From NCBI RefSeq assembly GCF_000337515.1, contig NZ_AOIQ01000021.1, forward strand, positions 117,834-181,833: DNA of 64,000 nucleotides, in the 5' to 3' direction. Position 1 is the stretch's first letter. Every line of letters begins with the position of its first letter. The notes beneath the pieces are model-generated. The model was not told the DNA's origin and searched no databases. It saw only the letters and a program-made list of their open reading frames with translations. The DNA is from Halovivax asiaticus JCM 14624. GTDB taxonomy: Archaea; Halobacteriota; Halobacteria; Halobacteriales; Natrialbaceae. Of the stretch, positions 1-64,000 are shown piece by piece. The position numbers and the translations under genes are program-made.

Positions 1-294
1 CACCTCTATCACTCCGTTCGCTATCCGAACGTCAGCGACTTCATCGAACTCGACCACCGGACCGAACTCGTGGAGTTGACCGTCACGGACGGGGCGCCGA
101 TGAGCGGCGAACTGCTCAACACCGCGATGGAGCGTGGGGTCCTTCCGGACGGCAGCCTCGTCGTCGCACTCGAACGGGATGGGGAGGTCCGCGCGCCCAC
201 GGGTGAGACGCGAATCCGGCCAGGCGACGAGGTGACCGTCTTCACCGACGACGCCTCGCTGGCCGAGGCGGTTCAGGCGTTTACCGGTGAATAA
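1..294 (+). CDS. TrkA-type potassium uptake regulator, C-terminal part
   Basis: The gene is cut by the window start and is open from base 1 to the TAA at 292-294. About 97 residues remain. They match a TrkA-C (RCK_C) fold: alternating short strands with a DGAPMSGELL turn, a DGSLVVALERDG strand pair and the closing RIRPGDEVTVFT strand typical of this ligand-sensing domain. The next gene, trkH, starts 2 bases after the stop, so the two form an operon, as expected for a cytosolic gating subunit and its membrane channel. The N-terminal Rossmann domain lies outside the window, so the full architecture cannot be judged. Confidence 0.85.
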   Translation, partial: HLYHSVRYPNVSDFIELDHRTELVELTVTDGAPMSGELLNTAMERGVLPDGSLVVALERDGEVRAPTGETRIRPGDEVTVFTDDASLAEAVQAFTGE

Positions 295-296
295 CT

Positions 297-1844
297 ATGC
301 GCGTTCAGTACGCGACGATCGGACGGGACGTCGGCCGTATCGTCCAGGTCATCTCGCTTATGCTGGTCGTGTCGATACTGATAGCGATCGCGACGGGCGA
401 GTTCTACGCCGTGGGGTCGTTCGCGGCCACTGCCGTCCTCATGGCCGGCATCGGTACTGGATTAGCAAACCGGTACGCGGACGCACCAGCGGCTGGAACG
501 GCGGAGGCGATGATTACTGCGGCCAGCGCGTGGGCACTGGTCGGTGTCCTCGGCGGCCTCCCATTTTTCTTCGTCGCGTGGACGATCGAGTTCGATCTGT
601 TCCCGGTCTGGGCGAACACCCCGCCGATGGATTCGACGACAGCGATCTTCTTGCATCCTATCGACGCGGTCTTCGAGAGCATGAGTGGCTTTACCGGGAC
701 CGGGTTGACGATGGCTGCCGTCGAGGAAGAGTTGCCTCGGTCGTTGCAGTGGTGGCGGTCGTTCACGGAGTGGATCGGTGGGGTCGGCGTCATCGTGTTG
801 ACCGTGGCGATCCTGGCCCGCCCGGGGAGCGGATCGCTCACGCTCTACCAGAGCGAGGCCCGCTCGGAGAAGATCCATCCGAGTATCGTCAACACGGTGA
901 CGGAGATCTGGAAGATCTATCTCGGGCTGACGCTCGCGTCGATCGCCCTCCTGCTCGCTGTCGACATGCCGTTGTGGGACGCCATCAATCACGGAATGAC
1001 GGGGATAGCCACCGGCGGGTTCTCCGTGCACGCGGACTCGATCGGCCACTACGGAAGCCCGCTGATCGAGTACGCAGTCGTTCCAATCATGACGGCGGGG
1101 AGCATCGCGTTCCCGATCCACTACCTGCTATTCAAGGGAGAGCTGTCGAACTTCTACCGCGACCTCCAGACCCGCTGGGTGTTCCTCTGGTTTGGTATCG
1201 GCTCGGTCGCCCTGACAGGGCTGCTGGTGCTCAACGGACAGTACGCGACCATAGAGGAGACCTTTCGAACGGCGCTGTTCCAGTTCGTCTCCGCGACGTC
1301 GAACACTGGGCTCGGGACGACGACGATCGGGAACGGGACCGAGCAGGTGTGGTCGCCGGGAACGACGCTCCTGCTCTGTCTTGGCATGTTGACCGGCGCG
1401 GCGGCCGGTTCGACGGTGAGCGGGCTCAAACTCGTCCGGGTTATCACGCTCGTGAAGGGGACGGCGTGGCAGATCGGCAACGTCCTTCAGCCCGACAGCG
1501 CGGTTCGACGCCTCCAGATCGGTGATCGGAACCTCGGAGAAGCACAATTCCAGCGTGAATACACCGAGGCAACGGTCGTCTTCATCCTCTGGATCGCTTT
1601 TCTCGTCGTCGGCGTGGCCGTTCTCCTCCGCGTTCTCTCCCCTGGCCATCCGCTCGAGTACGTGATCTTCGACGTGATGAGCGCCCAGAGTAACGTCGGA
1701 CTCGACTCGGGTATCACCGGTCCCGGCATGCCGGACCCCGCGAAGGTGATGCTGGTCCTCAACATGTGGGTCGGCCGGCTCGAGATCATTCCGGTGGCCG
1801 TGCTGCTGGGGACGGTATTGCAGCGTCTGGGCCTGTACCGGTAA
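297..1844 (+). CDS. trkH: TrkH family potassium uptake channel
   Basis: This is a 515-residue integral membrane protein of usual TrkH length, with about ten hydrophobic segments. The selectivity-filter-like loops of the four M1-P-M2 repeats can be seen: SGFTGTGLT near residue 130, TGIATGGFSVH near 238, ATSNTGLGTT near 334 and AQSNVGLDSG near 464. The proton/sodium-independent potassium pore is made by this subunit and gated by TrkA. In haloarchaea it serves the salt-in osmotic strategy. It lies directly behind the TrkA-type gene, with only two bases between stop and start. Nothing is missing or unusual in the frame. Confidence 0.93.
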   Translation: MRVQYATIGRDVGRIVQVISLMLVVSILIAIATGEFYAVGSFAATAVLMAGIGTGLANRYADAPAAGTAEAMITAASAWALVGVLGGLPFFFVAWTIEFDLFPVWANTPPMDSTTAIFLHPIDAVFESMSGFTGTGLTMAAVEEELPRSLQWWRSFTEWIGGVGVIVLTVAILARPGSGSLTLYQSEARSEKIHPSIVNTVTEIWKIYLGLTLASIALLLAVDMPLWDAINHGMTGIATGGFSVHADSIGHYGSPLIEYAVVPIMTAGSIAFPIHYLLFKGELSNFYRDLQTRWVFLWFGIGSVALTGLLVLNGQYATIEETFRTALFQFVSATSNTGLGTTTIGNGTEQVWSPGTTLLLCLGMLTGAAAGSTVSGLKLVRVITLVKGTAWQIGNVLQPDSAVRRLQIGDRNLGEAQFQREYTEATVVFILWIAFLVVGVAVLLRVLSPGHPLEYVIFDVMSAQSNVGLDSGITGPGMPDPAKVMLVLNMWVGRLEIIPVAVLLGTVLQRLGLYR

Positions 1845-1849
1845 CTGGC

Positions 1850-1854
1850 TTTTT
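1850..1854 (+). terminator. possible T-tract terminator after trkH
   Basis: A run of five T follows the trkH stop codon within ten bases. Archaeal RNA polymerase can terminate at short U-tracts without a hairpin, so this is a plausible operon end. The call rests only on position and base composition. Confidence 0.25.
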
Positions 1855-2007
1855 ACCCCTGATCGACTCCGGAGACGTACAGCACAATTTCGGTACCACC
1901 GATCGTGCATGCTCATCGTCCGTCCATCCTCTCCTGCCCCTGAAACTCCCTCACACGGCCACACCGAGGTAGAAACCCGTTTAGGCGCCGACTTCCTCGA
2001 TCAGCCA

Positions 2008-3198
2008 ATGAGCTATCGGATCGGCCTGGTCGGCAAGCCCTCGGTGGGCAAGTCGACGCTGTTCAACGCGGCGACGATGAACGACGTGCCAGAAGGGGCC
2101 TACCCGTTCACGACGATCGACCCGAGCGTGGGCGAGGCGTACGTGCGCACGCCGTGTGCGGCGCCGGAGTTCGACGAGACGTGTCAGCCGTCGGTTGGTG
2201 TCTGTGAGGACGGCACCCGGTTCGTCCCCGTAAAGCTCGTCGACGTGGCGGGTCTGGTTCCCGGCGCGCACGAGGGGCGCGGCCTCGGCAACCAGTTCCT
2301 GACCGATCTGAACGAGACCGACGTCCTGATCCACGTGGTCGACTTCTCCGGGACGACCGACAGCGAGGGCGAGGCGACGGAGGGCCACGACCCGCGCGAG
2401 GACATCGACTTCCTCGAAGACGAACTCGACGCGTGGTATCTGGACATCCTGGAAAAGGGCGTGCGACGGTACGCGGACAAGCAGGTCGAGGACATCGATC
2501 CGGAGGACATCCTCGGCGAGCAACTCTCGGCATTCGGCATCTCGCCGGCCGCGATCAAACAGACGATCCTCGCGATCGACTTGCCAGTCGCGCCGCTCGA
2601 GTGGGACGGTGCGGAAAAAGCGGCCCTCGCCCGCGAGATCCGAAAGCGCACGAAGCCGATGACCATCGCGGCGAACAAGATGGACACCCAGGCTGCACAG
2701 GACAACTGGGACGAGATCACGACCGATCCCGCCTACGAGCACCTGGCGTTCGTCCCCGTCTCCGCTCACGCCGAAAAAGCGCTGAAGAACGCAAAAGAAC
2801 AGGGTGTAGTCGAGTACACGCCCGGAGAGAGTGACTTCGCGATCACGACCGAGAACCTCCCCGCCGAGCAGGAGGCCGGGCTCGAACAGATCCGCGAGTT
2901 CGTCGATGCGTTCGACGGGACGGGCGTCCAGCAGGTGCTCGAAACGGCGACCTTCGACGTGCTCGATCTGAAGGCCGTCTTCCCCGGGACGGCCTCGGGC
3001 AACTGGACCAAGGGCCCCTTCCGCGACTGCTTCCTCCTGCCCGCGGACGCGACCGCGGAGGACTTCGCCTACCACCTCCACTCCGACATCGGCGACGGCT
3101 TCCTCCACGGCATCGACTGTCGCGACGATCGCCAGGTCGGCGCGGATACCGTCCTGGATCACCGGGACGTCCTTGAAGTCGTCTCGACGAATCAGTAG
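2008..3198 (+). CDS. YchF/OBG-like translation-associated GTPase
   Basis: The protein has 396 residues. I chose the ATG at 2008 because the P-loop follows at once (GLVGKPSVGKST) and the upstream in-frame residues are low in information. G-motifs are visible: G1 GKPSVGKS, a PFTTIDP switch I, DVAGLVPGAHEGRGLGNQFL (G3) and NKMD (G4). The C-terminal region (FPGTASGNWTKGPFRDCFLLP, then a YHLHSDIGDGFLHGIDCRD strand set) is the TGS-like domain. Family members bind ribosomes and hydrolyse ATP or GTP, often in stress responses. The gene is a single unit with a 163-base upstream gap. Confidence 0.92.
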   Translation: MSYRIGLVGKPSVGKSTLFNAATMNDVPEGAYPFTTIDPSVGEAYVRTPCAAPEFDETCQPSVGVCEDGTRFVPVKLVDVAGLVPGAHEGRGLGNQFLTDLNETDVLIHVVDFSGTTDSEGEATEGHDPREDIDFLEDELDAWYLDILEKGVRRYADKQVEDIDPEDILGEQLSAFGISPAAIKQTILAIDLPVAPLEWDGAEKAALAREIRKRTKPMTIAANKMDTQAAQDNWDEITTDPAYEHLAFVPVSAHAEKALKNAKEQGVVEYTPGESDFAITTENLPAEQEAGLEQIREFVDAFDGTGVQQVLETATFDVLDLKAVFPGTASGNWTKGPFRDCFLLPADATAEDFAYHLHSDIGDGFLHGIDCRDDRQVGADTVLDHRDVLEVVSTNQ

Positions 3199-3247
3199 GT
3201 GGCCGCGACTGCGGGCGAACGTATCACGCCAAAACTGCTCTCGGTTC

Positions 3248-3640
3248 TCAATACCGCTCCACGTCGACTCCCAGGGTCTCGAAATCTCGAGTGTTCGCCG
3301 TACAGACCGGTTCACCGTATCGATCGGCTACCCCCCGCGACCATCGGGTCGACTTTGTCGATTCCACTTTCACCACCAGCCTCGATGTCGGCCGTTGCCA
3401 GGAGGTGCCCTGCCCGTCGAGCGATCTGTTCGTCCTGTTCGACGATCGGACACATCCGGAGCGCGTTCTGTACGTTGGGGCGTTCCCTCTCGTCACCGAA
3501 CCCAGCGCCGTACGATAGCTCCATCACCACGGGTGCCGGAACGCGTTGGATCGTTCCCGATTCCGCGAATTCGAGTCCCTTCTCGAAGGCGTCTTGGCGC
3601 CCGTCGAACAGATCGATCAGAAACGAGGTGCGAGAATCAC
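3248..3640 (-). pseudogene. vapC: vapC PIN-domain toxin, two frameshifts
   Basis: A PIN-domain ribonuclease toxin can be reconstructed across two reading frames. The natural start is a GTG at 3640, which overlaps the antitoxin stop as GTGA. It reads V-I-L and should continue D-T-S-F-L-I-D-L-F-D-G, but one base is missing between 3630 and 3631 in the codon of the first catalytic Asp. The frame then runs well through the VVMELSYG acid and DKVDPMVAG. At 3331-3336 there is a run of six C on the + strand, one more than needed, and the end GVADRYGEPV..TANTRDFETL lies in another frame. The two events together leave no intact toxin. Sequencing error in the C-run is possible, but two independent errors are less likely. 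Confidence 0.75.
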
Positions 3641-3867
3641 TCGAATCGCTCTCGAAGTGTGCGCTTTTCGTCGGCGTCGGCCTCGTGTTTCGCGTCCAGT
3701 CGCGACCGCATCGTCGCTGCCGTGTCACTCGAAAGAATCCCCGCGACATCTTCCGGGTGTGGACCGCCGATAAGCCGGCGCAGCGTGTCCTCCATCGTTT
3801 CGTCGTCGCGCTTGTGCGATGCGATGTACTCGTGAAACTCCTCGGAGATCCGCATCGACTTACGCAT
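3637..3867 (-). CDS. vapB: VapB-type antitoxin
   Basis: A 76-residue protein starting M-R-K-S-M-R-I-S-E-E-F-H-E-Y-I. The N-terminal part resembles the AbrB/RHH-like DNA-binding segment of haloarchaeal VapB antitoxins, and the charged tail ending RERFE would bind the toxin. The stop overlaps the toxin GTG by the usual four bases. The ATG at 3867 was preferred because it follows a perfect palindrome by only a few bases, and the longer frame upstream has no family likeness. The antitoxin frame is intact although the toxin is broken. Confidence 0.75.
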   Translation of the reverse strand: MRKSMRISEEFHEYIASHKRDDETMEDTLRRLIGGPHPEDVAGILSSDTAATMRSRLDAKHEADADEKRTLRERFE

Positions 3868-3870
3868 TAC

Positions 3871-3888
3871 TGTATACTGGGGTATACA
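3871..3888. promoter_or_regulatory. palindromic operator of the vapBC locus
   Basis: A perfect inverted repeat with 7-base arms, tgtatac-tggg-gtataca, lies four bases upstream of the vapB start codon. Its place between promoter and start codon and its symmetry fit a site bound by a dimeric VapB antitoxin for autorepression. Each gtatac half is itself self-complementary. No other palindrome of this quality occurs nearby. Confidence 0.6.
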
Positions 3889-4092
3889 CGCTATTGAATC
3901 CTCGGGACCGACGAGTCGTGGTCTCGGTGGGCGAAAATCTGCCGAACGATCCAGTCGGGTGAGAACGCCTCTGATGGGCCTGTTCTCGTATTTGCAGCGG
4001 CTCAGTTGACCACACTCCGCATGTCCAACCACCATATTCACCGTTAATTCGGAGATATATGGTGGGGCGCGAGAAACGAACTGAAGACAGCA

Positions 4093-4851
4093 ATGAGTTC
4101 AGATTCAGACGAGAGGTCCCGGGACGGTTCCCGCGACCTCGCGACGGTGGGGATCCTCGGCGGAATGAGTAGCGAGTCGACACGCGAGTATTACCGGGGC
4201 ATCGACGAGGCCATCGGTGACGAACTGGGCGGGCACAACGCGGGAGACCTCGTCATTCGGAGCGTCAACTTCGCCGAGATCGAGCGCTGCATCCGCACCG
4301 ACCAGTGGGATCGGGCGGGAGACCTTCTCGTCGACGCCGCGCTGGACATCGAGGCCGCGGGCGCGGACTTCGTCGTCATGGCGACGAACACGATGCACCG
4401 CGTCGCGCCCCGGCTGGTCGAGGCGCTCTCGATCCCGTTCGTCCACATCGTCGACGTCGCCGCCGAAGCGATCCGGACCGACGGAATCGAGACGATCGGT
4501 GTGTTGGGTACCGCGGCGGTGATGGAGGGCGAGTTCTACCACGACCGATTCGCCGACCACGGCATCGAGACGCTCGTTCCCGGCGCCGCCGACCGGGAAG
4601 CGGTCGACCGGATCATCTTCGACGAGTTGACCCACGGCGAGGTACTGGCCGATTCCCGGGAGCGCTATCTCGCGATCATCGACGATCTCGTCGACCGTGG
4701 TGCCGAGGGTGTCGTCCTGGGTTGCACCGAGATCGAACTGCTCGTCTCGCAGGCCGACCGTCCCGAGGTTCCGCTGTACGACACCACGGCCTTGCACGTC
4801 GAGCGCGCGGTCGAACGCAGCCTGGGCGGGGCATCGTCGACCTCCTCGTAG
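4093..4851 (+). CDS. aspartate/glutamate racemase family protein
   Basis: The 252-residue protein has the two-domain Asp/Glu racemase fold. The N-terminal VGILGGMSSESTREYYRGID is the family signature, ATNTMH (residues 97-102) the first catalytic loop and VVLGCTEIELL (Cys211) the second. Cofactor-independent racemases normally use two Cys. Here the first position is Thr98, as in the YgeA-type subgroup, where a Thr/Cys pair makes the enzyme specific for one direction or substrate set. The substrate is probably acidic (Asp or Glu), but this is inferred from the subgroup. It stands alone, 100 bases ahead of the heliorhodopsin gene. Confidence 0.85.
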   Translation: MSSDSDERSRDGSRDLATVGILGGMSSESTREYYRGIDEAIGDELGGHNAGDLVIRSVNFAEIERCIRTDQWDRAGDLLVDAALDIEAAGADFVVMATNTMHRVAPRLVEALSIPFVHIVDVAAEAIRTDGIETIGVLGTAAVMEGEFYHDRFADHGIETLVPGAADREAVDRIIFDELTHGEVLADSRERYLAIIDDLVDRGAEGVVLGCTEIELLVSQADRPEVPLYDTTALHVERAVERSLGGASSTSS

Positions 4852-4914
4852 GGACCGACAGCATCGACGCGTCGGGAACGCCGACAGCGGTGCCGTTCTG
4901 CTAGCGTCCCTCGC

Positions 4915-4921
4915 ACTATAC
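4915..4921 (+). promoter_or_regulatory. possible TATA box for the heliorhodopsin gene
   Basis: The sequence actatac lies 31-37 bases ahead of the chosen ATG at 4952. In haloarchaea, transcripts often begin at or near the start codon, about 25 bases after the TATA centre, so the spacing suits a nearly leaderless mRNA. The match is short and the surrounding GC content makes it stand out, but no BRE is obvious. Confidence 0.3.
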
Positions 4922-4951
4922 GCCCGTGGGCGTCGTACGGCTGGAATCGAG

Positions 4952-5791
4952 ATGTCCTCGTCCACACGCTCACCGGCTGCGCCGGCGGACGCTTCGCCGG
5001 AATCGGAGTCGACGCCGCTTCGATCCGCGCCCGAGTACCGGCGACTCCGTCGCTGGAACGCCGTGATGGCCGTCCTCCACTTCGTCCAGGGGGCGCTCAT
5101 GGTCGTCTTCGCCGAATCGATCCAGTGGCCGATCACCCGGACGCGCTACGAGTTCGACGTCGCGACGGAGGCCCTCGCGCCGACGACGGTGCAGTGGGTC
5201 GAGGTCCCGCTCCCGTTGCTGGTCGCTGGCTTCCTGTTCATCTCGGCGATCGCGCACACGATCGTCGCCACCGTCCGCTACGGGGCGTACGTCCGCTATC
5301 TGGAGCGGGGGATGAACCCCTATCGCTGGTACGAGTACGCACTCAGCGCCTCGCTGATGATCGTCGTCATCGCCATGCTCGCCGGCATCTGGGACCTGGG
5401 GACGCTCGTCGCCCTGTTCGGCCTCGTCGCGGTGATGAACCTCTGTGGCCTCGTGATGGAACGGCACAACGAACTGACCGACCGGACCGACTGGACGGCC
5501 TACAACGTGGGCGTCGTCGCCGGCGCGATCCCGTGGGTCGTCATCGCGATCGTCCTCGTCGGCTCCGTCGTCGCGGGCGACGTCGAGGTCCCGGACTTCG
5601 TCATCTACATCTACGTCTCGATCTTCGTGTTCTTCAATCTCTTTGCCATCAACATGATCCTGCAGTACCGGGAGACCTGGCGCTGGCGGCAATACCTCTT
5701 CGGCGAGCGGGTCTACATCCTCTTGAGTCTCGTCGCGAAGTCGGCGCTGGCCTGGCAGGTCTACTTCGGGACGCTGACGTCGCCGATCTGA
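4952..5791 (+). CDS. heliorhodopsin (retinal-binding 7-TM protein)
   Basis: The 279-residue protein has seven hydrophobic segments after a polar N-terminal tail of about 33 residues. The third helix begins NPYRWYEYALSASLM, a heliorhodopsin hallmark; Glu128 stands where the Schiff-base counterion is expected. The seventh helix contains SLVAKSALAWQ with Lys263 as the retinal attachment site. Heliorhodopsins differ from type-1 rhodopsins in low sequence identity and inverted topology (N-terminus inside), and no ion-pump motif is known for them. The ATG at 4952 was chosen because it starts a normal tail, while the longer frame upstream overlaps the racemase gene. The neighbours (racemase, flavin-binding PPOX protein) do not settle its role. 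Confidence 0.93.
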   Translation: MSSSTRSPAAPADASPESESTPLRSAPEYRRLRRWNAVMAVLHFVQGALMVVFAESIQWPITRTRYEFDVATEALAPTTVQWVEVPLPLLVAGFLFISAIAHTIVATVRYGAYVRYLERGMNPYRWYEYALSASLMIVVIAMLAGIWDLGTLVALFGLVAVMNLCGLVMERHNELTDRTDWTAYNVGVVAGAIPWVVIAIVLVGSVVAGDVEVPDFVIYIYVSIFVFFNLFAINMILQYRETWRWRQYLFGERVYILLSLVAKSALAWQVYFGTLTSPI

Positions 5792-5870
5792 GCCGCCGTG
5801 GCTGGCGGTGTCACGCCGCGGCCGGGACACTCGGGTGCGTTTTTCTCCCTGCACGGTGTCGGGAGTCCGT

Positions 5871-6335
5871 ATGACCGAGTTCCGCGGCACCTGGAACGAG
5901 GACGACGTCGAGACATTCTTGCAGGAGACGACAGTACCGATTCGGCTCGCCACAACCCGGCCGGATGGCTCGCTGTGGCTCGTCACGCTGTGGTATCGCT
6001 ATCGCGACGGCGTGTTCGAGTGTGCGACGCAGGCGGACGCGGACGTCGTGGCCTTTCTGCAAAACGATCCATCCGTCGCGTTCGACGTCTCGACGAACCG
6101 GGTTCCCTACAGCGGGATCAGAGGGAACGGGACCGCGACGATCTCGACGGACGGCGCGAGAGACACGCTCCGGGACCTCGTCGAGCGCTACCTCGACGGG
6201 ACGGACTCGTCGCTTGCCCAGTGGTTGCTCGACGACGATCGGGAGGAGGTTCGTATCCGGATCGAGCCGTCGACCATCTACAGCTGGGACTACGGTGAGC
6301 GAATGCGTGACGTTCAGCCGACCGACGCGGACTGA
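5871..6335 (+). CDS. pyridoxamine 5'-phosphate oxidase family protein
   Basis: The 154-residue protein begins MTEFRGTWNEDDVETFL and shows the split-barrel core of PPOX/flavin reductases: PIRLATTRPDGSLWLVTLWYRY, then a CATQADADVVAFLQNDPSVAFDV stretch and GNGTATI. Such proteins bind FMN, FAD or F420 and act as small oxidoreductases; the exact substrate cannot be read. The start follows from the ATG at 5871 matching the family N-terminus. It lies 79 bases after the heliorhodopsin stop, in the same direction, with a T-rich stretch between, so co-transcription is uncertain. Confidence 0.8.
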   Translation: MTEFRGTWNEDDVETFLQETTVPIRLATTRPDGSLWLVTLWYRYRDGVFECATQADADVVAFLQNDPSVAFDVSTNRVPYSGIRGNGTATISTDGARDTLRDLVERYLDGTDSSLAQWLLDDDREEVRIRIEPSTIYSWDYGERMRDVQPTDAD

Positions 6336-6548
6336 CATGGGGTCGGGTCCGGTAGTCGGCCCTATCCGGAGAGGTCGTCGGTGGCTGTGGTCGGCACACT
6401 TGTATTTTGTCGTCGGGCTTGGCCGAGACGACCGGCAACCTCGAGCGTTCCGACCGACGTCACCACCGCCAACGTATCCACGAGGCCGTAGGTCAAAGTT
6501 ATTGAAAAGGAAACACTATTTCGCTCCGTCCCCTAGAATAGCACACAA

Positions 6549-8819
6549 ATGATGGATAGACGACAATTTCTAACAGCGACAGGGGTCGCGACAGTGGGGT
6601 CCATTATCGCTGGGTGCGCCCAGGACCATTCAGTCCCGGAGCCGCAGGATATCGAGAGCACCGTCACCGACGACCGGTTCCAGACGAGGCGGGACGGTGG
6701 AGAGTGGACCGACCTGTTAGTTCGTGGCGTGAATCTAGGAATGGCAAAACCCGGACGCTTTCCGGGAGAGGCGGCGATTACGAAAGCCGAGTACAGTCGG
6801 TGGCTGGGACAGATTTCGGAGATGAACGCGAACGTGATCCGAACGTACACCCTTCATCCCCCGGCGTTCTACGAGGCGCTCGCCGAACACAACGTCGACC
6901 GCGACGACCCGTTGCTCCTCTTGCAGGGCAACTGGATCGACGAGGCCGTGATGATCGAAACGGGTGACGTCTTCGACGAGGCGGTGGTGGAAATCCACGA
7001 AGAAGGGGTCGAAAACGCCATCGATGCGGTACACGGAAACCTCGACGCACCCGCCAGACCGGGCCACGCGAGCGGCCGGTATCGGGCGGACGTCTCGCCG
7101 TACGTCCTCGGCTACGTACTCGGCATCGAGTGGGACCCGGAAGTCGTCGAGGCGACCGACGAAAAGCACGGCGGCCTCGGTGAGTACGAGGGAACGTATT
7201 TCACGACCGCGGACGCGACGCCGTTCGAACACTGGCTCGCAGCGCGGCTGGACGACGCGACAGCGTACGAGTCCGACCAGTACGACGCGCTTCGACCGGT
7301 GAGCATGACGAACTGGCCGACGACCGATCACCTTGAGCACCCGGCAGAGCCGATCGAGACCGAAGACCTCGCGAGCGTCACGCTCAATCACGTCTCGTCG
7401 ACCGACGAGTTCACGAGCGGGCTCTTCGCGACGTACCACGTCTACCCGTACTATCCGGATTTCCTCAACTACGAACCCGAGTACGTCGAGTACGAAACCG
7501 AGACCGGAGAACCCAGTAGCTACCGGGGCTATCTCGAGGACCTTCTCGATGCGAACGAGCATCCGGTCTTCATCGGGGAGTTTGGCGTGCCGGATTCGCG
7601 GGGCATGACTCACAGGCACGTCCACGGGTTCGATCAGGGCCACCACACCGAACGCGAGCAGGGAGAGATAAACGCCGCCCTCTACGAGCAGATACTCGAG
7701 GCGGGTTCGCTCGGCGGCGCGGTGTTCGCCTGGCAGGACGAGTGGTTCAAGCGAACCTGGAACACGATGGACTACATGAATCCGGATCGCCGGCCGTTCT
7801 GGTCCGACACTCAGACCTGCGAACAGTCCTTCGGGCTCCTCAGTTTCGATCCCAGGGGACCGGCCGACGTCACCCTCTCCGGGAATCCGGCGGAGTGGCA
7901 GGGGGCAACGACGTTGTACGCCGATTCGAGCACGGAACCCCTGGTGCCTCTCGACGACGGACACGACGGGGAACGAACGCTCATCGGACTCGACGCGACG
8001 GTCGACCCTCGCTACCTCCATCTCAGGCTCTCGTACGACGACCTCGGATCGGCGGTCGACTGGGACCGGACGAACACGCTCGTCGCCCTCGATACCAAGC
8101 CGGATCAGGGAAATACGTCGATCCCGTTCGGTACGGCGCTGGGAACGGATCGCGGCGTCGACTTCCTCGTCCACCTCGCGGGGCCCGACGATTCTCGCGT
8201 CCTCGTCGATAGCTATTACGATACGTTCTACTACCAGTACGGGGAGGACCTCGAGATGATACCCGAGGTCGAGTACGCTGGGAAACGGGATAGCGGTGAG
8301 TTTCACGACATCGAACTCGCGTTGAGCCGGGAACTGTACATCCCGAGTCTGGACGAGACGATCGAGTTCGATAGCTACGAGACCGGAAGATTACGGTTCG
8401 GGATCGGTGACCCGGAACACGAGCAGTACGATTCGTTGGCCGACGTCTGCGTCACGCCGGACGAAAACATGATCGAGATTCGGCTCCCGTGGCTCCTCCT
8501 CAATTTCGCCGATCCGAGTCAGCGCGAAGTTATCGGCGACCTCTGGGCAGAGGACTTTTCGTTCGATCCGTTCGTCGGGGAGCTCGTCGACGGCATTTCC
8601 ATCTCGGCCGTGACCTTCGAACCCGATGGCGGGGGTGGAGCGACCGACCTCGAGACGCCCGCGAACGTCACGGATTCGCTCTCGGAACTGGTCGACGACG
8701 ATCTCGTCTTCGATTCTGCCGCCCGGTTCGAGTGGGACACGTGGGAGCGACCGGCGTCCGACGAACGGCTCAAGCAGTCCTACTACGTGATGCAGGAGGC
8801 CTACGATAATCAGTCGTAA
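6549..8819 (+). CDS. Tat lipoprotein with a glycoside-hydrolase-like catalytic domain
   Basis: A 756-residue exported protein. The N-terminus has a twin-arginine signal (D-R-R-Q-F-L) followed by a lipobox I-A-G-C near residue 22, so it should be a surface lipoprotein. Residues about 55-430 look like a (beta/alpha)8 glycosidase of the GH2/GH5 clan: RGVNLGMAKPGR, NANVIRTYTLHPPAFYEAL, GIEWDPEVV (candidate acid/base Glu near residue 192) and FIGEFGVPD (candidate nucleophile Glu near 343). The rest, about 430-756, is a beta-rich region with repeated Asp-rich strands, perhaps carbohydrate binding. It could trim or remodel a surface polysaccharide. The glycosyltransferase operon further right is a possible partner, by inference only. 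Confidence 0.7.
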   Translation: MMDRRQFLTATGVATVGSIIAGCAQDHSVPEPQDIESTVTDDRFQTRRDGGEWTDLLVRGVNLGMAKPGRFPGEAAITKAEYSRWLGQISEMNANVIRTYTLHPPAFYEALAEHNVDRDDPLLLLQGNWIDEAVMIETGDVFDEAVVEIHEEGVENAIDAVHGNLDAPARPGHASGRYRADVSPYVLGYVLGIEWDPEVVEATDEKHGGLGEYEGTYFTTADATPFEHWLAARLDDATAYESDQYDALRPVSMTNWPTTDHLEHPAEPIETEDLASVTLNHVSSTDEFTSGLFATYHVYPYYPDFLNYEPEYVEYETETGEPSSYRGYLEDLLDANEHPVFIGEFGVPDSRGMTHRHVHGFDQGHHTEREQGEINAALYEQILEAGSLGGAVFAWQDEWFKRTWNTMDYMNPDRRPFWSDTQTCEQSFGLLSFDPRGPADVTLSGNPAEWQGATTLYADSSTEPLVPLDDGHDGERTLIGLDATVDPRYLHLRLSYDDLGSAVDWDRTNTLVALDTKPDQGNTSIPFGTALGTDRGVDFLVHLAGPDDSRVLVDSYYDTFYYQYGEDLEMIPEVEYAGKRDSGEFHDIELALSRELYIPSLDETIEFDSYETGRLRFGIGDPEHEQYDSLADVCVTPDENMIEIRLPWLLLNFADPSQREVIGDLWAEDFSFDPFVGELVDGISISAVTFEPDGGGGATDLETPANVTDSLSELVDDDLVFDSAARFEWDTWERPASDERLKQSYYVMQEAYDNQS

Positions 8820-9064
8820 TCATCAGTTTCGACGGACCGAACGCGACCGGCGTCTCGTCTCGGGCGAGATACAGCCGTTGGAGCGGTCCAAACCGACATC
8901 GCTCACATCACGTGCCGCGGAATATCCGGACCCCGATACCGAAAACATCGCAACAGAGAATAGCAATTACTGTAGATAGTGCCACGAGTTTGTACTGTGG
9001 GAATACGTTATTAGTGATTTTCGCCCAATTTCCTTATCCCAGTGTGGCGACAATATATTCTACT

Positions 9065-10171
9065 ATGCCCTCGTTCGATCGACAACAGTTGACGGATCGT
9101 GCCGATTTCCGTGAGTTTATCGATCAGCTCGAGAGCGTCGCCGTCTGGTCGGGAAGCAGAACCGGACTCGAATACATGAGTCCCGCGTTCGAGGAGATCT
9201 ATGGCCGACCCATCGAAGACGTCATGGAGGACATGGCCGTCATCGTCGAGTCCACTCACCCCGACGATCGTGAGGCGATCGTGAATTTGTTGGCGGGTGC
9301 CGACGAGCGCATCCGAAACGAGGACTCCGTCCGGGAAGAACATCGTATCGTCCGGCCCGGTGGCGAGATTCGGTGGGTTGAAGCTCGCATTTTCCCGCTC
9401 GAGAGTGCCCCCGGCGAGGACCCCGACGCGGTCGGCGTCACGATCGACATCACGGATCGGAAACGCGCCGAACTCGAACTCGAGCGACAGAACGAGCGCC
9501 TCGAACGATTCGCCAACGTCCTCTCTCACGATCTTCGCGGCCCCCTGACCAGCGCAAGGGGATATCTCGAACTCGTCACGGACGAGTTCAGTCACCGGTA
9601 CCTCGACGCGGTCGGACAGGCGCTCACCCGAATCGAAGAAATCATCTCGGACGTGTTGACCCTCTCTCGGATCGGAAAAATGGCTGAAACGAGTGAATCC
9701 GTCGATCTCGCGGAAACAGCCAGAGGGGCCTGGCAGATAACGGACGAGGATCACGGTCACCTCGCGGGGATGGACGATCTCGGAACGATCGAGGCCAGTA
9801 GGAGTCTCGTCGGTCAGCTCTTCGAGAACGCGTTTCGGAACGCTGTGGAACACGGTTCCACGAGCCATGCAGAACCTGACGGTTCCGAAGACGCCCTGGA
9901 ACATGGTTCCCAGGACGTCACGGTCCAGGTCGGGCTGCTCGAGGAGAAAAACGGGTTTTATATCGCCGACGACGGGGAGGGCATTCCCGAAGCCGAACAT
10001 GAGGAGGCGTTCGAGGCCGGCTACTCCACGTCCGATACGGGAAGCGGCTTCGGTCTCCTGATCATACGGGAGATCGTCGACGTCCACGGCTGGGACGTCC
10101 GTATTACGGTTTCAGAAACCGGCGGTGTCCGTCTCGAGGTCTCGAACGTCAACGTGGGCCCCGTCGACTAG
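9065..10171 (+). CDS. PAS-domain sensor histidine kinase
   Basis: A soluble 368-residue kinase. PAS lies at residues about 15-132 (YMSPAFEEIYGRPIEDV, then HRIVRPGGEIRWVEAR), HisKA at about 140-210 with His155 in NVLSHDLRGP, and HATPase_c from about 230 with the N-box NAFRNAVEHG, DDGEGIP and GSGFGL. Right after the N-box there is an in-frame repeat insert (see the repeat entry). The ATG at 9065 was chosen because the PAS domain begins soon after and the upstream frame is low-complexity. It converges with the next kinase gene: the two coding regions overlap by four bases at their stops. Confidence 0.87.
   Translation: MPSFDRQQLTDRADFREFIDQLESVAVWSGSRTGLEYMSPAFEEIYGRPIEDVMEDMAVIVESTHPDDREAIVNLLAGADERIRNEDSVREEHRIVRPGGEIRWVEARIFPLESAPGEDPDAVGVTIDITDRKRAELELERQNERLERFANVLSHDLRGPLTSARGYLELVTDEFSHRYLDAVGQALTRIEEIISDVLTLSRIGKMAETSESVDLAETARGAWQITDEDHGHLAGMDDLGTIEASRSLVGQLFENAFRNAVEHGSTSHAEPDGSEDALEHGSQDVTVQVGLLEEKNGFYIADDGEGIPEAEHEEAFEAGYSTSDTGSGFGLLIIREIVDVHGWDVRITVSETGGVRLEVSNVNVGPVD
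9845..9914 (+). repeat. intragenic palindromic repeat in histidine kinase
   Basis: Two related units lie in frame behind the ATPase N-box. The first is a perfect palindrome, gtggaac-acg-gttccac (9845-9861), coding VEHGST. The second, cctgg-aacatggttc-ccagg (9895-9914), codes LEHGSQ. They are joined by a linker coding SHAEPDGSEDA. The same peptide pattern occurs three times in the neighbouring kinase gene on the other strand. Confidence 0.7.
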
Positions 10172-11955
10172 TTGGACGCAGTCTGAATCTCGAACCGTGC
10201 ACCACCGGTTGCTCCCTCCATCGTTCGAATGTCCCACCCGTGGGCCTGCACGATCTCCGTCACGATCGCCAATCCAAAACCCGTCCCGACTTCGTTGGTC
10301 GTAAACCCGGGGTCGAAAATCTCGTCTCGAATGGCTGCCGGAATGCCCGTCCCGGTGTCCTCGACGTAAAAGCCGGTTCCCGCGGGTAACGGACCGACCG
10401 TAACCGAGATATCGCGTCCACCGCGTTCGAGTTGATCCTCGGTCAGCGATCGACTGCTCGTCGAACCGTGCTCCACACCGTCTTCTGAACCCACTGGTTC
10501 CGAACGGCTCGTCAAGCTGTGCTCGACGGTGTTCTGCCGAGCGGACGAGGCAGGGCTCGTCGAACCGTGTTCGACACAGTTCCGAAACAGATTCTCGAAC
10601 AGTTGCTGTAGCCGCGCCGGGTCCGCGTCGACGGTTCGATCGAGCGGTTCGTCGAGCTGCAGTGTTGCGCCGGTCGTCTCGACCATCTCCCAGCTCTTCT
10701 CCGCGACTGACGCGACGTCGACCGGCACGGGTTCGTCGATTTGCTGGCCCTCTCGAGCGAGCAACAGTACGTCCTCGATCAGTTCGTCCATCCGATCGAG
10801 CGCTTCGTCGGCCGACTGCAGGTGAGAGATGTCGCCTTCCTCCACCGCGAATTCGATTCTCGCTTTCGCCACCATCATCGGGTTTCGCAAATCGTGCGAG
10901 ATAATGCTCGCGAACTGGTCCAGTCGATCGTTTTGCTGCTCTAATCGCTGTCTGTACTGCTCGCGTCGTGTGATGTCGGTCAGCGTGAGCATCCGGCCGA
11001 GCTGTTCTCCACTGGCCGAGAACGGATTCGTCGTGAGGCGGTAGTACGACGTCGTTCCATCTCGTTCGATTTCGAGTATCGCGTCCGTGGCATCCAGCGT
11101 CTCGAAAATCGAGGGCAAAACCGATTCGAGCGGGACGCCGTTCGTCCCGCGTAACTCGGGGTAGAGCGTTCGAGCCGCTCGGTTGTAATCACGGATGCGA
11201 TCAGTTTCGTCGAGGAGAATCATCGGCTCGTCGGTTTCGCCGGTCAGATTGATCGTCTGGAATCGATCGATATAGACGTAGAAGACGCCGATGGCGAACG
11301 CGGCGACCCCGAGGGGCTGATACGTGAATTCGACGAACCGATTGGTCGTCACGCTACCCACGTCGATCAGGATTGGCAACCCGGAGAGCAAGACGACACC
11401 GAAGAGCGCCGCGGTGTCGTAGCTCACTTCCAGAAACAGTTCGTAAAGCATGAAAAATCCGATGAAGGCGAGCGCGTACGCCAACCCCATCGTGATCCAG
11501 TACAACGGCTCGTGCTGAACCAGCAGATGTGGAAAGGGGCTGGCAGACGGACTGGCGGTAAAGTACAGGCCGTGGATCGGATTCGTGACTTTGATCGAAA
11601 CGACGACGAGATAGACTCCGACTGCCACCTGTCGGATGCGCGTGTTCCGGTGAAGCGACCGACCAGTATACGCAGAACAGAAGTAGAGCCACGCGCCGAC
11701 GGTAGCGGGGCCGACTACGAGCCCACCAACGTAGAACCAGTACTGAAGGGTAGGTGTGGGGGCGGCGATATAGCCAACGTGCGCGGCTGCCCACAACCCG
11801 GATATTACCAACATCGCACGGAGACCGCGTCGTGAGTCGGGGTCCTCGATACGATCCACTCGGCGTACACTGACGAAGCACACGATCGCCGCGACGCTGA
11901 AAAGAACGACGTACCCGAACCACAGAACGCGAGACGTGTACTGAAAGCCGGTCAC
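10168..11955 (-). CDS. membrane histidine kinase with 7-TM sensor and PAS
   Basis: A 595-residue kinase. Residues 1-230 contain seven hydrophobic helices of the histidine-kinase N-terminal 7TM type. A PAS domain spans about 240-330 (LLDETDRIRDYNRAARTLYP). HisKA has His354 in SIISHDLRNPM, and HATPase_c has the NLFRNCVEHG N-box, EDTGTGIP and GTGFGL. Between the N-box and the rest of the ATPase domain there is an expansion of about 50 residues made of three copies of a V-E-H-G-S-T-S peptide. No cognate receiver gene is adjacent in the same direction, although a receiver-PAS protein follows upstream on the same strand. Confidence 0.87.
   Translation of the reverse strand: MTGFQYTSRVLWFGYVVLFSVAAIVCFVSVRRVDRIEDPDSRRGLRAMLVISGLWAAAHVGYIAAPTPTLQYWFYVGGLVVGPATVGAWLYFCSAYTGRSLHRNTRIRQVAVGVYLVVVSIKVTNPIHGLYFTASPSASPFPHLLVQHEPLYWITMGLAYALAFIGFFMLYELFLEVSYDTAALFGVVLLSGLPILIDVGSVTTNRFVEFTYQPLGVAAFAIGVFYVYIDRFQTINLTGETDEPMILLDETDRIRDYNRAARTLYPELRGTNGVPLESVLPSIFETLDATDAILEIERDGTTSYYRLTTNPFSASGEQLGRMLTLTDITRREQYRQRLEQQNDRLDQFASIISHDLRNPMMVAKARIEFAVEEGDISHLQSADEALDRMDELIEDVLLLAREGQQIDEPVPVDVASVAEKSWEMVETTGATLQLDEPLDRTVDADPARLQQLFENLFRNCVEHGSTSPASSARQNTVEHSLTSRSEPVGSEDGVEHGSTSSRSLTEDQLERGGRDISVTVGPLPAGTGFYVEDTGTGIPAAIRDEIFDPGFTTNEVGTGFGLAIVTEIVQAHGWDIRTMEGATGGARFEIQTASN
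10441..10575 (-). repeat. three-copy in-frame peptide repeat in histidine kinase
   Basis: Three tandem units of 45-51 bases code VEHGSTSPASSARQNT, VEHSLTSRSEPVGSEDG and VEHGSTSSRSLTEDQ in order. Each unit begins with a near-palindromic core of the gtcgaacacggttcgac type. The middle unit shares EPxGSED with the insert of the kinase on the opposite strand, so the two genes exchange or inherit the same element. Confidence 0.7.
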
Positions 11956-12061
11956 TGTGGAGTATTAGATCCGGTTGCAGAAATAGCTGCGTTCACTCGC
12001 ACGCGACTGTCGCCTGCTCGTTCGAAATCGGGTCGATCGCACGCTGAAACGACTGGTGCGC

Positions 12062-13219
12062 TCACTCAGGCGGTTTCAGGTCGGTGACGTCTCGGTAGAA
12101 CCAGACGTATTCGAGCGCCCCGTGTTCGTTGCGAATGGTACTCGAGTACTGATCCAGGACCGTCCCGTCGTTGAGATGAATTTCGTTTCGTTGCGGTTCG
12201 TCCGGCCGCTCGTACTGTTTCTCGACGTTCCGAACGAACGTTTCCGGGTCTTCGACGCGAGTTACCGCGTACTCGAGGGGGGATTCGTCGCTTACTCCCT
12301 GAATGACGCTATCGGGGACCCCCCACAGGTCGGCGAATTTCTCGTTGGTGAGGAGGATCCCTTTCTCTTCGTCGGTAACGAGAATGCCATCCGGGCTGGT
12401 CTCGAAGAAAGACTCGATGAGCGACTCTCGGTAGTCGAGTTCACGTTCGCGCTCGACGTGTCTGGAGATATCACGAACGATGGTAACCACGCCGTCCGCT
12501 CCGTCCCAGGTGAACTGGCGGCTGGTGACCTCGGCGGGAACTGAGTCCCCCTCGGACGTTGTTACGGACCGTCGTTCCCGTTCGAGGATCGGAGCAGTCG
12601 CGCCTCGAGTCGATCGTCCGCTCTCTGCCGTTTCGCCCCCGTGCTGGAGAAATTCCGAGATTTCACGGCCGCGAATCGCCGCTTCGTCCTCGAGTGCTAA
12701 CAGTTTGACGGCGGCTGGATTGGCGTAGACACACTCCCCCCGGACGCTACCGATGATCGCATCGGGGGACACCGCGAGTATCGTTCCGGCACGCGACTCC
12801 GATTCGATGGCTTCGTGGTGACTTCGATCCTGTTCGACGGCGTTCCGTATCCGCTGAGCGAGGACCCGATATTGGTCCGGCTCAGCTCCTTTTTGCATGT
12901 AATCCGTCACGCCAGCCCCGATCGCCTCGCTCGCGATCCGTTCGGATCCGTGCCCCGTGAACAGGATGAAGGGAAACCGGGGCCGCTCCGATCGAATGCG
13001 CTGAAGGAACTCGAGACCGTCTATCTCCGGCATATCGTAGTCGCTGACGATACAATCGAACGTCGTCTCCTCGATGAGCCGGAGTCCCGCTCGCGCACTC
13101 GTCGCGGTCGTCACTGACAGCTCCTCGACCGCTCGCTCGAGAGCCACGGCGGTGAGATCGACCATCGCCGTATCGTCGTCGACACAGAGGACGGAGATCG
13201 ACGACCCGTCAGGGGTCAT
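12062..13219 (-). CDS. receiver-PAS-PAS protein without kinase domain
   Basis: The 385-residue protein begins with a receiver domain (VLCVDDDTAMVD, phospho-acceptor Asp60 in CIVSDYDMPEIDG, then LFTGHGS and the later YMQKG lysine). Two PAS regions follow, one from about 150 (ILAVSPDAIIGSVRGECVYANPAAVKLL) and one from about 265 (SFFETSPDGILVTDEEKGILLTNEKFADLWG). It ends at FYRDVTDLKPPE, where most haloarchaeal relatives continue into HisKA-HATPase. No kinase remnant follows in the 106 bases before the next gene. It may relay signals to a separate kinase such as its neighbour. Start ATG 13219 places the first receiver strand ten residues in; a longer frame to 13267 is possible. Confidence 0.8.
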   Translation of the reverse strand: MTPDGSSISVLCVDDDTAMVDLTAVALERAVEELSVTTATSARAGLRLIEETTFDCIVSDYDMPEIDGLEFLQRIRSERPRFPFILFTGHGSERIASEAIGAGVTDYMQKGAEPDQYRVLAQRIRNAVEQDRSHHEAIESESRAGTILAVSPDAIIGSVRGECVYANPAAVKLLALEDEAAIRGREISEFLQHGGETAESGRSTRGATAPILERERRSVTTSEGDSVPAEVTSRQFTWDGADGVVTIVRDISRHVERERELDYRESLIESFFETSPDGILVTDEEKGILLTNEKFADLWGVPDSVIQGVSDESPLEYAVTRVEDPETFVRNVEKQYERPDEPQRNEIHLNDGTVLDQYSSTIRNEHGALEYVWFYRDVTDLKPPE

Positions 13220-13453
13220 GCGAACATGAAGGCCTCCCGTAGTCAAGTCGCTGTTGACCGATCGCACGGAAAGTCAGGCTTTGGGAACGTTACGCTCGAA
13301 ATAACCGACAGCGTTCGATTTGGCCGGCCCAGTCCGACGTGGCGTCCAAGACAGGGGTCCTCTCCCCACCGTCTGGAGACCGAGGCGGGGACGAACGGGG
13401 AGCCGGGAGCGACGATTCGCGTGGCCCTCAGATCCCCGACGTGAACCGGGCGA

Positions 13454-14845
13454 TCACTCGAATCCGGTCCGAACCATTTCGCCCCACTCCGCGTTTCCGC
13501 TGACGTATCGGACGAGTGCGAGCCACGCGATCGCGGCCTTCCACTGTCTGTAGGGGAAGTGTTCGAGCAGCGCGTACCCGAGCAACGAGGCGATATCGCT
13601 GGGCGTTCGGTACCGCTGGAAGCTGAGCACCTCGTTGAGAACGCTCAGCCACGAGAGGAGGGTTCCGACCCCGATTGCGATCGCCAGAAAGAGAAGGAAA
13701 AACGATACGTTCAACACGCCGAGAAGGAACGCGGCCGGAACGAATACGTACCCGAGTCCCTCGACGAGCGGGCCGAGGGCTTCGACTAACAGGAAAAACG
13801 GGAGCGCAAACAGGCCGATCGCGCCGTACTCCCGGCGACCGATCATCGACCGGTGGATCCACAGCGTCTCGAGCAGGCCCTGGAACCAGCGCATCCGCTG
13901 GCGACCGAGCACGGTCCGCTTCGACGGCACTTCGGTCCAGACGACGGGGTAGGGGACGAACTCCACCCGGTAGTCGGTGCCGGCGAAGTGCCGGTGAAGT
14001 CGCACGACGAGTTCCATGTCTTCGGTGATCGTCTCCGTCGAGTAGCCACCCACTTCGCGGACGGCGCTCGTTCGAAACAGGCCAAACGCACCGGAGATGA
14101 TGAGCAGGCTGTCGAGGCCGCTCAGTCCGACGCGACCCGAGAGAAACGCCCGGAGGTACTCGACGACCTGAATATTGACCAGCCGATTGTCCGAGAGTCC
14201 GACGGTGGTGACGATACCCCGGGACGTCGAACAACCGTTGACGACGCGGACGGCCCCGCCCGTCGCGATCGTCTGTGTCGGCTGCCTGAGAAACGGCTCC
14301 GCGACCTCGAGCAGCGCGGCTCGCTCGACCATACTGTCGGCGTCGATGGCACAGAACAGCGGCTGATCGGTGAAGAACACGCCCGCGTTGAGCGCGTCAG
14401 CCTTTCCGCCGTTGTCCTTGTCGATCACGACGAGATTTCGCTCGGCCGACTGATAGACGTCGTGAACCGGCTCACAGGGCAACTCGTACGGGATCGGCGC
14501 GTCGATTCGATCGAGGTCGAAGCCGTCGGTGACGGCCTCGAGCGTCCCGTCGGTGGAACCGTCGTTGACGACGATCACCTCGACCTGCGGGTACTCGAGG
14601 TTGAGCAGCGAGCGGACGGAGTCGGCGATGACCGCCTCCTCGTTGTACGCCGGGACCACGACGGCGATCCCGGGCAGGAACGGCGATCGATACGGGTCGT
14701 ACGTCGGCTTGAGTAGCCAGTCGCGGACGCTCTGTCGGAGAACGACGAACGAGACGAGGTGGATGACGAGGTAGCTCCCGTTGACCAGTAGGAAGTAGGC
14801 CACGAAAAAGACGCTGATAGGCCACAGCAGGCTATTCAGGACCAT
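13454..14845 (-). CDS. processive family-2 glycosyltransferase
   Basis: A 463-residue membrane glycosyltransferase of the poly-GlcNAc/hyaluronan/cellulose synthase type. A hydrophobic helix opens the protein. The catalytic domain shows AVVVPAYNEEAVI, VIVVNDGSTDGT, DKDNGGKADALN, a CAIDADSM metal-binding DxD, TEDMELVVRLHR (catalytic-base TED) and R-Q-R-M-R-W, the QxxRW motif that marks processive enzymes. Three to four helices close it. It should polymerise a sugar from a nucleotide donor and export it. It starts inside the end of the HEAT-repeat gene (10-base overlap), making translational coupling likely. The product could be an exopolysaccharide used in biofilm formation. Confidence 0.88.
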   Translation of the reverse strand: MVLNSLLWPISVFFVAYFLLVNGSYLVIHLVSFVVLRQSVRDWLLKPTYDPYRSPFLPGIAVVVPAYNEEAVIADSVRSLLNLEYPQVEVIVVNDGSTDGTLEAVTDGFDLDRIDAPIPYELPCEPVHDVYQSAERNLVVIDKDNGGKADALNAGVFFTDQPLFCAIDADSMVERAALLEVAEPFLRQPTQTIATGGAVRVVNGCSTSRGIVTTVGLSDNRLVNIQVVEYLRAFLSGRVGLSGLDSLLIISGAFGLFRTSAVREVGGYSTETITEDMELVVRLHRHFAGTDYRVEFVPYPVVWTEVPSKRTVLGRQRMRWFQGLLETLWIHRSMIGRREYGAIGLFALPFFLLVEALGPLVEGLGYVFVPAAFLLGVLNVSFFLLFLAIAIGVGTLLSWLSVLNEVLSFQRYRTPSDIASLLGYALLEHFPYRQWKAAIAWLALVRYVSGNAEWGEMVRTGFE

Positions 14846-15936
14846 CCGGCGGCACCCCTCCGTGGCGGGTTCAGTTCGGCGTTCGCCCACGCGATAGCGG
14901 CCGCGAAATGCGCGGGCGCCTCGCTTTCGCCCGCGTCAGCGTCGATCGTCGGCAACGAGGCACCGATCCTGTCAAGCGTGCGCGCCGCCGTCACCCGACA
15001 CCGATCGTTCGGATCCGTGACGACGGCGTACTGCAGCCACTCGATCGACGTCGAATCACCCCACCGCCCGAGCAGCGCGTAACACGTGAGACGGACCCCA
15101 GGATCGGGATCGGAGAGGATGCGTTCGACGTCGACGTACTGACGAACTGACGGCTGCCACCCCTGCCGCTCGAAGGTAGATAGCGTCGCGGCGCGAACGG
15201 CCGGCGAGTCGTGTTCGAGCAACGCTCCCAGCCATTCGAACAGCGCGGGCCGACGTTCGAGCCGACAGTGACCAAGGACGAGCAGACACTGCAACAGCAA
15301 CGCCTCGTCCCACTGCTCGCCCTCCGCAGTCAGCTTCGACGTCAGTGCCGACGCATCGGTCTGATTGAGCCGGTAGAGCGTGTCCAGGGCGAACACCGAG
15401 AGGCGTTCGTCGTTGCGCCAGAGCAACAGCGAGGTCGCCTCCTCGGTCGCGTTCGGGCCGCCGCAGACGAGGAGCAGTCGTGCAGCTGCCGCCCGCGTCG
15501 TGGAGTGGCCGACCGACGCCGCCCGCAAGCGGTCGACCGACACCGGCTGTTCGAGCAGCGTCAGCCAGATGAGGCCGCGAAGTCGCGTCGTCGTTCGCCA
15601 CGACTCGAGCGAGCGAACCGCTCGATCGTCGATACCGGCCGCTGTCGCGAGCTCCAACAGCTGCTCCCGTTCGCTTCCACGAAGCTTTCGGAGATACTGG
15701 GCGATCATCTGGCGGATGACGTACCGTTCGAGCCGGGAGTGGGTCTCGTACCAGCGCTCCCAGTCGGGGGTGGATCGCTCGAGCTGGGCGAACAGATCGG
15801 GGACGAGCTCGTGCCGTATGGTTTCGCGTCGGCCGTCGATACTGTACCGAATAACCGCGACGAGAAACGTGATACTCGCGACGAGGAGACAGCCACCGAC
15901 GATGGCAATGCCGACGTCACCGAGCCACGTCGTCAT
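14836..15936 (-). CDS. membrane-anchored HEAT-repeat protein
   Basis: A 366-residue protein with one N-terminal helix (WLGDVGIAIVGGCLLVASITFLVAVI) and then a long helical region with HEAT-like units, such as RLRGLIWLTLLEQPVS, DSPAVRAATLSTFERQGW, PDPGVRLTCYALLGRWGD and PNDRCRVTAARTLDRIG. Such proteins are scaffolds. The start overlaps the stop of the response regulator by the ATGA pattern, and its end overlaps the glycosyltransferase start, so the three are made as one set. I infer that it couples the receiver to the membrane glycosyltransferase; no enzymatic motif is visible. Confidence 0.8.
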   Translation of the reverse strand: MTTWLGDVGIAIVGGCLLVASITFLVAVIRYSIDGRRETIRHELVPDLFAQLERSTPDWERWYETHSRLERYVIRQMIAQYLRKLRGSEREQLLELATAAGIDDRAVRSLESWRTTTRLRGLIWLTLLEQPVSVDRLRAASVGHSTTRAAAARLLLVCGGPNATEEATSLLLWRNDERLSVFALDTLYRLNQTDASALTSKLTAEGEQWDEALLLQCLLVLGHCRLERRPALFEWLGALLEHDSPAVRAATLSTFERQGWQPSVRQYVDVERILSDPDPGVRLTCYALLGRWGDSTSIEWLQYAVVTDPNDRCRVTAARTLDRIGASLPTIDADAGESEAPAHFAAAIAWANAELNPPRRGAAGWS

Positions 15937-16304
15937 TGGAGGAGCCGGTCTAACCTGACGGCAACTTCCGATGGACTGAACGGTTTCACGACGTAATCGT
16001 CTGCGCCGAGGGTGAATCCTTCCACGACATCGTCTTCGAGACCCCGACCGGTGATGAGAATTATCGGGAGGTCGTCGTAGCGCTCGTCCGTCTCGAACCG
16101 GCGGAGCAATCCGAACCCGTCGATCCCGGGCAGCATGATGTCGAGCAACATCGCGTCCGGAAGCTCGTCGGTCGACTCGAGGTACTCCCAGCAGTCCTCG
16201 CCGTCTTCGATAACGACGACCTCGTAGTCGTCCAGCTCGAGCCGGTAGGTGAGCACCTCCGAGATCTGTTCGTCGTCCTCGACGACGAGCACCGCCGTAC
16301 TCAT
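15933..16304 (-). CDS. single-domain response regulator
   Basis: A 123-residue receiver domain with no output domain. The acidic pocket is VVEDDEQ (Asp10, Asp11), the phospho-acceptor Asp55 lies in AMLLDIMLPGIDG, and the switch Thr and Lys are in ILITGRG and DYVVKPFSP. The ATG at 16304 gives the normal family start; the longer frame upstream is rich in Arg and not conserved in type. It is the first gene of an operon with the HEAT-repeat and glycosyltransferase genes. A stand-alone receiver ahead of a synthase suggests post-translational control of polysaccharide synthesis. Confidence 0.87.
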   Translation of the reverse strand: MSTAVLVVEDDEQISEVLTYRLELDDYEVVVIEDGEDCWEYLESTDELPDAMLLDIMLPGIDGFGLLRRFETDERYDDLPIILITGRGLEDDVVEGFTLGADDYVVKPFSPSEVAVRLDRLLQ

Positions 16305-16539
16305 GGTCCCACCGGATCGATCGCGAGGCGTATCTCGCCGGCAACCTCGAATCGACCGCCGACCTCGGACTCGACCGGTGCGGGTGTGGTTGTCCGTGGC
16401 ACGAATGGTGCTCGTACACCGCCACCGCGGATAAATGCCGACCCAACACTGCAATTTGCAATCACGGAGTGAGTACGGCCTCACTATACCCACCTACTGA
16501 ATACGCGAGCCCGAACCGTTCACAAAAACTGGGTTGGGC

Positions 16540-16962
16540 CTACGTCGCTGCGATTCGTGGTGCTACCTGCAGCGCAACGGCTGTATCACAGGTGTTCTCG
16601 ATAGTCCGAATGCGGGCTACAGAGAGTGTGTCGGTCTCGAACACTGCGAGCACCTCCCGGGACACCTCTCCGAGCCACTCCGTCTCGTCTCTGTCGAGTG
16701 TCGAACCGCCATCGGTCAGGGTGCATGCCGCTCTGAGCTCGGTCTCGGTTGCTGGCCACGAGTCGAGTTCGTACCCGAGAACGCGACACACGCTGAGCGG
16801 ATCGAACCCGACTGACGCCGCAGCATACGCGATTCGCCTGACCGTCGGTTCGTACAGTTCGACGAAGTGGTCGACGTCGATCCCTGCGCGCTTTGCAGCA
16901 CGTCGCCGTTTGTAATCGGCGGGCCCAAAATCGGCAGTCGCGAGGGAAATGATCACTCCCAT
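16540..16962 (-). CDS. hypothetical protein
   Basis: A 140-residue protein from ATG 16962 that I do not recognise. It starts MGVIISLATADFGPADYKRRRAAKRAGIDVDHFVELYEPTV and continues with alternating helices, several Cys and a C-terminal helix-rich part (EVSREVLAVFETDTLSVARIRTI). The central acidic/hydrophobic pattern looks like a folded domain and the codon third positions look coding. An in-frame ATG at 17028 would add 22 residues of low-complexity type. It is not clearly linked to its neighbours. Confidence 0.5.
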   Translation of the reverse strand: MGVIISLATADFGPADYKRRRAAKRAGIDVDHFVELYEPTVRRIAYAAASVGFDPLSVCRVLGYELDSWPATETELRAACTLTDGGSTLDRDETEWLGEVSREVLAVFETDTLSVARIRTIENTCDTAVALQVAPRIAAT

Positions 16963-17067
16963 CCGCCTGGTCGTCGGTACCGTTCCGTCTTGAGTCTCGC
17001 GGCGTTCGTTGTCCCGTGACGAGCGCATCAGGGACGTATTCCGGCCCGCGGGCGTAGCGGAATCCTG

Positions 17068-17466
17068 TTACTGATGGGCCGGGAAACGGTCGCGCGAGGC
17101 GTGGACGACGTTGAAACACCGGTCGTGATCGCAGAATTTCGTGTCGCGTCCCTCGCACACCGCCACGATGTTGGGTCGCTCCGTGTCGGCGCAATCGTGG
17201 CAGTACCGAGCCGTGAACCAGGCGCGCTCCGAATCGAACTCGGCCGTGTGCGTCGCCGCTGCGTCACAGTCGTACACGGTACAGGTTCTCCTAGCGGGTG
17301 AGTGATCTTCGAGAACCGCGTTGAGCCCCAGTCGGAGGCTCTCGTACCCCTCGGCGATCGTCTCGCGGTCCCCCGTTTCGACTATCGATCTAACCACGTT
17401 CGAGTTCGCGGCGCACGGGTTGCGGAACGAGTACCGATCCGGTACATTCGAGAAGCGATAGCACAT
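17068..17466 (-). CDS. small Cys-rich protein, possible zinc-binding
   Basis: A 132-residue protein with paired cysteines: CTVYDC, CHDC and CEGRDTKFCDHDRC. They could form one or two zinc sites, with CxxC pairs about 25 residues apart. I do not recognise the family. It lies between an unknown gene and a broken toxin-antitoxin locus, all on the minus strand. No catalytic motif is visible. Confidence 0.5.
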   Translation of the reverse strand: MCYRFSNVPDRYSFRNPCAANSNVVRSIVETGDRETIAEGYESLRLGLNAVLEDHSPARRTCTVYDCDAAATHTAEFDSERAWFTARYCHDCADTERPNIVAVCEGRDTKFCDHDRCFNVVHASRDRFPAHQ

Positions 17467-17470
17467 CCGC

Positions 17471-17521
17471 CTACGCGAGGTGGATCAACGGGCCGGCGTC
17501 ACCGACGACTATCCTGCTCAT
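17471..17521 (-). pseudogene. 16-codon remnant of a PIN-domain toxin
   Basis: The frame opens with ATG at 17521 and reads MSRIVVGDAGPLIHLA before a TAG. The peptide is the typical first strand and catalytic Asp of a PIN domain (VVGDAGPLIHLA). The rest of the toxin is absent downstream. The antitoxin-like gene lies just upstream, in the usual order. Premature stop and loss of about 130 codons make it non-functional. Confidence 0.65.
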
Positions 17522-17537
17522 CGGACGGCACTCAGGC

Positions 17538-17756
17538 CTACAGTCCCCACTTCACGTCCGCCTTGACTGCCTCCTGCGCCGTCTCGACCTCGTCGACGAG
17601 TTCGGCCCCGAATTGTTCGACGGCTTTCTCCCGGTCGTGTTCGTAAACGAGCACCTGCTCAATCACGTCGGACTCCTGTAAGTCGCGAGCTTCGGCGATC
17701 TCTCGGACGCGTTCTGATATTTGGGCAGCAACGGCGTACGATCGCGTGGTACCGTT
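17538..17756 (-). CDS. antitoxin-like helical protein, start codon missing
   Basis: The residues NGTTRSYAVAAQISERVREIAEARDLQESDVIEQ and a tail ending ADVKWGL resemble the small helical antitoxins placed before haloarchaeal PIN toxins. The expected start (M-G-T-T-R) reads AAC instead of ATG at 17754-17756. An in-frame ATG at 17903 would add about 49 unusual Arg/Thr-rich residues. Either translation begins at a weak codon or the gene has lost its start. The decay fits the truncated toxin remnant 17 bases downstream. Confidence 0.5.
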   Translation of the reverse strand, partial: NGTTRSYAVAAQISERVREIAEARDLQESDVIEQVLVYEHDREKAVEQFGAELVDEVETAQEAVKADVKWGL

Positions 17757-17946
17757 TGTAAATCTGCGTCCGCCGGTGTGCCCGATTGTGTATAAGTGTA
17801 CGCGTGTATGCTCGTATGTTCTGGGAGTCACTGATTGCAGCCGGCGTGCTGAACGGCCACCGTCTCGAAGAAATCTTTCTCGGATCTGCAGTTGATTCCA
17901 CAACTTAACCAGTAACTATATTACACGTCACGTCAATTATCCGCAC

Positions 17947-18012
17947 GGAAGCCACGGACTCGCGAGGGGTAGAAATGCCCCGGGTGCTTGGGACACCCGA
18001 GACGTGGCTTCC
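17947..18012. repeat. cloverleaf-like inverted-repeat element
   Basis: A perfect 10-base stem (ggaagccacg at 17947-17956 with cgtggcttcc at 18003-18012) encloses two hairpins: gggg/cccc with a loop of eight bases (17966-17981) and gggtg/caccc with a seven-base loop (17982-17998). The shape resembles a terminus of an IS200/IS605-type element or a MITE derived from one, but no transposase is nearby. It might also be a structured RNA. Confidence 0.5.
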
Positions 18013-18189
18013 AATTCCCTGACGTGGGATCTTGGTAGCCATGTTCCGAAAGACACCTTCGAGACAAAAAGGTCTCGCACGCCCGTTGCCTAGAGAGTCG
18101 TATCGCTATCCGTCGCTTAATTTCGTTTTCGGGGATTGGGGGCCGAGTCACGTCGATCAGTTCGATCGACAGCACTGCGAGGTGCTCGG

Positions 18190-18444
18190 ATGACATCCGT
18201 CGAGCGAGCGCGCGACGGAGCTGGCGATATGTCTCCCGATCGGGAGTGTTATCGGTGTGATCGGGACGTGGCACCAACGCGGCTCTTTCGGCTCGTCGCC
18301 GAGCCGCCGGCCGCGCTTTCGTCCGACTACCAGACCGCGGAGCGGTTTTGCTGCCCGGATTGCGCCGCCGCGATGAACCTCTCCGAGTTTTCCGAGCAAC
18401 TGAAAGCGCGTGCTCGTCGAGGTGTGAAGTCGCTGGAGCGGTGA
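18190..18444 (+). CDS. small zinc-finger-like protein
   Basis: An 84-residue protein with CYRCDRD near residue 17 and CCPDCAAAM about 35 residues later, which together suit a four-Cys zinc site. Haloarchaea have many such short CxxC proteins, some acting in regulation, so a regulatory or structural role is possible but not shown. The ATG at 18190 was chosen; an ATG at 18229 just ahead of the first Cys pair is an alternative. It stands alone, 142 bases before the acyl-CoA synthetase gene and in the same direction. Confidence 0.6.
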   Translation: MTSVERARDGAGDMSPDRECYRCDRDVAPTRLFRLVAEPPAALSSDYQTAERFCCPDCAAAMNLSEFSEQLKARARRGVKSLER

Positions 18445-18586
18445 GTGTGGAGCGAACAACTGTCGACTAACAGCGACTGGCCACCCACGATGGACGGCGC
18501 CATCACCGCCTTCGTTTCACTGCTCGAGTGACAGTACGGCCATCATTCAGGAAAACCCTATCCCCATCGAGGGCGACCAGTGTGCT

Positions 18587-20239
18587 ATGAGCGGATACGA
18601 TCAGACGCTCGAACCGTTTCTGTGGCGTGCGGAAGCCATCCACTCCGACCGGGAGATCGTCGCCCGGACACACGAGGGGATCAACCGGTACACGTACGGC
18701 GAGTACGCGGACCGGGCGCGTCAACTGGCGAACGCGCTCGACGCGCTCGGGATCGAGGAGGGCGACCGGGTCGGGACGTTCTGCTGGAACCACGAGCGCC
18801 ACTTCGAGACGTACTTCGGCGTCCCGAACATGGGCGCGCAGTTGCACACGATCAATCCGCTGCTTCCCGACAGCCACATTCAGTACATCGTCGAGGACGC
18901 GGCCGATCGCGTCATCTTCGTGGATCCGTCGCTGGCGGAGAAGCTCGCTGGGGCGTACGACCCGGACGCCTTCGAGAGCGTCGAGCAGTTCGTCGTGATC
19001 GGTGACGAGGTCCCGGACGTGTCGCTGGAACCGCTGACGGACTACGAGTCGTTCATCGCGGATCAGTCCACGGAGTACGACTGGCCTGACCTCGACCAGG
19101 AGGACATGGCCGGAATGTGCTACACGTCGGGGACGACCGGCAAGCCGAAAGGGGTCGAGTACACCCAGCAGATGATGTGGAGTCACACGATGGCGATGTT
19201 GACTCCGCAGGGGCTGGGGATCGAGGATTCGGACGTCGTCATGCCGATCGTGCCGATGTTCCACGTCAACGCGTGGGGGATGCCGTTCGCTGCGACCGCC
19301 GCGGGGGCGAAGCAGGTGTTCCCGGGACCCGCTCCCGATCCGGCGGACATCGCCCACCTCATCGAGGAGGAGGGTGTCACCATCACCGCGGGCGTGCCGA
19401 CCGTCTGGCTCGGCCTGCTCGAATACGCGAACGAGAACGAGGTCGACCTCTCGTCGCTAGAGCGCGTCGTCATCGGCGGGGCCGCCGCGCCGAAGGCCGT
19501 CATCGAACAGTTCGACGACCTCGGCGTCGAGGTGGTCCACGCGTGGGGCATGACCGAGACCTCGCCGGTCGGCGCCGTCGCCCACCTCACCGACGAGATG
19601 GAGCGCGCTCCCTACGGGACCCAGGTCGACAAGCGGAGTAAGCAGGGCCTCATCGTCCCCGGTCTGGAGTTCAAGGTCGTCGGCGACGATGGCGAGGAGA
19701 TCGCGTGGGACGGTGAAGCCTTTGGCGAGTTGCTGATTCGGGGTCCCTGGGTGACGACGGAGTACCACGAGCGCCCGGAGGCCAACGAGACGGACTTCGA
19801 GGGGTCGTGGCTTCGAACGGGCGACATCGTCACGGTCGACGAGGAGGGCTACATCGAGATCGTCGATCGCGCCGACGACGTCATCAAGTCCGGCGGCGAG
19901 TGGATCTCCTCGCAGGAACTCGAAAACGCCATCATGTCCCACGAATCCGTCTCCGAGGCCGCGGTGATCGGCGTCCCCCACGAGCGCTGGCAGGAGCGCC
20001 CGGTCGCGATGGTCGTCGTCCCCGAGGCCACCGACCGCGACCAGTTGACCGAGGAGCTGAAAGCGATGCTCCGCGAGGAGTACCCGAAGTGGTGGCTCCC
20101 CGATGGCTTCGAGTTCATCGACGAGATCCCCAAGACCGCCACCGGGAAGTTCTCGAAGATGGATCTCCGCGAGCAGTACGCCGGCGAGGAGTTGCTGGAG
20201 GAAGATGCGCCGGCGGACGCCGCTCCTGACGAGGATTGA
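18587..20239 (+). CDS. acyl-CoA synthetase (AMP-forming)
   Basis: A 550-residue enzyme of the ANL superfamily. The P-loop-like YTSGTTGKPKG is near residue 180, the adenine-binding AWGMTETSP near 322, the hinge region is SWLRTGDIVTVDEEGYIEIVDRADDVIKSGGEWIS, and the catalytic Lys lies in KTATGKFSK near the C-terminus. It activates a medium- or long-chain carboxylic acid to acyl-CoA through an acyl-AMP intermediate. The chain length cannot be told from motifs alone. It is the last core gene before the defence island: repeat A begins 35 bases after its stop. Confidence 0.92.
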   Translation: MSGYDQTLEPFLWRAEAIHSDREIVARTHEGINRYTYGEYADRARQLANALDALGIEEGDRVGTFCWNHERHFETYFGVPNMGAQLHTINPLLPDSHIQYIVEDAADRVIFVDPSLAEKLAGAYDPDAFESVEQFVVIGDEVPDVSLEPLTDYESFIADQSTEYDWPDLDQEDMAGMCYTSGTTGKPKGVEYTQQMMWSHTMAMLTPQGLGIEDSDVVMPIVPMFHVNAWGMPFAATAAGAKQVFPGPAPDPADIAHLIEEEGVTITAGVPTVWLGLLEYANENEVDLSSLERVVIGGAAAPKAVIEQFDDLGVEVVHAWGMTETSPVGAVAHLTDEMERAPYGTQVDKRSKQGLIVPGLEFKVVGDDGEEIAWDGEAFGELLIRGPWVTTEYHERPEANETDFEGSWLRTGDIVTVDEEGYIEIVDRADDVIKSGGEWISSQELENAIMSHESVSEAAVIGVPHERWQERPVAMVVVPEATDRDQLTEELKAMLREEYPKWWLPDGFEFIDEIPKTATGKFSKMDLREQYAGEELLEEDAPADAAPDED

Positions 20240-20274
20240 GAGCTAGTCGGTATCCGTCTTCACTGATTCAGAAT

Positions 20275-20291
20275 GCTGGCCTCGGCACTCA
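20275..20291 (+). repeat. direct repeat A-left (island boundary)
   Basis: This 17-base copy (gctggcctcggcactca) is identical to 34853-34869. It overlaps the start of a longer repeat shared with 21061. Its position 35 bases after a core-gene stop fits an integration site in an intergenic space. Confidence 0.6.
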
Positions 20292-20328
20292 CGACTCACA
20301 ATCTATCCATAGTGAATGTGCTTAGCGC
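20285..20328 (+). repeat. 44-bp direct repeat, first copy
   Basis: These 44 bases, beginning gcactcacgactcac, match 21061-21104 with one mismatch (c versus a at position 37). The two copies bracket the small nuclease gene, so that gene may have entered as a cassette of about 776 bases. Confidence 0.8.
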
Positions 20329-20372
20329 GGCTATAGACGCCGCTCAATCCGTAATCCGTTCACTCTATCGTA

Positions 20373-20864
20373 CTACTCTTCGAATGGGTGCCAGTCCCAA
20401 CAATATCCGGGGTCCTCTTCGGGTCTGACTCCTGTGAACGTAACAAATACCCCATGCTCATATCGTAGCTCCTTTTTGTAGGCGGTGATTTTCTCGCGGT
20501 CATACTCTCCTGAGCGCCCCGATTTCTTTGCTTCCACCACCAGCAGGTTATCGTAATGGTCCCCTCTGTTGTGGACGATAATATCTGGATAGACTGTCTT
20601 TGCATCAAGGTCCTCTGGGTCAACGTTATCCGGGATTTTACTCGTGAGGTGCTCCATCGAAACGGCTTTGCTCACCTCATTCTCTCCCACGCGATTATAT
20701 TCTACATCGACGTCCCAGTCTCCGCCGACCTCTTCTTCAAGGTAAACTGCCAATCTATGAGTGATGCTTCTCTCGTTAACATCATACCTCAGTAAGTCAG
20801 TATCATCTTCGATGACTCTCTCAAGAGCCTTCGACAATTTCTGACGTGCTTCTTTTTCGTCCAT
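20373..20864 (-). CDS. PD-(D/E)XK nuclease-like protein
   Basis: A 163-residue protein with the core VYPDIIVHNRG (Asp94) and NLLVVEAKKSG (Glu111, Lys113), the arrangement of PD-(D/E)XK nucleases. The N-terminal NERSITHRLAVYLEEEV segment recurs in small stand-alone restriction-like proteins. The substrate is unknown; foreign DNA cleavage is the natural guess in this setting. It lies alone between two copies of a 44-bp repeat, in the opposite direction to the acyl-CoA synthetase. Confidence 0.7.
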   Translation of the reverse strand: MDEKEARQKLSKALERVIEDDTDLLRYDVNERSITHRLAVYLEEEVGGDWDVDVEYNRVGENEVSKAVSMEHLTSKIPDNVDPEDLDAKTVYPDIIVHNRGDHYDNLLVVEAKKSGRSGEYDREKITAYKKELRYEHGVFVTFTGVRPEEDPGYCWDWHPFEE

Positions 20865-21060
20865 GACCTGATCATAGGTAGTCCTGTTTGTTCAAGAGGT
20901 GGGTATTGAAGTGGTGGAGACGTTCTCCAGCGGGACGTGGTCTGATTCACAGTGTCGATGTACTCCAGTGGTGAATCCAAAACTGACCGAGGCCTCTGGA
21001 TACCAAGGCCCCAGACAAACCCTCCCATTTCGTGCTCTGACCGCCAAAATCGGGGCCACT

Positions 21061-21104
21061 GCACTCACGACTCACAATCTATCCATAGTGAATGTGATTA
21101 GCGC
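21061..21104 (+). repeat. 44-bp direct repeat, second copy
   Basis: This is the partner of 20285-20328. The six or so bases before it (ggccactg) also resemble the ggcctcgg of repeat A and of the right boundary repeat, so all three sites share a common core ending in gcactca. Confidence 0.8.
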
Positions 21105-21138
21105 CTCTGTCGAGCCTGCTGATGCTCTCGTTCCCGAA

Positions 21139-22518
21139 TTAATCTAGCTTATCGAATAGCAACAGGATGATGATTTCAATGGGGACGATTATCGCAACTG
21201 CGATGAGGAACGTTGAGACAGGCCCTTCGGCCGACGTTAAGACATTCACTCCCTGAACTACACCAACCACTGTCAGTACCAATGTTAGGACAACGACCGA
21301 TATCTGCAATCTCCGATTGGATTTTTGATTTTCTGTGTTCAGTACCGTCGAACCAGCTTGTACCCTGTCGCTGAAATAGTTAGCAACGTTCTGATATCGG
21401 CTGTTGAGTTGGTCAACCCTCTCGGAGATGGTTTCGTACTCTTGGTGCATTTCGTCTGACAAGCGATGAAACAGCGACCTGTTATCGACACTTGCACCTA
21501 TCTTACTCGGAGTGCTTACTTGGCGTTCGTATGCTTGTCCTGGCTTATCAGAGCGTTCAATCCTGTTAAAGAGGTTCTCGATTTCGTCGCGGTCATCTAC
21601 TATTTCAGAATGAAGTTCAAACCACCTATCATGAAGGTCACGTAATTCCGATTGCTCGGTGGCTATTTTATCAACATCAAAGTCATCAGTCAGTGACCAA
21701 TCTGTCTCAGACGCACTATCAACATCGTCGGCAATGTCCAGTAGTTTCTCTTTCTGGTTTTGCTGCCAGTGATGAGCCTTCGTGTATACTGAAAGCGGTA
21801 TCAAATACTCATTCAACCATTCTACATCCAGATTCCCCTCTGGAATCTGCTCTCGGCATTCAATCGCTACAAACTCATCCCATACGTCGCTAACACTGGT
21901 GGGCGAAAGAAGAAACGAATCCTGTACCATCGACACGTAGGACTCTGGGTCGTACCCAAATTGGTCCAGCAGGTCCGAATTGAAATCCCCCCATCTTCGC
22001 AGGTCAAGGTGGTCGGTGTTCACTCTGATTGGTTCATCATCCTCTGGAATTACTCGAATTATATTTGACGTACCCAACACCTCTACTCCTCTGAACACTT
22101 CTTGCTGAAACTCGTCTAAGTCAGAACGAGCGTCTCTCAGTGTTAGTGGAATGTGTCGCTGACGGTGAGGCAGCATATCTGTTGCATAAGAGGGGAATTC
22201 CGCCGATAGGACTACGTCAGTTATTGACTCTGTTTGATTGAGTAAGCAGATATCTCCTTCCTCGAAGTCTAGTTCATAGAAATCCGTAATTTCGAACCTA
22301 TCGAATCCACGCTCTACACTCCATCTTTGCCTACCTCCAATAGCGCCAATGCTTCCTCCGCCCCCAATAGCACCAATATCACCGTCGATATCTTGTACGA
22401 TAGTATCTTTGACCGTTTCTCTATCCTCGAACTTGATATGGCATATTCGGATTAGCTGTACTGAGTCGAGTTCTACTGTTGGAGATTGCCCAAACATAGT
22501 GAGAAAACTATTAGACAC
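21139..22518 (-). CDS. coiled-coil protein with two C-terminal membrane helices
   Basis: A 459-residue protein I cannot assign. The N-terminal part (1-170) is beta-rich and has a Gly-rich repeat GDIGAIGGGGSIGAIGG near residue 47. Residues about 230-400 are largely helical with coiled-coil spacing (HDRWFELHSEIVDDRDEIENLFNRI and DEMHQEYETISERVDQL). Two membrane helices end it (SVVVLTLVLTVVGVVQGVN and FLIAVAIIVPIEIIILLLF). It is last in an operon with a GHKL ATPase-protease, a zinc ribbon, Mrr and a small protein; its start overlaps the small gene by eight bases. A membrane effector or anchor role in that system is an inference. Confidence 0.75.
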   Translation of the reverse strand: MSNSFLTMFGQSPTVELDSVQLIRICHIKFEDRETVKDTIVQDIDGDIGAIGGGGSIGAIGGRQRWSVERGFDRFEITDFYELDFEEGDICLLNQTESITDVVLSAEFPSYATDMLPHRQRHIPLTLRDARSDLDEFQQEVFRGVEVLGTSNIIRVIPEDDEPIRVNTDHLDLRRWGDFNSDLLDQFGYDPESYVSMVQDSFLLSPTSVSDVWDEFVAIECREQIPEGNLDVEWLNEYLIPLSVYTKAHHWQQNQKEKLLDIADDVDSASETDWSLTDDFDVDKIATEQSELRDLHDRWFELHSEIVDDRDEIENLFNRIERSDKPGQAYERQVSTPSKIGASVDNRSLFHRLSDEMHQEYETISERVDQLNSRYQNVANYFSDRVQAGSTVLNTENQKSNRRLQISVVVLTLVLTVVGVVQGVNVLTSAEGPVSTFLIAVAIIVPIEIIILLLFDKLD

Positions 22519-22705
22519 TCAGTGTTCCGTCGGTGTTAGAATATCCCTCACACTTTTCGAATCTTATTGTGGTTGCCTGTCTTTCTGACCCCAGAAATCG
22601 AGCCGCTTCTGCCTCGATGCTCAGCCCACACTCGGTCTCGATATTTTCACCTTTGGCCTCAATATCATGGTAACGGTCTCCAGAAGGGGGAACGAATACA
22701 CGCAT
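22511..22705 (-). CDS. small hypothetical protein of the ATPase-protease operon
   Basis: A 64-residue protein (MRVFVPPSGDRYHDIEAKGENIETECG...) with no recognised domain. It starts two bases after the Mrr gene ends and overlaps the membrane protein gene by eight bases, so it is clearly part of the operon. Its two Cys are far apart. Tight packing on both sides is the main evidence that it is real. Confidence 0.6.
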   Translation of the reverse strand: MRVFVPPSGDRYHDIEAKGENIETECGLSIEAEAARFLGSERQATTIRFEKCEGYSNTDGTLSV

Positions 22706-22707
22706 TC

Positions 22708-23718
22708 TTACTCCTCCAGAGGCGGGTCTTGTGATGGGATATAGACCTGCTTCAACGGGACTGTTGCCTGATACTCGGGATCGAGGGCGTCGTAGTGTTG
22801 AATCAGGAGGTCAATGAACTCATCCCGGTCAATGAGCGTGACTCGTTGTTCGGCATTCCGTGCTGCTTCCTGTGCCTCACTGGTATAGCCACCAGTCGAC
22901 ACGAACAGGCCCCGTTCGCCGTTCCCGAGGGTTCCGGTGAACGCTCGCATGTCCGGCGACCCAACCTTCGACTGCTGGCGCTTGACCTGAGCTTTGATAT
23001 ACGGCTCTTCGAATCCCAATGAATCGGGGTGAGCGACCACGTCGATACCGCGGTCCTGACTGTCTCGCGTCTTCTTCGCGTGGTATCCCATCGCTCGTAG
23101 GACTGCGGCGACCAATTCCTCGAAGACGAATGGGTCCATGTTCGCCAGAATGTCGGAGATGAGTTCGTCTGCCTGGTTTTCAACTTCGTCGACGAATGGG
23201 ACAGTGTCCTCCTCGTCCTCGCCCTCATCGGGTGTCTCCCCGCTTAGAACGCCTGTGATTTCAATAGCGCAGCTGTCAAGCGAGAACACCGTGAGCGTGC
23301 TTCCGAGCGTGTTTTTCGTCGAGGTCGTGAACTCGTCACGGGAAACCGTGTCTTCCCATTCGACACGCCTGACGTGTGGATATCCCGGTGGGTGGTCGCC
23401 TGGTTTCCACTCGTACCCACTAGTGACCTCCCCGATGAGATACTCGCGCTCCGTCTTGTCGTAACTCAGAACCAGATGCCCCTTCTCCATCTCGAGCGCG
23501 AATCGGTTCACCTGTCCTGCATTCTGGGCGATACGTCGGCTGTTATGTTCGGAATACTCGTCGGTCGAATTGAATCGGGCCTTCATCTCTTCGTAGGATC
23601 GGACATCGGATACGTCCCCGAGTTCTTCCCATCCGATAGCGACCAGCGAACGAGACTCGAATTCGTCTACTAACTCGTTGTCGTTCCCGGCCCGAACCAT
23701 GAACGCATGCTCTGCCAT
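22708..23718 (-). CDS. Mrr-type restriction endonuclease
   Basis: A 336-residue protein from ATG 23718 (a TTG nine bases upstream is in frame). The N-terminal half begins MAEHAFMVRAGNDNELVDEF, a domain seen on other Mrr-like proteins. The C-terminal half has the Mrr core: FVFEELVAAVLRAMGY, then DRGIDVVAH (Asp226) and IKAQVKRQ (Gln244, Lys246), followed by TGTLGNGERGLFVSTGGYT. Mrr enzymes cut DNA, often modified DNA. It lies between the zinc-ribbon gene upstream and two small or membrane genes downstream, all on one strand. Confidence 0.85.
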   Translation of the reverse strand: MAEHAFMVRAGNDNELVDEFESRSLVAIGWEELGDVSDVRSYEEMKARFNSTDEYSEHNSRRIAQNAGQVNRFALEMEKGHLVLSYDKTEREYLIGEVTSGYEWKPGDHPPGYPHVRRVEWEDTVSRDEFTTSTKNTLGSTLTVFSLDSCAIEITGVLSGETPDEGEDEEDTVPFVDEVENQADELISDILANMDPFVFEELVAAVLRAMGYHAKKTRDSQDRGIDVVAHPDSLGFEEPYIKAQVKRQQSKVGSPDMRAFTGTLGNGERGLFVSTGGYTSEAQEAARNAEQRVTLIDRDEFIDLLIQHYDALDPEYQATVPLKQVYIPSQDPPLEE

Positions 23719-23791
23719 ATTACCCAAACTATTGCGAACATCGAATTATCAATGTTCGCATGCTCTACTATCTCCGACAAGTCCGAGATGG

Positions 23792-23908
23792 CTATGCGTG
23801 GAAGCTATCGCCGCAGTTTCGACAAGTTGCCCATCCACCTTGCTTCACTTTCTGCTTCTCGCCGCACTCGGGGCACTCACGCCAGACGGAGCGGTTGTGA
23901 TAACTCAT
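23792..23908 (-). CDS. 38-residue zinc-ribbon protein
   Basis: A short gene that is easy to miss. The frame starts with ATG at 23908, inside the TAATG that ends the upstream ATPase gene, and stops at 23792. The peptide begins MSYHNRSVWRECPECGEK and ends CRNCGDSFHA, so it has CxxC-x13-CxxC, a complete zinc ribbon. Translational coupling with the upstream gene and perfect Cys spacing argue that it is expressed. It could bind nucleic acid or help assemble the neighbouring proteins; this is unproven. Confidence 0.7.
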   Translation of the reverse strand: MSYHNRSVWRECPECGEKQKVKQGGWATCRNCGDSFHA

Positions 23909-25305
23909 TAATTGCTGATAGCCGCTTCTGCGACCTCGCCTAGCAGGCCTGTCAGTGCATCCTCGAACGGTTTCGAGAGGTCAGGTGCTCCTCCACTTCT
24001 CGGGTGTGCGACTTCGTGGAGCAACGTGCTGGCGAAATCTCGAACGCTGTTTAGTTGCTGACGTCGAATGACAATACGCTGTTCATTTCCATCCCAGACT
24101 CCATTTGCCATCTCGCCTCGCTCGGTCATTCGAATCGTCTCTGACACCCGTATCTTCTCTACAGGTGGGTTATTGAGGAGGTCGAGAATATCGTCCCTGC
24201 AATTCCACACCTCGCGCTCGTCCTCTGTCATTTCGTCCTCGGGGACCCAGTCGTACTCGAAACTCTCGTTGTACTCTTCGAGATACGTGCCAACGTCACG
24301 AAGGCGATTCCCCTCGGAATCTCGCTCGTCCTGGATCTCGTTACGGATGTTCTCGGGGACAGTGACGACTCGATACCCGTCTCTACGGGCATGGTTGAGC
24401 AGGTCCGCGTTCGAGTGTAGCTCATCCACGGTCGCAAATACAACGTCGTCCCGTTCGTTCAGGAGCTTTACCGCGTGCAGACGAATCGGTTTCCAATTCA
24501 CTTCATCGTGGGTTGTTCCATCCGTGAAGTTCTCGAAATCGTCGACAAGCCGCTGAGCGACTTCTGTGGTTTCACACTCCCGTAGAATATCTTTCACCCG
24601 CGAACTATAGGCTGTGCGCCCAACGTTTGAACGCTCCCGATTCAGGGCGTCTCGGACCTGCTTCGTCGTCTTCGTGATGTTGTAGCTGAAAAGGAAGTTC
24701 TCCTCGGTAGCGACCTTGAGCCCAGTAACGTAGATACGGGAATCCTCGCCTGCGGGGGAAGCGTAGACCTCTCCGAACTTGGTTTCCTCCAAGAGCTCGT
24801 CGTCGGTAAAGCGAAGAAAGTTGCTTTTGGCCTGATCGATTTGAGACTCCGTGATGCCATCGAGAACCACGTCCGTTCCATCGATATCACGCTCAGGCGG
24901 ATAGATGAGCCCGTGCAGTGTCTCAATGTCTTCGAAATCCGCCTTAGGCGCTTTCTCGACGGTTATTGTCTCGTGCTTCGAGTGAATGGTTACGTCGACC
25001 CCGTTACGGTAGAACGTCGCCAGCGCGTCCTTCAACCCAACGCCGAATTTGCCGATTACCTTGTCCGGGTTGTTCAGCTTCTCCTCGTCCTCGTTCTGCG
25101 TGAGGTGCTCGTGGCGTAGCCCTCGACCGTTATCCCGGATGTGCCATCTCCCCTGGTCGTCTTCATAGATTTCTACTTCACTCGTTTCTGTGAGGGCCTG
25201 TTCGTCGAGGGCGTTAGCGATTACCTCTCGGGCTGCATCTGCGACACCCCACGCCTCTAGCACCTCCTCCATGTTGAGGTCGAATTTTCGTGCCTGTTCG
25301 GACAT
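23908..25305 (-). CDS. GHKL ATPase fused to an HExxH metalloprotease-like domain
   Basis: A 465-residue protein with the ATP-binding motifs of the HSP90/MutL/MORC group: N-box AAREVIANALDEQ (Glu27, Asn31, Asp34), DNGRG (58-62) and GKFGVG (85-90). A middle region of about 300 residues has no clear family likeness. The C-terminus contains STLLHEVAHPRSGG with HEVAH at 430-434, and Glu448 or Glu457 could be the third zinc ligand. GHKL ATPases change shape on ATP binding, so nucleotide-gated proteolysis is a reasonable model. It heads an operon with a zinc ribbon, Mrr, a small protein and a membrane protein. I know no named defence system of this composition. Confidence 0.75.
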   Translation of the reverse strand: MSEQARKFDLNMEEVLEAWGVADAAREVIANALDEQALTETSEVEIYEDDQGRWHIRDNGRGLRHEHLTQNEDEEKLNNPDKVIGKFGVGLKDALATFYRNGVDVTIHSKHETITVEKAPKADFEDIETLHGLIYPPERDIDGTDVVLDGITESQIDQAKSNFLRFTDDELLEETKFGEVYASPAGEDSRIYVTGLKVATEENFLFSYNITKTTKQVRDALNRERSNVGRTAYSSRVKDILRECETTEVAQRLVDDFENFTDGTTHDEVNWKPIRLHAVKLLNERDDVVFATVDELHSNADLLNHARRDGYRVVTVPENIRNEIQDERDSEGNRLRDVGTYLEEYNESFEYDWVPEDEMTEDEREVWNCRDDILDLLNNPPVEKIRVSETIRMTERGEMANGVWDGNEQRIVIRRQQLNSVRDFASTLLHEVAHPRSGGAPDLSKPFEDALTGLLGEVAEAAISN

Positions 25306-25412
25306 ATACTCCCCCTTGGATCGGAATAGTCTTGAAAATTAGACAACCACTGTGAAAGTGAAATCGACCTAATCGCCGATAATGACGGCTCGTATTCTCA
25401 AAATCACCTACT

Positions 25413-25943
25413 TTATCCGAAATACCGACTTGCTCCTGGAAGACCCCTCTCCTGAGCAGTATCGGCGTAGATTCCCTTTCTGGTGTAGATATCTGGTTTA
25501 TAGTACAGCGTTTCCTCTATCCCGCACTTATTTCTCAGCAATTCGCGGACTCGAAAGACATCCTCTTTGTCGAAGTAGTTGGGTGTATAGACGACGATGA
25601 CATGGTTACCTCGATTCTCTTCTTCGCGACCATATTTGGCTGTCACCTTTGCTGAGTAGATTTCGTTCTCTTTGACCAACTCGGTCACGTAGCCCCAGAC
25701 GTCGTCGATCTCGGCGGGTTTGAGGAACACGTTCCACTTCCCAGAAAGTGATGTCGGGGAATCGTGTTGAAGCGCTTCTTCGTCTAATTCCCGAACAGTG
25801 TCGTTATCAGACTCTGGTATGTCGTTCGCTGTCATGTCTTTTTGCTTCAGAACATCGTGAGCCTCATAGTAGTCTTGCCTGTCGCCTTGAGCGTAAATCC
25901 AATATTGCTCTACCTCTTCGGATGGGGGGTGTGTGCCGGCCAT
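25413..25943 (-). CDS. DUF1917-like protein (putative phosphothreonine-lyase fold)
   Basis: A 176-residue protein from ATG 25943, the start that gives a compact polar N-terminus. SGKWNVFLKPAEIDDVWGYV, then EIYSAKVTAKYG, HVIVVYTPNYFDKEDVFRVRELL and LYYKPDIYTRKGIY match the pattern of the DUF1917/Bles03 group, which has been likened to OspF-type phosphothreonine lyases. Whether it is a lyase is unknown. The 5' end faces the exonuclease gene, so the two are divergent and share a 47-base gap. The assignment is from remembered family pattern. Confidence 0.55.
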   Translation of the reverse strand: MAGTHPPSEEVEQYWIYAQGDRQDYYEAHDVLKQKDMTANDIPESDNDTVRELDEEALQHDSPTSLSGKWNVFLKPAEIDDVWGYVTELVKENEIYSAKVTAKYGREEENRGNHVIVVYTPNYFDKEDVFRVRELLRNKCGIEETLYYKPDIYTRKGIYADTAQERGLPGASRYFG

Positions 25944-25990
25944 GCTACTGCAATTGTAACTCACCGGTTTCAATCCCGCTACCACCGACC

Positions 25991-26629
25991 TTGGAGTTAT
26001 TAGAAACCCGGAACAATCAGGAAACTGCTTTGCTCGTTTACGGCTACGATTTGGAAACGACAAGGTTCTCACCCTTCGAAGATCAAATCATCAGCGCACA
26101 GTATTCGTACGACGATGGAAACGTCTCGTTCTATCCTAGCTGGGAATACGAATCGGAACGAGAACTCCTTGTTGACTTTCTGGACGATTGGGCTGGGATC
26201 AAGCGGAAGCGTATCGGGGCTGACGGTGCGCTCTTTGTTGGGTTCAATATCCTCGGGTTTGATGCCCCGTTCCTTTTCCTGAAGTGCATCACTACCGACG
26301 GTGTGCTCAACGACTTGGGATGGTCATACGAGGATTGTTGGAACCAAATCTACCGATGGCCTTCATATCTCGACCTCGCACACCTTCTTGGAGCCGACTT
26401 CATCGGGATGGAGGCAGTACGCGGCGAGATTGTCGGTACACAGGGCGACTTCGCTGGTGAGGACGTGCCAGAGTACTACGAAAACGGTAAACACGAAATC
26501 ATCGAAGAGTACGTCCGTGACGAACTGGCTGCAATGGCAGCAATCTACGAGGAGCTTCGTGATTCCGCGTTCTTTGAAGAGCTAATGGGAATCCGTCGGC
26601 AAGTGGGCCTCGAACGAGAATTGGTATAG
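25991..26629 (+). CDS. DnaQ-type (RNase H fold) 3'-5' exonuclease
   Basis: A protein of about 210 residues. Exo I is YGYDLETTRFSP (D-x-E), Exo II is LFVGFNILGFDAPFLF, and Exo III would be the Tyr/Asp in EIIEEYVRDELAAMAAIYEEL. These match the proofreading exonuclease domain of family-B polymerases or stand-alone DEDDy nucleases. No ATG lies at the N-terminus; TTG at 25991 or 26030 is in frame, so the start is uncertain. It converges with the DUF6884 gene and diverges from the DUF1917-like gene. It is the only large gene of the island on the + strand. Confidence 0.65.
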   Translation: MELLETRNNQETALLVYGYDLETTRFSPFEDQIISAQYSYDDGNVSFYPSWEYESERELLVDFLDDWAGIKRKRIGADGALFVGFNILGFDAPFLFLKCITTDGVLNDLGWSYEDCWNQIYRWPSYLDLAHLLGADFIGMEAVRGEIVGTQGDFAGEDVPEYYENGKHEIIEEYVRDELAAMAAIYEELRDSAFFEELMGIRRQVGLERELV

Positions 26630-26637
26630 TTGTCCCC

Positions 26638-27345
26638 TCAGGAACTCAGGATTTCTGCACGCTCAGGGTGTTTTAATAGCTGCTCTAGATCCCGTATTTC
26701 TGCTGAAGACGCAACCTCGCGGAACAGTTTACCTCGCAATGCCATCCACGTCGTTTCCAGGGCTTCCCGTTCCGTTTCTGTAGCAGGAATCCAAATACAA
26801 TCACCAACGGACTGTTTACTCCCCTTCGAAGCAAACGCAAATGCTGTCGTTTGTTTAGGAATCTCGGTTAGTGCATCGGCCACTGACAAGAGGTATGGCT
26901 CACTCAACACGGCGAACAGCAAGTCGTATTCTCGAGTCAGTATATTATTGAACGTCTGAGGAATGCTCTTCTCGCGGCCGACTGCCTCGATCGCCTCGTC
27001 ATTCGTCAGGCCGTCAATATTGTATCCTGCTCGCTTGGCCCGCTTTCGAACGGATTCGATATCGCTGAAACCACACTCATAGGACGGTATCTCCGTATCG
27101 TCTCGTAGCAACCCGAATCCTGCGGAAATGATATACCAGTCGACATCTGCAACCTCACGGAGATGAGTGACTGCCGTCTTGACGTGCTGGTGTTCACGAC
27201 CAGTATACATGCCTGCCGCAGTCGTGGTGTACTCGGCATGTTCCTGTACTAGTTCCCCACGCGAGTGCCCGTCTACGTCCTCACAGTCAAGAACGGGGGC
27301 GTATCGTTTGTCTTTGGAACAGGGCGAGAGTACGCAGACATCCAT
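26638..27345 (-). CDS. DUF6884/YaaA-like protein
   Basis: A 235-residue protein. The opening MDVCVLSPCSKDKRYAPV has the CSKxK motif and DWYIISAGFGLLRDDTEIPSYE the central strand-turn of the DUF6884/YaaA-like group. Some YaaA-fold proteins (DpdC) take part in 7-deazaguanine DNA modification, so a nucleobase-chemistry role is possible. It follows the DsbA-like gene by 123 bases in the same direction and may share its transcript. The function here is not known. Confidence 0.6.
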   Translation of the reverse strand: MDVCVLSPCSKDKRYAPVLDCEDVDGHSRGELVQEHAEYTTTAAGMYTGREHQHVKTAVTHLREVADVDWYIISAGFGLLRDDTEIPSYECGFSDIESVRKRAKRAGYNIDGLTNDEAIEAVGREKSIPQTFNNILTREYDLLFAVLSEPYLLSVADALTEIPKQTTAFAFASKGSKQSVGDCIWIPATETEREALETTWMALRGKLFREVASSAEIRDLEQLLKHPERAEILSS

Positions 27346-27468
27346 CCGTCGTTCTATTCAAAGACGTCACACCGAGTGGTGAAACTCTTTGTGCGTCATT
27401 GAGAGGAACCCATTGAAATGGTTCGTCAGGACAACATCAACCGCTTCTATGGCTTACTCGACGAGAAT

Positions 27469-28710
27469 TTAAACGGTTTCCCAAAATGTACCACAGTTGA
27501 ACTCTACTGCTCGGATTTCAGCGGAACTACGGAGTTTCTTAGTAGCGGTTTCTCGCGAGAGGTCGAATACTTCCATCACTTCTTCTGTAGCAACTGGTCC
27601 ATGTTCCTCTACGAACTTGGTGAGTGGCTGGAGAACAGGCTCTGGTTCCATGGTGTGACCGAGGAATGCGGCTAGCGCTCGTTCGTACTCAACGCGGCCT
27701 TTCCAAGTCCGAGGAATATTATCGATCTCAACCTTCATCACCGGCATCTCTGTGGCTTCAGGAGTTCGTTCGAGTGTAACGGCGTCCCAGTCCTCTGCCA
27801 GTCGGCGTTTATTTAGACCGACGTCGGCGGCGAGGTCCAGAAGTAATTCTCTGTTTTCGATATTTCGTCCTTTAACCTGAGCTGCTAACCGTAACCGGCG
27901 AAGATAGTTTCGAGCTAGTTGTTCGTCTTGCTTTTTGGCTGCGTTGAATGCTCGGGAGGAAAGTTTTGTAGAGGTTGGTGGCTCTTCTTTCCACACGTCT
28001 TCGTTTGTGGGTATTCTGTGGGTTTCTGCGTTTTCTCGCCATTTCTCTGCTTGGTGTAGAGGATCATCGAACGTGCGGACAGGTGCTAGCTCGTAGGAGA
28101 TTTCGAGTCTATCTCCGAATGTGTATTGCAGGTGTTTTAACACCGGTTCCATTCCCCAGCCGGTGTTGTCCCAGGGATCGGTGTGGACAACGATCGAGGC
28201 TTCTTTCTCCTTTTCGTCTTCTTCTTCATCTTCTTCGGTGTCCTCTTCATCCTCGTCATACTCTTCATCGTTCTCTTGGTCATTTTCTTGGTCTTCAAAG
28301 CTGTCAGAGTCTGAATCTCCTTCCGTCTCCTCCGACTCACCGTCTTCAGGCTCTTCACACTCCGTATCATCGGATTCAGAATCATCTCCCTCTTTTTCGT
28401 CTTCTGCTTCCTCGTCTTCACCGTTTTCGCTGCCCGAACTACCGCTACCGCTGCCTCCACTGCCTCCAGCTGCTCCCGCTCCTCCAACCCCAGCAGCGCC
28501 AGCGGCACCTCCGCCAGCACTGGATGCCGCAGCTCCGGTAGCACCAGCCACAGCAGCCGCTCCGCCTCCGCTATCATCTTCATCTTCCTTGGAGCCTCCT
28601 GAGTCGCCGTATTCGGTGATGTCTCCGTCTGTTCTACCGTCGTCATCGTCGTTTGAATCGCTACTTCCGCTACTGCTGCCTCCGCCGGAGGGTCCTAATC
28701 CCATTAGCAT
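27469..28710 (-). CDS. redox-dead DsbA-fold protein with acidic tail and winged helix
   Basis: A 413-residue protein of unusual build. Residues 1-170 are low complexity: Gly/Ser/Ala stretches and then long Glu/Asp runs, probably disordered. From 171 a DsbA/FrnE-like thioredoxin fold follows (VVHTDPWDNTGWGMEPVLKHL; PPTSTKLSSRAFNAAKKQ; NYLRRLRLAAQVKGRNI). Where relatives have the CxxC pair, this one has W-D-N-T-G-W, so no redox chemistry is expected. The C-terminal 60 residues (EEHGPVATEEVMEVFDLSRETATKKLRSSAEI) are a winged helix. It overlaps the TIM-barrel gene by seven bases; an ATG at 28704 would give a TAATG junction instead. Confidence 0.7.
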   Translation of the reverse strand: MLMGLGPSGGGSSSGSSDSNDDDDGRTDGDITEYGDSGGSKEDEDDSGGGAAAVAGATGAAASSAGGGAAGAAGVGGAGAAGGSGGSGSGSSGSENGEDEEAEDEKEGDDSESDDTECEEPEDGESEETEGDSDSDSFEDQENDQENDEEYDEDEEDTEEDEEEDEKEKEASIVVHTDPWDNTGWGMEPVLKHLQYTFGDRLEISYELAPVRTFDDPLHQAEKWRENAETHRIPTNEDVWKEEPPTSTKLSSRAFNAAKKQDEQLARNYLRRLRLAAQVKGRNIENRELLLDLAADVGLNKRRLAEDWDAVTLERTPEATEMPVMKVEIDNIPRTWKGRVEYERALAAFLGHTMEPEPVLQPLTKFVEEHGPVATEEVMEVFDLSRETATKKLRSSAEIRAVEFNCGTFWETV

Positions 28711-29579
28711 GATTTGTAGTCGTTGAGTTTCGGTTGCTTGTGGCCGTGGTTAGCAAACAGTGCTTCTTCCCTGCGGGGACGCCATTCTGCGAACATGTCT
28801 TGTGAGAAACTTCCATTTCCGTCGGAGCAGCTCTTGATGAACTGGGTGAGTCCGCTCGCCCCTGTAACCCGTGGAGGAAGTTTTCTGAGGTGGGTTTCGC
28901 CGTGTCGGGCGATGGCGAGAACGTTATCGGGATCAATGACCGTGATGAGATTATTGATGTGGTCAATCAGATCATTGATCTGATTCCCGGTCGATCCTCC
29001 ACAGTATTGCCGTGTATAGAACGCGAAATTCGTGAATCCGAGGCGGTGAAAGAGATCGACGTACTCCTCGAAATGCCACTGCTTCATACCCTTTGCAAGC
29101 GGGAGAAGTTCGATTTCCCAGCCTTGTTCAGCAATTTCCTGGTTCAACCATTTGAGCCGGATTTTGTATTCTCTGATCCCGCCCAGCTGCTTTGCACCAT
29201 CATCTTCCCTGTAGACGGTGCCGGTATCAGGAATGTAAATCGCGGGCTGGATCTGTTTCAGTATGCGTCGGATTTGTGCTCTGGTGCGGTTTCGCAGGAT
29301 TTCGTCCTTTTCTGTTGCTGTTACGATGGGGACTTGCCAGGGTTCAAGGACAGCGTCAAGAGTACCGTATTCATCGAGAACTTCGACGACGTCACAGAAG
29401 TTGACCATCACGTATGTGATGAGCATGTTTCCTTTCAGGAAATCCTCAAATCCGTCGTGAGGAATCTCGATTCGGAGTATGATGCCTCTTGGGAATTGTT
29501 TGATCCGTTGGGAAACAACTGCCTCTCCTAGAGTCTGCTGGTCTCTGCTGGGACCTCGGGCTTTTGACGACGAACTCAT
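28704..29579 (-). CDS. TIM-barrel-like protein, tentatively TGT/DpdA-related
   Basis: A 291-residue protein. Alternating strands and helices such as VPIVTATEKDE, PAIYIPDTGTVY, IELLPLAKGMKQWHFEEYVDLFHRLGFTNFAFYT and NVLAIARHG followed by HLRKLPPRVTGASG recall the tRNA-guanine transglycosylase/DpdA barrel, where a late strand precedes a loop that positions the base. The catalytic Asp cannot be fixed by eye, so the likeness is weak. It is first in a set with the DsbA-fold and DUF6884 genes; the latter is itself likened to the DpdC fold. A role in nucleobase replacement would be consistent but is only inferred. Confidence 0.4.
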   Translation of the reverse strand: MSSSSKARGPSRDQQTLGEAVVSQRIKQFPRGIILRIEIPHDGFEDFLKGNMLITYVMVNFCDVVEVLDEYGTLDAVLEPWQVPIVTATEKDEILRNRTRAQIRRILKQIQPAIYIPDTGTVYREDDGAKQLGGIREYKIRLKWLNQEIAEQGWEIELLPLAKGMKQWHFEEYVDLFHRLGFTNFAFYTRQYCGGSTGNQINDLIDHINNLITVIDPDNVLAIARHGETHLRKLPPRVTGASGLTQFIKSCSDGNGSFSQDMFAEWRPRREEALFANHGHKQPKLNDYKSC

Positions 29580-29986
29580 GTATTTTCCGTCTCCGATTGG
29601 TTTCCTTGGGAGACATTCTCTAAGTGGTTGCCATCAACTATAAAAGTACCGAGTAGGGGAAGCCTAATTCGGCGCTCTAGGCCTACCAAAACCCTCGAAT
29701 TCGAATCCTCGATTGCCGCTATAGAAAAGGTGGCTACGGAATAGTTCCCCTTCTAACATTCCCCAAACTCAATTGTCGATCGAGAGTCTTACGAGATGTA
29801 TAGAACTCCTTCAAGGGAACTGTTTCTTCAGTGATGATCGTAATTCGAGTACAGCTTTATCAGGCGTATATCCTGTGAAAGCAGTTTTCTTTCCGGCTTA
29901 CCAAAAAGGGAAGAGGTCTAATTCCTGTTTGGAGATAGACCTGTATTCAATCTACAAGTGTGCACTTGGAAACGTCACTTGCAATT
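29580..29986. other. gene-poor AT-rich spacer
   Basis: These 407 bases contain no coding frame that I can support. A short frame on the + strand (29773-30027) has no start context and overlaps the RelE gene. Near 29640-29650 the sequence tataaaag and its complement could serve as a TATA box for the leftward operon. A palindrome tcgaattcga lies near 29695. Confidence 0.5.
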
Positions 29987-30334
29987 CTAGTAAAAATTCT
30001 CTCGCTCTCCTGTTTCGAACAACTTAATGATTTTCTGGGGATCTTCCTGATTTTCCCCATGCAAGTCTTCACAATCAGCACAAGCGTTGTGTTCCATGTC
30101 GTCACGTTCGATACATTCTGGACAAGAAGAGAAAACTATTCGAATAGGATCATTTCTGTGTTTTCTCTTTCCCTCATATTCCCCTTTGAGACGAGTAGAG
30201 TTCCCCTTTGGATCCTCTACGATACCCTGGACACCTTCTATGACCGAGTCTCCTTTTCCCTGCTTATTGAGTTTCTTGTAGTCTCGTTCAAACTTTGGCT
30301 GTTGTCTAGCTTCAAAATTCTCGCCTTCAGACAT
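29987..30334 (-). CDS. RelE-like toxin with a Cys4 insert
   Basis: A 115-residue protein. The fold pattern of RelE/ParE toxins is visible: KFERDYKKLNKQGKGDSVIEGVQGIVEDP, then RLKGEYEGKRKHR and IRIVFSS, and the last strand IIKLFETGERENFY. Between the last strands there is CPEC-x10-CADC (71-88), a zinc knuckle not normal for RelE. Relatives cut mRNA in the ribosome A site. The start ATG 30334 overlaps the PanA gene end by eight bases. A second in-frame start at 30376 lies inside the antitoxin gene and is less likely. Confidence 0.7.
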   Translation of the reverse strand: MSEGENFEARQQPKFERDYKKLNKQGKGDSVIEGVQGIVEDPKGNSTRLKGEYEGKRKHRNDPIRIVFSSCPECIERDDMEHNACADCEDLHGENQEDPQKIIKLFETGERENFY

Positions 30335-31058
30335 CGATGGAAAAAGAAGAACTAGGTTCTTTGCGAGCCTCTTCAACAGCAGTATTCACTGACTTTCTCG
30401 ATCTCTCATGAAGCAATATGTCTAAGGTTTCAGCCCATTCGTCAGAGAGTTCGAATCTCTGGTTGTATTCGTCATTAGATAACGACCAGATGATATCTGT
30501 ACCCTTCGGGATGTCTTCGACTTTTTGCTCAGTTCCAGACGCCATCAGTTCTACATTCATATCGTAGACTATGTTTTTGAGTTTGTAACCAGGAATATCT
30601 CCATACTTTTCGATAGTCAAATTAATTTCCCGGACTATGTCGCTATTATCAGACAGGACAGGCGTTGCTTGGTCTAGTACTTCTTTTCCTTGAGAGAGTA
30701 TCTCCCCCGACTCCTCAGATACAAACCTGTTTTCACAAAGATATTCGTGATCCTCATACACTTCCTTACTCATTGGACCGTGTTCCCATCTAAAAAAGGA
30801 ATATTTGAGTCCATCGATCCCTTCTTGGACTAAAGAGTTTTCACTAAGAAAGACTAGTTTTTGGAGCTTCACGTCACCTGTGATCCGGCTTGTTTCTGAA
30901 ACTCTGTCAAACAGATGCAACAATAATAACCGGTCGACAAGTCTGTCCTTATAGTCCCGCGGGTCCCCGTACTCTTGGCTCATTACTAGACCATAGTTTG
31001 GACAAAGCGCAAAAATCTTGTGTCGTAATTCACCATTTAAATCTTTCTTTAGAGCCAT
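30327..31058 (-). CDS. PanA (Panacea-domain) antitoxin
   Basis: A 243-residue protein from ATG 31058. The Panacea/SocA-like segment is VKLQKLVFLSENSLVQEGIDGLKYSFFRWEHGPMSKEVYED near residues 55-100, followed by helices. The Panacea domain is known as a promiscuous antitoxin that pairs with many toxin folds. Here it precedes a RelE-like toxin with an 8-base overlap, so the pair should form one operon with the antitoxin made first. The long frame upstream of the chosen ATG has no likeness to the family. Confidence 0.75.
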   Translation of the reverse strand: MALKKDLNGELRHKIFALCPNYGLVMSQEYGDPRDYKDRLVDRLLLLHLFDRVSETSRITGDVKLQKLVFLSENSLVQEGIDGLKYSFFRWEHGPMSKEVYEDHEYLCENRFVSEESGEILSQGKEVLDQATPVLSDNSDIVREINLTIEKYGDIPGYKLKNIVYDMNVELMASGTEQKVEDIPKGTDIIWSLSNDEYNQRFELSDEWAETLDILLHERSRKSVNTAVEEARKEPSSSFSIDV

Positions 31059-31246
31059 TGTAGATGGGGTATCATGTCTACTATCACTATCCACAACGCC
31101 TAGGAGTGTCCGGGCATAAGTTTCTGATGTAGAAAATGAGCAAAAATTGAGGGTCTCAACAATGTGACTGGGAGAATGAGGTAGGCCTAGCCGAAGAAAC
31201 GACTTACGTTGCCCTCTATCCCAATCGAAAGCACGTCGAAGAGTGG

Positions 31247-31492
31247 ATGGAAGAAGCAGAAGAGCAGGGCTACGGGAGCCAATCGAAGTACCTGTACGAG
31301 CTGATACAGGAGGCCCGTGCTGCTCGGAAAGAGGGGTTTCTCGCGTACAGCCAAAACGAGTCACAGGCCGAAGAGCTACAACTAAAAATCGAGCAATTAG
31401 AGGACAAACTCGAAAATGCTCGCAACTCCGAACCCGGTGAAATTGATATCGCCCACGAAGAGTTTGTGACTGCGTTCCTCACCGAGCGGTAG
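31247..31492 (+). CDS. DNA-binding-like remnant of an integrase-linked gene
   Basis: The 81 residues from ATG 31247 begin MEEAEEQGYGSQSKYLYELIQEARAARKEGF and end with a coiled coil. The open frame continues upstream with EETTYVALYPNRKHVEEW, which is the normal N-terminal part of this haloarchaeal family, but there is no start codon before a TGA at 31148. The gene is therefore either translated in a shortened form or decayed. In haloarchaeal proviruses this kind of gene usually sits directly before an integrase; none follows here. Confidence 0.5.
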   Translation: MEEAEEQGYGSQSKYLYELIQEARAARKEGFLAYSQNESQAEELQLKIEQLEDKLENARNSEPGEIDIAHEEFVTAFLTER

Positions 31493-31558
31493 TGACTTTC
31501 TCCAAATCAAACTCAGCATCCAGTGACCACGATTCGACGACGTTGACGATCTCTGGCA

Positions 31559-34516
31559 TCACATAAAGTCGCTTAACTCGGCTTCCTCAGAACCCTCGGA
31601 ACCGACAGTAAACGTGCTCGTTCCCAGTTCTTCGAGCGTATCCACTTTCTCCACCATCACTTCGGAAGTCGTACCGCGATTGTTCCGCCGCTCCGTCACG
31701 GCCTCCCGCAACTCCTGCAACTTCTCCACGCTGATGTCCACACCCGACGCCTCTATAACCGCCTCGTCAAGCCGATCCTGTGCATCCGACTCGCCTGCCT
31801 CCAACGCCCTGTACGCGTCCTTGATGGACTCCAACTCTTCCTCGTCCAATTTCCGGACGTCCAGTACCGGAACACCAATCAACTCGTACTTGGCCAGCTC
31901 CAGCATCCCCCGGCCCTCGCTCCTCCCCCATGCCTCGACGAGTCCCTGATACACGTTGGAGTTGAGGACTCCAAGAAGAGCCATCGTGTCCACGCCCCTG
32001 TCCGGGTACAGACAGTGCAGTCGGTTGTTCGGTACGATGCCTTCGTTGCGACTGGCGAAGATACGATACTTGAACCCCTTCGGGTGCAGAATTGATGCAT
32101 CTCGCTTCCGGTTGATGTCGTAGCTCTGCCCTACGTCGAACCACACATCGCGGCTGGCGGTCGTCTTCCGTTCGTTGAACTCCCGTGCCTCTCCCTCGCG
32201 GACGTAGTCCACCAACTCGGTGTGACCATCATCACGAAACGCCTGCTTGACTCGCTCCTCCAAGTCGGACTGTTCAAAGCCCCCGTTCGACTTCACGTCC
32301 TTGACGTACTCGTGCAGGTCAAGGATCCGCAAGTCCGTCATCTCTGCGTTCAACACCTGACCGCGCTCGATGTCCTTGATCCATCTCACCGCCGGCGATA
32401 GGAATTGCTCGTCAATCCCGCGCTCGGCAGCCTCGTCCTTGTCGATGTAGAAGAACTCGTTCGCACCGGTCTTGACGCCGCCACCCGAGTCCTCGAGTAG
32501 GTCTTTGAGGGGAACCATCATCGGGTTCTCCAGCATCTCAATGAAGGTCTGAGGCGCATCGAGGAAGTAACCGAGTTTGCTGGTGTCCCGATCCATCAGG
32601 TAGTCTTGGCTCACGGCCACCGTCCGGTACGCCCCCCGATTCACAACCGCCATCTCTCGGTTGTCGTCGATCGGGTAGTCGAAGTTGAGTGTGTCGATGA
32701 TGTCCTCAACCTCCATCGTGTCCTTGATTCTGATGAAGTTCACCGTATTATCGCGCCGTTCAGACTCGTCACTGCACTTCTCCAACATCACCATTGCACC
32801 GTCAACGAACGCATCTTCGAACGCCCGAGCGCCGAAGCCGACGACCGCACGCACCTTGAACTGGTCAAACAGGAACTGCTGGAACCCTTCGCCGTACCGG
32901 GTCATCATCCACTTCGTCGGGATGATGTACCCCATTCGACCGCCATCGCGCATGAACTGTCTCCCGTGTGTGACGAAGTAGACGTAGGCGTCGCTGTATC
33001 CGCTCAGTTTCTTGTCTCCGTCGTAGTACTCACCGTTCCCGATTTTCTTCAGGTGGCTTTTGAAGTGCTCAGAGTCGGGGTACAGACTCCGGTGATCCAT
33101 ATACGGCGGATTGGCGATGGCGGCGTCGAACTTGCCGAGAACACCGTCTACATCCTCCTGCTCGCCGAGCCGCGTACTCGCCAAGTACTGCGTCTCCGGA
33201 TCGATGTTAAAGAAGCTGTCGTGGTACAAATGCAGACGGTCAGTGCGCTCGGAGATGTTCTGGCTCGCCAGATTGATCGCCGTTAAGTGGAGCGGAAATC
33301 GGTTCACGTCAACGCCGACAATGCTGTCGATGATCTCCTGATGAGTGGCGGTCGGAGCCACCGAATCAAGTCGGTGGTACGCCTCCACGCAGAACGTCCC
33401 ACTCCCCGAGGCCGGATCTAGCACCTTCGGAATCTGACCGTCCTCGATCGGCTGAATGGCCCAGTGAGTCAACGTCTCGGCGATCTTCGGCGGCGGGTAG
33501 AATTGTCCGAGCGCCTTCCGTTCCTCTGCCGGGATCAACTCCTCGTATATCTCGCCGAGCAAGTCCTCGTCAAGCGTGACGATCTCCTCTGCCTCGATGT
33601 TGCTGAGGAAGTCCTCGAGCGTCTGGAGTGTCTTCTTGTTCTGCGGGAAGTCAGCGAACAGGCTCGCCCCACTATTGAAGATCGGTTCGTAGTCGATTTC
33701 TTCGATGATGGTTTCGAACTGATTCTGCAGGTGTGTCTCCAGTCCACTCAACGTCGTGTGTTCGTGGAGTGAGTCCAACTCGAACCCGCTCTCCGTCTCG
33801 ATCTCCGGTACCGTGTCGTCGATCTCGGGATCGTACTTGGGCTTCGTCTTCTCGCGCACCACTTCGTAGAACAGAACCTTGTTCGTGAGCAGGTACGCGT
33901 ACTGCTTCCCGGCCACCTCGAACTGCTTCTCCTCGTCAAGGTCACTGTAGTCGTTCTCCGCAATCCACTCGTCGAACTGCTGCGTGAACCGCTCGTTCCG
34001 ACCGTACTTATTCTCGGCAAGCGCCGCGTACGTCGGCCAAATCGAAGAGTGGAACGACCGCAAGACGCCGACGATACGCTCCCGCTCCGTCTGATCCGGC
34101 AGCGCCGCCTCCTCGTGGACGTGTTCTACGACACCGAGGAGTTGTGGAATCGCCTCCTCAAGCGTCGCTTCACGGAGATTGAAGTAATAGAAGTCCACGT
34201 CCGACATCTCGATCTCGCCCTGATAGTGGAACAGAAACAAGTCGTTACTGTTGCACGTGGCGAAGAACTCGGCTTCCAGCGAGTCCGCGTACTGGCGCGC
34301 CTGCTTTACCACCTCGTGGTCACGCGGGTAGATGTCGTCCCGCTTGACCTCAATCACCAGCTCGCCGTTGAGGGCAGACGGCACGTAGATGTCCGCAAAC
34401 CCCTCGTCGGTCGTCTTCTCAGACACCGGCTCGTCAAACAATGTGTCGTTGTCGTCAATGTAGTCGAGAAGACGGGTGTAGAGAATCCCGTGGAATTTCG
34501 CCTCCTTTGCGCTCAT
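31559..34516 (-). CDS. type IIG restriction-modification enzyme
   Basis: A 985-residue single-chain enzyme. The N-terminal nuclease motif is ADIYVPSALNGELVIEVKRDD (Asp42, Glu56, Lys58). A helical linker follows, then the adenine-N6 methyltransferase: GQFYPPPKIAETL, motif I VLDPASGSGTF (367-373 core), VGVDVNRFPLHLTAINL, and motif IV ANPPYMD (NPPY 469-472). The C-terminal 450 residues form a TaqI-like specificity domain (PNNRLHCLYPD...LLGVLNSNVYQGLVEAWGRS...LAKYELIGVPV). Start ATG 34516 gives the usual family length. Its GC content is closer to the host than the rest of the island, which suggests a different source. Confidence 0.88.
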   Translation of the reverse strand: MSAKEAKFHGILYTRLLDYIDDNDTLFDEPVSEKTTDEGFADIYVPSALNGELVIEVKRDDIYPRDHEVVKQARQYADSLEAEFFATCNSNDLFLFHYQGEIEMSDVDFYYFNLREATLEEAIPQLLGVVEHVHEEAALPDQTERERIVGVLRSFHSSIWPTYAALAENKYGRNERFTQQFDEWIAENDYSDLDEEKQFEVAGKQYAYLLTNKVLFYEVVREKTKPKYDPEIDDTVPEIETESGFELDSLHEHTTLSGLETHLQNQFETIIEEIDYEPIFNSGASLFADFPQNKKTLQTLEDFLSNIEAEEIVTLDEDLLGEIYEELIPAEERKALGQFYPPPKIAETLTHWAIQPIEDGQIPKVLDPASGSGTFCVEAYHRLDSVAPTATHQEIIDSIVGVDVNRFPLHLTAINLASQNISERTDRLHLYHDSFFNIDPETQYLASTRLGEQEDVDGVLGKFDAAIANPPYMDHRSLYPDSEHFKSHLKKIGNGEYYDGDKKLSGYSDAYVYFVTHGRQFMRDGGRMGYIIPTKWMMTRYGEGFQQFLFDQFKVRAVVGFGARAFEDAFVDGAMVMLEKCSDESERRDNTVNFIRIKDTMEVEDIIDTLNFDYPIDDNREMAVVNRGAYRTVAVSQDYLMDRDTSKLGYFLDAPQTFIEMLENPMMVPLKDLLEDSGGGVKTGANEFFYIDKDEAAERGIDEQFLSPAVRWIKDIERGQVLNAEMTDLRILDLHEYVKDVKSNGGFEQSDLEERVKQAFRDDGHTELVDYVREGEAREFNERKTTASRDVWFDVGQSYDINRKRDASILHPKGFKYRIFASRNEGIVPNNRLHCLYPDRGVDTMALLGVLNSNVYQGLVEAWGRSEGRGMLELAKYELIGVPVLDVRKLDEEELESIKDAYRALEAGESDAQDRLDEAVIEASGVDISVEKLQELREAVTERRNNRGTTSEVMVEKVDTLEELGTSTFTVGSEGSEEAELSDFM

Positions 34517-35014
34517 TATATAGCTGCTTCTTATCCACACCTCAAAGTTGTAACGACGTGAGAATTCGCTCTCATGATGGAAATAATCGAGCATAGAAAT
34601 CTAACAGTACATCGAATGTCTTCTCTCCATTTTGTATGGATGTTTCTATCGTATTATGCTCGTTTCTCCTAATTGTGGAATACGAGACTGATCAATCACG
34701 GTTGACGCACCACTCCCGGTATGACTGGGGCCTATGTGACGCCTCAGAGTGTACTCTATTCGCATTTTGATTACGACTGTCCTCTCTCAGAGGGTAGTAG
34801 ACGCAATTCTCTGACGTTCGTTCACTTCTTTCCCGAAATGTATGGATAGAAAGCTGGCCTCGGCACTCATAGGGCTCGTCGTCACCGGTTGCCGAGACCG
34901 GTTCGGCCCGGGTGCATCGTCATCGGCCACGCGGGGATAGTCGGTGCCGGCACAAACCCGTTGCCCATCGGGTGTGCTTTGGGCCCGACATCCATCGGGT
35001 GCGTTCTAATTCCG
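34517..35014. other. island right border, no gene
   Basis: This 498-base stretch holds no coding frame I can support. The left part is AT-rich like the island; the right part after 34870 is GC-rich like the host. The change falls at the 17-bp boundary repeat. A short repeat of catcgggtg occurs twice near 34965 and 34990. Just before the boundary repeat is tatggatag, the complement of a segment that follows repeat A. Confidence 0.6.
34853..34869 (+). repeat. direct repeat C (island right boundary)
   Basis: Seventeen bases identical to 20275-20291. Composition changes sharply at this point, which supports its role as an integration junction. Confidence 0.6.
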
Positions 35015-35599
35015 TCACTCCTCGAGCGACCGCTCTGACCCCGTCAAACTGTCCACGATGACGTCGCCGTCGTCGCGCTCGGCGAGCCAGAACAGCTTGT
35101 AGCCCGTGACGACGCGCTCGAACTCGATCTCGGGCGCGCGGTTCAGCGAGTATCGCCGGAGGGTCCACTGAAAGACGGACTTGCGGGCGCGTTCGTCGGC
35201 GTCTTCGGGCGTGAGTTCGGCGGGGAGGACGAGGGTGTCGTCGACGTGTCGGGATTCGAGGTCCGGGAACGTGTCCGCGCGGACGGCGAGCCGCCGCGAC
35301 CGATCGACACTGACGACGAACGCGTCCTCGCGGTCGTCGAGTAGCGGCCGCGACATACTGACCGACGCGTCGTAGATCCGGTAGGGGTAGGCCACACAGC
35401 CGACGCGACCGGTCGCCTCGACGTCGTCGCGCTCGATCGAAGGGGGGACGACCGAAAGCTCGACGGACTCGCAAGCGCGTGGGTCGTCGTCGCGAACGCG
35501 CGGATCATCGGCCGCTGGGGACCGCATCGACGCCGCGTGGCTGGCCGCCGTTCCCGTCTCGTCGCTGGTTCCCTCGTCTGCCCGCTCGTCGGCGCTCAT
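35015..35599 (-). CDS. hypothetical protein linked to an SSF symporter
   Basis: A 194-residue soluble protein. After a polar Asp/Ala-rich N-terminus of about 55 residues it has VGCVAYPYRIYDASVSMSRPLLDDREDAFVVSVDRSRRLAVRAD and a C-terminal YKLFWLAERDDGDVIVDSLTG. I do not recognise the domain. Its start overlaps the symporter stop by four bases, so it is translated with the transporter and could regulate or assist it. No membrane segment or signal is seen. Confidence 0.65.
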   Translation of the reverse strand: MSADERADEGTSDETGTAASHAASMRSPAADDPRVRDDDPRACESVELSVVPPSIERDDVEATGRVGCVAYPYRIYDASVSMSRPLLDDREDAFVVSVDRSRRLAVRADTFPDLESRHVDDTLVLPAELTPEDADERARKSVFQWTLRRYSLNRAPEIEFERVVTGYKLFWLAERDDGDVIVDSLTGSERSLEE

Positions 35600-37317
35600 T
35601 CGTCCACCTCGCCGTCGTCCGGGGTCCCGTCACGCGTTCCGTCCGTCCAGTAGTCGCTGTCGCGAACGTGGTCGCGGATGGCGTCGGCCTCGGTGATCGC
35701 CTTCGGCTGAGGGAGCCCGCCGTCGGTCGCGACTGGCGACGAGTCGCCGGCCGAGTCCCGATCGCCGAGCACCGCCGAGAGGGGCTTGTGCATCACCGAG
35801 AAGTGCTCGTCGAGGTGCTCCTTGCCGGGCGGTGTCGTGAGTTTCGAGACGACGATCATCGTCAGCGCCGAGAGGATGAACGCCGGGAATAGGCCGTAGA
35901 CGGTGAGCAACCCGTGGAGGAACGGCGAGGACGCCTCGAGTGAGGCCAGCGTCGCCTCACCGAGGATGAGTTCCCACTGCGGCCAGACGAGCATCGTCGT
36001 CGCGCCGACGATCATGCTCGACACGGCGCCCTCGCGGGTCAACCCGCGCCACCACAGCGTCGCGATGAGCGTGGGGCCGATCGCCGCGCCCAGTCCGCCC
36101 CACGCGTAGTTGAGCACCAGATCGTAGATGGGTGTGTTTCGAGCGACGTACGCGAAGGCGATGCTGGCCCCGCCGAGGCCAAGCGTGACATACCTGGAGT
36201 AGCGCACGAGTTGCGTCTCAGTGGCCTCTCGGTCGAAGTAGCCGTGGTAGACGTCCTCGACGACGGCGCTTGTCGCGACGAGGAGTTGCGAGTCGGCGCT
36301 CGACATCATCGCCGCGAGCGCGGCCGCGAGGATGATCCCGGCGATGGCGTTCGGGAAGAGTTCGAGGGTCAGCCGTGGCATCGCGTTCTCCGCGTCGGCG
36401 AGCGCGCCGTCCCCGAACGCCACCAGCGCGTACAGCCCGACGAGTGCGGCACCGATGTACGCGACGAACATGAACAGCTGGGCGACGAGCGCGGCGAGTC
36501 GGATGTTCCGCACGCGATCGATGCCCATGAATCGGACCATGATGTGCGGATTGCCCGGCACGCCGAGCCCGATCGCCGCGTAGCTGATGATCCCGAAGAC
36601 CGCCGCCCAGCCGGTCATCCCCGCCGTGATACTCGTCAGCGAGCCGTCGATCGAGGCCCCGCCCGAAAACGGCGAGCCGAACTCCCCGAACGCGATGATC
36701 GGCAGGATTGCGAACGCCGCGAGGATGATCGCCCCCTGGAAGTAGTCGGACCACGCGACCGCGAAGTAGCCGCCGAGGAAGGTGTAGCCGACGACGATGA
36801 TGCCGCCGACGACGATGCCGATCCAGAGTTCGGTACCGGTGAGGATCTGCAGGAGCGTCCCCGCGGCGACGATCTGTGCGCCCACGTAACCACCCTCGAA
36901 GATGATCAGTACGACCGCCGAGACGCCCTTCACCGTCCCGGTATCGTCGCGCAGGCGCGTCTCGAAGAACGTCGGCAGGGTGACCGCTCGGACGATCTCG
37001 CTGTACTTGCGCAACCGCTTGGCGATGCCCGACCACGCCGCCAGGTCCGCCGGGATCATCCCCAGTCCGTTGAAGAAGGCCATGATTCCCGTGCCGTAGG
37101 CGTCTCCGGGGACGCCTAACGTCAGCCAGCCACTCATCTCGGAGGCCCGCTCCGAGAAGCCGGTCACGACCGGGCCGACGCGCCGACCGCCGATGACGTA
37201 GTCGCCGACCGTGTCGAGCAGCCGCGAGGACCAGAGCCCGATGCCCACGAGCACGAGCAGGTAGAGCCCGAAGGTGACGAGCACCGCGTCGCTCGCCCCG
37301 CCTGCGATCCCCGTCAC
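35596..37317 (-). CDS. sodium:solute symporter (SSF family)
   Basis: A 573-residue transporter with about 13 helices. Typical SSF stretches are visible: DYVIGGRRVGPVVTGFSERASEMSGWLTLGVPGDAYG near the N-terminus, GYTFLGGYFAVAWSDYFQGAIIL in the middle, and AALAAMMSSADSQLLVATSAVVEDVYHGYF in helix 8-9, the PutP-like sodium-site region. The substrate could be proline or another small organic solute. The GTG start at 37317 overlaps the TGA of the small upstream gene as GTGA. The C-terminal 100 residues are soluble. Confidence 0.9.
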   Translation of the reverse strand: MTGIAGGASDAVLVTFGLYLLVLVGIGLWSSRLLDTVGDYVIGGRRVGPVVTGFSERASEMSGWLTLGVPGDAYGTGIMAFFNGLGMIPADLAAWSGIAKRLRKYSEIVRAVTLPTFFETRLRDDTGTVKGVSAVVLIIFEGGYVGAQIVAAGTLLQILTGTELWIGIVVGGIIVVGYTFLGGYFAVAWSDYFQGAIILAAFAILPIIAFGEFGSPFSGGASIDGSLTSITAGMTGWAAVFGIISYAAIGLGVPGNPHIMVRFMGIDRVRNIRLAALVAQLFMFVAYIGAALVGLYALVAFGDGALADAENAMPRLTLELFPNAIAGIILAAALAAMMSSADSQLLVATSAVVEDVYHGYFDREATETQLVRYSRYVTLGLGGASIAFAYVARNTPIYDLVLNYAWGGLGAAIGPTLIATLWWRGLTREGAVSSMIVGATTMLVWPQWELILGEATLASLEASSPFLHGLLTVYGLFPAFILSALTMIVVSKLTTPPGKEHLDEHFSVMHKPLSAVLGDRDSAGDSSPVATDGGLPQPKAITEADAIRDHVRDSDYWTDGTRDGTPDDGEVDE

Positions 37318-37493
37318 GGTCGGTCACCTGAGGTTGCCCCCGTTTCGTCTGCGGATCCCATCTCGTCGGCATACTCCTCGCGAAGTCGTTCCTCCCGTCG
37401 TCCTTCCCAGACGTAGTAGACGACGAGGAGCACCAGGTACACTGCGAACGGCCCAACGAGACCGATCCAGTCGAGCGTGCTCATCGCTGCCAT
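37314..37493 (-). CDS. small accessory membrane protein of the symporter
   Basis: A 59-residue protein from ATG 37493, short enough to be overlooked. One membrane helix (WIGLVGPFAVYLVLLVVYYVW) is followed by a charged tail (EGRREERLREEYADEMG). Its stop overlaps the symporter start by four bases. Small single-helix subunits of this kind accompany many archaeal SSF carriers. The overlap and the helix-plus-charged-tail form make it convincing. Confidence 0.75.
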   Translation of the reverse strand: MAAMSTLDWIGLVGPFAVYLVLLVVYYVWEGRREERLREEYADEMGSADETGATSGDRP

Positions 37494-37585
37494 ACGGCGC
37501 GTGACATCACCTCATAAAATAACAGTACCGGTAATTTCTCACTACCTGTCCGTTCTCCGGTGACTTGCACTCGCCGCCTTTGGCA

Positions 37586-38353
37586 CTACAATCCGGTCGG
37601 CACGTCGAGGAACGTCGTCCCGACGCCCCAGCCGCCGACGAGGTCCTGCAGCGCCTGGACGCCGAATGTCTCGGTGGCGTAGTGGCCCGCCAGCGCGACG
37701 TGGATCCCGGCCTCCTTCGCCTCGTGGTAGACCTTTCCCTTCCCCTCACCGGTGACGAGCGCGTCGACGCCCGCCTCGACGGCTTCGTCGAGCCAGTCGG
37801 TGCCGCTGCCGGTGAGCACCGCCACGTTCTCGATCCGGTCGGGACCGAAGTCGAGCAGCCGAACGTTGCCGGGACCGGTGTCGAGTTCGGTGGCAAGCCG
37901 ATCGCGGAGTTCGTCGGGCGCGTACGGATCCGGTGCCACGCCACGCTGGCCCACGCACTCCGGCCCCAGTTCGCCGAACGGTTTGCGGTCGGTCAGTTCG
38001 AGTACGTCCGCCACGCCTGCTGCATTGCCCAGTTCCTGGTGGCCGTCCAGCGGGAGGTGCGAGACGTACAGTGCCAGGTCGTTCTCGATCAGCGGGGCGA
38101 TCCGGCCGTACTGCTGGTCGGTCACCCGCTCGATGCCGGCCCAGGAGAGACCGTGGTGGGTGACGAGCAGGTCCGCGCCCGCATCGGCCGCCGCGTCGAT
38201 CGTCTCTTGGACGCCGTCGACGGCGAACGCGACGTGTTCGATCTCGGCGTCGGGCGGGCCGACTTGCAGGCCGTTCGCACTCGCGTCGAGATCCGCGTAG
38301 TCGTCCGTTCGCAGCTCCTCGTCCAGCCGGTCGACGAGTTCGGTGAGTTTCAT
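37586..38353 (-). CDS. Nif3-like dinuclear metal centre protein
   Basis: A 255-residue protein starting MKLTELVDRLDEELR. NGLQVG, LLVTHHGLSW and the C-terminal GHYATETFGVQAL carry the His, Asp and Glu ligands of the Nif3/YbgI metal site. The family forms hexamers and may act as a GTP cyclohydrolase-like or hydrolytic enzyme; the reaction is unsettled. ATG 38353 is the right start; the frame is open upstream only because a frameshift in the toxin gene removed its stop. Confidence 0.88.
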   Translation of the reverse strand: MKLTELVDRLDEELRTDDYADLDASANGLQVGPPDAEIEHVAFAVDGVQETIDAAADAGADLLVTHHGLSWAGIERVTDQQYGRIAPLIENDLALYVSHLPLDGHQELGNAAGVADVLELTDRKPFGELGPECVGQRGVAPDPYAPDELRDRLATELDTGPGNVRLLDFGPDRIENVAVLTGSGTDWLDEAVEAGVDALVTGEGKGKVYHEAKEAGIHVALAGHYATETFGVQALQDLVGGWGVGTTFLDVPTGL

Positions 38354-38432
38354 ACCGGCTCGTTGGGCGGCGACCGTGTAAGCGATTTGGGTCTGTTTCG
38401 ATACCTGTCTTCTATCCGTTCGAACGAGCCCC

Positions 38433-38944
38433 CTATTCGATCTCGTCCGCCCGATCGTCTTCCAGCAGCGTTCGTGCTCGGCGGTAGATCGGTCTTCCGA
38501 GCCAATCGCGGTCTTCTGGATCTGGTCCAGCCGTCGGTCTGCCTCGTCGGCTCGGAGCCGCCCTCGTTTGACCAGTGCGGAGAGGACGATCGGAGAGATC
38601 GCGACCTGTGCCTCGGTTAGTCGTTCGAGTTCGGGTAACGCACGGATATCGTCGGTGACGAGGAAGGAGGCATCAAGTGCGTTACAGAGAGCGATGCAGG
38701 TGCCTTCTCCTCGGTCGATTCGGGACGTCTCGGCGACGGTACCCGTCGTTTCGTGGACCGTAATGCGCTCGACATTTTCGGTTACAGCTGCCGCCGCCCG
38801 TCCGTGGGTATCCTCGTACGCCGCTGTGGATTCCAGTTCTTCCAGCACGTGACGGCTCGTGTGGACGTCGAGTTCGTCGAGCCAGATTGTGAGAACATCA
38901 CCACAAGATAACGAGACGAGTGCGCTGGTGTCGGCGACGATCAT
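38433..38944 (-). pseudogene. vapC-type PIN toxin with a frameshift near the end
   Basis: The gene starts MIVADTSALVSL at 38944 and runs normally through the central acid region (DRGEGTCIALCNALDASFLVTDD) to RRLDQIQ. There one base is missing near 38514. In the shifted frame the protein ends DRDWLGRPIYRRARTLLEDDRADEIE with a TAG at 38433, exactly as expected for the family. In the original frame the stop is bypassed and reading continues into nif3. The change affects only the C-terminal helices, so partial activity cannot be excluded. A sequencing error is possible. Confidence 0.7.
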
Positions 38945-38945
38945 T

Positions 38946-39248
38946 CTACAGCGAGGCCATCTCGTCAGCCAGCTCGTCGCCCTGGTCGAGAATGGCCTTC
39001 GAAGAGCGGACGGATTCGGCGTCCTGGCGGCCGATAAACGCGCTCAAGGTGTCGAATTCGATCTCGTCGTCGAGGTAGAGTTCGACGACCGCTTCGTTGA
39101 ACGATTCGTCGTCTTCGATGTCCGAAAGATACTCGCAAAGCGCCTCCGTGACGATTTCTGTTCGGTTCCGGTGGGTTACCTCTGCGGCGATGTCGGCTTT
39201 TTCGAGGAGTTCTTCCGGAAGGCGGAAGTTGGCTCGTGTCGTCCCCAT
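38946..39248 (-). CDS. ribbon-helix-helix antitoxin
   Basis: A 100-residue protein. The N-terminal TRANFRLPEELLEKADIAAEVTHRNRTEIVTEALCEYL is a ribbon-helix-helix DNA-binding domain; the acidic rest would bind the toxin. The stop lies two bases before the vapC start, so the pair is an operon in the order antitoxin then toxin. The antitoxin frame is complete. Confidence 0.8.
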   Translation of the reverse strand: MGTTRANFRLPEELLEKADIAAEVTHRNRTEIVTEALCEYLSDIEDDESFNEAVVELYLDDEIEFDTLSAFIGRQDAESVRSSKAILDQGDELADEMASL

Positions 39249-39438
39249 GGTTAGTTGTGGGTACGCTGTACATACGGAAGCAAAAAGCTAGGGTCGTCGA
39301 GTACGTCCACACCGGAAAATCATTCGCCCGATCGTCGCCCAACCAGAGTCTTACCAGCTGGTGCTAGCACGGTCCAGAACTGGTCTTTCGACCACCGGGA
39401 AACCACCACTTTTGTCCAATCCCGACGAACGATCGTCC

Positions 39439-40383
39439 ATGTCACGTACAACCGTCTCACACGAGGAGGGTGCGATCTACGAGTTCACTCCGACGCTCGA
39501 CCCCATCGCGACCGTCGAACCCGGCGCCGAACTCACGATCGAGACGCGAGACAGCTTAGACGGGGCGGTCCAGACCGACGACGACCTGATCGAATCGGTC
39601 CCGGAGGAGGTCAACGCCGCGACGGGGCCGATCGAGGTTGCGGGCGCCGAACCGGGCGACGTGCTCGCCGTCGAAATCGAGGACGTCCGCCTCGCGGAGG
39701 ACCGCGGCCGGGTGGTCACGATCGACGGCTTCGGCCTGCTGGACGGTCACGAGGACATCGAGGCGCCTCGGACGAAGGTTACACCGGTCGCCGAAGACTC
39801 GACCCCGGACGCGGACGTGGTCACGGACGCCGTGATCGAGTTCGGTGATCACGAGATTGCCGTCGATCCCTGCATCGGGACGATCGGTGTCGCGCCCGCG
39901 AGCGACTCCTACACCACGCTCGTCCCGCACGACCACGGCGGCAACCTCGATACGACCGACGTCTCGGCGGGCAACACGATCTACTTCCCCGTCTTCCAGA
40001 ACGGCGCCATGCTCGCGATGGGTGACAGCAAGGCCGCCATGGCCGACGGCGAGATGTGCGGTACGGGCGCCGAGATCGCGACCGACATCGACGTCACTGT
40101 CCGGGTGATCGACGGCGACGACGTCGCGGTCGAGCTCGACCGCCCGCTGATCGAGACGCCCGACGCGTGGAAGACCGTCGCCAGCGCCGAATCGATGGAG
40201 GAAGCGTGCGAACTGGCGAACCTCGACGCGATCGACCTCTTCGCCACCGAGCATGGCTTCGGCCCAACCGAGGCCTACATGTTCTCGAGTTTGGTTGGTG
40301 GTCTCGAGATCAGCCAGGTTGTCGATCCGCTGGTGACCGTGCGGAACGCGATTCCGAAGACTCACTGCGACGGGCCGTTCTGA
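39439..40383 (+). CDS. acetamidase/formamidase family protein
   Basis: A 314-residue enzyme of the acetamidase/formamidase family (EC 3.5.1 type). The pattern VEPGAELTIETRD, GPIEVAGAEPGDVLAVEIEDV, CIGTIGVAP, PHDHGGNLDTTDVSAGNTIYFPVFQNGAMLAMGD and the late MEEACELANLDA is typical. It hydrolyses short amides to ammonia and the acid. The start ATG 39439 gives the MSRTTVSHEE N-terminus. It stands alone and diverges from the antitoxin gene. Confidence 0.9.
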   Translation: MSRTTVSHEEGAIYEFTPTLDPIATVEPGAELTIETRDSLDGAVQTDDDLIESVPEEVNAATGPIEVAGAEPGDVLAVEIEDVRLAEDRGRVVTIDGFGLLDGHEDIEAPRTKVTPVAEDSTPDADVVTDAVIEFGDHEIAVDPCIGTIGVAPASDSYTTLVPHDHGGNLDTTDVSAGNTIYFPVFQNGAMLAMGDSKAAMADGEMCGTGAEIATDIDVTVRVIDGDDVAVELDRPLIETPDAWKTVASAESMEEACELANLDAIDLFATEHGFGPTEAYMFSSLVGGLEISQVVDPLVTVRNAIPKTHCDGPF

Positions 40384-40503
40384 GATCTGTCCGGCGATCA
40401 CGGCGTCCCGTCGCTGCACGGTGGCTACGGTCCCGCCGATGTCTCGCTGATCCGCACCGAGTCGACCACCATCGCTTTTAGTGCGCTCTGCAAAGGCCTG
40501 CCC

Positions 40504-40944
40504 ATGAACGCGAGCCGGTTTCGTCGGCCGCCGGAGTTCAAGCTGACCGACGTCGCCCAGCAACTCGTCGGCGGCTTCCTCCTCGCCGGGCCGTTCGTCG
40601 TCACCGAGGAGGTCTGGAGCCTCGCTGGTAGTATGAACGCGATCCAGGCGCTCCTGACCGTTGCCGTCGTCTTCGCGATCGGGTACGCCAGTCTGTACAA
40701 AGCCAACGACGACAGGGACGTCGACGCCGAACAGGAGGTCGGCGGAATCCCGCTGCGATTCATCTCACTCATGCTGGTCTCGTTCGGCTCGGTGACAATT
40801 CTGGCACTGCTGTTCGATGCGCCGGACGTGTTCGTGAGCGGGTCGCTCATGACGCTCCCGACCATCGAAACGACGCTCAAGGCCGTCAGCGTTGGCTCGA
40901 TCTTTAGCGTCGTCGGTGCGTCGACGGCGGACACGCTGTTCTGA
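40504..40944 (+). CDS. DUF2391-type integral membrane protein
   Basis: A 146-residue protein with four hydrophobic helices. LTDVAQQLVGGFLLAGPFVVTEEVWSLAG and a late FSVVGASTADTLF match the DUF2391 (TIGR02587-like) group of unknown role. The gene lies alone, 120 bases behind the acetamidase gene in the same direction. Its end faces the end of the agmatinase gene. Confidence 0.75.
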   Translation: MNASRFRRPPEFKLTDVAQQLVGGFLLAGPFVVTEEVWSLAGSMNAIQALLTVAVVFAIGYASLYKANDDRDVDAEQEVGGIPLRFISLMLVSFGSVTILALLFDAPDVFVSGSLMTLPTIETTLKAVSVGSIFSVVGASTADTLF

Positions 40945-41005
40945 GACGACGGGGTTCTCGCCGAAAATCACCGAGCGTCCGCATCCGGTCGACGTGATTG
41001 GATCG

Positions 41006-41920
41006 TTATCGCGTGGACGCGACCGGCCCGCCGCTCGCCGCGTGGGTGTACACGAACTCCTTCAGCAACTTGCCGGCGAGCGACGCCGCTTGCCCGTCGT
41101 CGCGGTCGTTGACCTCGACGACGTCGAAGCCCGTCGCGAACGGCGCCACGGTGCGAACCGCATCGCGCATCTCGCGCGGTTCGAGCCCGAACGGCTCCAT
41201 CGTTCCCGTCCCCGGCGCGTACGCCGGGTCGGCGCCGTCGATGTCGACGCTGAGGTAGGTCTCCCGTCCGTCGAGTACCGCGTCGACGTCGGTCTCGGCG
41301 ATCCACTCGCCGACGGACGCCGGCGGGACGACGGTGACGTCGTCGGCCGCCGCACGCTCCCACTCGTCCTCGCTCCCGGTTCGTGCGCCCAGGATGATCG
41401 CCTCCTCGACTTCGAGGTCGTCGGCTTCGAGGATCCGACGAGTTACACAGGCGTGATTGAGCCGGTTGCCGTCGTACTCGTCGCGGAGATCGAGGTGGGC
41501 GTCGAGGCAGACGAAGACGTCGGGTTCGGTCGCTCTCGCACCAGCCAGCGAGATCGTGTGCTCGCCGCCGATCGCGAGCGGGACCGCCTCGTCCCAGGTG
41601 ACGTCGCGAAGCGTTCCTTCCAGGTACTCGAGGTACGCCGCGACGTCGTCCCAGGCGTGGACGTCGCCGTCGTCCACCACGTCGAGGTCGGAGAAGTGCT
41701 GGTCCGTCCGGTGATCGTAATCGTCGAACGGTGCCGCAAAATGTCGCACGTGCCGGGGGCCGAATCGGGTCCCCGGTTCGAAGGTCGTCGACGCGTCCAG
41801 GGGCGCGCCGACGATCACGAAGTTCGCGTCCTCGCTCGCGGCCGGGTCGTCGTCGGTCGACGAGTTCGCGTGGCCGTTCGCGTCGGATGCGTCGCGTCGG
41901 TCGGTCGCCCCGGGAAACAT
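41006..41920 (-). CDS. speB: agmatinase/ureohydrolase
   Basis: A 304-residue ureohydrolase. Mn-binding motifs are AIGGEHTIS, CLDAHLDLRDEYDGNRLNHAC and SVDIDGADPAYAPGTGT. It should split agmatine into putrescine and urea. The start ATG at 41920 shares one base with the aIF5A stop (TGATG), so the two genes are coupled. The pairing makes sense because the amine part of hypusine, the aIF5A modification, comes from polyamine metabolism. The first 30 residues are a polar extension. Confidence 0.9.
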   Translation of the reverse strand: MFPGATDRRDASDANGHANSSTDDDPAASEDANFVIVGAPLDASTTFEPGTRFGPRHVRHFAAPFDDYDHRTDQHFSDLDVVDDGDVHAWDDVAAYLEYLEGTLRDVTWDEAVPLAIGGEHTISLAGARATEPDVFVCLDAHLDLRDEYDGNRLNHACVTRRILEADDLEVEEAIILGARTGSEDEWERAAADDVTVVPPASVGEWIAETDVDAVLDGRETYLSVDIDGADPAYAPGTGTMEPFGLEPREMRDAVRTVAPFATGFDVVEVNDRDDGQAASLAGKLLKEFVYTHAASGGPVASTR

Positions 41921-42294
41921 CAGACGATCTTGCGCTGTCCTTCCATCTCGAGGAATTCGATCTCGTCGTCGGGTGTGGCGTCGACGTCCTCGGGGATGCG
42001 CATGGTGAACGTCTCGTAGCTCTCTAAGTCCATGACCTGCATGTCGTCGCCGTCGACGGAGACGATCTGGCCCTGCTTGCGGTGGATGATCGGGACGCGG
42101 ATCTTCGCGTCGACCGGCTGGGAGAGCGAGCGCTTCTTCTCGTCGAAGACGCCCTTGGCCTCGATACGGGCCTTGGCGCTGCCGTGTTTGCCGGGTTTCG
42201 CGGTCGAGTAGGCGTTGATCTTGCACGCTGTTTCGTCGATCATGACGTAGCCACCTTCCTGGAGGTCGCGAACTTCTTGCTGCTGTGTCGCCAT
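41920..42294 (-). CDS. eif5A: translation factor aIF5A
   Basis: A 124-residue protein. The hypusination loop [19 protein letters not shown] carries the Lys to be modified, and the C-terminal half is an OB fold ([18 protein letters not shown]). It helps the ribosome through difficult peptide bonds. The ATG at 42294 gives [20 protein letters not shown], the normal haloarchaeal start. It is the first gene of a two-gene unit with agmatinase. Confidence 0.95.
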
Positions 42295-42470
42295 ACCCGC
42301 TCGTACCCAACCGAGTGCCATAAACGGTTTGAAAGCGACCGGCGGGGCCTGTCCACCACACCGACCCCTCGCTGCGTGGCCCCGTTCGATCGTCCGGGTC
42401 GCGACGGCCATCTCAGCTCGTGACCTCGATCGGGATACATTTACTAGTCAGGGCATCGTACCGATCGGCA

Positions 42471-43085
42471 ATGTCGAGCGACGAGTCCGGCGCGGTCAGG
42501 ATGGCCGACGGTATCTCCGAGGTCCTGTACACCATTGCGGGCGTGACGCTACTGGGGCTCGGCGGCTTCTTTGCCGTCTCCAGTCTGGCATCGCTCGCCG
42601 ACGGTCCGTTCGCCAGCGTGCTTGGACTCGGACTCGCGTTCGTACTCCTGGCGTTCGGCGTCTTCCTCACGCCGGCCGTTCGCCGGCGCCTTGCCCGCCG
42701 CCACGGCCTCGGGCAGTTCGGAACAGTCCGATCGGTCGATCATCGCGCGTTCGACCGATCGGACGGTTCACCCGAACGCTGTGTACACTGTGACGAACCG
42801 ACCGATCGCGGACTGATTCGGCGGTACCGTGACGAGTATGCAGTTGCCGGGATCCCCGTCTACACCCGTGATATCGGATACAACCACTATTGTCCGGACT
42901 GTGCCCGGAGCGGTCCGCTCAGTACTGGGTTCACGGGAGGTCGAACCGATCAGCTCGCATCACAACCTCCGGTATCTGATACCCAGACCGCGTCAGATCC
43001 CGACGCACCGAGAACCGATGACGAGCTGGAACACGCCGATCGTAACGACCCAGAGCGGTCGACGGAGGAGATCGGGCAGCGCTGA
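42471..43085 (+). CDS. two-helix membrane protein with a Cys4 site
   Basis: A 204-residue protein. Two membrane helices lie near the N-terminus (VLYTIAGVTLLGLGGFFAV and VLGLGLAFVLLAFGVFL). A cytosolic region then has CVHCDEP and YNHYCPDCARSG, about 40 residues apart, which could bind zinc, followed by a disordered Asp/Thr-rich tail. I do not know its function. It is divergent from aIF5A. Confidence 0.7.
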   Translation: MSSDESGAVRMADGISEVLYTIAGVTLLGLGGFFAVSSLASLADGPFASVLGLGLAFVLLAFGVFLTPAVRRRLARRHGLGQFGTVRSVDHRAFDRSDGSPERCVHCDEPTDRGLIRRYRDEYAVAGIPVYTRDIGYNHYCPDCARSGPLSTGFTGGRTDQLASQPPVSDTQTASDPDAPRTDDELEHADRNDPERSTEEIGQR

Positions 43086-43093
43086 AGACGGGG

Positions 43094-44209
43094 CTACTCT
43101 CCGATCACGCACTCGACTCGCTTCAGTCCCTCCCGTAACTCTTCTGTCGGCAGCCCGAACCCGATCCGGAAGTACTCGGGGTGGCCGAAGTACTCTCCGG
43201 GAGCGAGGACGACGCCCTCGTCCTCGACGACGGTGCGACAGAAGTCTGTCCCGTCAGCGAAGCCATCGGGGACGGTCACGAAGCCGTTGACGCCGACGGG
43301 GTCGTACCAGTCGAGGCCGTGGTCGTCGATGAACTCGCGCACGATTGCTCGGTTCTCGGTCGCGAGCGCGCGGTTCTCGGCCAGGATCTCGTCTTCGTGT
43401 TCCCCCAGCGCCTGCTTCGCGACGTGTTGGCCGAAGATGCTGGGGGAGATGGTCGTGTAGTCCTTCCAGCGAACCGCCGCCTCGACGACGGGTTCCGGCC
43501 CGACGAGCCAGCCGAAGCGCGTCCCCGCGAGCCCGTAGGCCTTCGTCAGGCTCGTCGTCGAGATGCCGTGGTCGTATCGCGCCGCGACGGGCTCCAGGGG
43601 GTCGTCGGCGAGGCGGCGATAGACCTCGTCACAGAGCAAGTACGCGTCGTGATCGGCCGCAATCGCTGCAATGTCGTCGACGACCGACTGGGGGTGGTAG
43701 CGCCCGGTCGGGTTGTTCGGATTGTTGCACACGACGACGGCCGTCTCGTCGGTCACCGCCTCCGCGACGGCGTCGACCGAAAGTTCCCAGTTCGGCGGCT
43801 CCAACTCGACGTGGCTGACCGATCCGACCGCTTCCGGGACGGCGTGAAGGGCCTGGTAGGTCGGCGTAACGACGACGGCGTGCTCGCCAGAGCCGGTCAC
43901 GGCTCCGTCGTCCGATCCTCCTGTGTCACCGGGACCGTCTGTGTCCAGCAGCGCCAGAAACGCGAGGAAGTTCGCCTCTTGCGTGCCGCAGGTGAAACAG
44001 CATTCGTCCGCAGTGCGATCGTACCGGGCGGCAACGTCGGCCCGAAACTCGGGGTCGCCGTCGGTCGGGATGACGTAGCCCAGTTCGCCGGGATCGGTGT
44101 CGAATCGATCCGCCGCAAGGCTCCGGATGCCGCTCTCGGCGAGCATGATGTCCGCGTCGTGTTCGTACCGATCGAACCAGCGTTCGAGTCCGAAGGGGGC
44201 GATCTGCAT
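43094..44209 (-). CDS. class I/II pyridoxal-phosphate aminotransferase
   Basis: A 371-residue aminotransferase. The motif NNPNNPTGRYHP, the CDEVYRRL Asp-Glu-Val-Tyr, and STTSLTKAYGLAGTRFGW with the Schiff-base Lys are all present. The substrate is probably an amino acid and not predictable here. ATG 44209 was chosen because the protein then begins MQIAPFGLERWFDRYEHD, as in related haloarchaeal enzymes. It is convergent with the membrane-protein gene, with nine bases between stops. Confidence 0.88.
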   Translation of the reverse strand: MQIAPFGLERWFDRYEHDADIMLAESGIRSLAADRFDTDPGELGYVIPTDGDPEFRADVAARYDRTADECCFTCGTQEANFLAFLALLDTDGPGDTGGSDDGAVTGSGEHAVVVTPTYQALHAVPEAVGSVSHVELEPPNWELSVDAVAEAVTDETAVVVCNNPNNPTGRYHPQSVVDDIAAIAADHDAYLLCDEVYRRLADDPLEPVAARYDHGISTTSLTKAYGLAGTRFGWLVGPEPVVEAAVRWKDYTTISPSIFGQHVAKQALGEHEDEILAENRALATENRAIVREFIDDHGLDWYDPVGVNGFVTVPDGFADGTDFCRTVVEDEGVVLAPGEYFGHPEYFRIGFGLPTEELREGLKRVECVIGE

Positions 44210-44320
44210 ACCGGTTCTACGAGTCCCGGGAAGCAAGTAGGTACGGTCGGCGGCAGCGAACGCGGCGGATGAGACGCCAGCGAACGTGGCGGCTGGTGCG
44301 GCGGGCGAGCTTCGATCCGC

Positions 44321-45388
44321 TCACTCCCACCGAAACCCGACCGGCGATGTGGGGGCCGAAAGGGGCGGCGCTGGGAGGTCCGTCGGGACGGTCGGGCGGT
44401 TGTACGGCTGGGGAGCGATATCGTTCGGGCCGTCGGGGTAGCAAAGCGACGCGAGCAGTTGTAGCTGGCCGCGACCGACGTCGAGTTCGAACTGGCCGCC
44501 GCCGTACATCGTGACGTCACGGTCCCTGCAGTACTCGATCGTCTCGAACAGCGACTCGAGCGAGCCGAACCGCGAGGGCTTGATGTTGAGCCAGTCGGGT
44601 TCCCACGGTAATGCCCGGACGTCGTCCAGGCCGTGGATCGGCGCGTCCCAGGAGACGCGACTGCGGATTTCCGGATCGTCGAACAGTGCACGCGTCTCGT
44701 CGGTCAGCGCGGGATCCTCGATGACGGCGTCGGAGAACGCTTCCAGAAGGCGTCGGTACAGGTCTGGATCGGCCGGCGCGTCGACGTCGGTTCCCTCGTA
44801 TTGCCCCTTGAGGTCCAGGATCCGTACGGCGCCCGTGTCGACGAGCGCGTCGATCACCGCGTCGGTCCACTCGGTCGTCGGGTCGAGTTTCAGTTGCAGG
44901 TCGGGGACTCGATCGAGCAGCGACTCGACACGATCGACGGTGGGCGGGTCACCCAGCCGCGTGCTGGCGACGAAGCGCACGGGATTCGACTCGCGATCGA
45001 GCGCGCTCGCCAGCCCGGTCTCGGCCTGTCGAAGTGCCAGATCGAGTGCCGCGCTCTCGATCCCCCAGCGCCGGTAGTTGCGAAACACTTCCCGGTCGGG
45101 CGCACCAGCCGGGAAGCAATCGACCTCGCCGACGTGGGCTGAGAATGAGTCCATCGTGTACTCGCCGATGAGATCCGGCAGGCCCGTTCGCGCCAGTGCG
45201 TCGTGTTCGTCGGCGTCGTAGGTGACGTCCTCGCCGCGACCGACGACCTGCGCACCGTCGGGACCGGGCCCTGACAGCGAGACGATCGTCGTCACGCGCG
45301 TAAAGTCACTCGACGTCTCACGCTCGCGTCGCTCGAGGGCGACGTCGTCGATCCGCACCGGGAGATCCGCGATCCGGTCGTAGTCCAT
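44321..45388 (-). CDS. enolase-superfamily protein (mandelate-racemase-like)
   Basis: A 355-residue protein. The barrel-type motifs LKLDPTTEWTD, AVRILDLKGQYEG, SWDAPIHGLDDV, LNIKPSRFGSLES and YGGGQFELDVGRGQ follow the order of enolase-superfamily metal and base positions, although not all are canonical acids. The reaction is unknown. ATG 45388 gives MDYDRIADLPVRID; a GTG at 45457 that overlaps the UbiB-like stop as GTGA would add 23 residues and is also possible. Confidence 0.75.
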   Translation of the reverse strand: MDYDRIADLPVRIDDVALERRERETSSDFTRVTTIVSLSGPGPDGAQVVGRGEDVTYDADEHDALARTGLPDLIGEYTMDSFSAHVGEVDCFPAGAPDREVFRNYRRWGIESAALDLALRQAETGLASALDRESNPVRFVASTRLGDPPTVDRVESLLDRVPDLQLKLDPTTEWTDAVIDALVDTGAVRILDLKGQYEGTDVDAPADPDLYRRLLEAFSDAVIEDPALTDETRALFDDPEIRSRVSWDAPIHGLDDVRALPWEPDWLNIKPSRFGSLESLFETIEYCRDRDVTMYGGGQFELDVGRGQLQLLASLCYPDGPNDIAPQPYNRPTVPTDLPAPPLSAPTSPVGFRWE

Positions 45389-45453
45389 GGGGTAACTGGG
45401 ACGGCCGTCGTGAAAGGCGTTCCCGGTCCGTTGGTTCGTGACGGCTCGAATCT

Positions 45454-47136
45454 TCACTCTTCGTCCTGCTCGTGCTCGCGCTGGCGCAGGCGCTGACGGG
45501 TGAACTGTGGCCGCGCGCTGATCCCCTCACGCGTTCGGAAGGATCGGCGGAGGGCGATTGTCGCCACGACGATCAAGGCACCGGCTGTGAGGGCGACGGC
45601 GGTGGCGTCGAGGGCGATGCCGAGGCCGGCCGTGACGATCCCCGCCGCGAGCACCAGCCCGTACGTGATCCGTCTGGCGAGTTGGTCGAGGACGTCGTCG
45701 GGATCTTCGATCCCCGCCCGGACGAAGAGGTCGTCGCGTTCGACCCGATCGAGCGCTTGCTCGGCTTTCGGTGGAATTCGGGCGGCCGAGATCACCGACT
45801 GTCGAAGCTGGTTGCCCGCATCTTCGACGTATGCGCGGGCGGTCTCTTCACGGTAGCCGCGCTCGGTCAGGAAGTGCGTCGCCGTCTCGATGAAATCGAA
45901 CTCGGGATCGAGCGTGACGCAGACGCCCTCGACGACGGTCGCGACGCGTAGCACGAGCGCGAGATTGCGCGGCAGCCGGAACGGGAACTCGTAGATCGAG
46001 TCCTCGATCTGTTCGACGATCCGCTGTACCCGCCGCTGTTCGATCTCCGCGCCGGTCGCGTCCTCGATCGCGAGTTCGAGTACCTCGGCCATCACCGCGC
46101 GGTCGGCGTCGGGCCGTAGCGTGCCGACCTCGATCAGCGTGTCGAGGACGGCGTCGGTGTCGCGGCGAGCGATCGCCACGTAGAAGTCGACGATCTTTTC
46201 CTGGATGTAGGGATCGACGCGACCGGACATCCCGAAGTCGTAGAAGACGATGCGCCCCTCGCCGTCGACCGCCAGGTTACCCGGATGCGGGTCGGCGTGG
46301 AAGACCCCGTCCTCGATAACCATCTGCATGTAGGCCTCCTGGAGGCGTTCGGCGAGGGCGGCCCGGTCGACACCCGTGGCGTCGAGCGTCTCGACGTCGG
46401 TGATCTTCGTCCCCTCGACGTACTCCATCGTGAGGACGCTCTTGCCGGAGTGGCTCTCGATCACGTCCGGGTGGACGACGCCCGCGTCGTCCGCGAAGTT
46501 TGCGGCGACGGACTCGAGCATCCGTGCCTCTCGTTCGTAATCCATCTCCTGGCGAATCGTCCGATCGAACTCCTCGGCCAGCGTGTCGAGCGAGTAGGCC
46601 CGCGCGTCGTCGACGAACCGTCGCAGGAGCGGCACCGTCCAGTGGATCACGCGGAGGTCGGCGGCGACGAGCGACTCGACGCCGGGTCGGCGAACCTTGA
46701 CGGCGACGTCCTGGCCGTCGAGGCTGGCCCGGTAGACCTGTCCCAGGCTCGCCCCGCTGATCGCCTCACGGTCGAAGTCGTCGAACCGCTCGTCGACCGG
46801 CCCCAGTTCGTCTTCGAGCACCGTTCGCGCATCGTCCCAGTCGGCCGGCGGCACGTCGTCCTGTAACGCCGAGAGGACCTCGAGGTACGTCGGCGGCAAG
46901 ACGTCGGGCCGACTCGAGAGCAACTGTCCGAGTTTGACGAACGTCGGCCCGAGGGCGAACAGGATCGAGAGCAACCGTTCGGCGCGCTCGCGGTGGATAT
47001 CACGGGATACGGTCCGGGACCGACCGAACAGGACGAACCGATGCCGATCTCGCGCGTAGGCCACCAATAGCGGAAGAAACCGCCACATAACACGGACGAA
47101 CCGACCGTACGCGCGAAGGCGGCCCACACGTCTCAC
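45454..47136 (-). CDS. ABC1/UbiB family atypical kinase
   Basis: A 560-residue protein. The KxGQ motif is FVKLGQLLSSRPD, the Ala-rich nucleotide loop ISGASLGQVYRASLDGQDVAVKVRRPG, and the catalytic VFHADPHPGNL and FYDFGMSGR follow. One or two hydrophobic helices near the C-terminus (ITYGLVLAAGIVTAGLGIALDATAVALTAGALIVVATI) anchor it. In other organisms the family supports isoprenoid quinone synthesis. It shares a strand with the small heat-shock gene just upstream and the enolase-like gene downstream. Confidence 0.9.
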   Translation of the reverse strand: MRRVGRLRAYGRFVRVMWRFLPLLVAYARDRHRFVLFGRSRTVSRDIHRERAERLLSILFALGPTFVKLGQLLSSRPDVLPPTYLEVLSALQDDVPPADWDDARTVLEDELGPVDERFDDFDREAISGASLGQVYRASLDGQDVAVKVRRPGVESLVAADLRVIHWTVPLLRRFVDDARAYSLDTLAEEFDRTIRQEMDYEREARMLESVAANFADDAGVVHPDVIESHSGKSVLTMEYVEGTKITDVETLDATGVDRAALAERLQEAYMQMVIEDGVFHADPHPGNLAVDGEGRIVFYDFGMSGRVDPYIQEKIVDFYVAIARRDTDAVLDTLIEVGTLRPDADRAVMAEVLELAIEDATGAEIEQRRVQRIVEQIEDSIYEFPFRLPRNLALVLRVATVVEGVCVTLDPEFDFIETATHFLTERGYREETARAYVEDAGNQLRQSVISAARIPPKAEQALDRVERDDLFVRAGIEDPDDVLDQLARRITYGLVLAAGIVTAGLGIALDATAVALTAGALIVVATIALRRSFRTREGISARPQFTRQRLRQREHEQDEE

Positions 47137-47140
47137 CCGA

Positions 47141-47500
47141 TCAGGTGGCTCCGTCTTCGTCGACGACGTCGATCGCCGTCGCGTCCAGCTTCGGAATCGT
47201 CACCTCGAGGACGCCGCGGTCGATGTCGGTTTCGACGGCATCGCCGTCCGCGTCTTCGGGCAACGAGACGGTCAGTTCGCGACGATCCGGCCGATTCTCC
47301 TCGACGTACTCGAAGTCGTCGGGGTGGGTGAGCTCTCGCGTCGCGTCGATATGCAGCGTCCCGGAATCGACGGTGACGTCGAGCGTCGTCGCGGAGACGC
47401 CGGGGAGGTCGACGACGAGCAGGTAGGCGTCCTCGTCCGCGAGCAGATCGTAGAAGACGTCGCTCGGGAGCTCCCGGAGTGCATCGCGAATACCAGCCAT
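47141..47500 (-). CDS. Hsp20/alpha-crystallin small heat-shock protein
   Basis: A 119-residue chaperone. The alpha-crystallin domain covers most of it: YLLVVDLPGVSATTLDVTVDSGTLHIDATR, RRELTVSLPEDADGDAVETDIDRGVLEVTIPK with the conserved GVLEVTIPK strand. The N-terminal arm is short and the C-terminal I-x-I tail is not clear. It binds unfolded proteins. Four bases separate it from the UbiB-like gene. Confidence 0.9.
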   Translation of the reverse strand: MAGIRDALRELPSDVFYDLLADEDAYLLVVDLPGVSATTLDVTVDSGTLHIDATRELTHPDDFEYVEENRPDRRELTVSLPEDADGDAVETDIDRGVLEVTIPKLDATAIDVVDEDGAT

Positions 47501-47725
47501 TATCCGTCCTTCGCACCCCGGAACGAAAAACCCCGCGGTGGCTTTCGGATGGCTGCCCGTGGCAGGGTGATCTGATCGTCGCCCGCCCTGCTTCGCTGCG
47601 GTAACTCGTGAACGGATCGCTGGTCGGTGTCGATGACACTTCGTGAATACTGACTTTCAGTGGATAACGACCGTCATAGTCGCTTAGTATGGCGTTTTTA
47701 GGGCCTAGCGATGTACGTGCTTGCA

Positions 47726-48373
47726 ATGTCTACGATCGCAGAGTTTCGAATCCCCGCTGCCGATCTGGTCCTCGCGGACTCGTTCGATCGCCTCTCCGAC
47801 CTGTCGGTCCAGCTCGAGTCCTCGATCTCCCGGACGGTCCCCTCGCTGTGGATCGCCGGCGCGGGGGCCGAGGCGGTGACCGACGCACTCACCGCCGACG
47901 CGTCGGTGGCAGCGGCGGAACTCTTGATCGAGACGCCCGACCGACTGCTCTACGACGTCGAACCGTCCACGGCGACCCGTACTCGATTCGATCGGCTGCT
48001 CGAGGCCGACGCGACCGTTCTCGACGCGACGGGGCGATCGGGCTGGTGGCAACTCGAGATGCGGTTTCCGGACCGGAACGCGCTCGCCGACACGCACGAC
48101 CGACTCGACGAGGCCGGGACGGCGGTCGAGATCGTCCGCGTCTCACAGCTCGGCGGCGGGCCGACGGCACACCCGCGGCTCACCCCCGAACAGCGCGAAG
48201 CGCTCGTCGCGGCATTCGAACACGGCTACTTCGAGATCCCCAGACGGACGTCGATGGAAGAACTGGCCGCCGAACTGGGAATTTCCCATCAGGCACTCTC
48301 CGAACGATTGCGCCGCGCCTACGAGACCCTCGTCGATGCGGAACTACAACCCGCCGGCGAGCACGCCCCCTGA
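47726..48373 (+). CDS. Bat-like helix-turn-helix transcription regulator
   Basis: A 215-residue protein of the haloarchaeal Bat type. An N-terminal regulator-like half is followed by the HTH_10 domain: LTPEQREALVAAFEHGYFEIPRRTSMEELAAELGISHQALSERLRRAYETLV. ATG 47726 begins MSTIAEFRIP, the usual pattern; an in-frame ATG at 47711 is five codons upstream, and the tagtat stretch near 47685 would suit either a leaderless or short-leader transcript. The regulated genes are not known. Confidence 0.85.
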   Translation: MSTIAEFRIPAADLVLADSFDRLSDLSVQLESSISRTVPSLWIAGAGAEAVTDALTADASVAAAELLIETPDRLLYDVEPSTATRTRFDRLLEADATVLDATGRSGWWQLEMRFPDRNALADTHDRLDEAGTAVEIVRVSQLGGGPTAHPRLTPEQREALVAAFEHGYFEIPRRTSMEELAAELGISHQALSERLRRAYETLVDAELQPAGEHAP

Positions 48374-48404
48374 AGCCGTCGCTCCTCCAGTCGACTCCAC
48401 GCGG

Positions 48405-49076
48405 TCACCGAATGTCGAGTTCGTCGAACGAGCTAATGCGGTGGTCACCACGAACGCAGTGCCCGCGCTGTTCCGGCCCGTGCCGGTCGACGTGTATCGC
48501 ATCTAGCCCGGCGTTCCAGGCTGCGCCGACGTCACAGGCGCCGTCACCGGCCAGGACGCCGCTGCCGCTCGTGACACTGGTGTGGTTCGAGGCACCGGTC
48601 CCCGTCCCGCCGGCGTCGGCCAGTTCGGCCACGACCCCTTCGACGGGTGTCGGATCGGGTTTCCAGCCCGTCTCGTCCGTACAACAGCAGACCGCGTCGA
48701 ACCAGTCGGCGATATCAAGCTGGTCGAGAATCGGCTCGGTCAGAAACGACTGGCAGTGGGTCACGAGCCCGACCGGTTCCTCGAGGTCGGCGACGAACGC
48801 CGCGTCGTCGTAGAGGTACGTCGCCTCGGCCCTGACTGCCGGATCCTCGACGTCGTGGAAGACGTTCCAGAACGGGTCCGGGTCGACGCCCCACTGGCGA
48901 AGTTGTCGACTTCTCGACCCGGTCAGGCCGTGCCACAGCGTTTCGGCCTCCGCGTCGCTAAAGGGTCGATCCAGGCGGGTGCCAACCTGATCGAACACCT
49001 CGCGGACGTACGACCACTCGACGTCGACCAGCGTTCCGTCCAGATCGAGCAGCCAGTAGTCGTACCCCTCGCCCAT
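48405..49076 (-). CDS. HAD-superfamily hydrolase
   Basis: A 223-residue HAD protein. Motif I is WLLDLDGTLVD with the nucleophile Asp, motif II is VGLVTHCQS, motif III the Lys in ETGWKPDPTPVEGVV, and motif IV VLAGDGACDVGAAWNAG. It looks like a phosphoglycolate-phosphatase-type member with a helical cap. The substrate cannot be told. A short insert (ADAGGTGTGASNHTSVTSGSG) just ahead of motif IV is unusual. Confidence 0.85.
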   Translation of the reverse strand: MGEGYDYWLLDLDGTLVDVEWSYVREVFDQVGTRLDRPFSDAEAETLWHGLTGSRSRQLRQWGVDPDPFWNVFHDVEDPAVRAEATYLYDDAAFVADLEEPVGLVTHCQSFLTEPILDQLDIADWFDAVCCCTDETGWKPDPTPVEGVVAELADAGGTGTGASNHTSVTSGSGVLAGDGACDVGAAWNAGLDAIHVDRHGPEQRGHCVRGDHRISSFDELDIR

Positions 49077-49216
49077 CGATCAGATCGTTCGTGTGGAGCG
49101 ACCATGGGCGTTGTGGTCGCCGAAGCCCGTACTCAGGTCCGAAACGAGTTCGGCGATACGGATCGCGGGCCTCGAAACGGGTTCGTCGACACGAACCGCG
49201 GGCCCATCCAGAAACC

Positions 49217-49450
49217 TCAGGAATCGTCGTCCGTCAGGACGATCTCGAGTCGTCCGGCGTCGAGCAGCCGTTCGATCTGTCGGTGGGTAAATCGTGCGTC
49301 GCAGTTCTCGCCGACGAACGTGACGAACGTCCCGTCGGTCTCCGTGATCGTCGCCAGATCGCGTCCCTGCCGGTGATGGTAGCAGACGGTCGTACCGGGA
49401 ACGAGTGCGTCCGCCGTCAGTCGGCGAACGTCCTGCGTGGTCTCGGGCAT
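49217..49450 (-). CDS. small hypothetical protein
   Basis: A 77-residue protein starting MPETTQDVRRLTADALVPGTTVCYHHRQGRDLATITETDG. It seems beta-rich, like a small barrel (TVCYHHRQG, TFVTFVGENCDARFTHRQIERLL). I do not recognise the family. ATG 49450 gives a sensible N-terminus. Its neighbours are a HAD hydrolase and pterin dehydratase on the same strand. Confidence 0.6.
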   Translation of the reverse strand: MPETTQDVRRLTADALVPGTTVCYHHRQGRDLATITETDGTFVTFVGENCDARFTHRQIERLLDAGRLEIVLTDDDS

Positions 49451-49602
49451 ACGTTCACCGCACGAGTCCGGCCCCGTAGCCACTCCCCTGTCTCACTGCA
49501 GGAGTTATTTCGGCGACGGCTGACTGTGGTGAGGCGGCGCATTGGAAACCGGTGATCGAATCGCCTGAGAAACTCGCTACGCGCGTCAGTTCACTCCGCC
49601 AC

Positions 49603-49914
49603 TCAGAGTTCGACGTCGTCGATGCCGCCGGTCTGGGCGGTCTGTTCGGATTCGATGAACTCGGCCATCTCGATGTCGGCGTCGGTGATTCCGCCCTCGT
49701 CGTGGGTCGTCAGCCGGATCTCGACTTCCTTGAACCGGATGATGATTTCGGGGTGGTGAAACTGGGCTTCGGCGATTTCGCCGACCATCTGGGCGAAGTT
49801 GACGCCGTGTAGATAGTCGGTGAACTCGTAGACGCGAACGATCTCGTCACCCTCCCGTTGCCAGCTACTCGGCAGTCCTTCGGCGATCTCGTCGTCGGAG
49901 AGTCGGTCGGCCAT
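49603..49914 (-). CDS. pterin-4a-carbinolamine dehydratase
   Basis: A 103-residue enzyme. The signature EAQFHHPEIIIRFKEVEIRLTTHDEGGITDADIEMA carries the His pair of the PCD/DCoH active site. It dehydrates 4a-hydroxy-tetrahydropterin in pterin recycling. ATG 49914 is the normal start. It seems to be a single gene. Confidence 0.9.
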   Translation of the reverse strand: MADRLSDDEIAEGLPSSWQREGDEIVRVYEFTDYLHGVNFAQMVGEIAEAQFHHPEIIIRFKEVEIRLTTHDEGGITDADIEMAEFIESEQTAQTGGIDDVEL

Positions 49915-50044
49915 AGGGCCACCGATGAAGGCCAGCGAAATAATAATTCGGGTAGTCGCTCGCCGGTGGGTCAACCGGACTGCCGTCGGTTATTTCCTGT
50001 CGAAAAAGCAGACGGTGTGGCGTCGCCACAGCGGTGGGCCCCTC

Positions 50045-51355
50045 TCAGTCGTCTTCGGCCGCTCCGAGAGCGTGTTCGGCCGGTATGTTTCGAGACGTGG
50101 GCCCTGGCTCCCCACCGTTTTCGGCTGGATCGAACAGCCGCAGGGCGGTGTCGATCGTCTCCCAGTCGTCGTCGACGGCGGCGTCACGCAGACTCTCGGT
50201 GGGCGCCGAGAGCAACTGGTTGACGACGGCGTCGGCCATCGACTCGACGATCTCTCGTTCCTCGTCGGAGACACTGCCGCGATCTTCGAGCCGGTGTAGT
50301 GCCGTCTGCACTTCCCGATTCTTGATCCGGGTTGCACTCTCGTACATCGCCGCGATGACCTCGTCTGCACGCGCACGCTTTAACTGCGTGAGGAGGTTGT
50401 CGAACTCCCGCTCGATCATCGATTCGACCTCGTCGGCGGCCGTCTGGCGTTGCTCCCGGGTCTTTCGCGTGAGCGACTCGAGATCGTCGAGGTCGTAGAC
50501 GGTCGTCTCCGGCACCGATCCCGTCACGGGGTCGACGTCCCGCGGCTGCCCGAGGTCGACGATCACCTGTTCGTGGTGGCCGACGTCGTCGGGGCCGAGG
50601 ACCGGCTCGTCGCTCCCCGTCGCGGTCACGATGAGCGTCGCCTCGCACGCGTGTTCCGAAAGTGCCGAGAGCGGGACGGCCGTCCCCGGCGTCTCGATCG
50701 TTTCGCGCACTGACTCCGCGCGTTCGACCGTCCGGTTGGCGATCGTGAGACGGCCGACGGTACTCGATTCGAGCGCCCGGGCGGCGAGCTGTCCCATCTC
50801 GCCGGCGCCGACCACGAGCGCGTCGACGCCGTCGACGTCGATCGTCTCGCCGGCGAGTTCGACGGCAGCGGAGCCGAGCGAGACGATCCCCTCGTTGATC
50901 GTCGTTTCGGTCCGGGCCCGTTCGCCGACGTGGATCGCCTTCGTCACGGCCGGTTCGAGCAGGTCGCCAACGCCACCGACGGCAGCCGCGTCCTCGTAGG
51001 CCGTGCGTACCTGGCCGATGATCTGGTCCTCGCCGAGGACCACCGACTCCAGCCCGCTCGCGACGCGGAGCAGGTGGGTGAGGCTATCCTCGTGGGCGGC
51101 CGTTTCGACAACTCGTTCGGGGACGTCGTCGAAGAAGGTCGCGAGAATATCCCAGCCGTCGCGTGCCGTCTCGGTGACGACGTAGGCCTCGACGCGATTG
51201 CAGGTCGCGAGAACGTACGCTTCCCGACATTCCGGCGCCGACAGCAGCTGTGAGACGGCAGCGGGTTGGCTCTCGGGGGTCGCCGCTGCCAGCTCGTCGA
51301 CGGCTGCCGTGTCGTGGGTCACGCGAGCACTGGAGACGACGCCGCTGATCGTCAC
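50045..51355 (-). CDS. hemA: glutamyl-tRNA reductase
   Basis: A 436-residue enzyme making glutamate-1-semialdehyde from glutamyl-tRNA, the first step of tetrapyrrole synthesis. The catalytic Cys52 lies in YVLATCNRVEAY, and the NADPH-binding region is DALVVGAGEMGQLAARAL. The later DEVESMIEREFDNLLTQLKR is the helical dimerisation domain. Haloarchaea often place a siroheme synthase gene ahead of hemA; none is recognisable in the 265 bases upstream. Confidence 0.95.
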   Translation of the reverse strand: MTISGVVSSARVTHDTAAVDELAAATPESQPAAVSQLLSAPECREAYVLATCNRVEAYVVTETARDGWDILATFFDDVPERVVETAAHEDSLTHLLRVASGLESVVLGEDQIIGQVRTAYEDAAAVGGVGDLLEPAVTKAIHVGERARTETTINEGIVSLGSAAVELAGETIDVDGVDALVVGAGEMGQLAARALESSTVGRLTIANRTVERAESVRETIETPGTAVPLSALSEHACEATLIVTATGSDEPVLGPDDVGHHEQVIVDLGQPRDVDPVTGSVPETTVYDLDDLESLTRKTREQRQTAADEVESMIEREFDNLLTQLKRARADEVIAAMYESATRIKNREVQTALHRLEDRGSVSDEEREIVESMADAVVNQLLSAPTESLRDAAVDDDWETIDTALRLFDPAENGGEPGPTSRNIPAEHALGAAEDD

Positions 51356-51620
51356 GGCGACACCCCTCCATCGAGCACGGTTCCGTCGGGTCCGTCCGCG
51401 TTCACGTCGACTGATTTGGGCTCGCCGCTACGTAAAGGTGTCCAAACCGGCGCACCGTCGACAGCCGTTCTGCGCCGACTGCCGGCAGTTTCGGCCGAAC
51501 CCGTTCGGATCGTTTCCAACCCAGCAGTCGGTTGAGCTATCGATGACCCGGCGCCCGCCCGAGCCACCCCTGGTCGTCGACGCCGAACGGTCGAGTGCCC
51601 ACAGGCCAGGGCCACTCGAC

Positions 51621-52037
51621 TCATTCCTCGGTGGTGGTGCCGTCGACACTCGTCACGCCGAATCCGAGGTCGCGAACGCCGTCTTCGATCGCCTGCTGGT
51701 CTGCGCTCGCCTCGTAGTAGAAGACGAGATCGAAACTGCCCTTTCGAAGGAGCTGTTGGCACTCCCAGACGAACTCGTCGCCGTCGATGGTCTTGCCCTG
51801 GTGTTGGTTCGAGGAGAAGTCCGTGTCGTCGTTCCCCGAGTAGACGTAACAGTCCGCGGGGTCGTAGCCGGCCGCCTCGGCGATGACGTCGCCGCTATCG
51901 ATCGTCGCCTGCATCATCTGGACGTCTTCCTGGCCGTCGTACTCGGTGTGGACGATTGCGCCGTTCAACTCGATCTCGCCGGGTTCGAGCAGGGCCTTCG
52001 TCCGCCGGTAGAGATCCTCGTCGATAACGCCATCCAT
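51621..52037 (-). CDS. conserved haloarchaeal hypothetical protein (DUF5778-like)
   Basis: A 138-residue acidic protein from ATG 52037: MDGVIDEDLYRRTKALLEPGEIELNGAIVHTEYDGQEDVQMMQ, later GSFDLVFYYEASADQQAIEDGVRDLGF. I recall a similar haloarchaeal family (DUF5778), though not with certainty. No catalytic motif is visible. It is divergent from the cis-prenyltransferase gene. Confidence 0.6.
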   Translation of the reverse strand: MDGVIDEDLYRRTKALLEPGEIELNGAIVHTEYDGQEDVQMMQATIDSGDVIAEAAGYDPADCYVYSGNDDTDFSSNQHQGKTIDGDEFVWECQQLLRKGSFDLVFYYEASADQQAIEDGVRDLGFGVTSVDGTTTEE

Positions 52038-52197
52038 TTGCTCGCCTTTCGGGGTCACCACGGATAGCGGTCACGATTTCGTTGGCGAGACGCGCCCGTG
52101 AGTGCGCTCGATCGCCCCACTGCGGTGGCTCGCTTCGTTTTTCACAAATCCAATCACCTCGAAAGACACATGGACGTGGGTCTCGTTGGTTCGACCG

Positions 52198-53136
52198 ATG
52201 CGTGGCTGGTTGCGCCGACAACTGGGTGAGAGTTACGAACGGCTCCTCCGTCGTGAACTTGGTGACGACGAGCGAGCGCCGGCCCACGTCGCGGTTATTC
52301 AGGACGGGAACCGTCGGTACGCACGTGAGGCCGGGGCGGACACCGCGACGGGCTACGAAGCCGGTGCCGACACCACCGAACGCGTCCTCGAGTGGTGCCA
52401 GGAAGTCGGCGTCGAGGAACTCACCCTGTACACGTTCTCGACGGAGAACTTCGATCGCCCGACCGACCAGCAGGAGGTGATCTTCGACCTCCTCTGTGAG
52501 AAGTTACGAGAGTTCGCCGACGCGGAGCGCGTCCACGAGGAAGGCGTCTGTATCCGGGCCATCGGCGACGTCGAACGACTGCCCGACCGCGTTCAGACGG
52601 CCATCGCGTACGCGGAGGACCGAACCGGTGACTACGACGATTTCGTCCTCAATATCGCACTCGCGTACGGTGGTCGGAACGAACTCCTCTCCGCAGCCCG
52701 TAGCGTCGCCAGGGAGGTCGAAGACGGTGACCTGACGCCCGACGACATCGACGTGGAGACGATCGAGGCGCGCCTGTACGGCCGCACCGTTCGTGACGTC
52801 GACCTCATCATCCGGACCGGCGGTGACGAACGCACCTCGAACTTCCTCCCCTGGCACGCGAACGGCAACGAAGCCGCCGTCTACTTCTGTACGCCGTACT
52901 GGCCAGCGTTCTCCCGCGCGGACTTCCTCCGGGCGGTCAGAACCTACGAACACCGCGAGCGCTCGTGGCGACGGACGCGCGCCAGGCGAGCCCTCGCCCT
53001 CTTGCGCGCGATGGGTGAGACCGAACTCGCGGATGCCCGTTCGATCCTCGGCCGATTTCGTGACTCACTCCCCTCGACCGAACGCGAATCGCTCGAGGAA
53101 CTCGAGGTGGACTCACAGGAGACCGCCCCGGAATGA
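52198..53136 (+). CDS. uppS: cis-prenyltransferase (undecaprenyl/polyprenyl diphosphate synthase)
   Basis: A 312-residue enzyme. The diphosphate-binding AVIQDGNRRYAREAG near residue 35 has the catalytic Asp; LTLYTFSTENFDRP, ALAYGGRNEL and DLIIRTGGDERTSNFLPWHANGNEAAVYFCTPYWPAFSRADFL complete the signature. It builds a long polyprenyl diphosphate for lipid-linked glycosylation. The C-terminal 60 residues are a polar extension. ATG 52198 was chosen. It opens a cluster of prenyl-lipid genes. Confidence 0.93.
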   Translation: MRGWLRRQLGESYERLLRRELGDDERAPAHVAVIQDGNRRYAREAGADTATGYEAGADTTERVLEWCQEVGVEELTLYTFSTENFDRPTDQQEVIFDLLCEKLREFADAERVHEEGVCIRAIGDVERLPDRVQTAIAYAEDRTGDYDDFVLNIALAYGGRNELLSAARSVAREVEDGDLTPDDIDVETIEARLYGRTVRDVDLIIRTGGDERTSNFLPWHANGNEAAVYFCTPYWPAFSRADFLRAVRTYEHRERSWRRTRARRALALLRAMGETELADARSILGRFRDSLPSTERESLEELEVDSQETAPE

Positions 53137-53224
53137 GCGGTCGCAGTCGCTCCCCGGTCGCGCCCGTTCCCGATCGATCTCGCAGGAATACGGAACGAGG
53201 ATCGCCACACGGTGATCGGTTCCG

Positions 53225-53443
53225 ATGAGTCACGATCCCCTCGCGAGTCACCGATCCGTCGGTGTCGGGCTGGTTGTGGCCGGTTGTACGGCGTTTCTGG
53301 CCCTCGTCGCGGTCGGCTCGATACGACACCCTCTCGCGGCAGCGGCACGGACGACGCCCGCCGAGTTCGTCGCGATCGGGGCGTCGTTCACTCTCGTCGT
53401 GCTGGGTCTGATCGTCTGGCTGGCAGCGTCGCTACCGGAGTAA
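53225..53443 (+). CDS. small two-helix membrane protein
   Basis: A 72-residue protein with two hydrophobic helices (VGVGLVVAGCTAFLALVAVGSI and FVAIGASFTLVVLGLIVWLAAS). It follows the cis-prenyltransferase by 88 bases in the same direction and ends 36 bases before the convergent second prenyltransferase. A role near the membrane enzymes of that cluster is likely, but no domain is recognised. Confidence 0.65.
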   Translation: MSHDPLASHRSVGVGLVVAGCTAFLALVAVGSIRHPLAAAARTTPAEFVAIGASFTLVVLGLIVWLAASLPE

Positions 53444-53479
53444 GTACGTTGGAGAGCGTCGCTGCCAGCCTGACGCAGG

Positions 53480-54085
53480 TTACCGCCCGTAGCGCCTGGA
53501 GCGATTGCAGTACTCGAGGACGGCCCGGAGGAAGTCCCGTTTGCGGAAATCGCGCCAGTTGACGTCGGTGAAGTAGAGTTCGGAGTACACCGACTGCCAG
53601 ATCATGAAATCGGAGAGCCGCTCGGCGCCGGTCTTGATGACCAGATCCGGTTCGCTCGGGAACACGAGATGTGATTCGACGTGTCGATCTTCGATCTCGT
53701 CGGCGGCGAGCTCCCCGGCGTCGACGGCCGTGGCGAGCGTCGTGACGGCGTTCGTGAACTCGTGTTTGCCGCCGAGGCCGATCCCGATCTGGACGGGTGC
53801 GTCGGCCGGCTGTCGGTCGTCGGGCCCGCGGACGGCGACGTCGACTGGCACCTCGAGAGCTGCGAGTTCCCGTCTGAGCGTCGGGATCGCCTCCTCGTCC
53901 AGGACGCTGACGTAGATGGTCACTCGCTCGGCCGGTCGCAGTGCCCATTCGACGAACGCGGAGAGCGTCTCGTAGGCACCCTGTTCCAGCAGATCGCGTT
54001 CGGTGATGACGAGCGCGACGTGATCGGGGACGTCGCACTCGTGACGGCCGATCCGAGCGGCGAGGTATCGTTCGTAAAGCCCCAC
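53480..54085 (-). CDS. degenerate cis-prenyltransferase paralogue
   Basis: A 201-residue protein. The C-terminal half keeps the family pattern (PDLVIKTGAERLSDFMIWQSVYSELYFTDVNWRDFRKRDFLRAV). The N-terminal half lacks the D-G-N-R-R-W/Y motif: at that place it reads HVALVITERDLLEQGAYETLSAFVEWALRP. The catalytic Asp is therefore missing, and the protein is about 110 residues shorter than its neighbour. It may be the non-catalytic partner of a two-subunit cis-prenyltransferase, as in eukaryotic complexes. The frame is intact and the family likeness strong. Confidence 0.75.
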   Translation of the reverse strand: MGLYERYLAARIGRHECDVPDHVALVITERDLLEQGAYETLSAFVEWALRPAERVTIYVSVLDEEAIPTLRRELAALEVPVDVAVRGPDDRQPADAPVQIGIGLGGKHEFTNAVTTLATAVDAGELAADEIEDRHVESHLVFPSEPDLVIKTGAERLSDFMIWQSVYSELYFTDVNWRDFRKRDFLRAVLEYCNRSRRYGR

Positions 54086-54238
54086 ACTCCACCGAACGGG
54101 TCGGTGGGGCCTTACAATTTCGGTCCCGTCGCACGCGAAGCAAACGACTCGATAGTAACCGAATCGTCTCAGTACGTGAGGGAGTTGGCAAATCGGTCAA
54201 GAACCGTTAAGTAACCCCCACAGAAAGGATCGGCCATC

Positions 54239-55561
54239 GTGTCATCGACCGTTCGGCGAGCGAGCGTCGTCGCGGCACTCGGCACGCTCTCGCTCGCGGT
54301 TCCGCTGTTCGGGCCACTCGTCGCGAGCGGATTCGCAACGCTCGTGGCTGTCGCCGGGTTCACCGTTCGTCGCGGACGCGTGTTCGACGTCCTGGCGCTC
54401 CCGGCCGATCGGGAGGACGGTCGACTCAATTCGCTGTTGGCCTTCGTCCTGGCGGTCGTCGTTCTCGGCTCGCTGGTCGGGGCCACGTCACTCCCCTGGT
54501 CCATCGTGATCGGCGTCGTCGTCCTCGTTGGGTACGGCGACCTTTCGGAAGCCGTCGCCGGGATCTACACGGCCGATCGGGCGGTCACGGCGGCGGCGTT
54601 TTGCGTTGGCGGGGGTGTCGCAGCGAGCGTCGGGCAACTCCTCACGCACGCTCTGAACGGCGGTCCGATCTCGACTGTCGCCCCGACCGCCGTGTTTCTG
54701 GGGGCCAGCGGTGCCCTCGCGGCAGCGATCCTCCGGGCCAGACTCCCGCGATACGACGATCCGCTGGTCGTCGTCGTGACCGGCGGGCTCTGCTGGCTCC
54801 TCTGGCGGCTCGACCCGTCGATTTCCGCGCCCGAACTCGCCCTCGCCCTCGGCGTGATGATCGCCCTCGGCTACCTGTCCTACGCGCTCGATACCGCGTC
54901 TGTCGCTGGCATGCTCGCCGGCATCCTCCTCGGCCTGTTGACGATCGTCCTCGGCGGCTGGAGCTGGTTCGCCGTGTTGATCTCGTTTTTCGGCATCGGC
55001 GGCCTCTCGACGAAGTTTCGCTATCAGGAGAAACGGGCACGCGGTGTCGCCGAGGGGAACGACGGCGCCCGGGGCAGCGCGAACGTCTTCAGCAACTCCG
55101 CGATCGCGCTCGTCGCGGTGCTTGGCTACGCAGCGAGCGACGCCGGACTCCTCGCCGTCGACTCACTACTCTTTCAGTACGCGTTCGCGGGGGCGGTCGC
55201 CACCGCACTTGGGGACACGCTGTCGAGTGAAATTGGTGGCGTCTTTCCGTCGCCACGCCTGATCACGACGCTCGAACCCGTGGCGCCGGGGACCGACGGC
55301 GCCGTCACCTGGCAGGGCCAGGTCGCCGGTATCGCCGGCATCACCGTCGTCGGTGCGATCTCGCTCTGGCTCGCCGCCCCGATCGGCCCGCTAGGCTTCG
55401 GCGTCATCGTCGTTGCCGGCACCGTCGGCATCCTCGCCGACAGCCTCTTCGGGGCGACGCTCGAAGGTAATACGCTCGATAACGGGAGCGTAAATTTCTG
55501 TGCGACGCTTACCGGGGCCGTCGTCGCGGCACTCCTGCTGGCGCCGCTGGGCATCGTCTAA
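54239..55561 (+). CDS. DUF92 (VTE6-like) membrane kinase family protein
   Basis: A 440-residue protein with a dozen hydrophobic helices. The DUF92 block is KFRYQEKRARGVAEGNDGARGSANVFSNS, then ALGDTLSSEIGGVFPSPRLITTLEPVAPGTDGAVTWQGQ. Relatives phosphorylate prenyl alcohol phosphates or related lipids. The GTG start at 54239 gives a compact protein. Its place near two cis-prenyltransferase genes supports polyprenol recycling. Confidence 0.85.
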   Translation: MSSTVRRASVVAALGTLSLAVPLFGPLVASGFATLVAVAGFTVRRGRVFDVLALPADREDGRLNSLLAFVLAVVVLGSLVGATSLPWSIVIGVVVLVGYGDLSEAVAGIYTADRAVTAAAFCVGGGVAASVGQLLTHALNGGPISTVAPTAVFLGASGALAAAILRARLPRYDDPLVVVVTGGLCWLLWRLDPSISAPELALALGVMIALGYLSYALDTASVAGMLAGILLGLLTIVLGGWSWFAVLISFFGIGGLSTKFRYQEKRARGVAEGNDGARGSANVFSNSAIALVAVLGYAASDAGLLAVDSLLFQYAFAGAVATALGDTLSSEIGGVFPSPRLITTLEPVAPGTDGAVTWQGQVAGIAGITVVGAISLWLAAPIGPLGFGVIVVAGTVGILADSLFGATLEGNTLDNGSVNFCATLTGAVVAALLLAPLGIV

Positions 55562-55592
55562 TTCGGTGTCAAAAGTGGCTCTCGTGGTCCAC

Positions 55593-57203
55593 TCACTCCG
55601 CTGGCGGCTCGCTCGCGACCGAATCGGCCGCGAAGATCCGTACCGACGTCGGTCGTTTGACGAACTGGCCCAGTGACGTGGCGATAATCGTCGAGACGCC
55701 GCTTTTGGCCGCCCGATCGACCAGTTCCTGACTCAGAACGCCGTCGAGGAGTATCACCGATGGCGCCGCGTCGGTCTCGAGCCTGTCGGGGATCTCGTTC
55801 ACGGGGTAGTCGTCGATGACCGTTCGGTCCTCGTCGAGGAACCGGGCCGTTCCGCTCTCTCCAGTGCCAAGTTCGGCGACGTGTTCGTACAGTGAGTGTG
55901 ACGACTCGTCCGGGTCGACAGCGGGTTCGTCGACAGTCGTCTCGTCGGTGGGATCGACCGACTCGATGCCCGTATTCGTCGAGGTGTCCTGCGTCTCCGT
56001 GGTGTCGGCGCCGGCTGTCGCTGGCTCGACCGACGATGTGGCGGTGTCCGCAGTCGTCGGTTCGGCGGACGACGTGGCAGTGTCGGCTGTTGTCGATCTG
56101 GTGGACGAACTGTCGGTGTCGTCGTCCGCGTCTGGGGACCGCTCGTCTGTCTCGATAGCACTCGGAGGGCTCGAACGTGCCGTCCGTGCCGCCGTCTCGC
56201 CTGTCGTACTCGCCCGTCCCGGTGACGTCGTCTCGTCGGTACTGTCGTCGTGATCGATCGCGGTCTGGTCGGCGGGTGGTGGGTCGCGAGTCGACGCCCC
56301 GCCGTCGGTACTGGAAGGGACCTTAGACGAGTCATCTCGTTGCCTGTCCGTCTCCGGACCGAACTGCTCGCCCGCTTGCACTGTGGGTGCGGCGTCGGCC
56401 GAAACGGTCGGCTCGATCGGTTCTTTCTTTCTGAGTGCGGTGAACACTTCGTGGTGGTCCAGGTCCTCGACGGAGGCTCCGTCTGGGGGCCGAGCGACGT
56501 AGTCGACGTCGCCGACCTGGCGGAGCTCTTCGAGGATCAACTCGCCGCCACGATCGGCGTCGAGAAACGCCGTGGTCGTCCGGTCGCGTGTCAGCGACGC
56601 GATCTCGTCGGGAACGTCCGTCCCCTCGACGCCGACGGCGTTCTTGATGCCGTAGCGCAGTAACGTGAGGACATCCGCCCGTCCTTCGACGACGATGATC
56701 GCGTCACTCTCGCTGACGCGCGGTCCGGCCGGCAGTCCTTCGTACGTGTCGATATCTGCCACGCGGACGTGCTCTCTGACGGACGAGAGGATCTCCGCCG
56801 AGGACATCACGCTGTCGTCGAAGCCGGTCTGGAGCAACTCGGCGGCGCGATCGACCACCTCGCGGCGCTTGGCTGCCCGTACGTCTTCGATCTCGTCGAC
56901 CTCGAACGCGGCGCGACAGGGGCCGACCCGATCGATCGTTTCGAGCGAGGCGGCAAGCGTCGCGGTCTCGACCTTGTCGAGGCTCGTCGAAATCGTCACC
57001 GTGCCGCGCGATTCGCCCCCCGAACTCGACACCGAGACGTCGATGTGTCCGAGCTTTCCCGTTCGTCGGAGCTCCGGGAGGTCGAGTTCGTCCCCCAGTA
57101 GCCCTTCGGTTTGGCCGAAAATTGCACCGACGACGTCGCTTCGCTCGACGACGCCAGCTGCCGTGACGGCCGCGTGAATCAGGTACTTCTCGGTTTCGTC
57201 CAT
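55593..57203 (-). CDS. dnaG: archaeal DnaG (TOPRIM) protein
   Basis: A 536-residue protein. The N-terminal half is archaeal DnaG: TEKYLIHAAVTAAGVVERSDVVGAIFGQTEGLL, the TOPRIM acids DAIIVVEGRADVLTLL and TTAFLDADRGG. The C-terminal domain (SRELGTGESGTARFLDEDR...FVKRPTSVRIFAAD) is conserved. Between them is a disordered region of more than 150 residues rich in Thr, Ser, Asp and Glu with near-repeats of TADTATSSxEPxTA. Archaeal DnaG associates with the exosome. ATG 57203 gives the standard MDETEKY start. Confidence 0.93.
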   Translation of the reverse strand: MDETEKYLIHAAVTAAGVVERSDVVGAIFGQTEGLLGDELDLPELRRTGKLGHIDVSVSSSGGESRGTVTISTSLDKVETATLAASLETIDRVGPCRAAFEVDEIEDVRAAKRREVVDRAAELLQTGFDDSVMSSAEILSSVREHVRVADIDTYEGLPAGPRVSESDAIIVVEGRADVLTLLRYGIKNAVGVEGTDVPDEIASLTRDRTTTAFLDADRGGELILEELRQVGDVDYVARPPDGASVEDLDHHEVFTALRKKEPIEPTVSADAAPTVQAGEQFGPETDRQRDDSSKVPSSTDGGASTRDPPPADQTAIDHDDSTDETTSPGRASTTGETAARTARSSPPSAIETDERSPDADDDTDSSSTRSTTADTATSSAEPTTADTATSSVEPATAGADTTETQDTSTNTGIESVDPTDETTVDEPAVDPDESSHSLYEHVAELGTGESGTARFLDEDRTVIDDYPVNEIPDRLETDAAPSVILLDGVLSQELVDRAAKSGVSTIIATSLGQFVKRPTSVRIFAADSVASEPPAE

Positions 57204-57352
57204 AGGTGGGCTCTGTCGGGGACTGTCTGTGTCGTCCCTCCCTAGGGCTAGCACGACCTAATACCTGTTGACTGATGGGTTTTCAGCCACTGGATTGCCC
57301 CTGCGTCTGACAGCAGTGGATCGAGCGGTCCCCGTTCGATGCTGGTATCGGA

Positions 57353-58159
57353 TTACTGGCGACCGATCCGCTGCGGTCGCTGGTAATTCTCGACGTACCA
57401 CCAGGCGACGAGGGCGGTGAGAACGACGAGTCCACCGAGGAAGAACAGGAGTCCCGGCGAGTCGAGCGACGCGAACGCCTCGATCGTCGAGATAAAGCCG
57501 TCGATGGTACCGTCGAGGATACCATCTGACTCGCCTCCGCCACCATTTGCCCCGTCGCCGGCAGTTGTCGTGTTGTTTTGATCCGATGCGATCGAGATTG
57601 TGTCGTCTCCCCCGTCACTCCCGCCATCCGTATACTGTGTATCGAATTCGGGGCTGTCTCCGTCAGCTCCGGATTCCGTCGCGTCACCTCCTGCCGTGGA
57701 CCCGGCGGCGCCGGTCGAACTGCCAAAGCGCATCGCGACGGCCTGGAGGGCGAAACTCCCGATCGCGAGGGCGCCGATCCCGCCGATGTAGCGGGAGACA
57801 GCCTGTTTCAGCTGCGTGGCACGCGATTCGTCGCTGGCGACGATGAGGGGTCCGTTGGCCGTCGCGTACACGCTCATCTCGTTCCCGCGTGAGGAGTACC
57901 AGGTGTCGACGACTTCGACCAGCCCGGCGTCTTCCAGCTTCTCCAGGTGGTATCTGACGTTCTGGATGGAGGAGTCGATCGCGTCGGCGACGTCGCTCGG
58001 CGTTCCGGGCTCCGCATCGAGCGTCGCGTAGATCTGTCGGGCGGTCGTCGAGGAGAGTGCACCGAAGACGTCGTCCGCATCCTCTCCGTCGAGGTCGACG
58101 ACCCGGGGGGTACCGTCGGTCGTCGGCGTTTCTGAGCGCAGGGGGAACAACCGAGCCAT
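57353..58159 (-). CDS. membrane-anchored ArsR-like transcription regulator
   Basis: A 268-residue protein. A winged helix fills residues about 20-105 (LSSTTARQIYATLDAEPGTPSDVADAIDSSIQNVRYHLEKLEDAGLVEVV). One helix (YIGGIGALAIGSFALQAVA), a Gly/Asp/Thr-rich linker of about 80 residues, and a C-terminal helix (LLFFLGGLVVLTALVAWWYV) follow. The mix suggests a DNA-binding protein held at the membrane that reads out membrane or surface state. Targets are unknown. Confidence 0.85.
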   Translation of the reverse strand: MARLFPLRSETPTTDGTPRVVDLDGEDADDVFGALSSTTARQIYATLDAEPGTPSDVADAIDSSIQNVRYHLEKLEDAGLVEVVDTWYSSRGNEMSVYATANGPLIVASDESRATQLKQAVSRYIGGIGALAIGSFALQAVAMRFGSSTGAAGSTAGGDATESGADGDSPEFDTQYTDGGSDGGDDTISIASDQNNTTTAGDGANGGGGESDGILDGTIDGFISTIEAFASLDSPGLLFFLGGLVVLTALVAWWYVENYQRPQRIGRQ

Positions 58160-58403
58160 TGGTCACTCGGCAGTACGGACTCGTCTGCCTATACACTTTC
58201 TATACCTGAAGCACGCATTTTACCTTTCGATTTATCCGGTATAGGAGGCTATATCGGCTATCTTCCTTGAAATGAAATACTGCTTAGTGGATAGGGGCCG
58301 TCGTATTTCGCCGGATAATCTCACCGGTTCTGGGGGTGCTTTCTTACCAATTACTCAACTAAAACGGTCGTTGTTCCATCCTTGCTGTCACTGGGAGTTG
58401 CTG

Positions 58404-58730
58404 ATGGACATCGATTTCACCGTTCGGTCCGATGCACTGAGTATGAACAGGCTCGTTCGAGCGGGTGAGCAGCGCTGGCACTTGCCAAGACACGCCCACA
58501 TCGTCGTCTACGACCGTGACGACGACGGACTGTTGACGATCTACGACTGTGGCGCCGCCCAGAAGCCGCCGTCGGCGCAGTTGCTGGGAACGCTGGGGCG
58601 GATCGAAGCGCGTCACGAGGTGATCGACAATCCGACCGGCCGCGTCGTCACGCTCCGTGAGGAGTCGACGCTCGTCGCCACCGGCGAGCGACGCTACCGG
58701 ATCACGACCGGCGACACTCGCCGGGTTTGA
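58404..58730 (+). CDS. hypothetical protein
   Basis: A 108-residue beta-rich protein: MDIDFTVRSDALSMNRLVRAGEQRWHLPRHAHIVVYDRDDDGLLTIYDCG and RRYRITTGDTRRV at the end. It looks like a small barrel. I do not recognise it. ATG 58404 suits a compact N-terminus; the frame continues upstream without likeness. It precedes the DUF6293-type regulator by 25 bases and may share a transcript. Confidence 0.55.
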   Translation: MDIDFTVRSDALSMNRLVRAGEQRWHLPRHAHIVVYDRDDDGLLTIYDCGAAQKPPSAQLLGTLGRIEARHEVIDNPTGRVVTLREESTLVATGERRYRITTGDTRRV

Positions 58731-58755
58731 GTAGCCCGACTTCGAAGGCCTCGTC

Positions 58756-59805
58756 ATGCAAACGCACATCGTTCCGGTCGGGTTCGATTACGACCGGCTC
58801 ATCGCGCCGCTCGTCCGCGACCAGCGCGACGTGGATCGCGTCGTCATGCTCGAAGGCGCGGTCGGGAGCCAGGCGAACGTCGAGTACTCTCGCAACCTAG
58901 CGCGAAAGCTCGAGACCGACTTCGAGAACCTCCTCGGGGCGACGACCGAGCGGGTCGTGCTGGCGGACGTCTACGACTACGACGGTGCGTTCGAACAGGG
59001 GTACGAACTCATCACGGACGAACTCGACCGCGGCAACGAGGTCTGGGTGAACGTCGCCGCGATGCCGCGAACCGTGAGCTTCGCCTTTGCCAACGCGGCG
59101 CACTCGTTGATGGTCGAACGCGAGGCCGACCGGGACGTGATCCACACCTACTACACCGCCCCCGAGAAGTACCTCGAGACGGAACTGGCCGAGGAACTCC
59201 GGGCCCAGCGCGATCTGCTGGACGACCTGACCACGACACTCGCAGACGATGACTCAGAGACGGCCGTGCGCGAGGATGAGAGGATGGATGCCGACGCGAG
59301 TGCGGATGCTGATTCTCAATCCGCCGAACCCGGAGTCACCGACGACCGCCACCGGACTTCGGGGACCGCCGCCACACCCGGCACCCGGATCGAGGTCGAC
59401 CCAGCCCGGTTGCGAGAGCGACTGAACAACGCGACGGACCTCTTGGCGGAGTTCGACGAACGGGGCACGACCATCGGCGCGAAGGAAATCGGCGACAGCC
59501 ACGTCGTCGAACTGCCCGTCGGCTCGTTCTCGCCCGTCAAACCCTTCGAGGAACTCATCCTCTTCAAACTCGGAGAAGACGGCGAATTCGACTCCGTCTC
59601 CGAGCTCGCGGAAGCGCTCGCACGCGAGCTAAACGAGGAGTACACCGACAGCTTCCGTTCGAAAGTCATCTACACCGTCGACCGGCTCGGCCCCGGCGGC
59701 AAGGGCTACGTCGAACGTGACGAACAGGGCAAGTCCTACCGAACCCGCCTCTCGCCGATCGGCGAACTCTGGGTCCGCACTCACGCGAACCAGGACCTCA
59801 CGTGA
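58756..59805 (+). CDS. DUF6293-type regulator (CARF-like domain plus winged helix)
   Basis: A 349-residue protein. The first 165 residues have the Rossmann-like strand order of CARF-type ligand domains: THIVPVGFDYDRLIAPLV, RVVMLEGAVGSQANVEYSRNLA, VWVNVAAMPRTVSFAFANAAHSLM. A disordered linker (about 175-215) follows, and then a winged-helix C-terminus (PFEELILFKLGEDGEFDSVSELAEALARELNEEYTDSFRSKVIYTVDRLG...KGYVERDEQG). It matches the HFX_2341/DUF6293 group. CARF domains usually bind cyclic nucleotides made by CRISPR or CBASS systems, but no CRISPR array or Cas gene is seen in the window. Confidence 0.8.
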   Translation: MQTHIVPVGFDYDRLIAPLVRDQRDVDRVVMLEGAVGSQANVEYSRNLARKLETDFENLLGATTERVVLADVYDYDGAFEQGYELITDELDRGNEVWVNVAAMPRTVSFAFANAAHSLMVEREADRDVIHTYYTAPEKYLETELAEELRAQRDLLDDLTTTLADDDSETAVREDERMDADASADADSQSAEPGVTDDRHRTSGTAATPGTRIEVDPARLRERLNNATDLLAEFDERGTTIGAKEIGDSHVVELPVGSFSPVKPFEELILFKLGEDGEFDSVSELAEALARELNEEYTDSFRSKVIYTVDRLGPGGKGYVERDEQGKSYRTRLSPIGELWVRTHANQDLT

Positions 59806-59890
59806 CCCTGTCTGCTCGCGTGGGCGCGTGACGTATTCGAGGTCGATGGGGACGATATCAGCCCGTTTTTGCAATCCCGACCGAGCGCCT

Positions 59891-62569
59891 TTAGGCAATC
59901 CGCCGAAGCATTCGCTCGCGGACGACAAGCAGGCTCGGCAACACCAGGATGCACGCCAGGAAGGCGAAGACGATCGCCAGCCCGGTCACGATCCCGAACC
60001 GTTGGAGGGGCGGTGCGAGTGCGAGCGCCAGGACCCCGAACCCTGCGGCCGTGGTCAGCGCACTGCCGAGTAACGCGCCGCCGGTGCCCGTCACGGTCGC
60101 CGACAGCACGTCCTCGATGTTCGTCAGATCCGGATTCGCTTCGCTCCCCGCTCGATTATTCGAGGCTCCTTCGGAGTCCCGCTTCTCACGGCTCACTTCG
60201 TTCGCCGTTCGACTTTCCGAGATTCCTCCGGAATCTCGCTTCTCACTCACAAACCGTTCTCCTAAATGGATGCTGTAGTCGACACCGAGCCCGATCGCGA
60301 GGCTCGTGATGACGGCCGTTTCGCTGTTGAACGGCAGGTCGAGCAGGGCCATCGCGCCGAGCAAACAGGCCAGGGCGGCGACGACGGGGGCCATCGTAAT
60401 CGGGCCGAGGGAGGGGGCGCCGTGGCGGATCCAGTACAGCGCGGTGAGGAAGACGAGGATGACGACCAGGGTGATCGCGAGCGCCTGTACGAGCGTCTCC
60501 AGGAGGGCGTCCTGGACGACCGCGGTCTGGACCGGGCCGCCGGTCGGCGTCGCCGAGACGGGCGCGCTGGCTTCGATTGCCGCGGCAAACGCCTCGACGT
60601 CGGTCGCGACGTCCTGGGCGCTGGCGTCGCCGCGAACGCTCAGGACGAGTCGGATCGAGTCGTACTCGCCGTCGGTGCGTTCTACGACCGTCGCGGTCTG
60701 CTCCGCGTCGGTCTCGTAGAGTACGTCGTACAGCCCGGCAAGGTCTTCGTCGGGGACGTCGTCACCGTTGGTATCCCGCTCGTCGATCGCCTGGGCGACG
60801 GATTCGTTCGTCGCGGCGAGATCGCGGGCGAGCGTGAGCGGTCCGTCGACGGCGGCGCTCCCGTCCGGTCCGGCGTCGATCGTTCCCCACTCGCCACCAC
60901 TCGTCCTCGTCTCCTCGATCGCGGCCAGGATGGCCGGATCCGTGAGGGCTCCCTCCGAATCGGACGGTCGTATCAGTATCTCTGCCTGCGATCCCTCACC
61001 ACCCGCGCGGAAGTTCTCGCCCAGATACGTGGCGTCGTCGGCGATCGTATACGTCCCCGCGGCCAGCGGACCCGGGAGGGATTTCGCCCAGTCGGGCGCG
61101 TCACGCGGGAGGAAATCCGTCTGGTTGAACTCGGTGTCGATCGTCGTCGCCCCGTACGCGCCCGTCGAGGCGAGTACCACCGTGACGAGCACGACGGCGA
61201 TGGGGGCGCGTCGGGCTAGCGTGACACCTGCCGACAGGAGTCGGTTCACCGGGCCGGGGGTCGACCCGAACGCCGGCTTCGCTCGATCCCGGCCGAATCG
61301 GTTCTCGAGCAGTCCGTCGACGACAATCTTCAGCGCGGGGACGAAGACGCCGAACGCGATCAGCGTCGCGAAGATGCCGCCGCCGGAGAGAATCGCGAAG
61401 TCCCTGACCGCGGCAAGCGGACTGACGACGTTCGAGAGGAACCCGACGCCGGTCGAGAACGTGGCCGCCGCGAGCGCGAGGATCACGCCCCCGAGGCCGA
61501 TCGCCATGCCGGTTCGAACGTCGACGTCCGAATCGACGCCGGTGAGTTCACCCGTTCTGGCCTCCCGATAGCGCATGATGACGTGCAACGAGTAGTCGAT
61601 CGCCAGCCCGATCAATAAGAACGGGACCGCGATCAGGAGCTGACTCGACGGGATCTGCAGCCAGCCCATGAGACCCGCGAGCCACGCCATCACGACTGCG
61701 ATTCCGGCGATCGAGAGGAGGACGTCGACGACGTCCCGGTAGGTAACTCCGAGCGCGAATAACACGAGGACGAGCGCGACCGGCGTGATGATCGCGAAGC
61801 TGTCTCCGACGGCGTTCGTCGAGGCTTCGTCGGTGATCCCCTGGCCGAAGACGAAGCCGTCGTCGAAGCGCTCGTCGAACAGCGTCTCGAGTTCGACCTG
61901 CGCGTCGTAGGCCGCCTGGGGCTCCTCGTCGTCGGCCGTGCCGTCGCTCTGGAACGTGAGGATCAGTCGCGACTCGGCGTCCGTACTTCCGGGTTCGTAG
62001 TCGTTCGGCAGAAACGCGGTGGCGTCGGCGCCGGTGGCGCCTCCCGGGTGGCCTGTCTCCCCGGAGAGGACGTCGCCCACAAGCGACTCGACTTCTTCTG
62101 GTGAGCGCGCTTCGAGGGCCGCGATCTGCTCGTCGAGAGTTGGCTGGCTGGTGTCGGGTTGTCCGTTCGCCGTGGCGGCGCGATCCTCGAAGACGGCCGC
62201 GGTGGCGACGATGTTCTCGATGCCCCGGAAGCCGGGTTCGGCGAGCGTCGACTCGACCGACGCCCGCTCCCGTGCGTCAGCCTGCAATCGGAGTCCGTCG
62301 AGGAGCGATTCCTTCGTGAGCACGTCACCGCCCTCGTCGCGTACGACAAGTTGGGTGACGATGCGGTCGTCGGTCTCGTAGTTCGTGGCGACGTAGTCGC
62401 CGGCGCGAGTCTCTGGGGTGTCCACGTCGAATTCGCCGATACCAGCACTTCCGGCGTCACCCACTGCGGCGCCCGCTGCGACGACGGCCGTGAGCACGAC
62501 GACCGCGATCAGCACGGCTCGGCTGTGTTCGGCGATCCACGCGGCGTAGCGGTCGGCCAGATCGGCCAT
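59891..62569 (-). CDS. RND/MMPL family transporter
   Basis: An 892-residue permease with twelve predicted helices in two similar halves, each with a large extracellular loop. The middle stretches PFLLIGLAIDYSLHVIMRYREAR and AIGLGVDYSIHLGERF are the MMPL/SSD-like GxxxDY signatures. Substrates may be lipids or other hydrophobic compounds. After GVDYSIHLGERF there is an in-frame insert of about 45 residues with two copies of an EKRDS repeat (see repeat entry). It is divergent from valS. Confidence 0.9.
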   Translation of the reverse strand: MADLADRYAAWIAEHSRAVLIAVVVLTAVVAAGAAVGDAGSAGIGEFDVDTPETRAGDYVATNYETDDRIVTQLVVRDEGGDVLTKESLLDGLRLQADARERASVESTLAEPGFRGIENIVATAAVFEDRAATANGQPDTSQPTLDEQIAALEARSPEEVESLVGDVLSGETGHPGGATGADATAFLPNDYEPGSTDAESRLILTFQSDGTADDEEPQAAYDAQVELETLFDERFDDGFVFGQGITDEASTNAVGDSFAIITPVALVLVLFALGVTYRDVVDVLLSIAGIAVVMAWLAGLMGWLQIPSSQLLIAVPFLLIGLAIDYSLHVIMRYREARTGELTGVDSDVDVRTGMAIGLGGVILALAAATFSTGVGFLSNVVSPLAAVRDFAILSGGGIFATLIAFGVFVPALKIVVDGLLENRFGRDRAKPAFGSTPGPVNRLLSAGVTLARRAPIAVVLVTVVLASTGAYGATTIDTEFNQTDFLPRDAPDWAKSLPGPLAAGTYTIADDATYLGENFRAGGEGSQAEILIRPSDSEGALTDPAILAAIEETRTSGGEWGTIDAGPDGSAAVDGPLTLARDLAATNESVAQAIDERDTNGDDVPDEDLAGLYDVLYETDAEQTATVVERTDGEYDSIRLVLSVRGDASAQDVATDVEAFAAAIEASAPVSATPTGGPVQTAVVQDALLETLVQALAITLVVILVFLTALYWIRHGAPSLGPITMAPVVAALACLLGAMALLDLPFNSETAVITSLAIGLGVDYSIHLGERFVSEKRDSGGISESRTANEVSREKRDSEGASNNRAGSEANPDLTNIEDVLSATVTGTGGALLGSALTTAAGFGVLALALAPPLQRFGIVTGLAIVFAFLACILVLPSLLVVRERMLRRIA
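60153..60238 (-). repeat. in-frame palindromic repeat in the RND transporter
   Basis: Two units of 57 bases (19 codons) code for EKRDSGGISESRTANEVSR and EKRDSEGASNNRAGSEANP. The second (60218-60238 on +) contains a perfect 9-base palindrome, cgagattcc-tcc-ggaatctcg; the first has the same shape with two mismatches. Codon frame is kept by the 57-base period. Together they form a low-complexity insert between two membrane helices of the transporter. Confidence 0.7.
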
Positions 62570-62949
62570 CTTATCGCCGCCTCCGTTCGTACCAGTGCGT
62601 CCAATTCGGTCGTTCTCGCCCGGTCATTGCTCGCCTTTCGCTGCCGATCGGTCATATAGGTTGGTTCGTGTCCAACGGCGTGGGATTGGCCCCTGACGCG
62701 AAACACCTAACAGGAATGAAGGTGAGGTGCCCGTATGGACGAATCCGTCACCGAGCGCCGGTTCGGCGGGTCCTGCGGAACCGTCTTCGTAGGGGCCGTC
62801 TAGGCCCACCTTTCCTCCCCGTTTCGACGGATGTATTGTCGCCGACTGAAATACGACGAACAACGACCAGTACTACCGATGTTTGACGCTCAGACTGACA
62901 CTTGGCTGCAACCGATGTATCGACGGCGCCCGATCCGGGCGGTGAGACT
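62570..62949. other. intergenic promoter region between RND transporter and valS
   Basis: These 380 bases separate two divergent genes. I see no coding frame with family likeness and no structured RNA. A stretch near 62840-62900 is less GC-rich and could hold the valS promoter. No clear TATA box was found. Confidence 0.5.
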
Positions 62950-64000
62950 ATGACCCGCGAGGGCGACCGAAGTGAGCGCTCGGACGAAGCGAGCGGTGAA
63001 ACCGCGAGCCGCGAGGCCGAAGCGCACACGCCCGAACTCGCCGGGGAGTACGACGCCGAGGCCATCGAATCCCACTGGCAGCGCCGGTGGGTCGAGACCG
63101 ACACTTACGCCTACGAGGGCGATCCCGAACAGGATCCCAACACCGTCTACTCGATCGACACGCCGCCGCCGACGGTCTCGGGAAGTCTGCACATGGGCCA
63201 CCTCTACGGGCAGACACTGCAGGACTTCGCGGCCCGTTTCCAGCGGATGGTCGACGGCGACGTCCTCTTCCCGTTCGGCTACGACGACAACGGCATCGCG
63301 AGCGAGCGCCTCACGGAGGACGAACTCGATATCCGCCACCAGGACTACGAGCGCCAGGAATTCCAGGATCTCTGTCGTGACGTCTGTCAGACGTACGAGG
63401 CCGAGTTCACCGAGAAGATGCAGGGGCTCGGCACCTCGATCGACTGGAATCGTACCTACAAGACGATCGAGCCGCGCGTCCAGCGCATCTCCCAGCTCTC
63501 CTTTCTCGACCTCTACGAGAAGGGACGCGAGTACCGCAAGAAGGCGCCCGCGATCTGGTGTCCCGAGTGCGAGACGGCGATCTCTCAGGTCGAAGTCGAG
63601 GACGACGAGCGTGGCTCGCACTTCAACGACATCGCGTTCGGTATCGCCTCGGAGGGAACCAACCGCGAGGAGTTCGTCATCTCCACGACGCGTCCGGAAC
63701 TCATCCCGGCCTGCGTCGCGGTCTTCGTCCATCCCGAAGACGACGACAACCAGGACCTGATCGGCGAGACAGCTCGCGTCCCCATCTTCGGCCACGAGGT
63801 GCCGATCATCGAAGACGAGCGCGTCGACATGGAGAAGGGCAGCGGGGTCGTCATGTGCTGTACCTTCGGCGACCAGAACGACATCGAGTGGTACCAGGCC
63901 CACGACCTCCCGCTGCGCGTCGCCATCGACGAGACCGCGACGATGACCGACCTCGCCGGGGAGTACGAGGGCCTCTCGACCGAGGAAGCGCGCAAGGCCA
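62950..64000 (+). CDS. valS: valyl-tRNA synthetase, N-terminal part
   Basis: The gene is cut by the window end after about 350 residues. The ATG at 62950 gives a disordered acidic start, then ESHWQRRWVETDTY and the class-I HIGH motif as PPPTVSGSLHMGHLYGQTLQD. CPECETAISQVEVED is the zinc-like CP1 entry, and ISTTRPELIPACVAVFVHPED belongs to the editing domain. It charges tRNA-Val. No intein is seen in this part. Confidence 0.95.
   Translation, partial: MTREGDRSERSDEASGETASREAEAHTPELAGEYDAEAIESHWQRRWVETDTYAYEGDPEQDPNTVYSIDTPPPTVSGSLHMGHLYGQTLQDFAARFQRMVDGDVLFPFGYDDNGIASERLTEDELDIRHQDYERQEFQDLCRDVCQTYEAEFTEKMQGLGTSIDWNRTYKTIEPRVQRISQLSFLDLYEKGREYRKKAPAIWCPECETAISQVEVEDDERGSHFNDIAFGIASEGTNREEFVISTTRPELIPACVAVFVHPEDDDNQDLIGETARVPIFGHEVPIIEDERVDMEKGSGVVMCCTFGDQNDIEWYQAHDLPLRVAIDETATMTDLAGEYEGLSTEEARKA

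Follow-up and report, generated by a model that had tools for sequence, protein, structure and literature searches.

The analysed window, a 64,000-nucleotide stretch of contig NZ_AOIQ01000021.1 of Halovivax asiaticus JCM 14624, carries a two-gene unit in which a TGT-superfamily barrel protein is encoded directly upstream of a YjbH-like protein with a long N-terminal tail. The pair is interpreted as a dead Cap10-like reader with an N-terminally tagged partner, probably antiviral in role, and this reading is given a probability of roughly 60%. It is proposed that the pair represents the reader module of type IV CBASS in a variant form, with neither a cyclase nor Cap9. The features of the locus are the following.

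28704–29579, minus strand: Cap10-like barrel protein of the TGT superfamily, 291 aa, lacking the TGT catalytic and zinc motifs (PADLOC TGT PDLC00912, E = 5.1e-30)
28716–28736, minus strand: QPKLNDY, PIP-box-like motif at the C-terminus of the barrel (residues 282–288)
27469–28704, minus strand: partner of 411 aa resembling YjbH/SpxH, probably starting with MGLGPSGGG (Thioredoxin_5 1.8e-14, PDB 6ghb)
28213–28704, minus strand: N-terminal tail of the partner, 164 residues beginning with Met-Gly
27469–28212, minus strand: folded core of the partner, with a DsbA-like domain without CxxC and a C-terminal winged-helix-like domain (AlphaFold)
26638–27345, minus strand: DUF6884/DpdC-like (YaaA superfamily) protein, 235 aa, outside the unit (Pfam, PADLOC)
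20240 to about 34856–34870, no strand: low-GC island holding the unit, about 14.6 kb (GC 0.48–0.57 against 0.59–0.67 in the flanks)

The three minus-strand ORFs listed in a preliminary description of this DNA (28704–29579, 27469–28710 and 26638–27345) are all present. Read from its first ATG, the partner ORF spans 27469–28710 and encodes 413 aa beginning with MLMGLGPSGGG. A start at the ATG at 28704 gives 411 aa; since this ATG, the third codon, overlaps the stop codon of the barrel as TAATG, MGLGPSGGG is the likely start.

Barrel Protein

Residues 22–273 of the barrel match the PADLOC 'TGT' model at the E-value given above, which bears out a likeness to TGTs that the preliminary description had called weak. 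No match was found in Pfam, PHROGs or NCBIfam, and the barrel profile did not match any PDB sequence. Accession PDLC00912 directly follows PDLC00911 'QueC', and PDLC00768–00824 are CBASS cyclase models; because of this adjoining QueC accession and the cyclase models in the range, PDLC00912 is most likely the type IV CBASS Cap10 model, as judged from accession order. Zymomonas TGT structures are the best PDB matches of the AlphaFold model (Foldseek probability 1.00), but the E-value is only 2e-3 and the model is of low confidence (pLDDT 49), so these matches are taken as supporting only. A profile-profile alignment of the barrel with arcTGT is collinear over 240 columns and is not significant.

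The DSG[GSA][FY], Asp-nucleophile and CxCxxC zinc motifs are absent from all 71 barrels compared (that of the window and 70 haloarchaeal relatives), whereas 20 of 20 haloarchaeal housekeeping arcTGTs possess them. On the basis of these sequences, the barrel is proposed to be a catalytically dead TGT. Additional full-length TGT/DpdA-like genes (L228–L232), distinct from the barrel, occur in the related haloarchaea G030, G107 and G126, and the barrel has no sequence match to them. The lost motifs and this lack of similarity rule out DpdA, the identity suggested earlier.

The profile search found the barrel in 58 of 391 Halobacteria, and 18 of the 125 genomes of the family Natrialbaceae encode it. 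Its distribution is patchy, in islands and on plasmids. Nine haloarchaeal plasmid records match the barrel of the window, and all of these genes are annotated as 'hypothetical protein'. One pattern scan of viral contigs revealed no relative.

YjbH-like Partner

The DsbA fold without CxxC, predicted earlier for the partner, was confirmed. The protein matches Pfam Thioredoxin_5 (1.8e-14), and its sequence profile matches PDB 6ghb with an E-value of 5e-23. The AlphaFold model of the core is confident (pLDDT 90, pTM 0.87), and its best PDB match is YjbH of the Spx-YjbH complex, a Geobacillus protein (TM 0.84). Bacterial YjbH binds Spx for degradation by ClpXP. The window's partner shares the DsbA-like domain and the C-terminal domain with this YjbH/SpxH adaptor, but it has no CxxC, carries a 164-residue Gly/acidic tail and belongs to an archaeal host. 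Delivery of Spx to ClpXP is known for the adaptor, whereas the likeness here is one of fold and sequence.

The tail of the window's partner consists of 38% Asp/Glu and 46% Gly/Ala/Ser. All 24 barrel-linked YjbH-like copies have tails of 106–188 residues rich in the same amino acids, and none of the 24 has a CxxC. In barrel-free YjbH homologues, in contrast, the site is mostly CTWCWG and a long tail is missing; the exceptions are L206 and L207, which are interrupted or fragmentary, and L191, which has neither CxxC nor barrel, while two further barrel-free copies read CTWSWG or CAWSWD. Therefore, the loss of the redox site and the gain of the tail track the barrel.

Partner Families Downstream of the Barrel

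The gene directly downstream of the barrel nearly always belongs to one of several non-homologous families. YjbH-like proteins are found in 24 loci, CBASS CD-NTases in 22 and a short acidic family in 15; a second CD-NTase clade, a ThsB-type TIR protein and three uncharacterised kinds are rarer, with single or few cases. The barrel-linked cyclases match the PADLOC Cyclase models (up to 7e-161) and Pfam SMODS. Mapped onto the barrel tree, the partner families require six label changes, which is the minimum possible, against a mean of 33.6 for shuffled labels, and the barrels therefore co-evolve with their partners. The output domain downstream of the barrel has been exchanged several times.

The short acidic family has no match in Pfam or PADLOC and contains a conserved FIYGDIVHD (L034:9309–9767, L028:8192–8914 and 13 more). 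In L138 (4475–4990, minus strand), the barrel is paired with a Met-Gly-tailed ThsB-type TIR protein, and this pair is possibly a Thoeris-like variant with the same N-terminal device. Rare partners beginning with Met-Gly-Gly (MGGRYGG, MGGGDS, MGGGNR) lie downstream of the barrel in L140, L141, L142, L144 and L151, and the one in L151 resembles a kinase on visual inspection. TrmB-like and Panacea genes in divergent orientation adjoin the barrel in the cyclase-type loci L032, L033, L035, L107, L111, L113, L114, L116 and L117. Most acidic-family loci, and several of the cyclase type, encode an HFX_2341/DUF6293-type regulator divergently from the barrel (e.g., L029:9648–10592, L034, L036, L037 and relatives).

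N-terminal Glycine and the Search for Cap9

Met-Gly stands at the called start of all 22 cyclases and all 7 proteins of the rare kinds, of 5 out of 15 acidic-family proteins and of 9 out of 24 YjbH-like proteins; 9 more of the latter have an in-frame Met-Gly (ATG) at codon 4–5. The background value is 11 of 147 ORFs. The distance of Met-Gly from the stop codon of the barrel is variable (including −23, −11, −1, 0, +1, +2 and +3), which rules out the ATGGGTAA overlap as the cause of Met-Gly.

Cap10 of type IV CBASS binds the CD-NTase at its deazaguanylated N-terminus (PMC11996544). This CD-NTase starts with MGGS, and Cap9 deazaguanylates the glycine (PMC13279940). QatB starts with MGTS; the start is essential in Qat, and the G2D replacement abolishes defence (PMC13279940). 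The N-terminal glycine of type IV CBASS CD-NTases and QatB is modified, or presumed to be modified, with 7-deazaguanine. The window's MGLGPSGGG is likewise an N-terminal Gly motif, yet not the exact MGGS of type IV CBASS.

Six YjbH-type loci read MFVFLGSYSGG, without Met before the Gly, and ten acidic-family partners start with MPRKGG or MTRKxGG; a free N-terminal glycine is therefore not universal. A leader M(F/V)(V/I)F before Met-Gly was observed in two unrelated partner families (L106 and L112; L098–L102, L153, L155 and L160). In L106 and L112, the same bases as those of the MFVF stretch, ATGTTCGTATTCATGGG, lie inside the reading frame of the barrel. Since the leader there is part of the barrel gene read in a different frame, it may have been left behind when partners were exchanged.

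No Cap9/QueC gene was found near the barrel in the 18 barrel-bearing genomes. Full-length housekeeping QueC is present once per genome in this set, and twice in two genomes, never near the barrel. The locus in the window likewise has no Cap9, and the housekeeping QueC of the host is encoded elsewhere in the genome. With no Cap9 nearby, the tag, if present, would therefore come from the housekeeping QueC or from another enzyme. The same absence, together with the MPRKGG/MTRKTGG and MFVFLG starts of some lineages, would agree with a different explanation, in which the barrel is a Cap10-like binder of an unmodified tail with N-terminal Gly (or Pro/Thr) and no nucleobase is involved in haloarchaea. 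This is considered unlikely: the TGT-like family and the Met-Gly starts are kept across unrelated partners, and the haloarchaeal CD-NTase type matches the system for which the tag is essential (PMC11996544).

PIP-box-like Motifs

An archaeal PIP box usually stands at the C-terminal end of a protein, where host FEN1 reads QSGLDRWT. A C-terminal Q..[LIVM]..[FYW] pattern was found in 53 of 67 distinct barrel C-termini, compared with about 1 in 20 shuffled C-termini and 22 of 160 in a background set that still included barrels. Residue Q282 of the barrel is nearly invariant in the family. The tails carry similar motifs (QTGIDDF, QTSLDDY) in 20 of 23 cases for the YjbH-like proteins and in 9 of 21 for the cyclases, where fewer than one is expected in each set. 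The PIP-box consensus is QxxI/L/MxxFF/Y (PMC2737543). The barrel in the window ends with QPKLNDYK, in which the second aromatic residue is missing, and the tail of its partner has only the degenerate DGDITEY. Binding of PCNA by barrels and tails, predicted from these motifs, is therefore regarded as a lead and not as a result.

Proposed Mechanism

The two genes would form a module akin to type IV CBASS, with the YjbH-like protein in the place of the CD-NTase. After removal of the initiator Met, the N-terminus of the partner would be a glycine, and the analogy to type IV CBASS makes its conjugation to a 7-deazaguanine base probable. The 7-deazaguanine connection made in the preliminary description is retained in this sense, by analogy only. 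The housekeeping QueC would attach the tag, Cap9 being absent nearby, and the dead, Cap10-like TGT barrel would hold the long disordered tail of the neighbouring protein by its N-terminus. The redox-dead YjbH-like domain would provide the output, most likely by binding a target protein as an adaptor. The PIP-like motifs on the barrel and many tails may place the pair at the PCNA clamp, where viral disturbance of replication could lead to the release or activation of the partner.

As in type IV CBASS, the gene of a Cap10/TGT-family barrel lies directly upstream of the gene of a protein with a disordered tail starting with Met-Gly, and sister loci of the window's unit encode true CBASS cyclases. 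The locus in the window differs in the absence of CD-NTase, effector and Cap9 and in the presence of the YjbH-like partner and the PIP-like motifs. With qatABCD it shares a partner whose long disordered N-terminus starts with Met-Gly (MGTS in QatB), outside CBASS; however, it has no QueC-family QatC, no QatA and no QatD, and a TGT-like barrel is found instead.

The pair might also be a toxin-antitoxin or proteolysis-control system, in which the barrel keeps a YjbH-like adaptor inactive and has no nucleobase-related or antiviral role. Two co-inherited genes with overlapping start and stop, the YjbH fold of the partner and the adjoining PanAT-like genes are all compatible with such a system. However, the partners of this barrel also include CBASS cyclases and a TIR protein, and the barrel occurs patchily, in islands and on plasmids; this possibility is judged quite improbable.

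Genomic Island and the DUF6884 Gene

The low-GC island sits at the 3′ end of an sR-tMet C/D-box RNA gene (Rfam RF02163, 34856–34928, minus strand), and copies of the end sequence of this gene, AGCTGGCCTCGGCACTCA, are found at 20270–20291 and, in a weaker form, at 21046–21067. The integration site lies in a small RNA gene that does not encode a tRNA. A genome of the same genus has about 1.5 kb of other sequence in place of the island. The island also encodes a type IIG-like restriction-modification protein, a PDC-S02 Mrr protein and a PD-Lambda-3-like protein, and a Panacea gene (30327–31364) lies beside a ParE/RelE-like gene (29987–30334); the location in a defence island, as described earlier, is correct. 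A protein of the Bles03 family (2.8e-17), which is named after a eukaryotic protein, is encoded in the island at 25413–26072 (minus strand).

The 235-aa protein had been described as YaaA-like, and it does match Pfam DUF6884 with 29.0 bits, against a cut-off of 30, and DpdC-like in PADLOC (6.6e-13). DUF6884 relatives are present in 75 of 391 Halobacteria, and the barrel accompanies them in 16 of these 75, where 11 would be expected (P 0.06). The two genes are neighbours only in the window and in none of the 15 other genomes that encode both. Within the 24 YjbH-type loci, no third gene is conserved beyond the pair and its antisense shadows. Co-occurrence thus rules out the three genes as one system, as they had been presented, and leaves the barrel and its YjbH-like partner as the conserved pair. 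In the window, DUF6884 is close to a sacsin/HATPase-like gene (23908–27345 for the two), and in L173 they are neighbours. Because this copy of the HATPase gene adjoining DUF6884 in L173 (86% identical to that of the window) links the two, DUF6884 belongs to a different module, and together with the sacsin/HATPase-like gene it is probably a separate defence module.

The idea that the three genes form a DpdA/DpdC-like system that modifies DNA with 7-deazaguanine or senses bases, to which the TGT superfamily of the barrel and the chance closeness of a DpdC-like gene gave rise, can be dismissed as highly improbable, as the barrel has lost the catalytic Asp and the zinc motif and does not resemble the extra full-length TGT/DpdA-like genes of its relatives, the DpdC-like gene is unlinked elsewhere, and the Cap10 group binds a protein N-terminus and does not modify DNA.

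Implications for Haloarchaeal Immunity

Deazaguanylation of proteins occurs in type IV CBASS and has been suggested for Qat. The loci described here suggest that the tagging, or at least the Cap10 reader, is a general module acting on many different effectors. More broadly, and only tentatively, a nucleobase tag read by a dead TGT could be a portable switch across haloarchaeal immunity, run by the housekeeping QueC in place of Cap9, tethered to PCNA and used by at least eight kinds of tailed partner, among them cyclases of two clades, YjbH-like adaptors and TIR proteins. With such a switch, the output domain would be swapped and the Gly-started tail kept. A tagged N-terminus is predicted on non-CBASS proteins, where the tag would have to be attached without Cap9, and the replication clamp would be a possible sensor site. 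The two-gene unit of this salt-loving archaeon suggests that tagging reaches well beyond CBASS.
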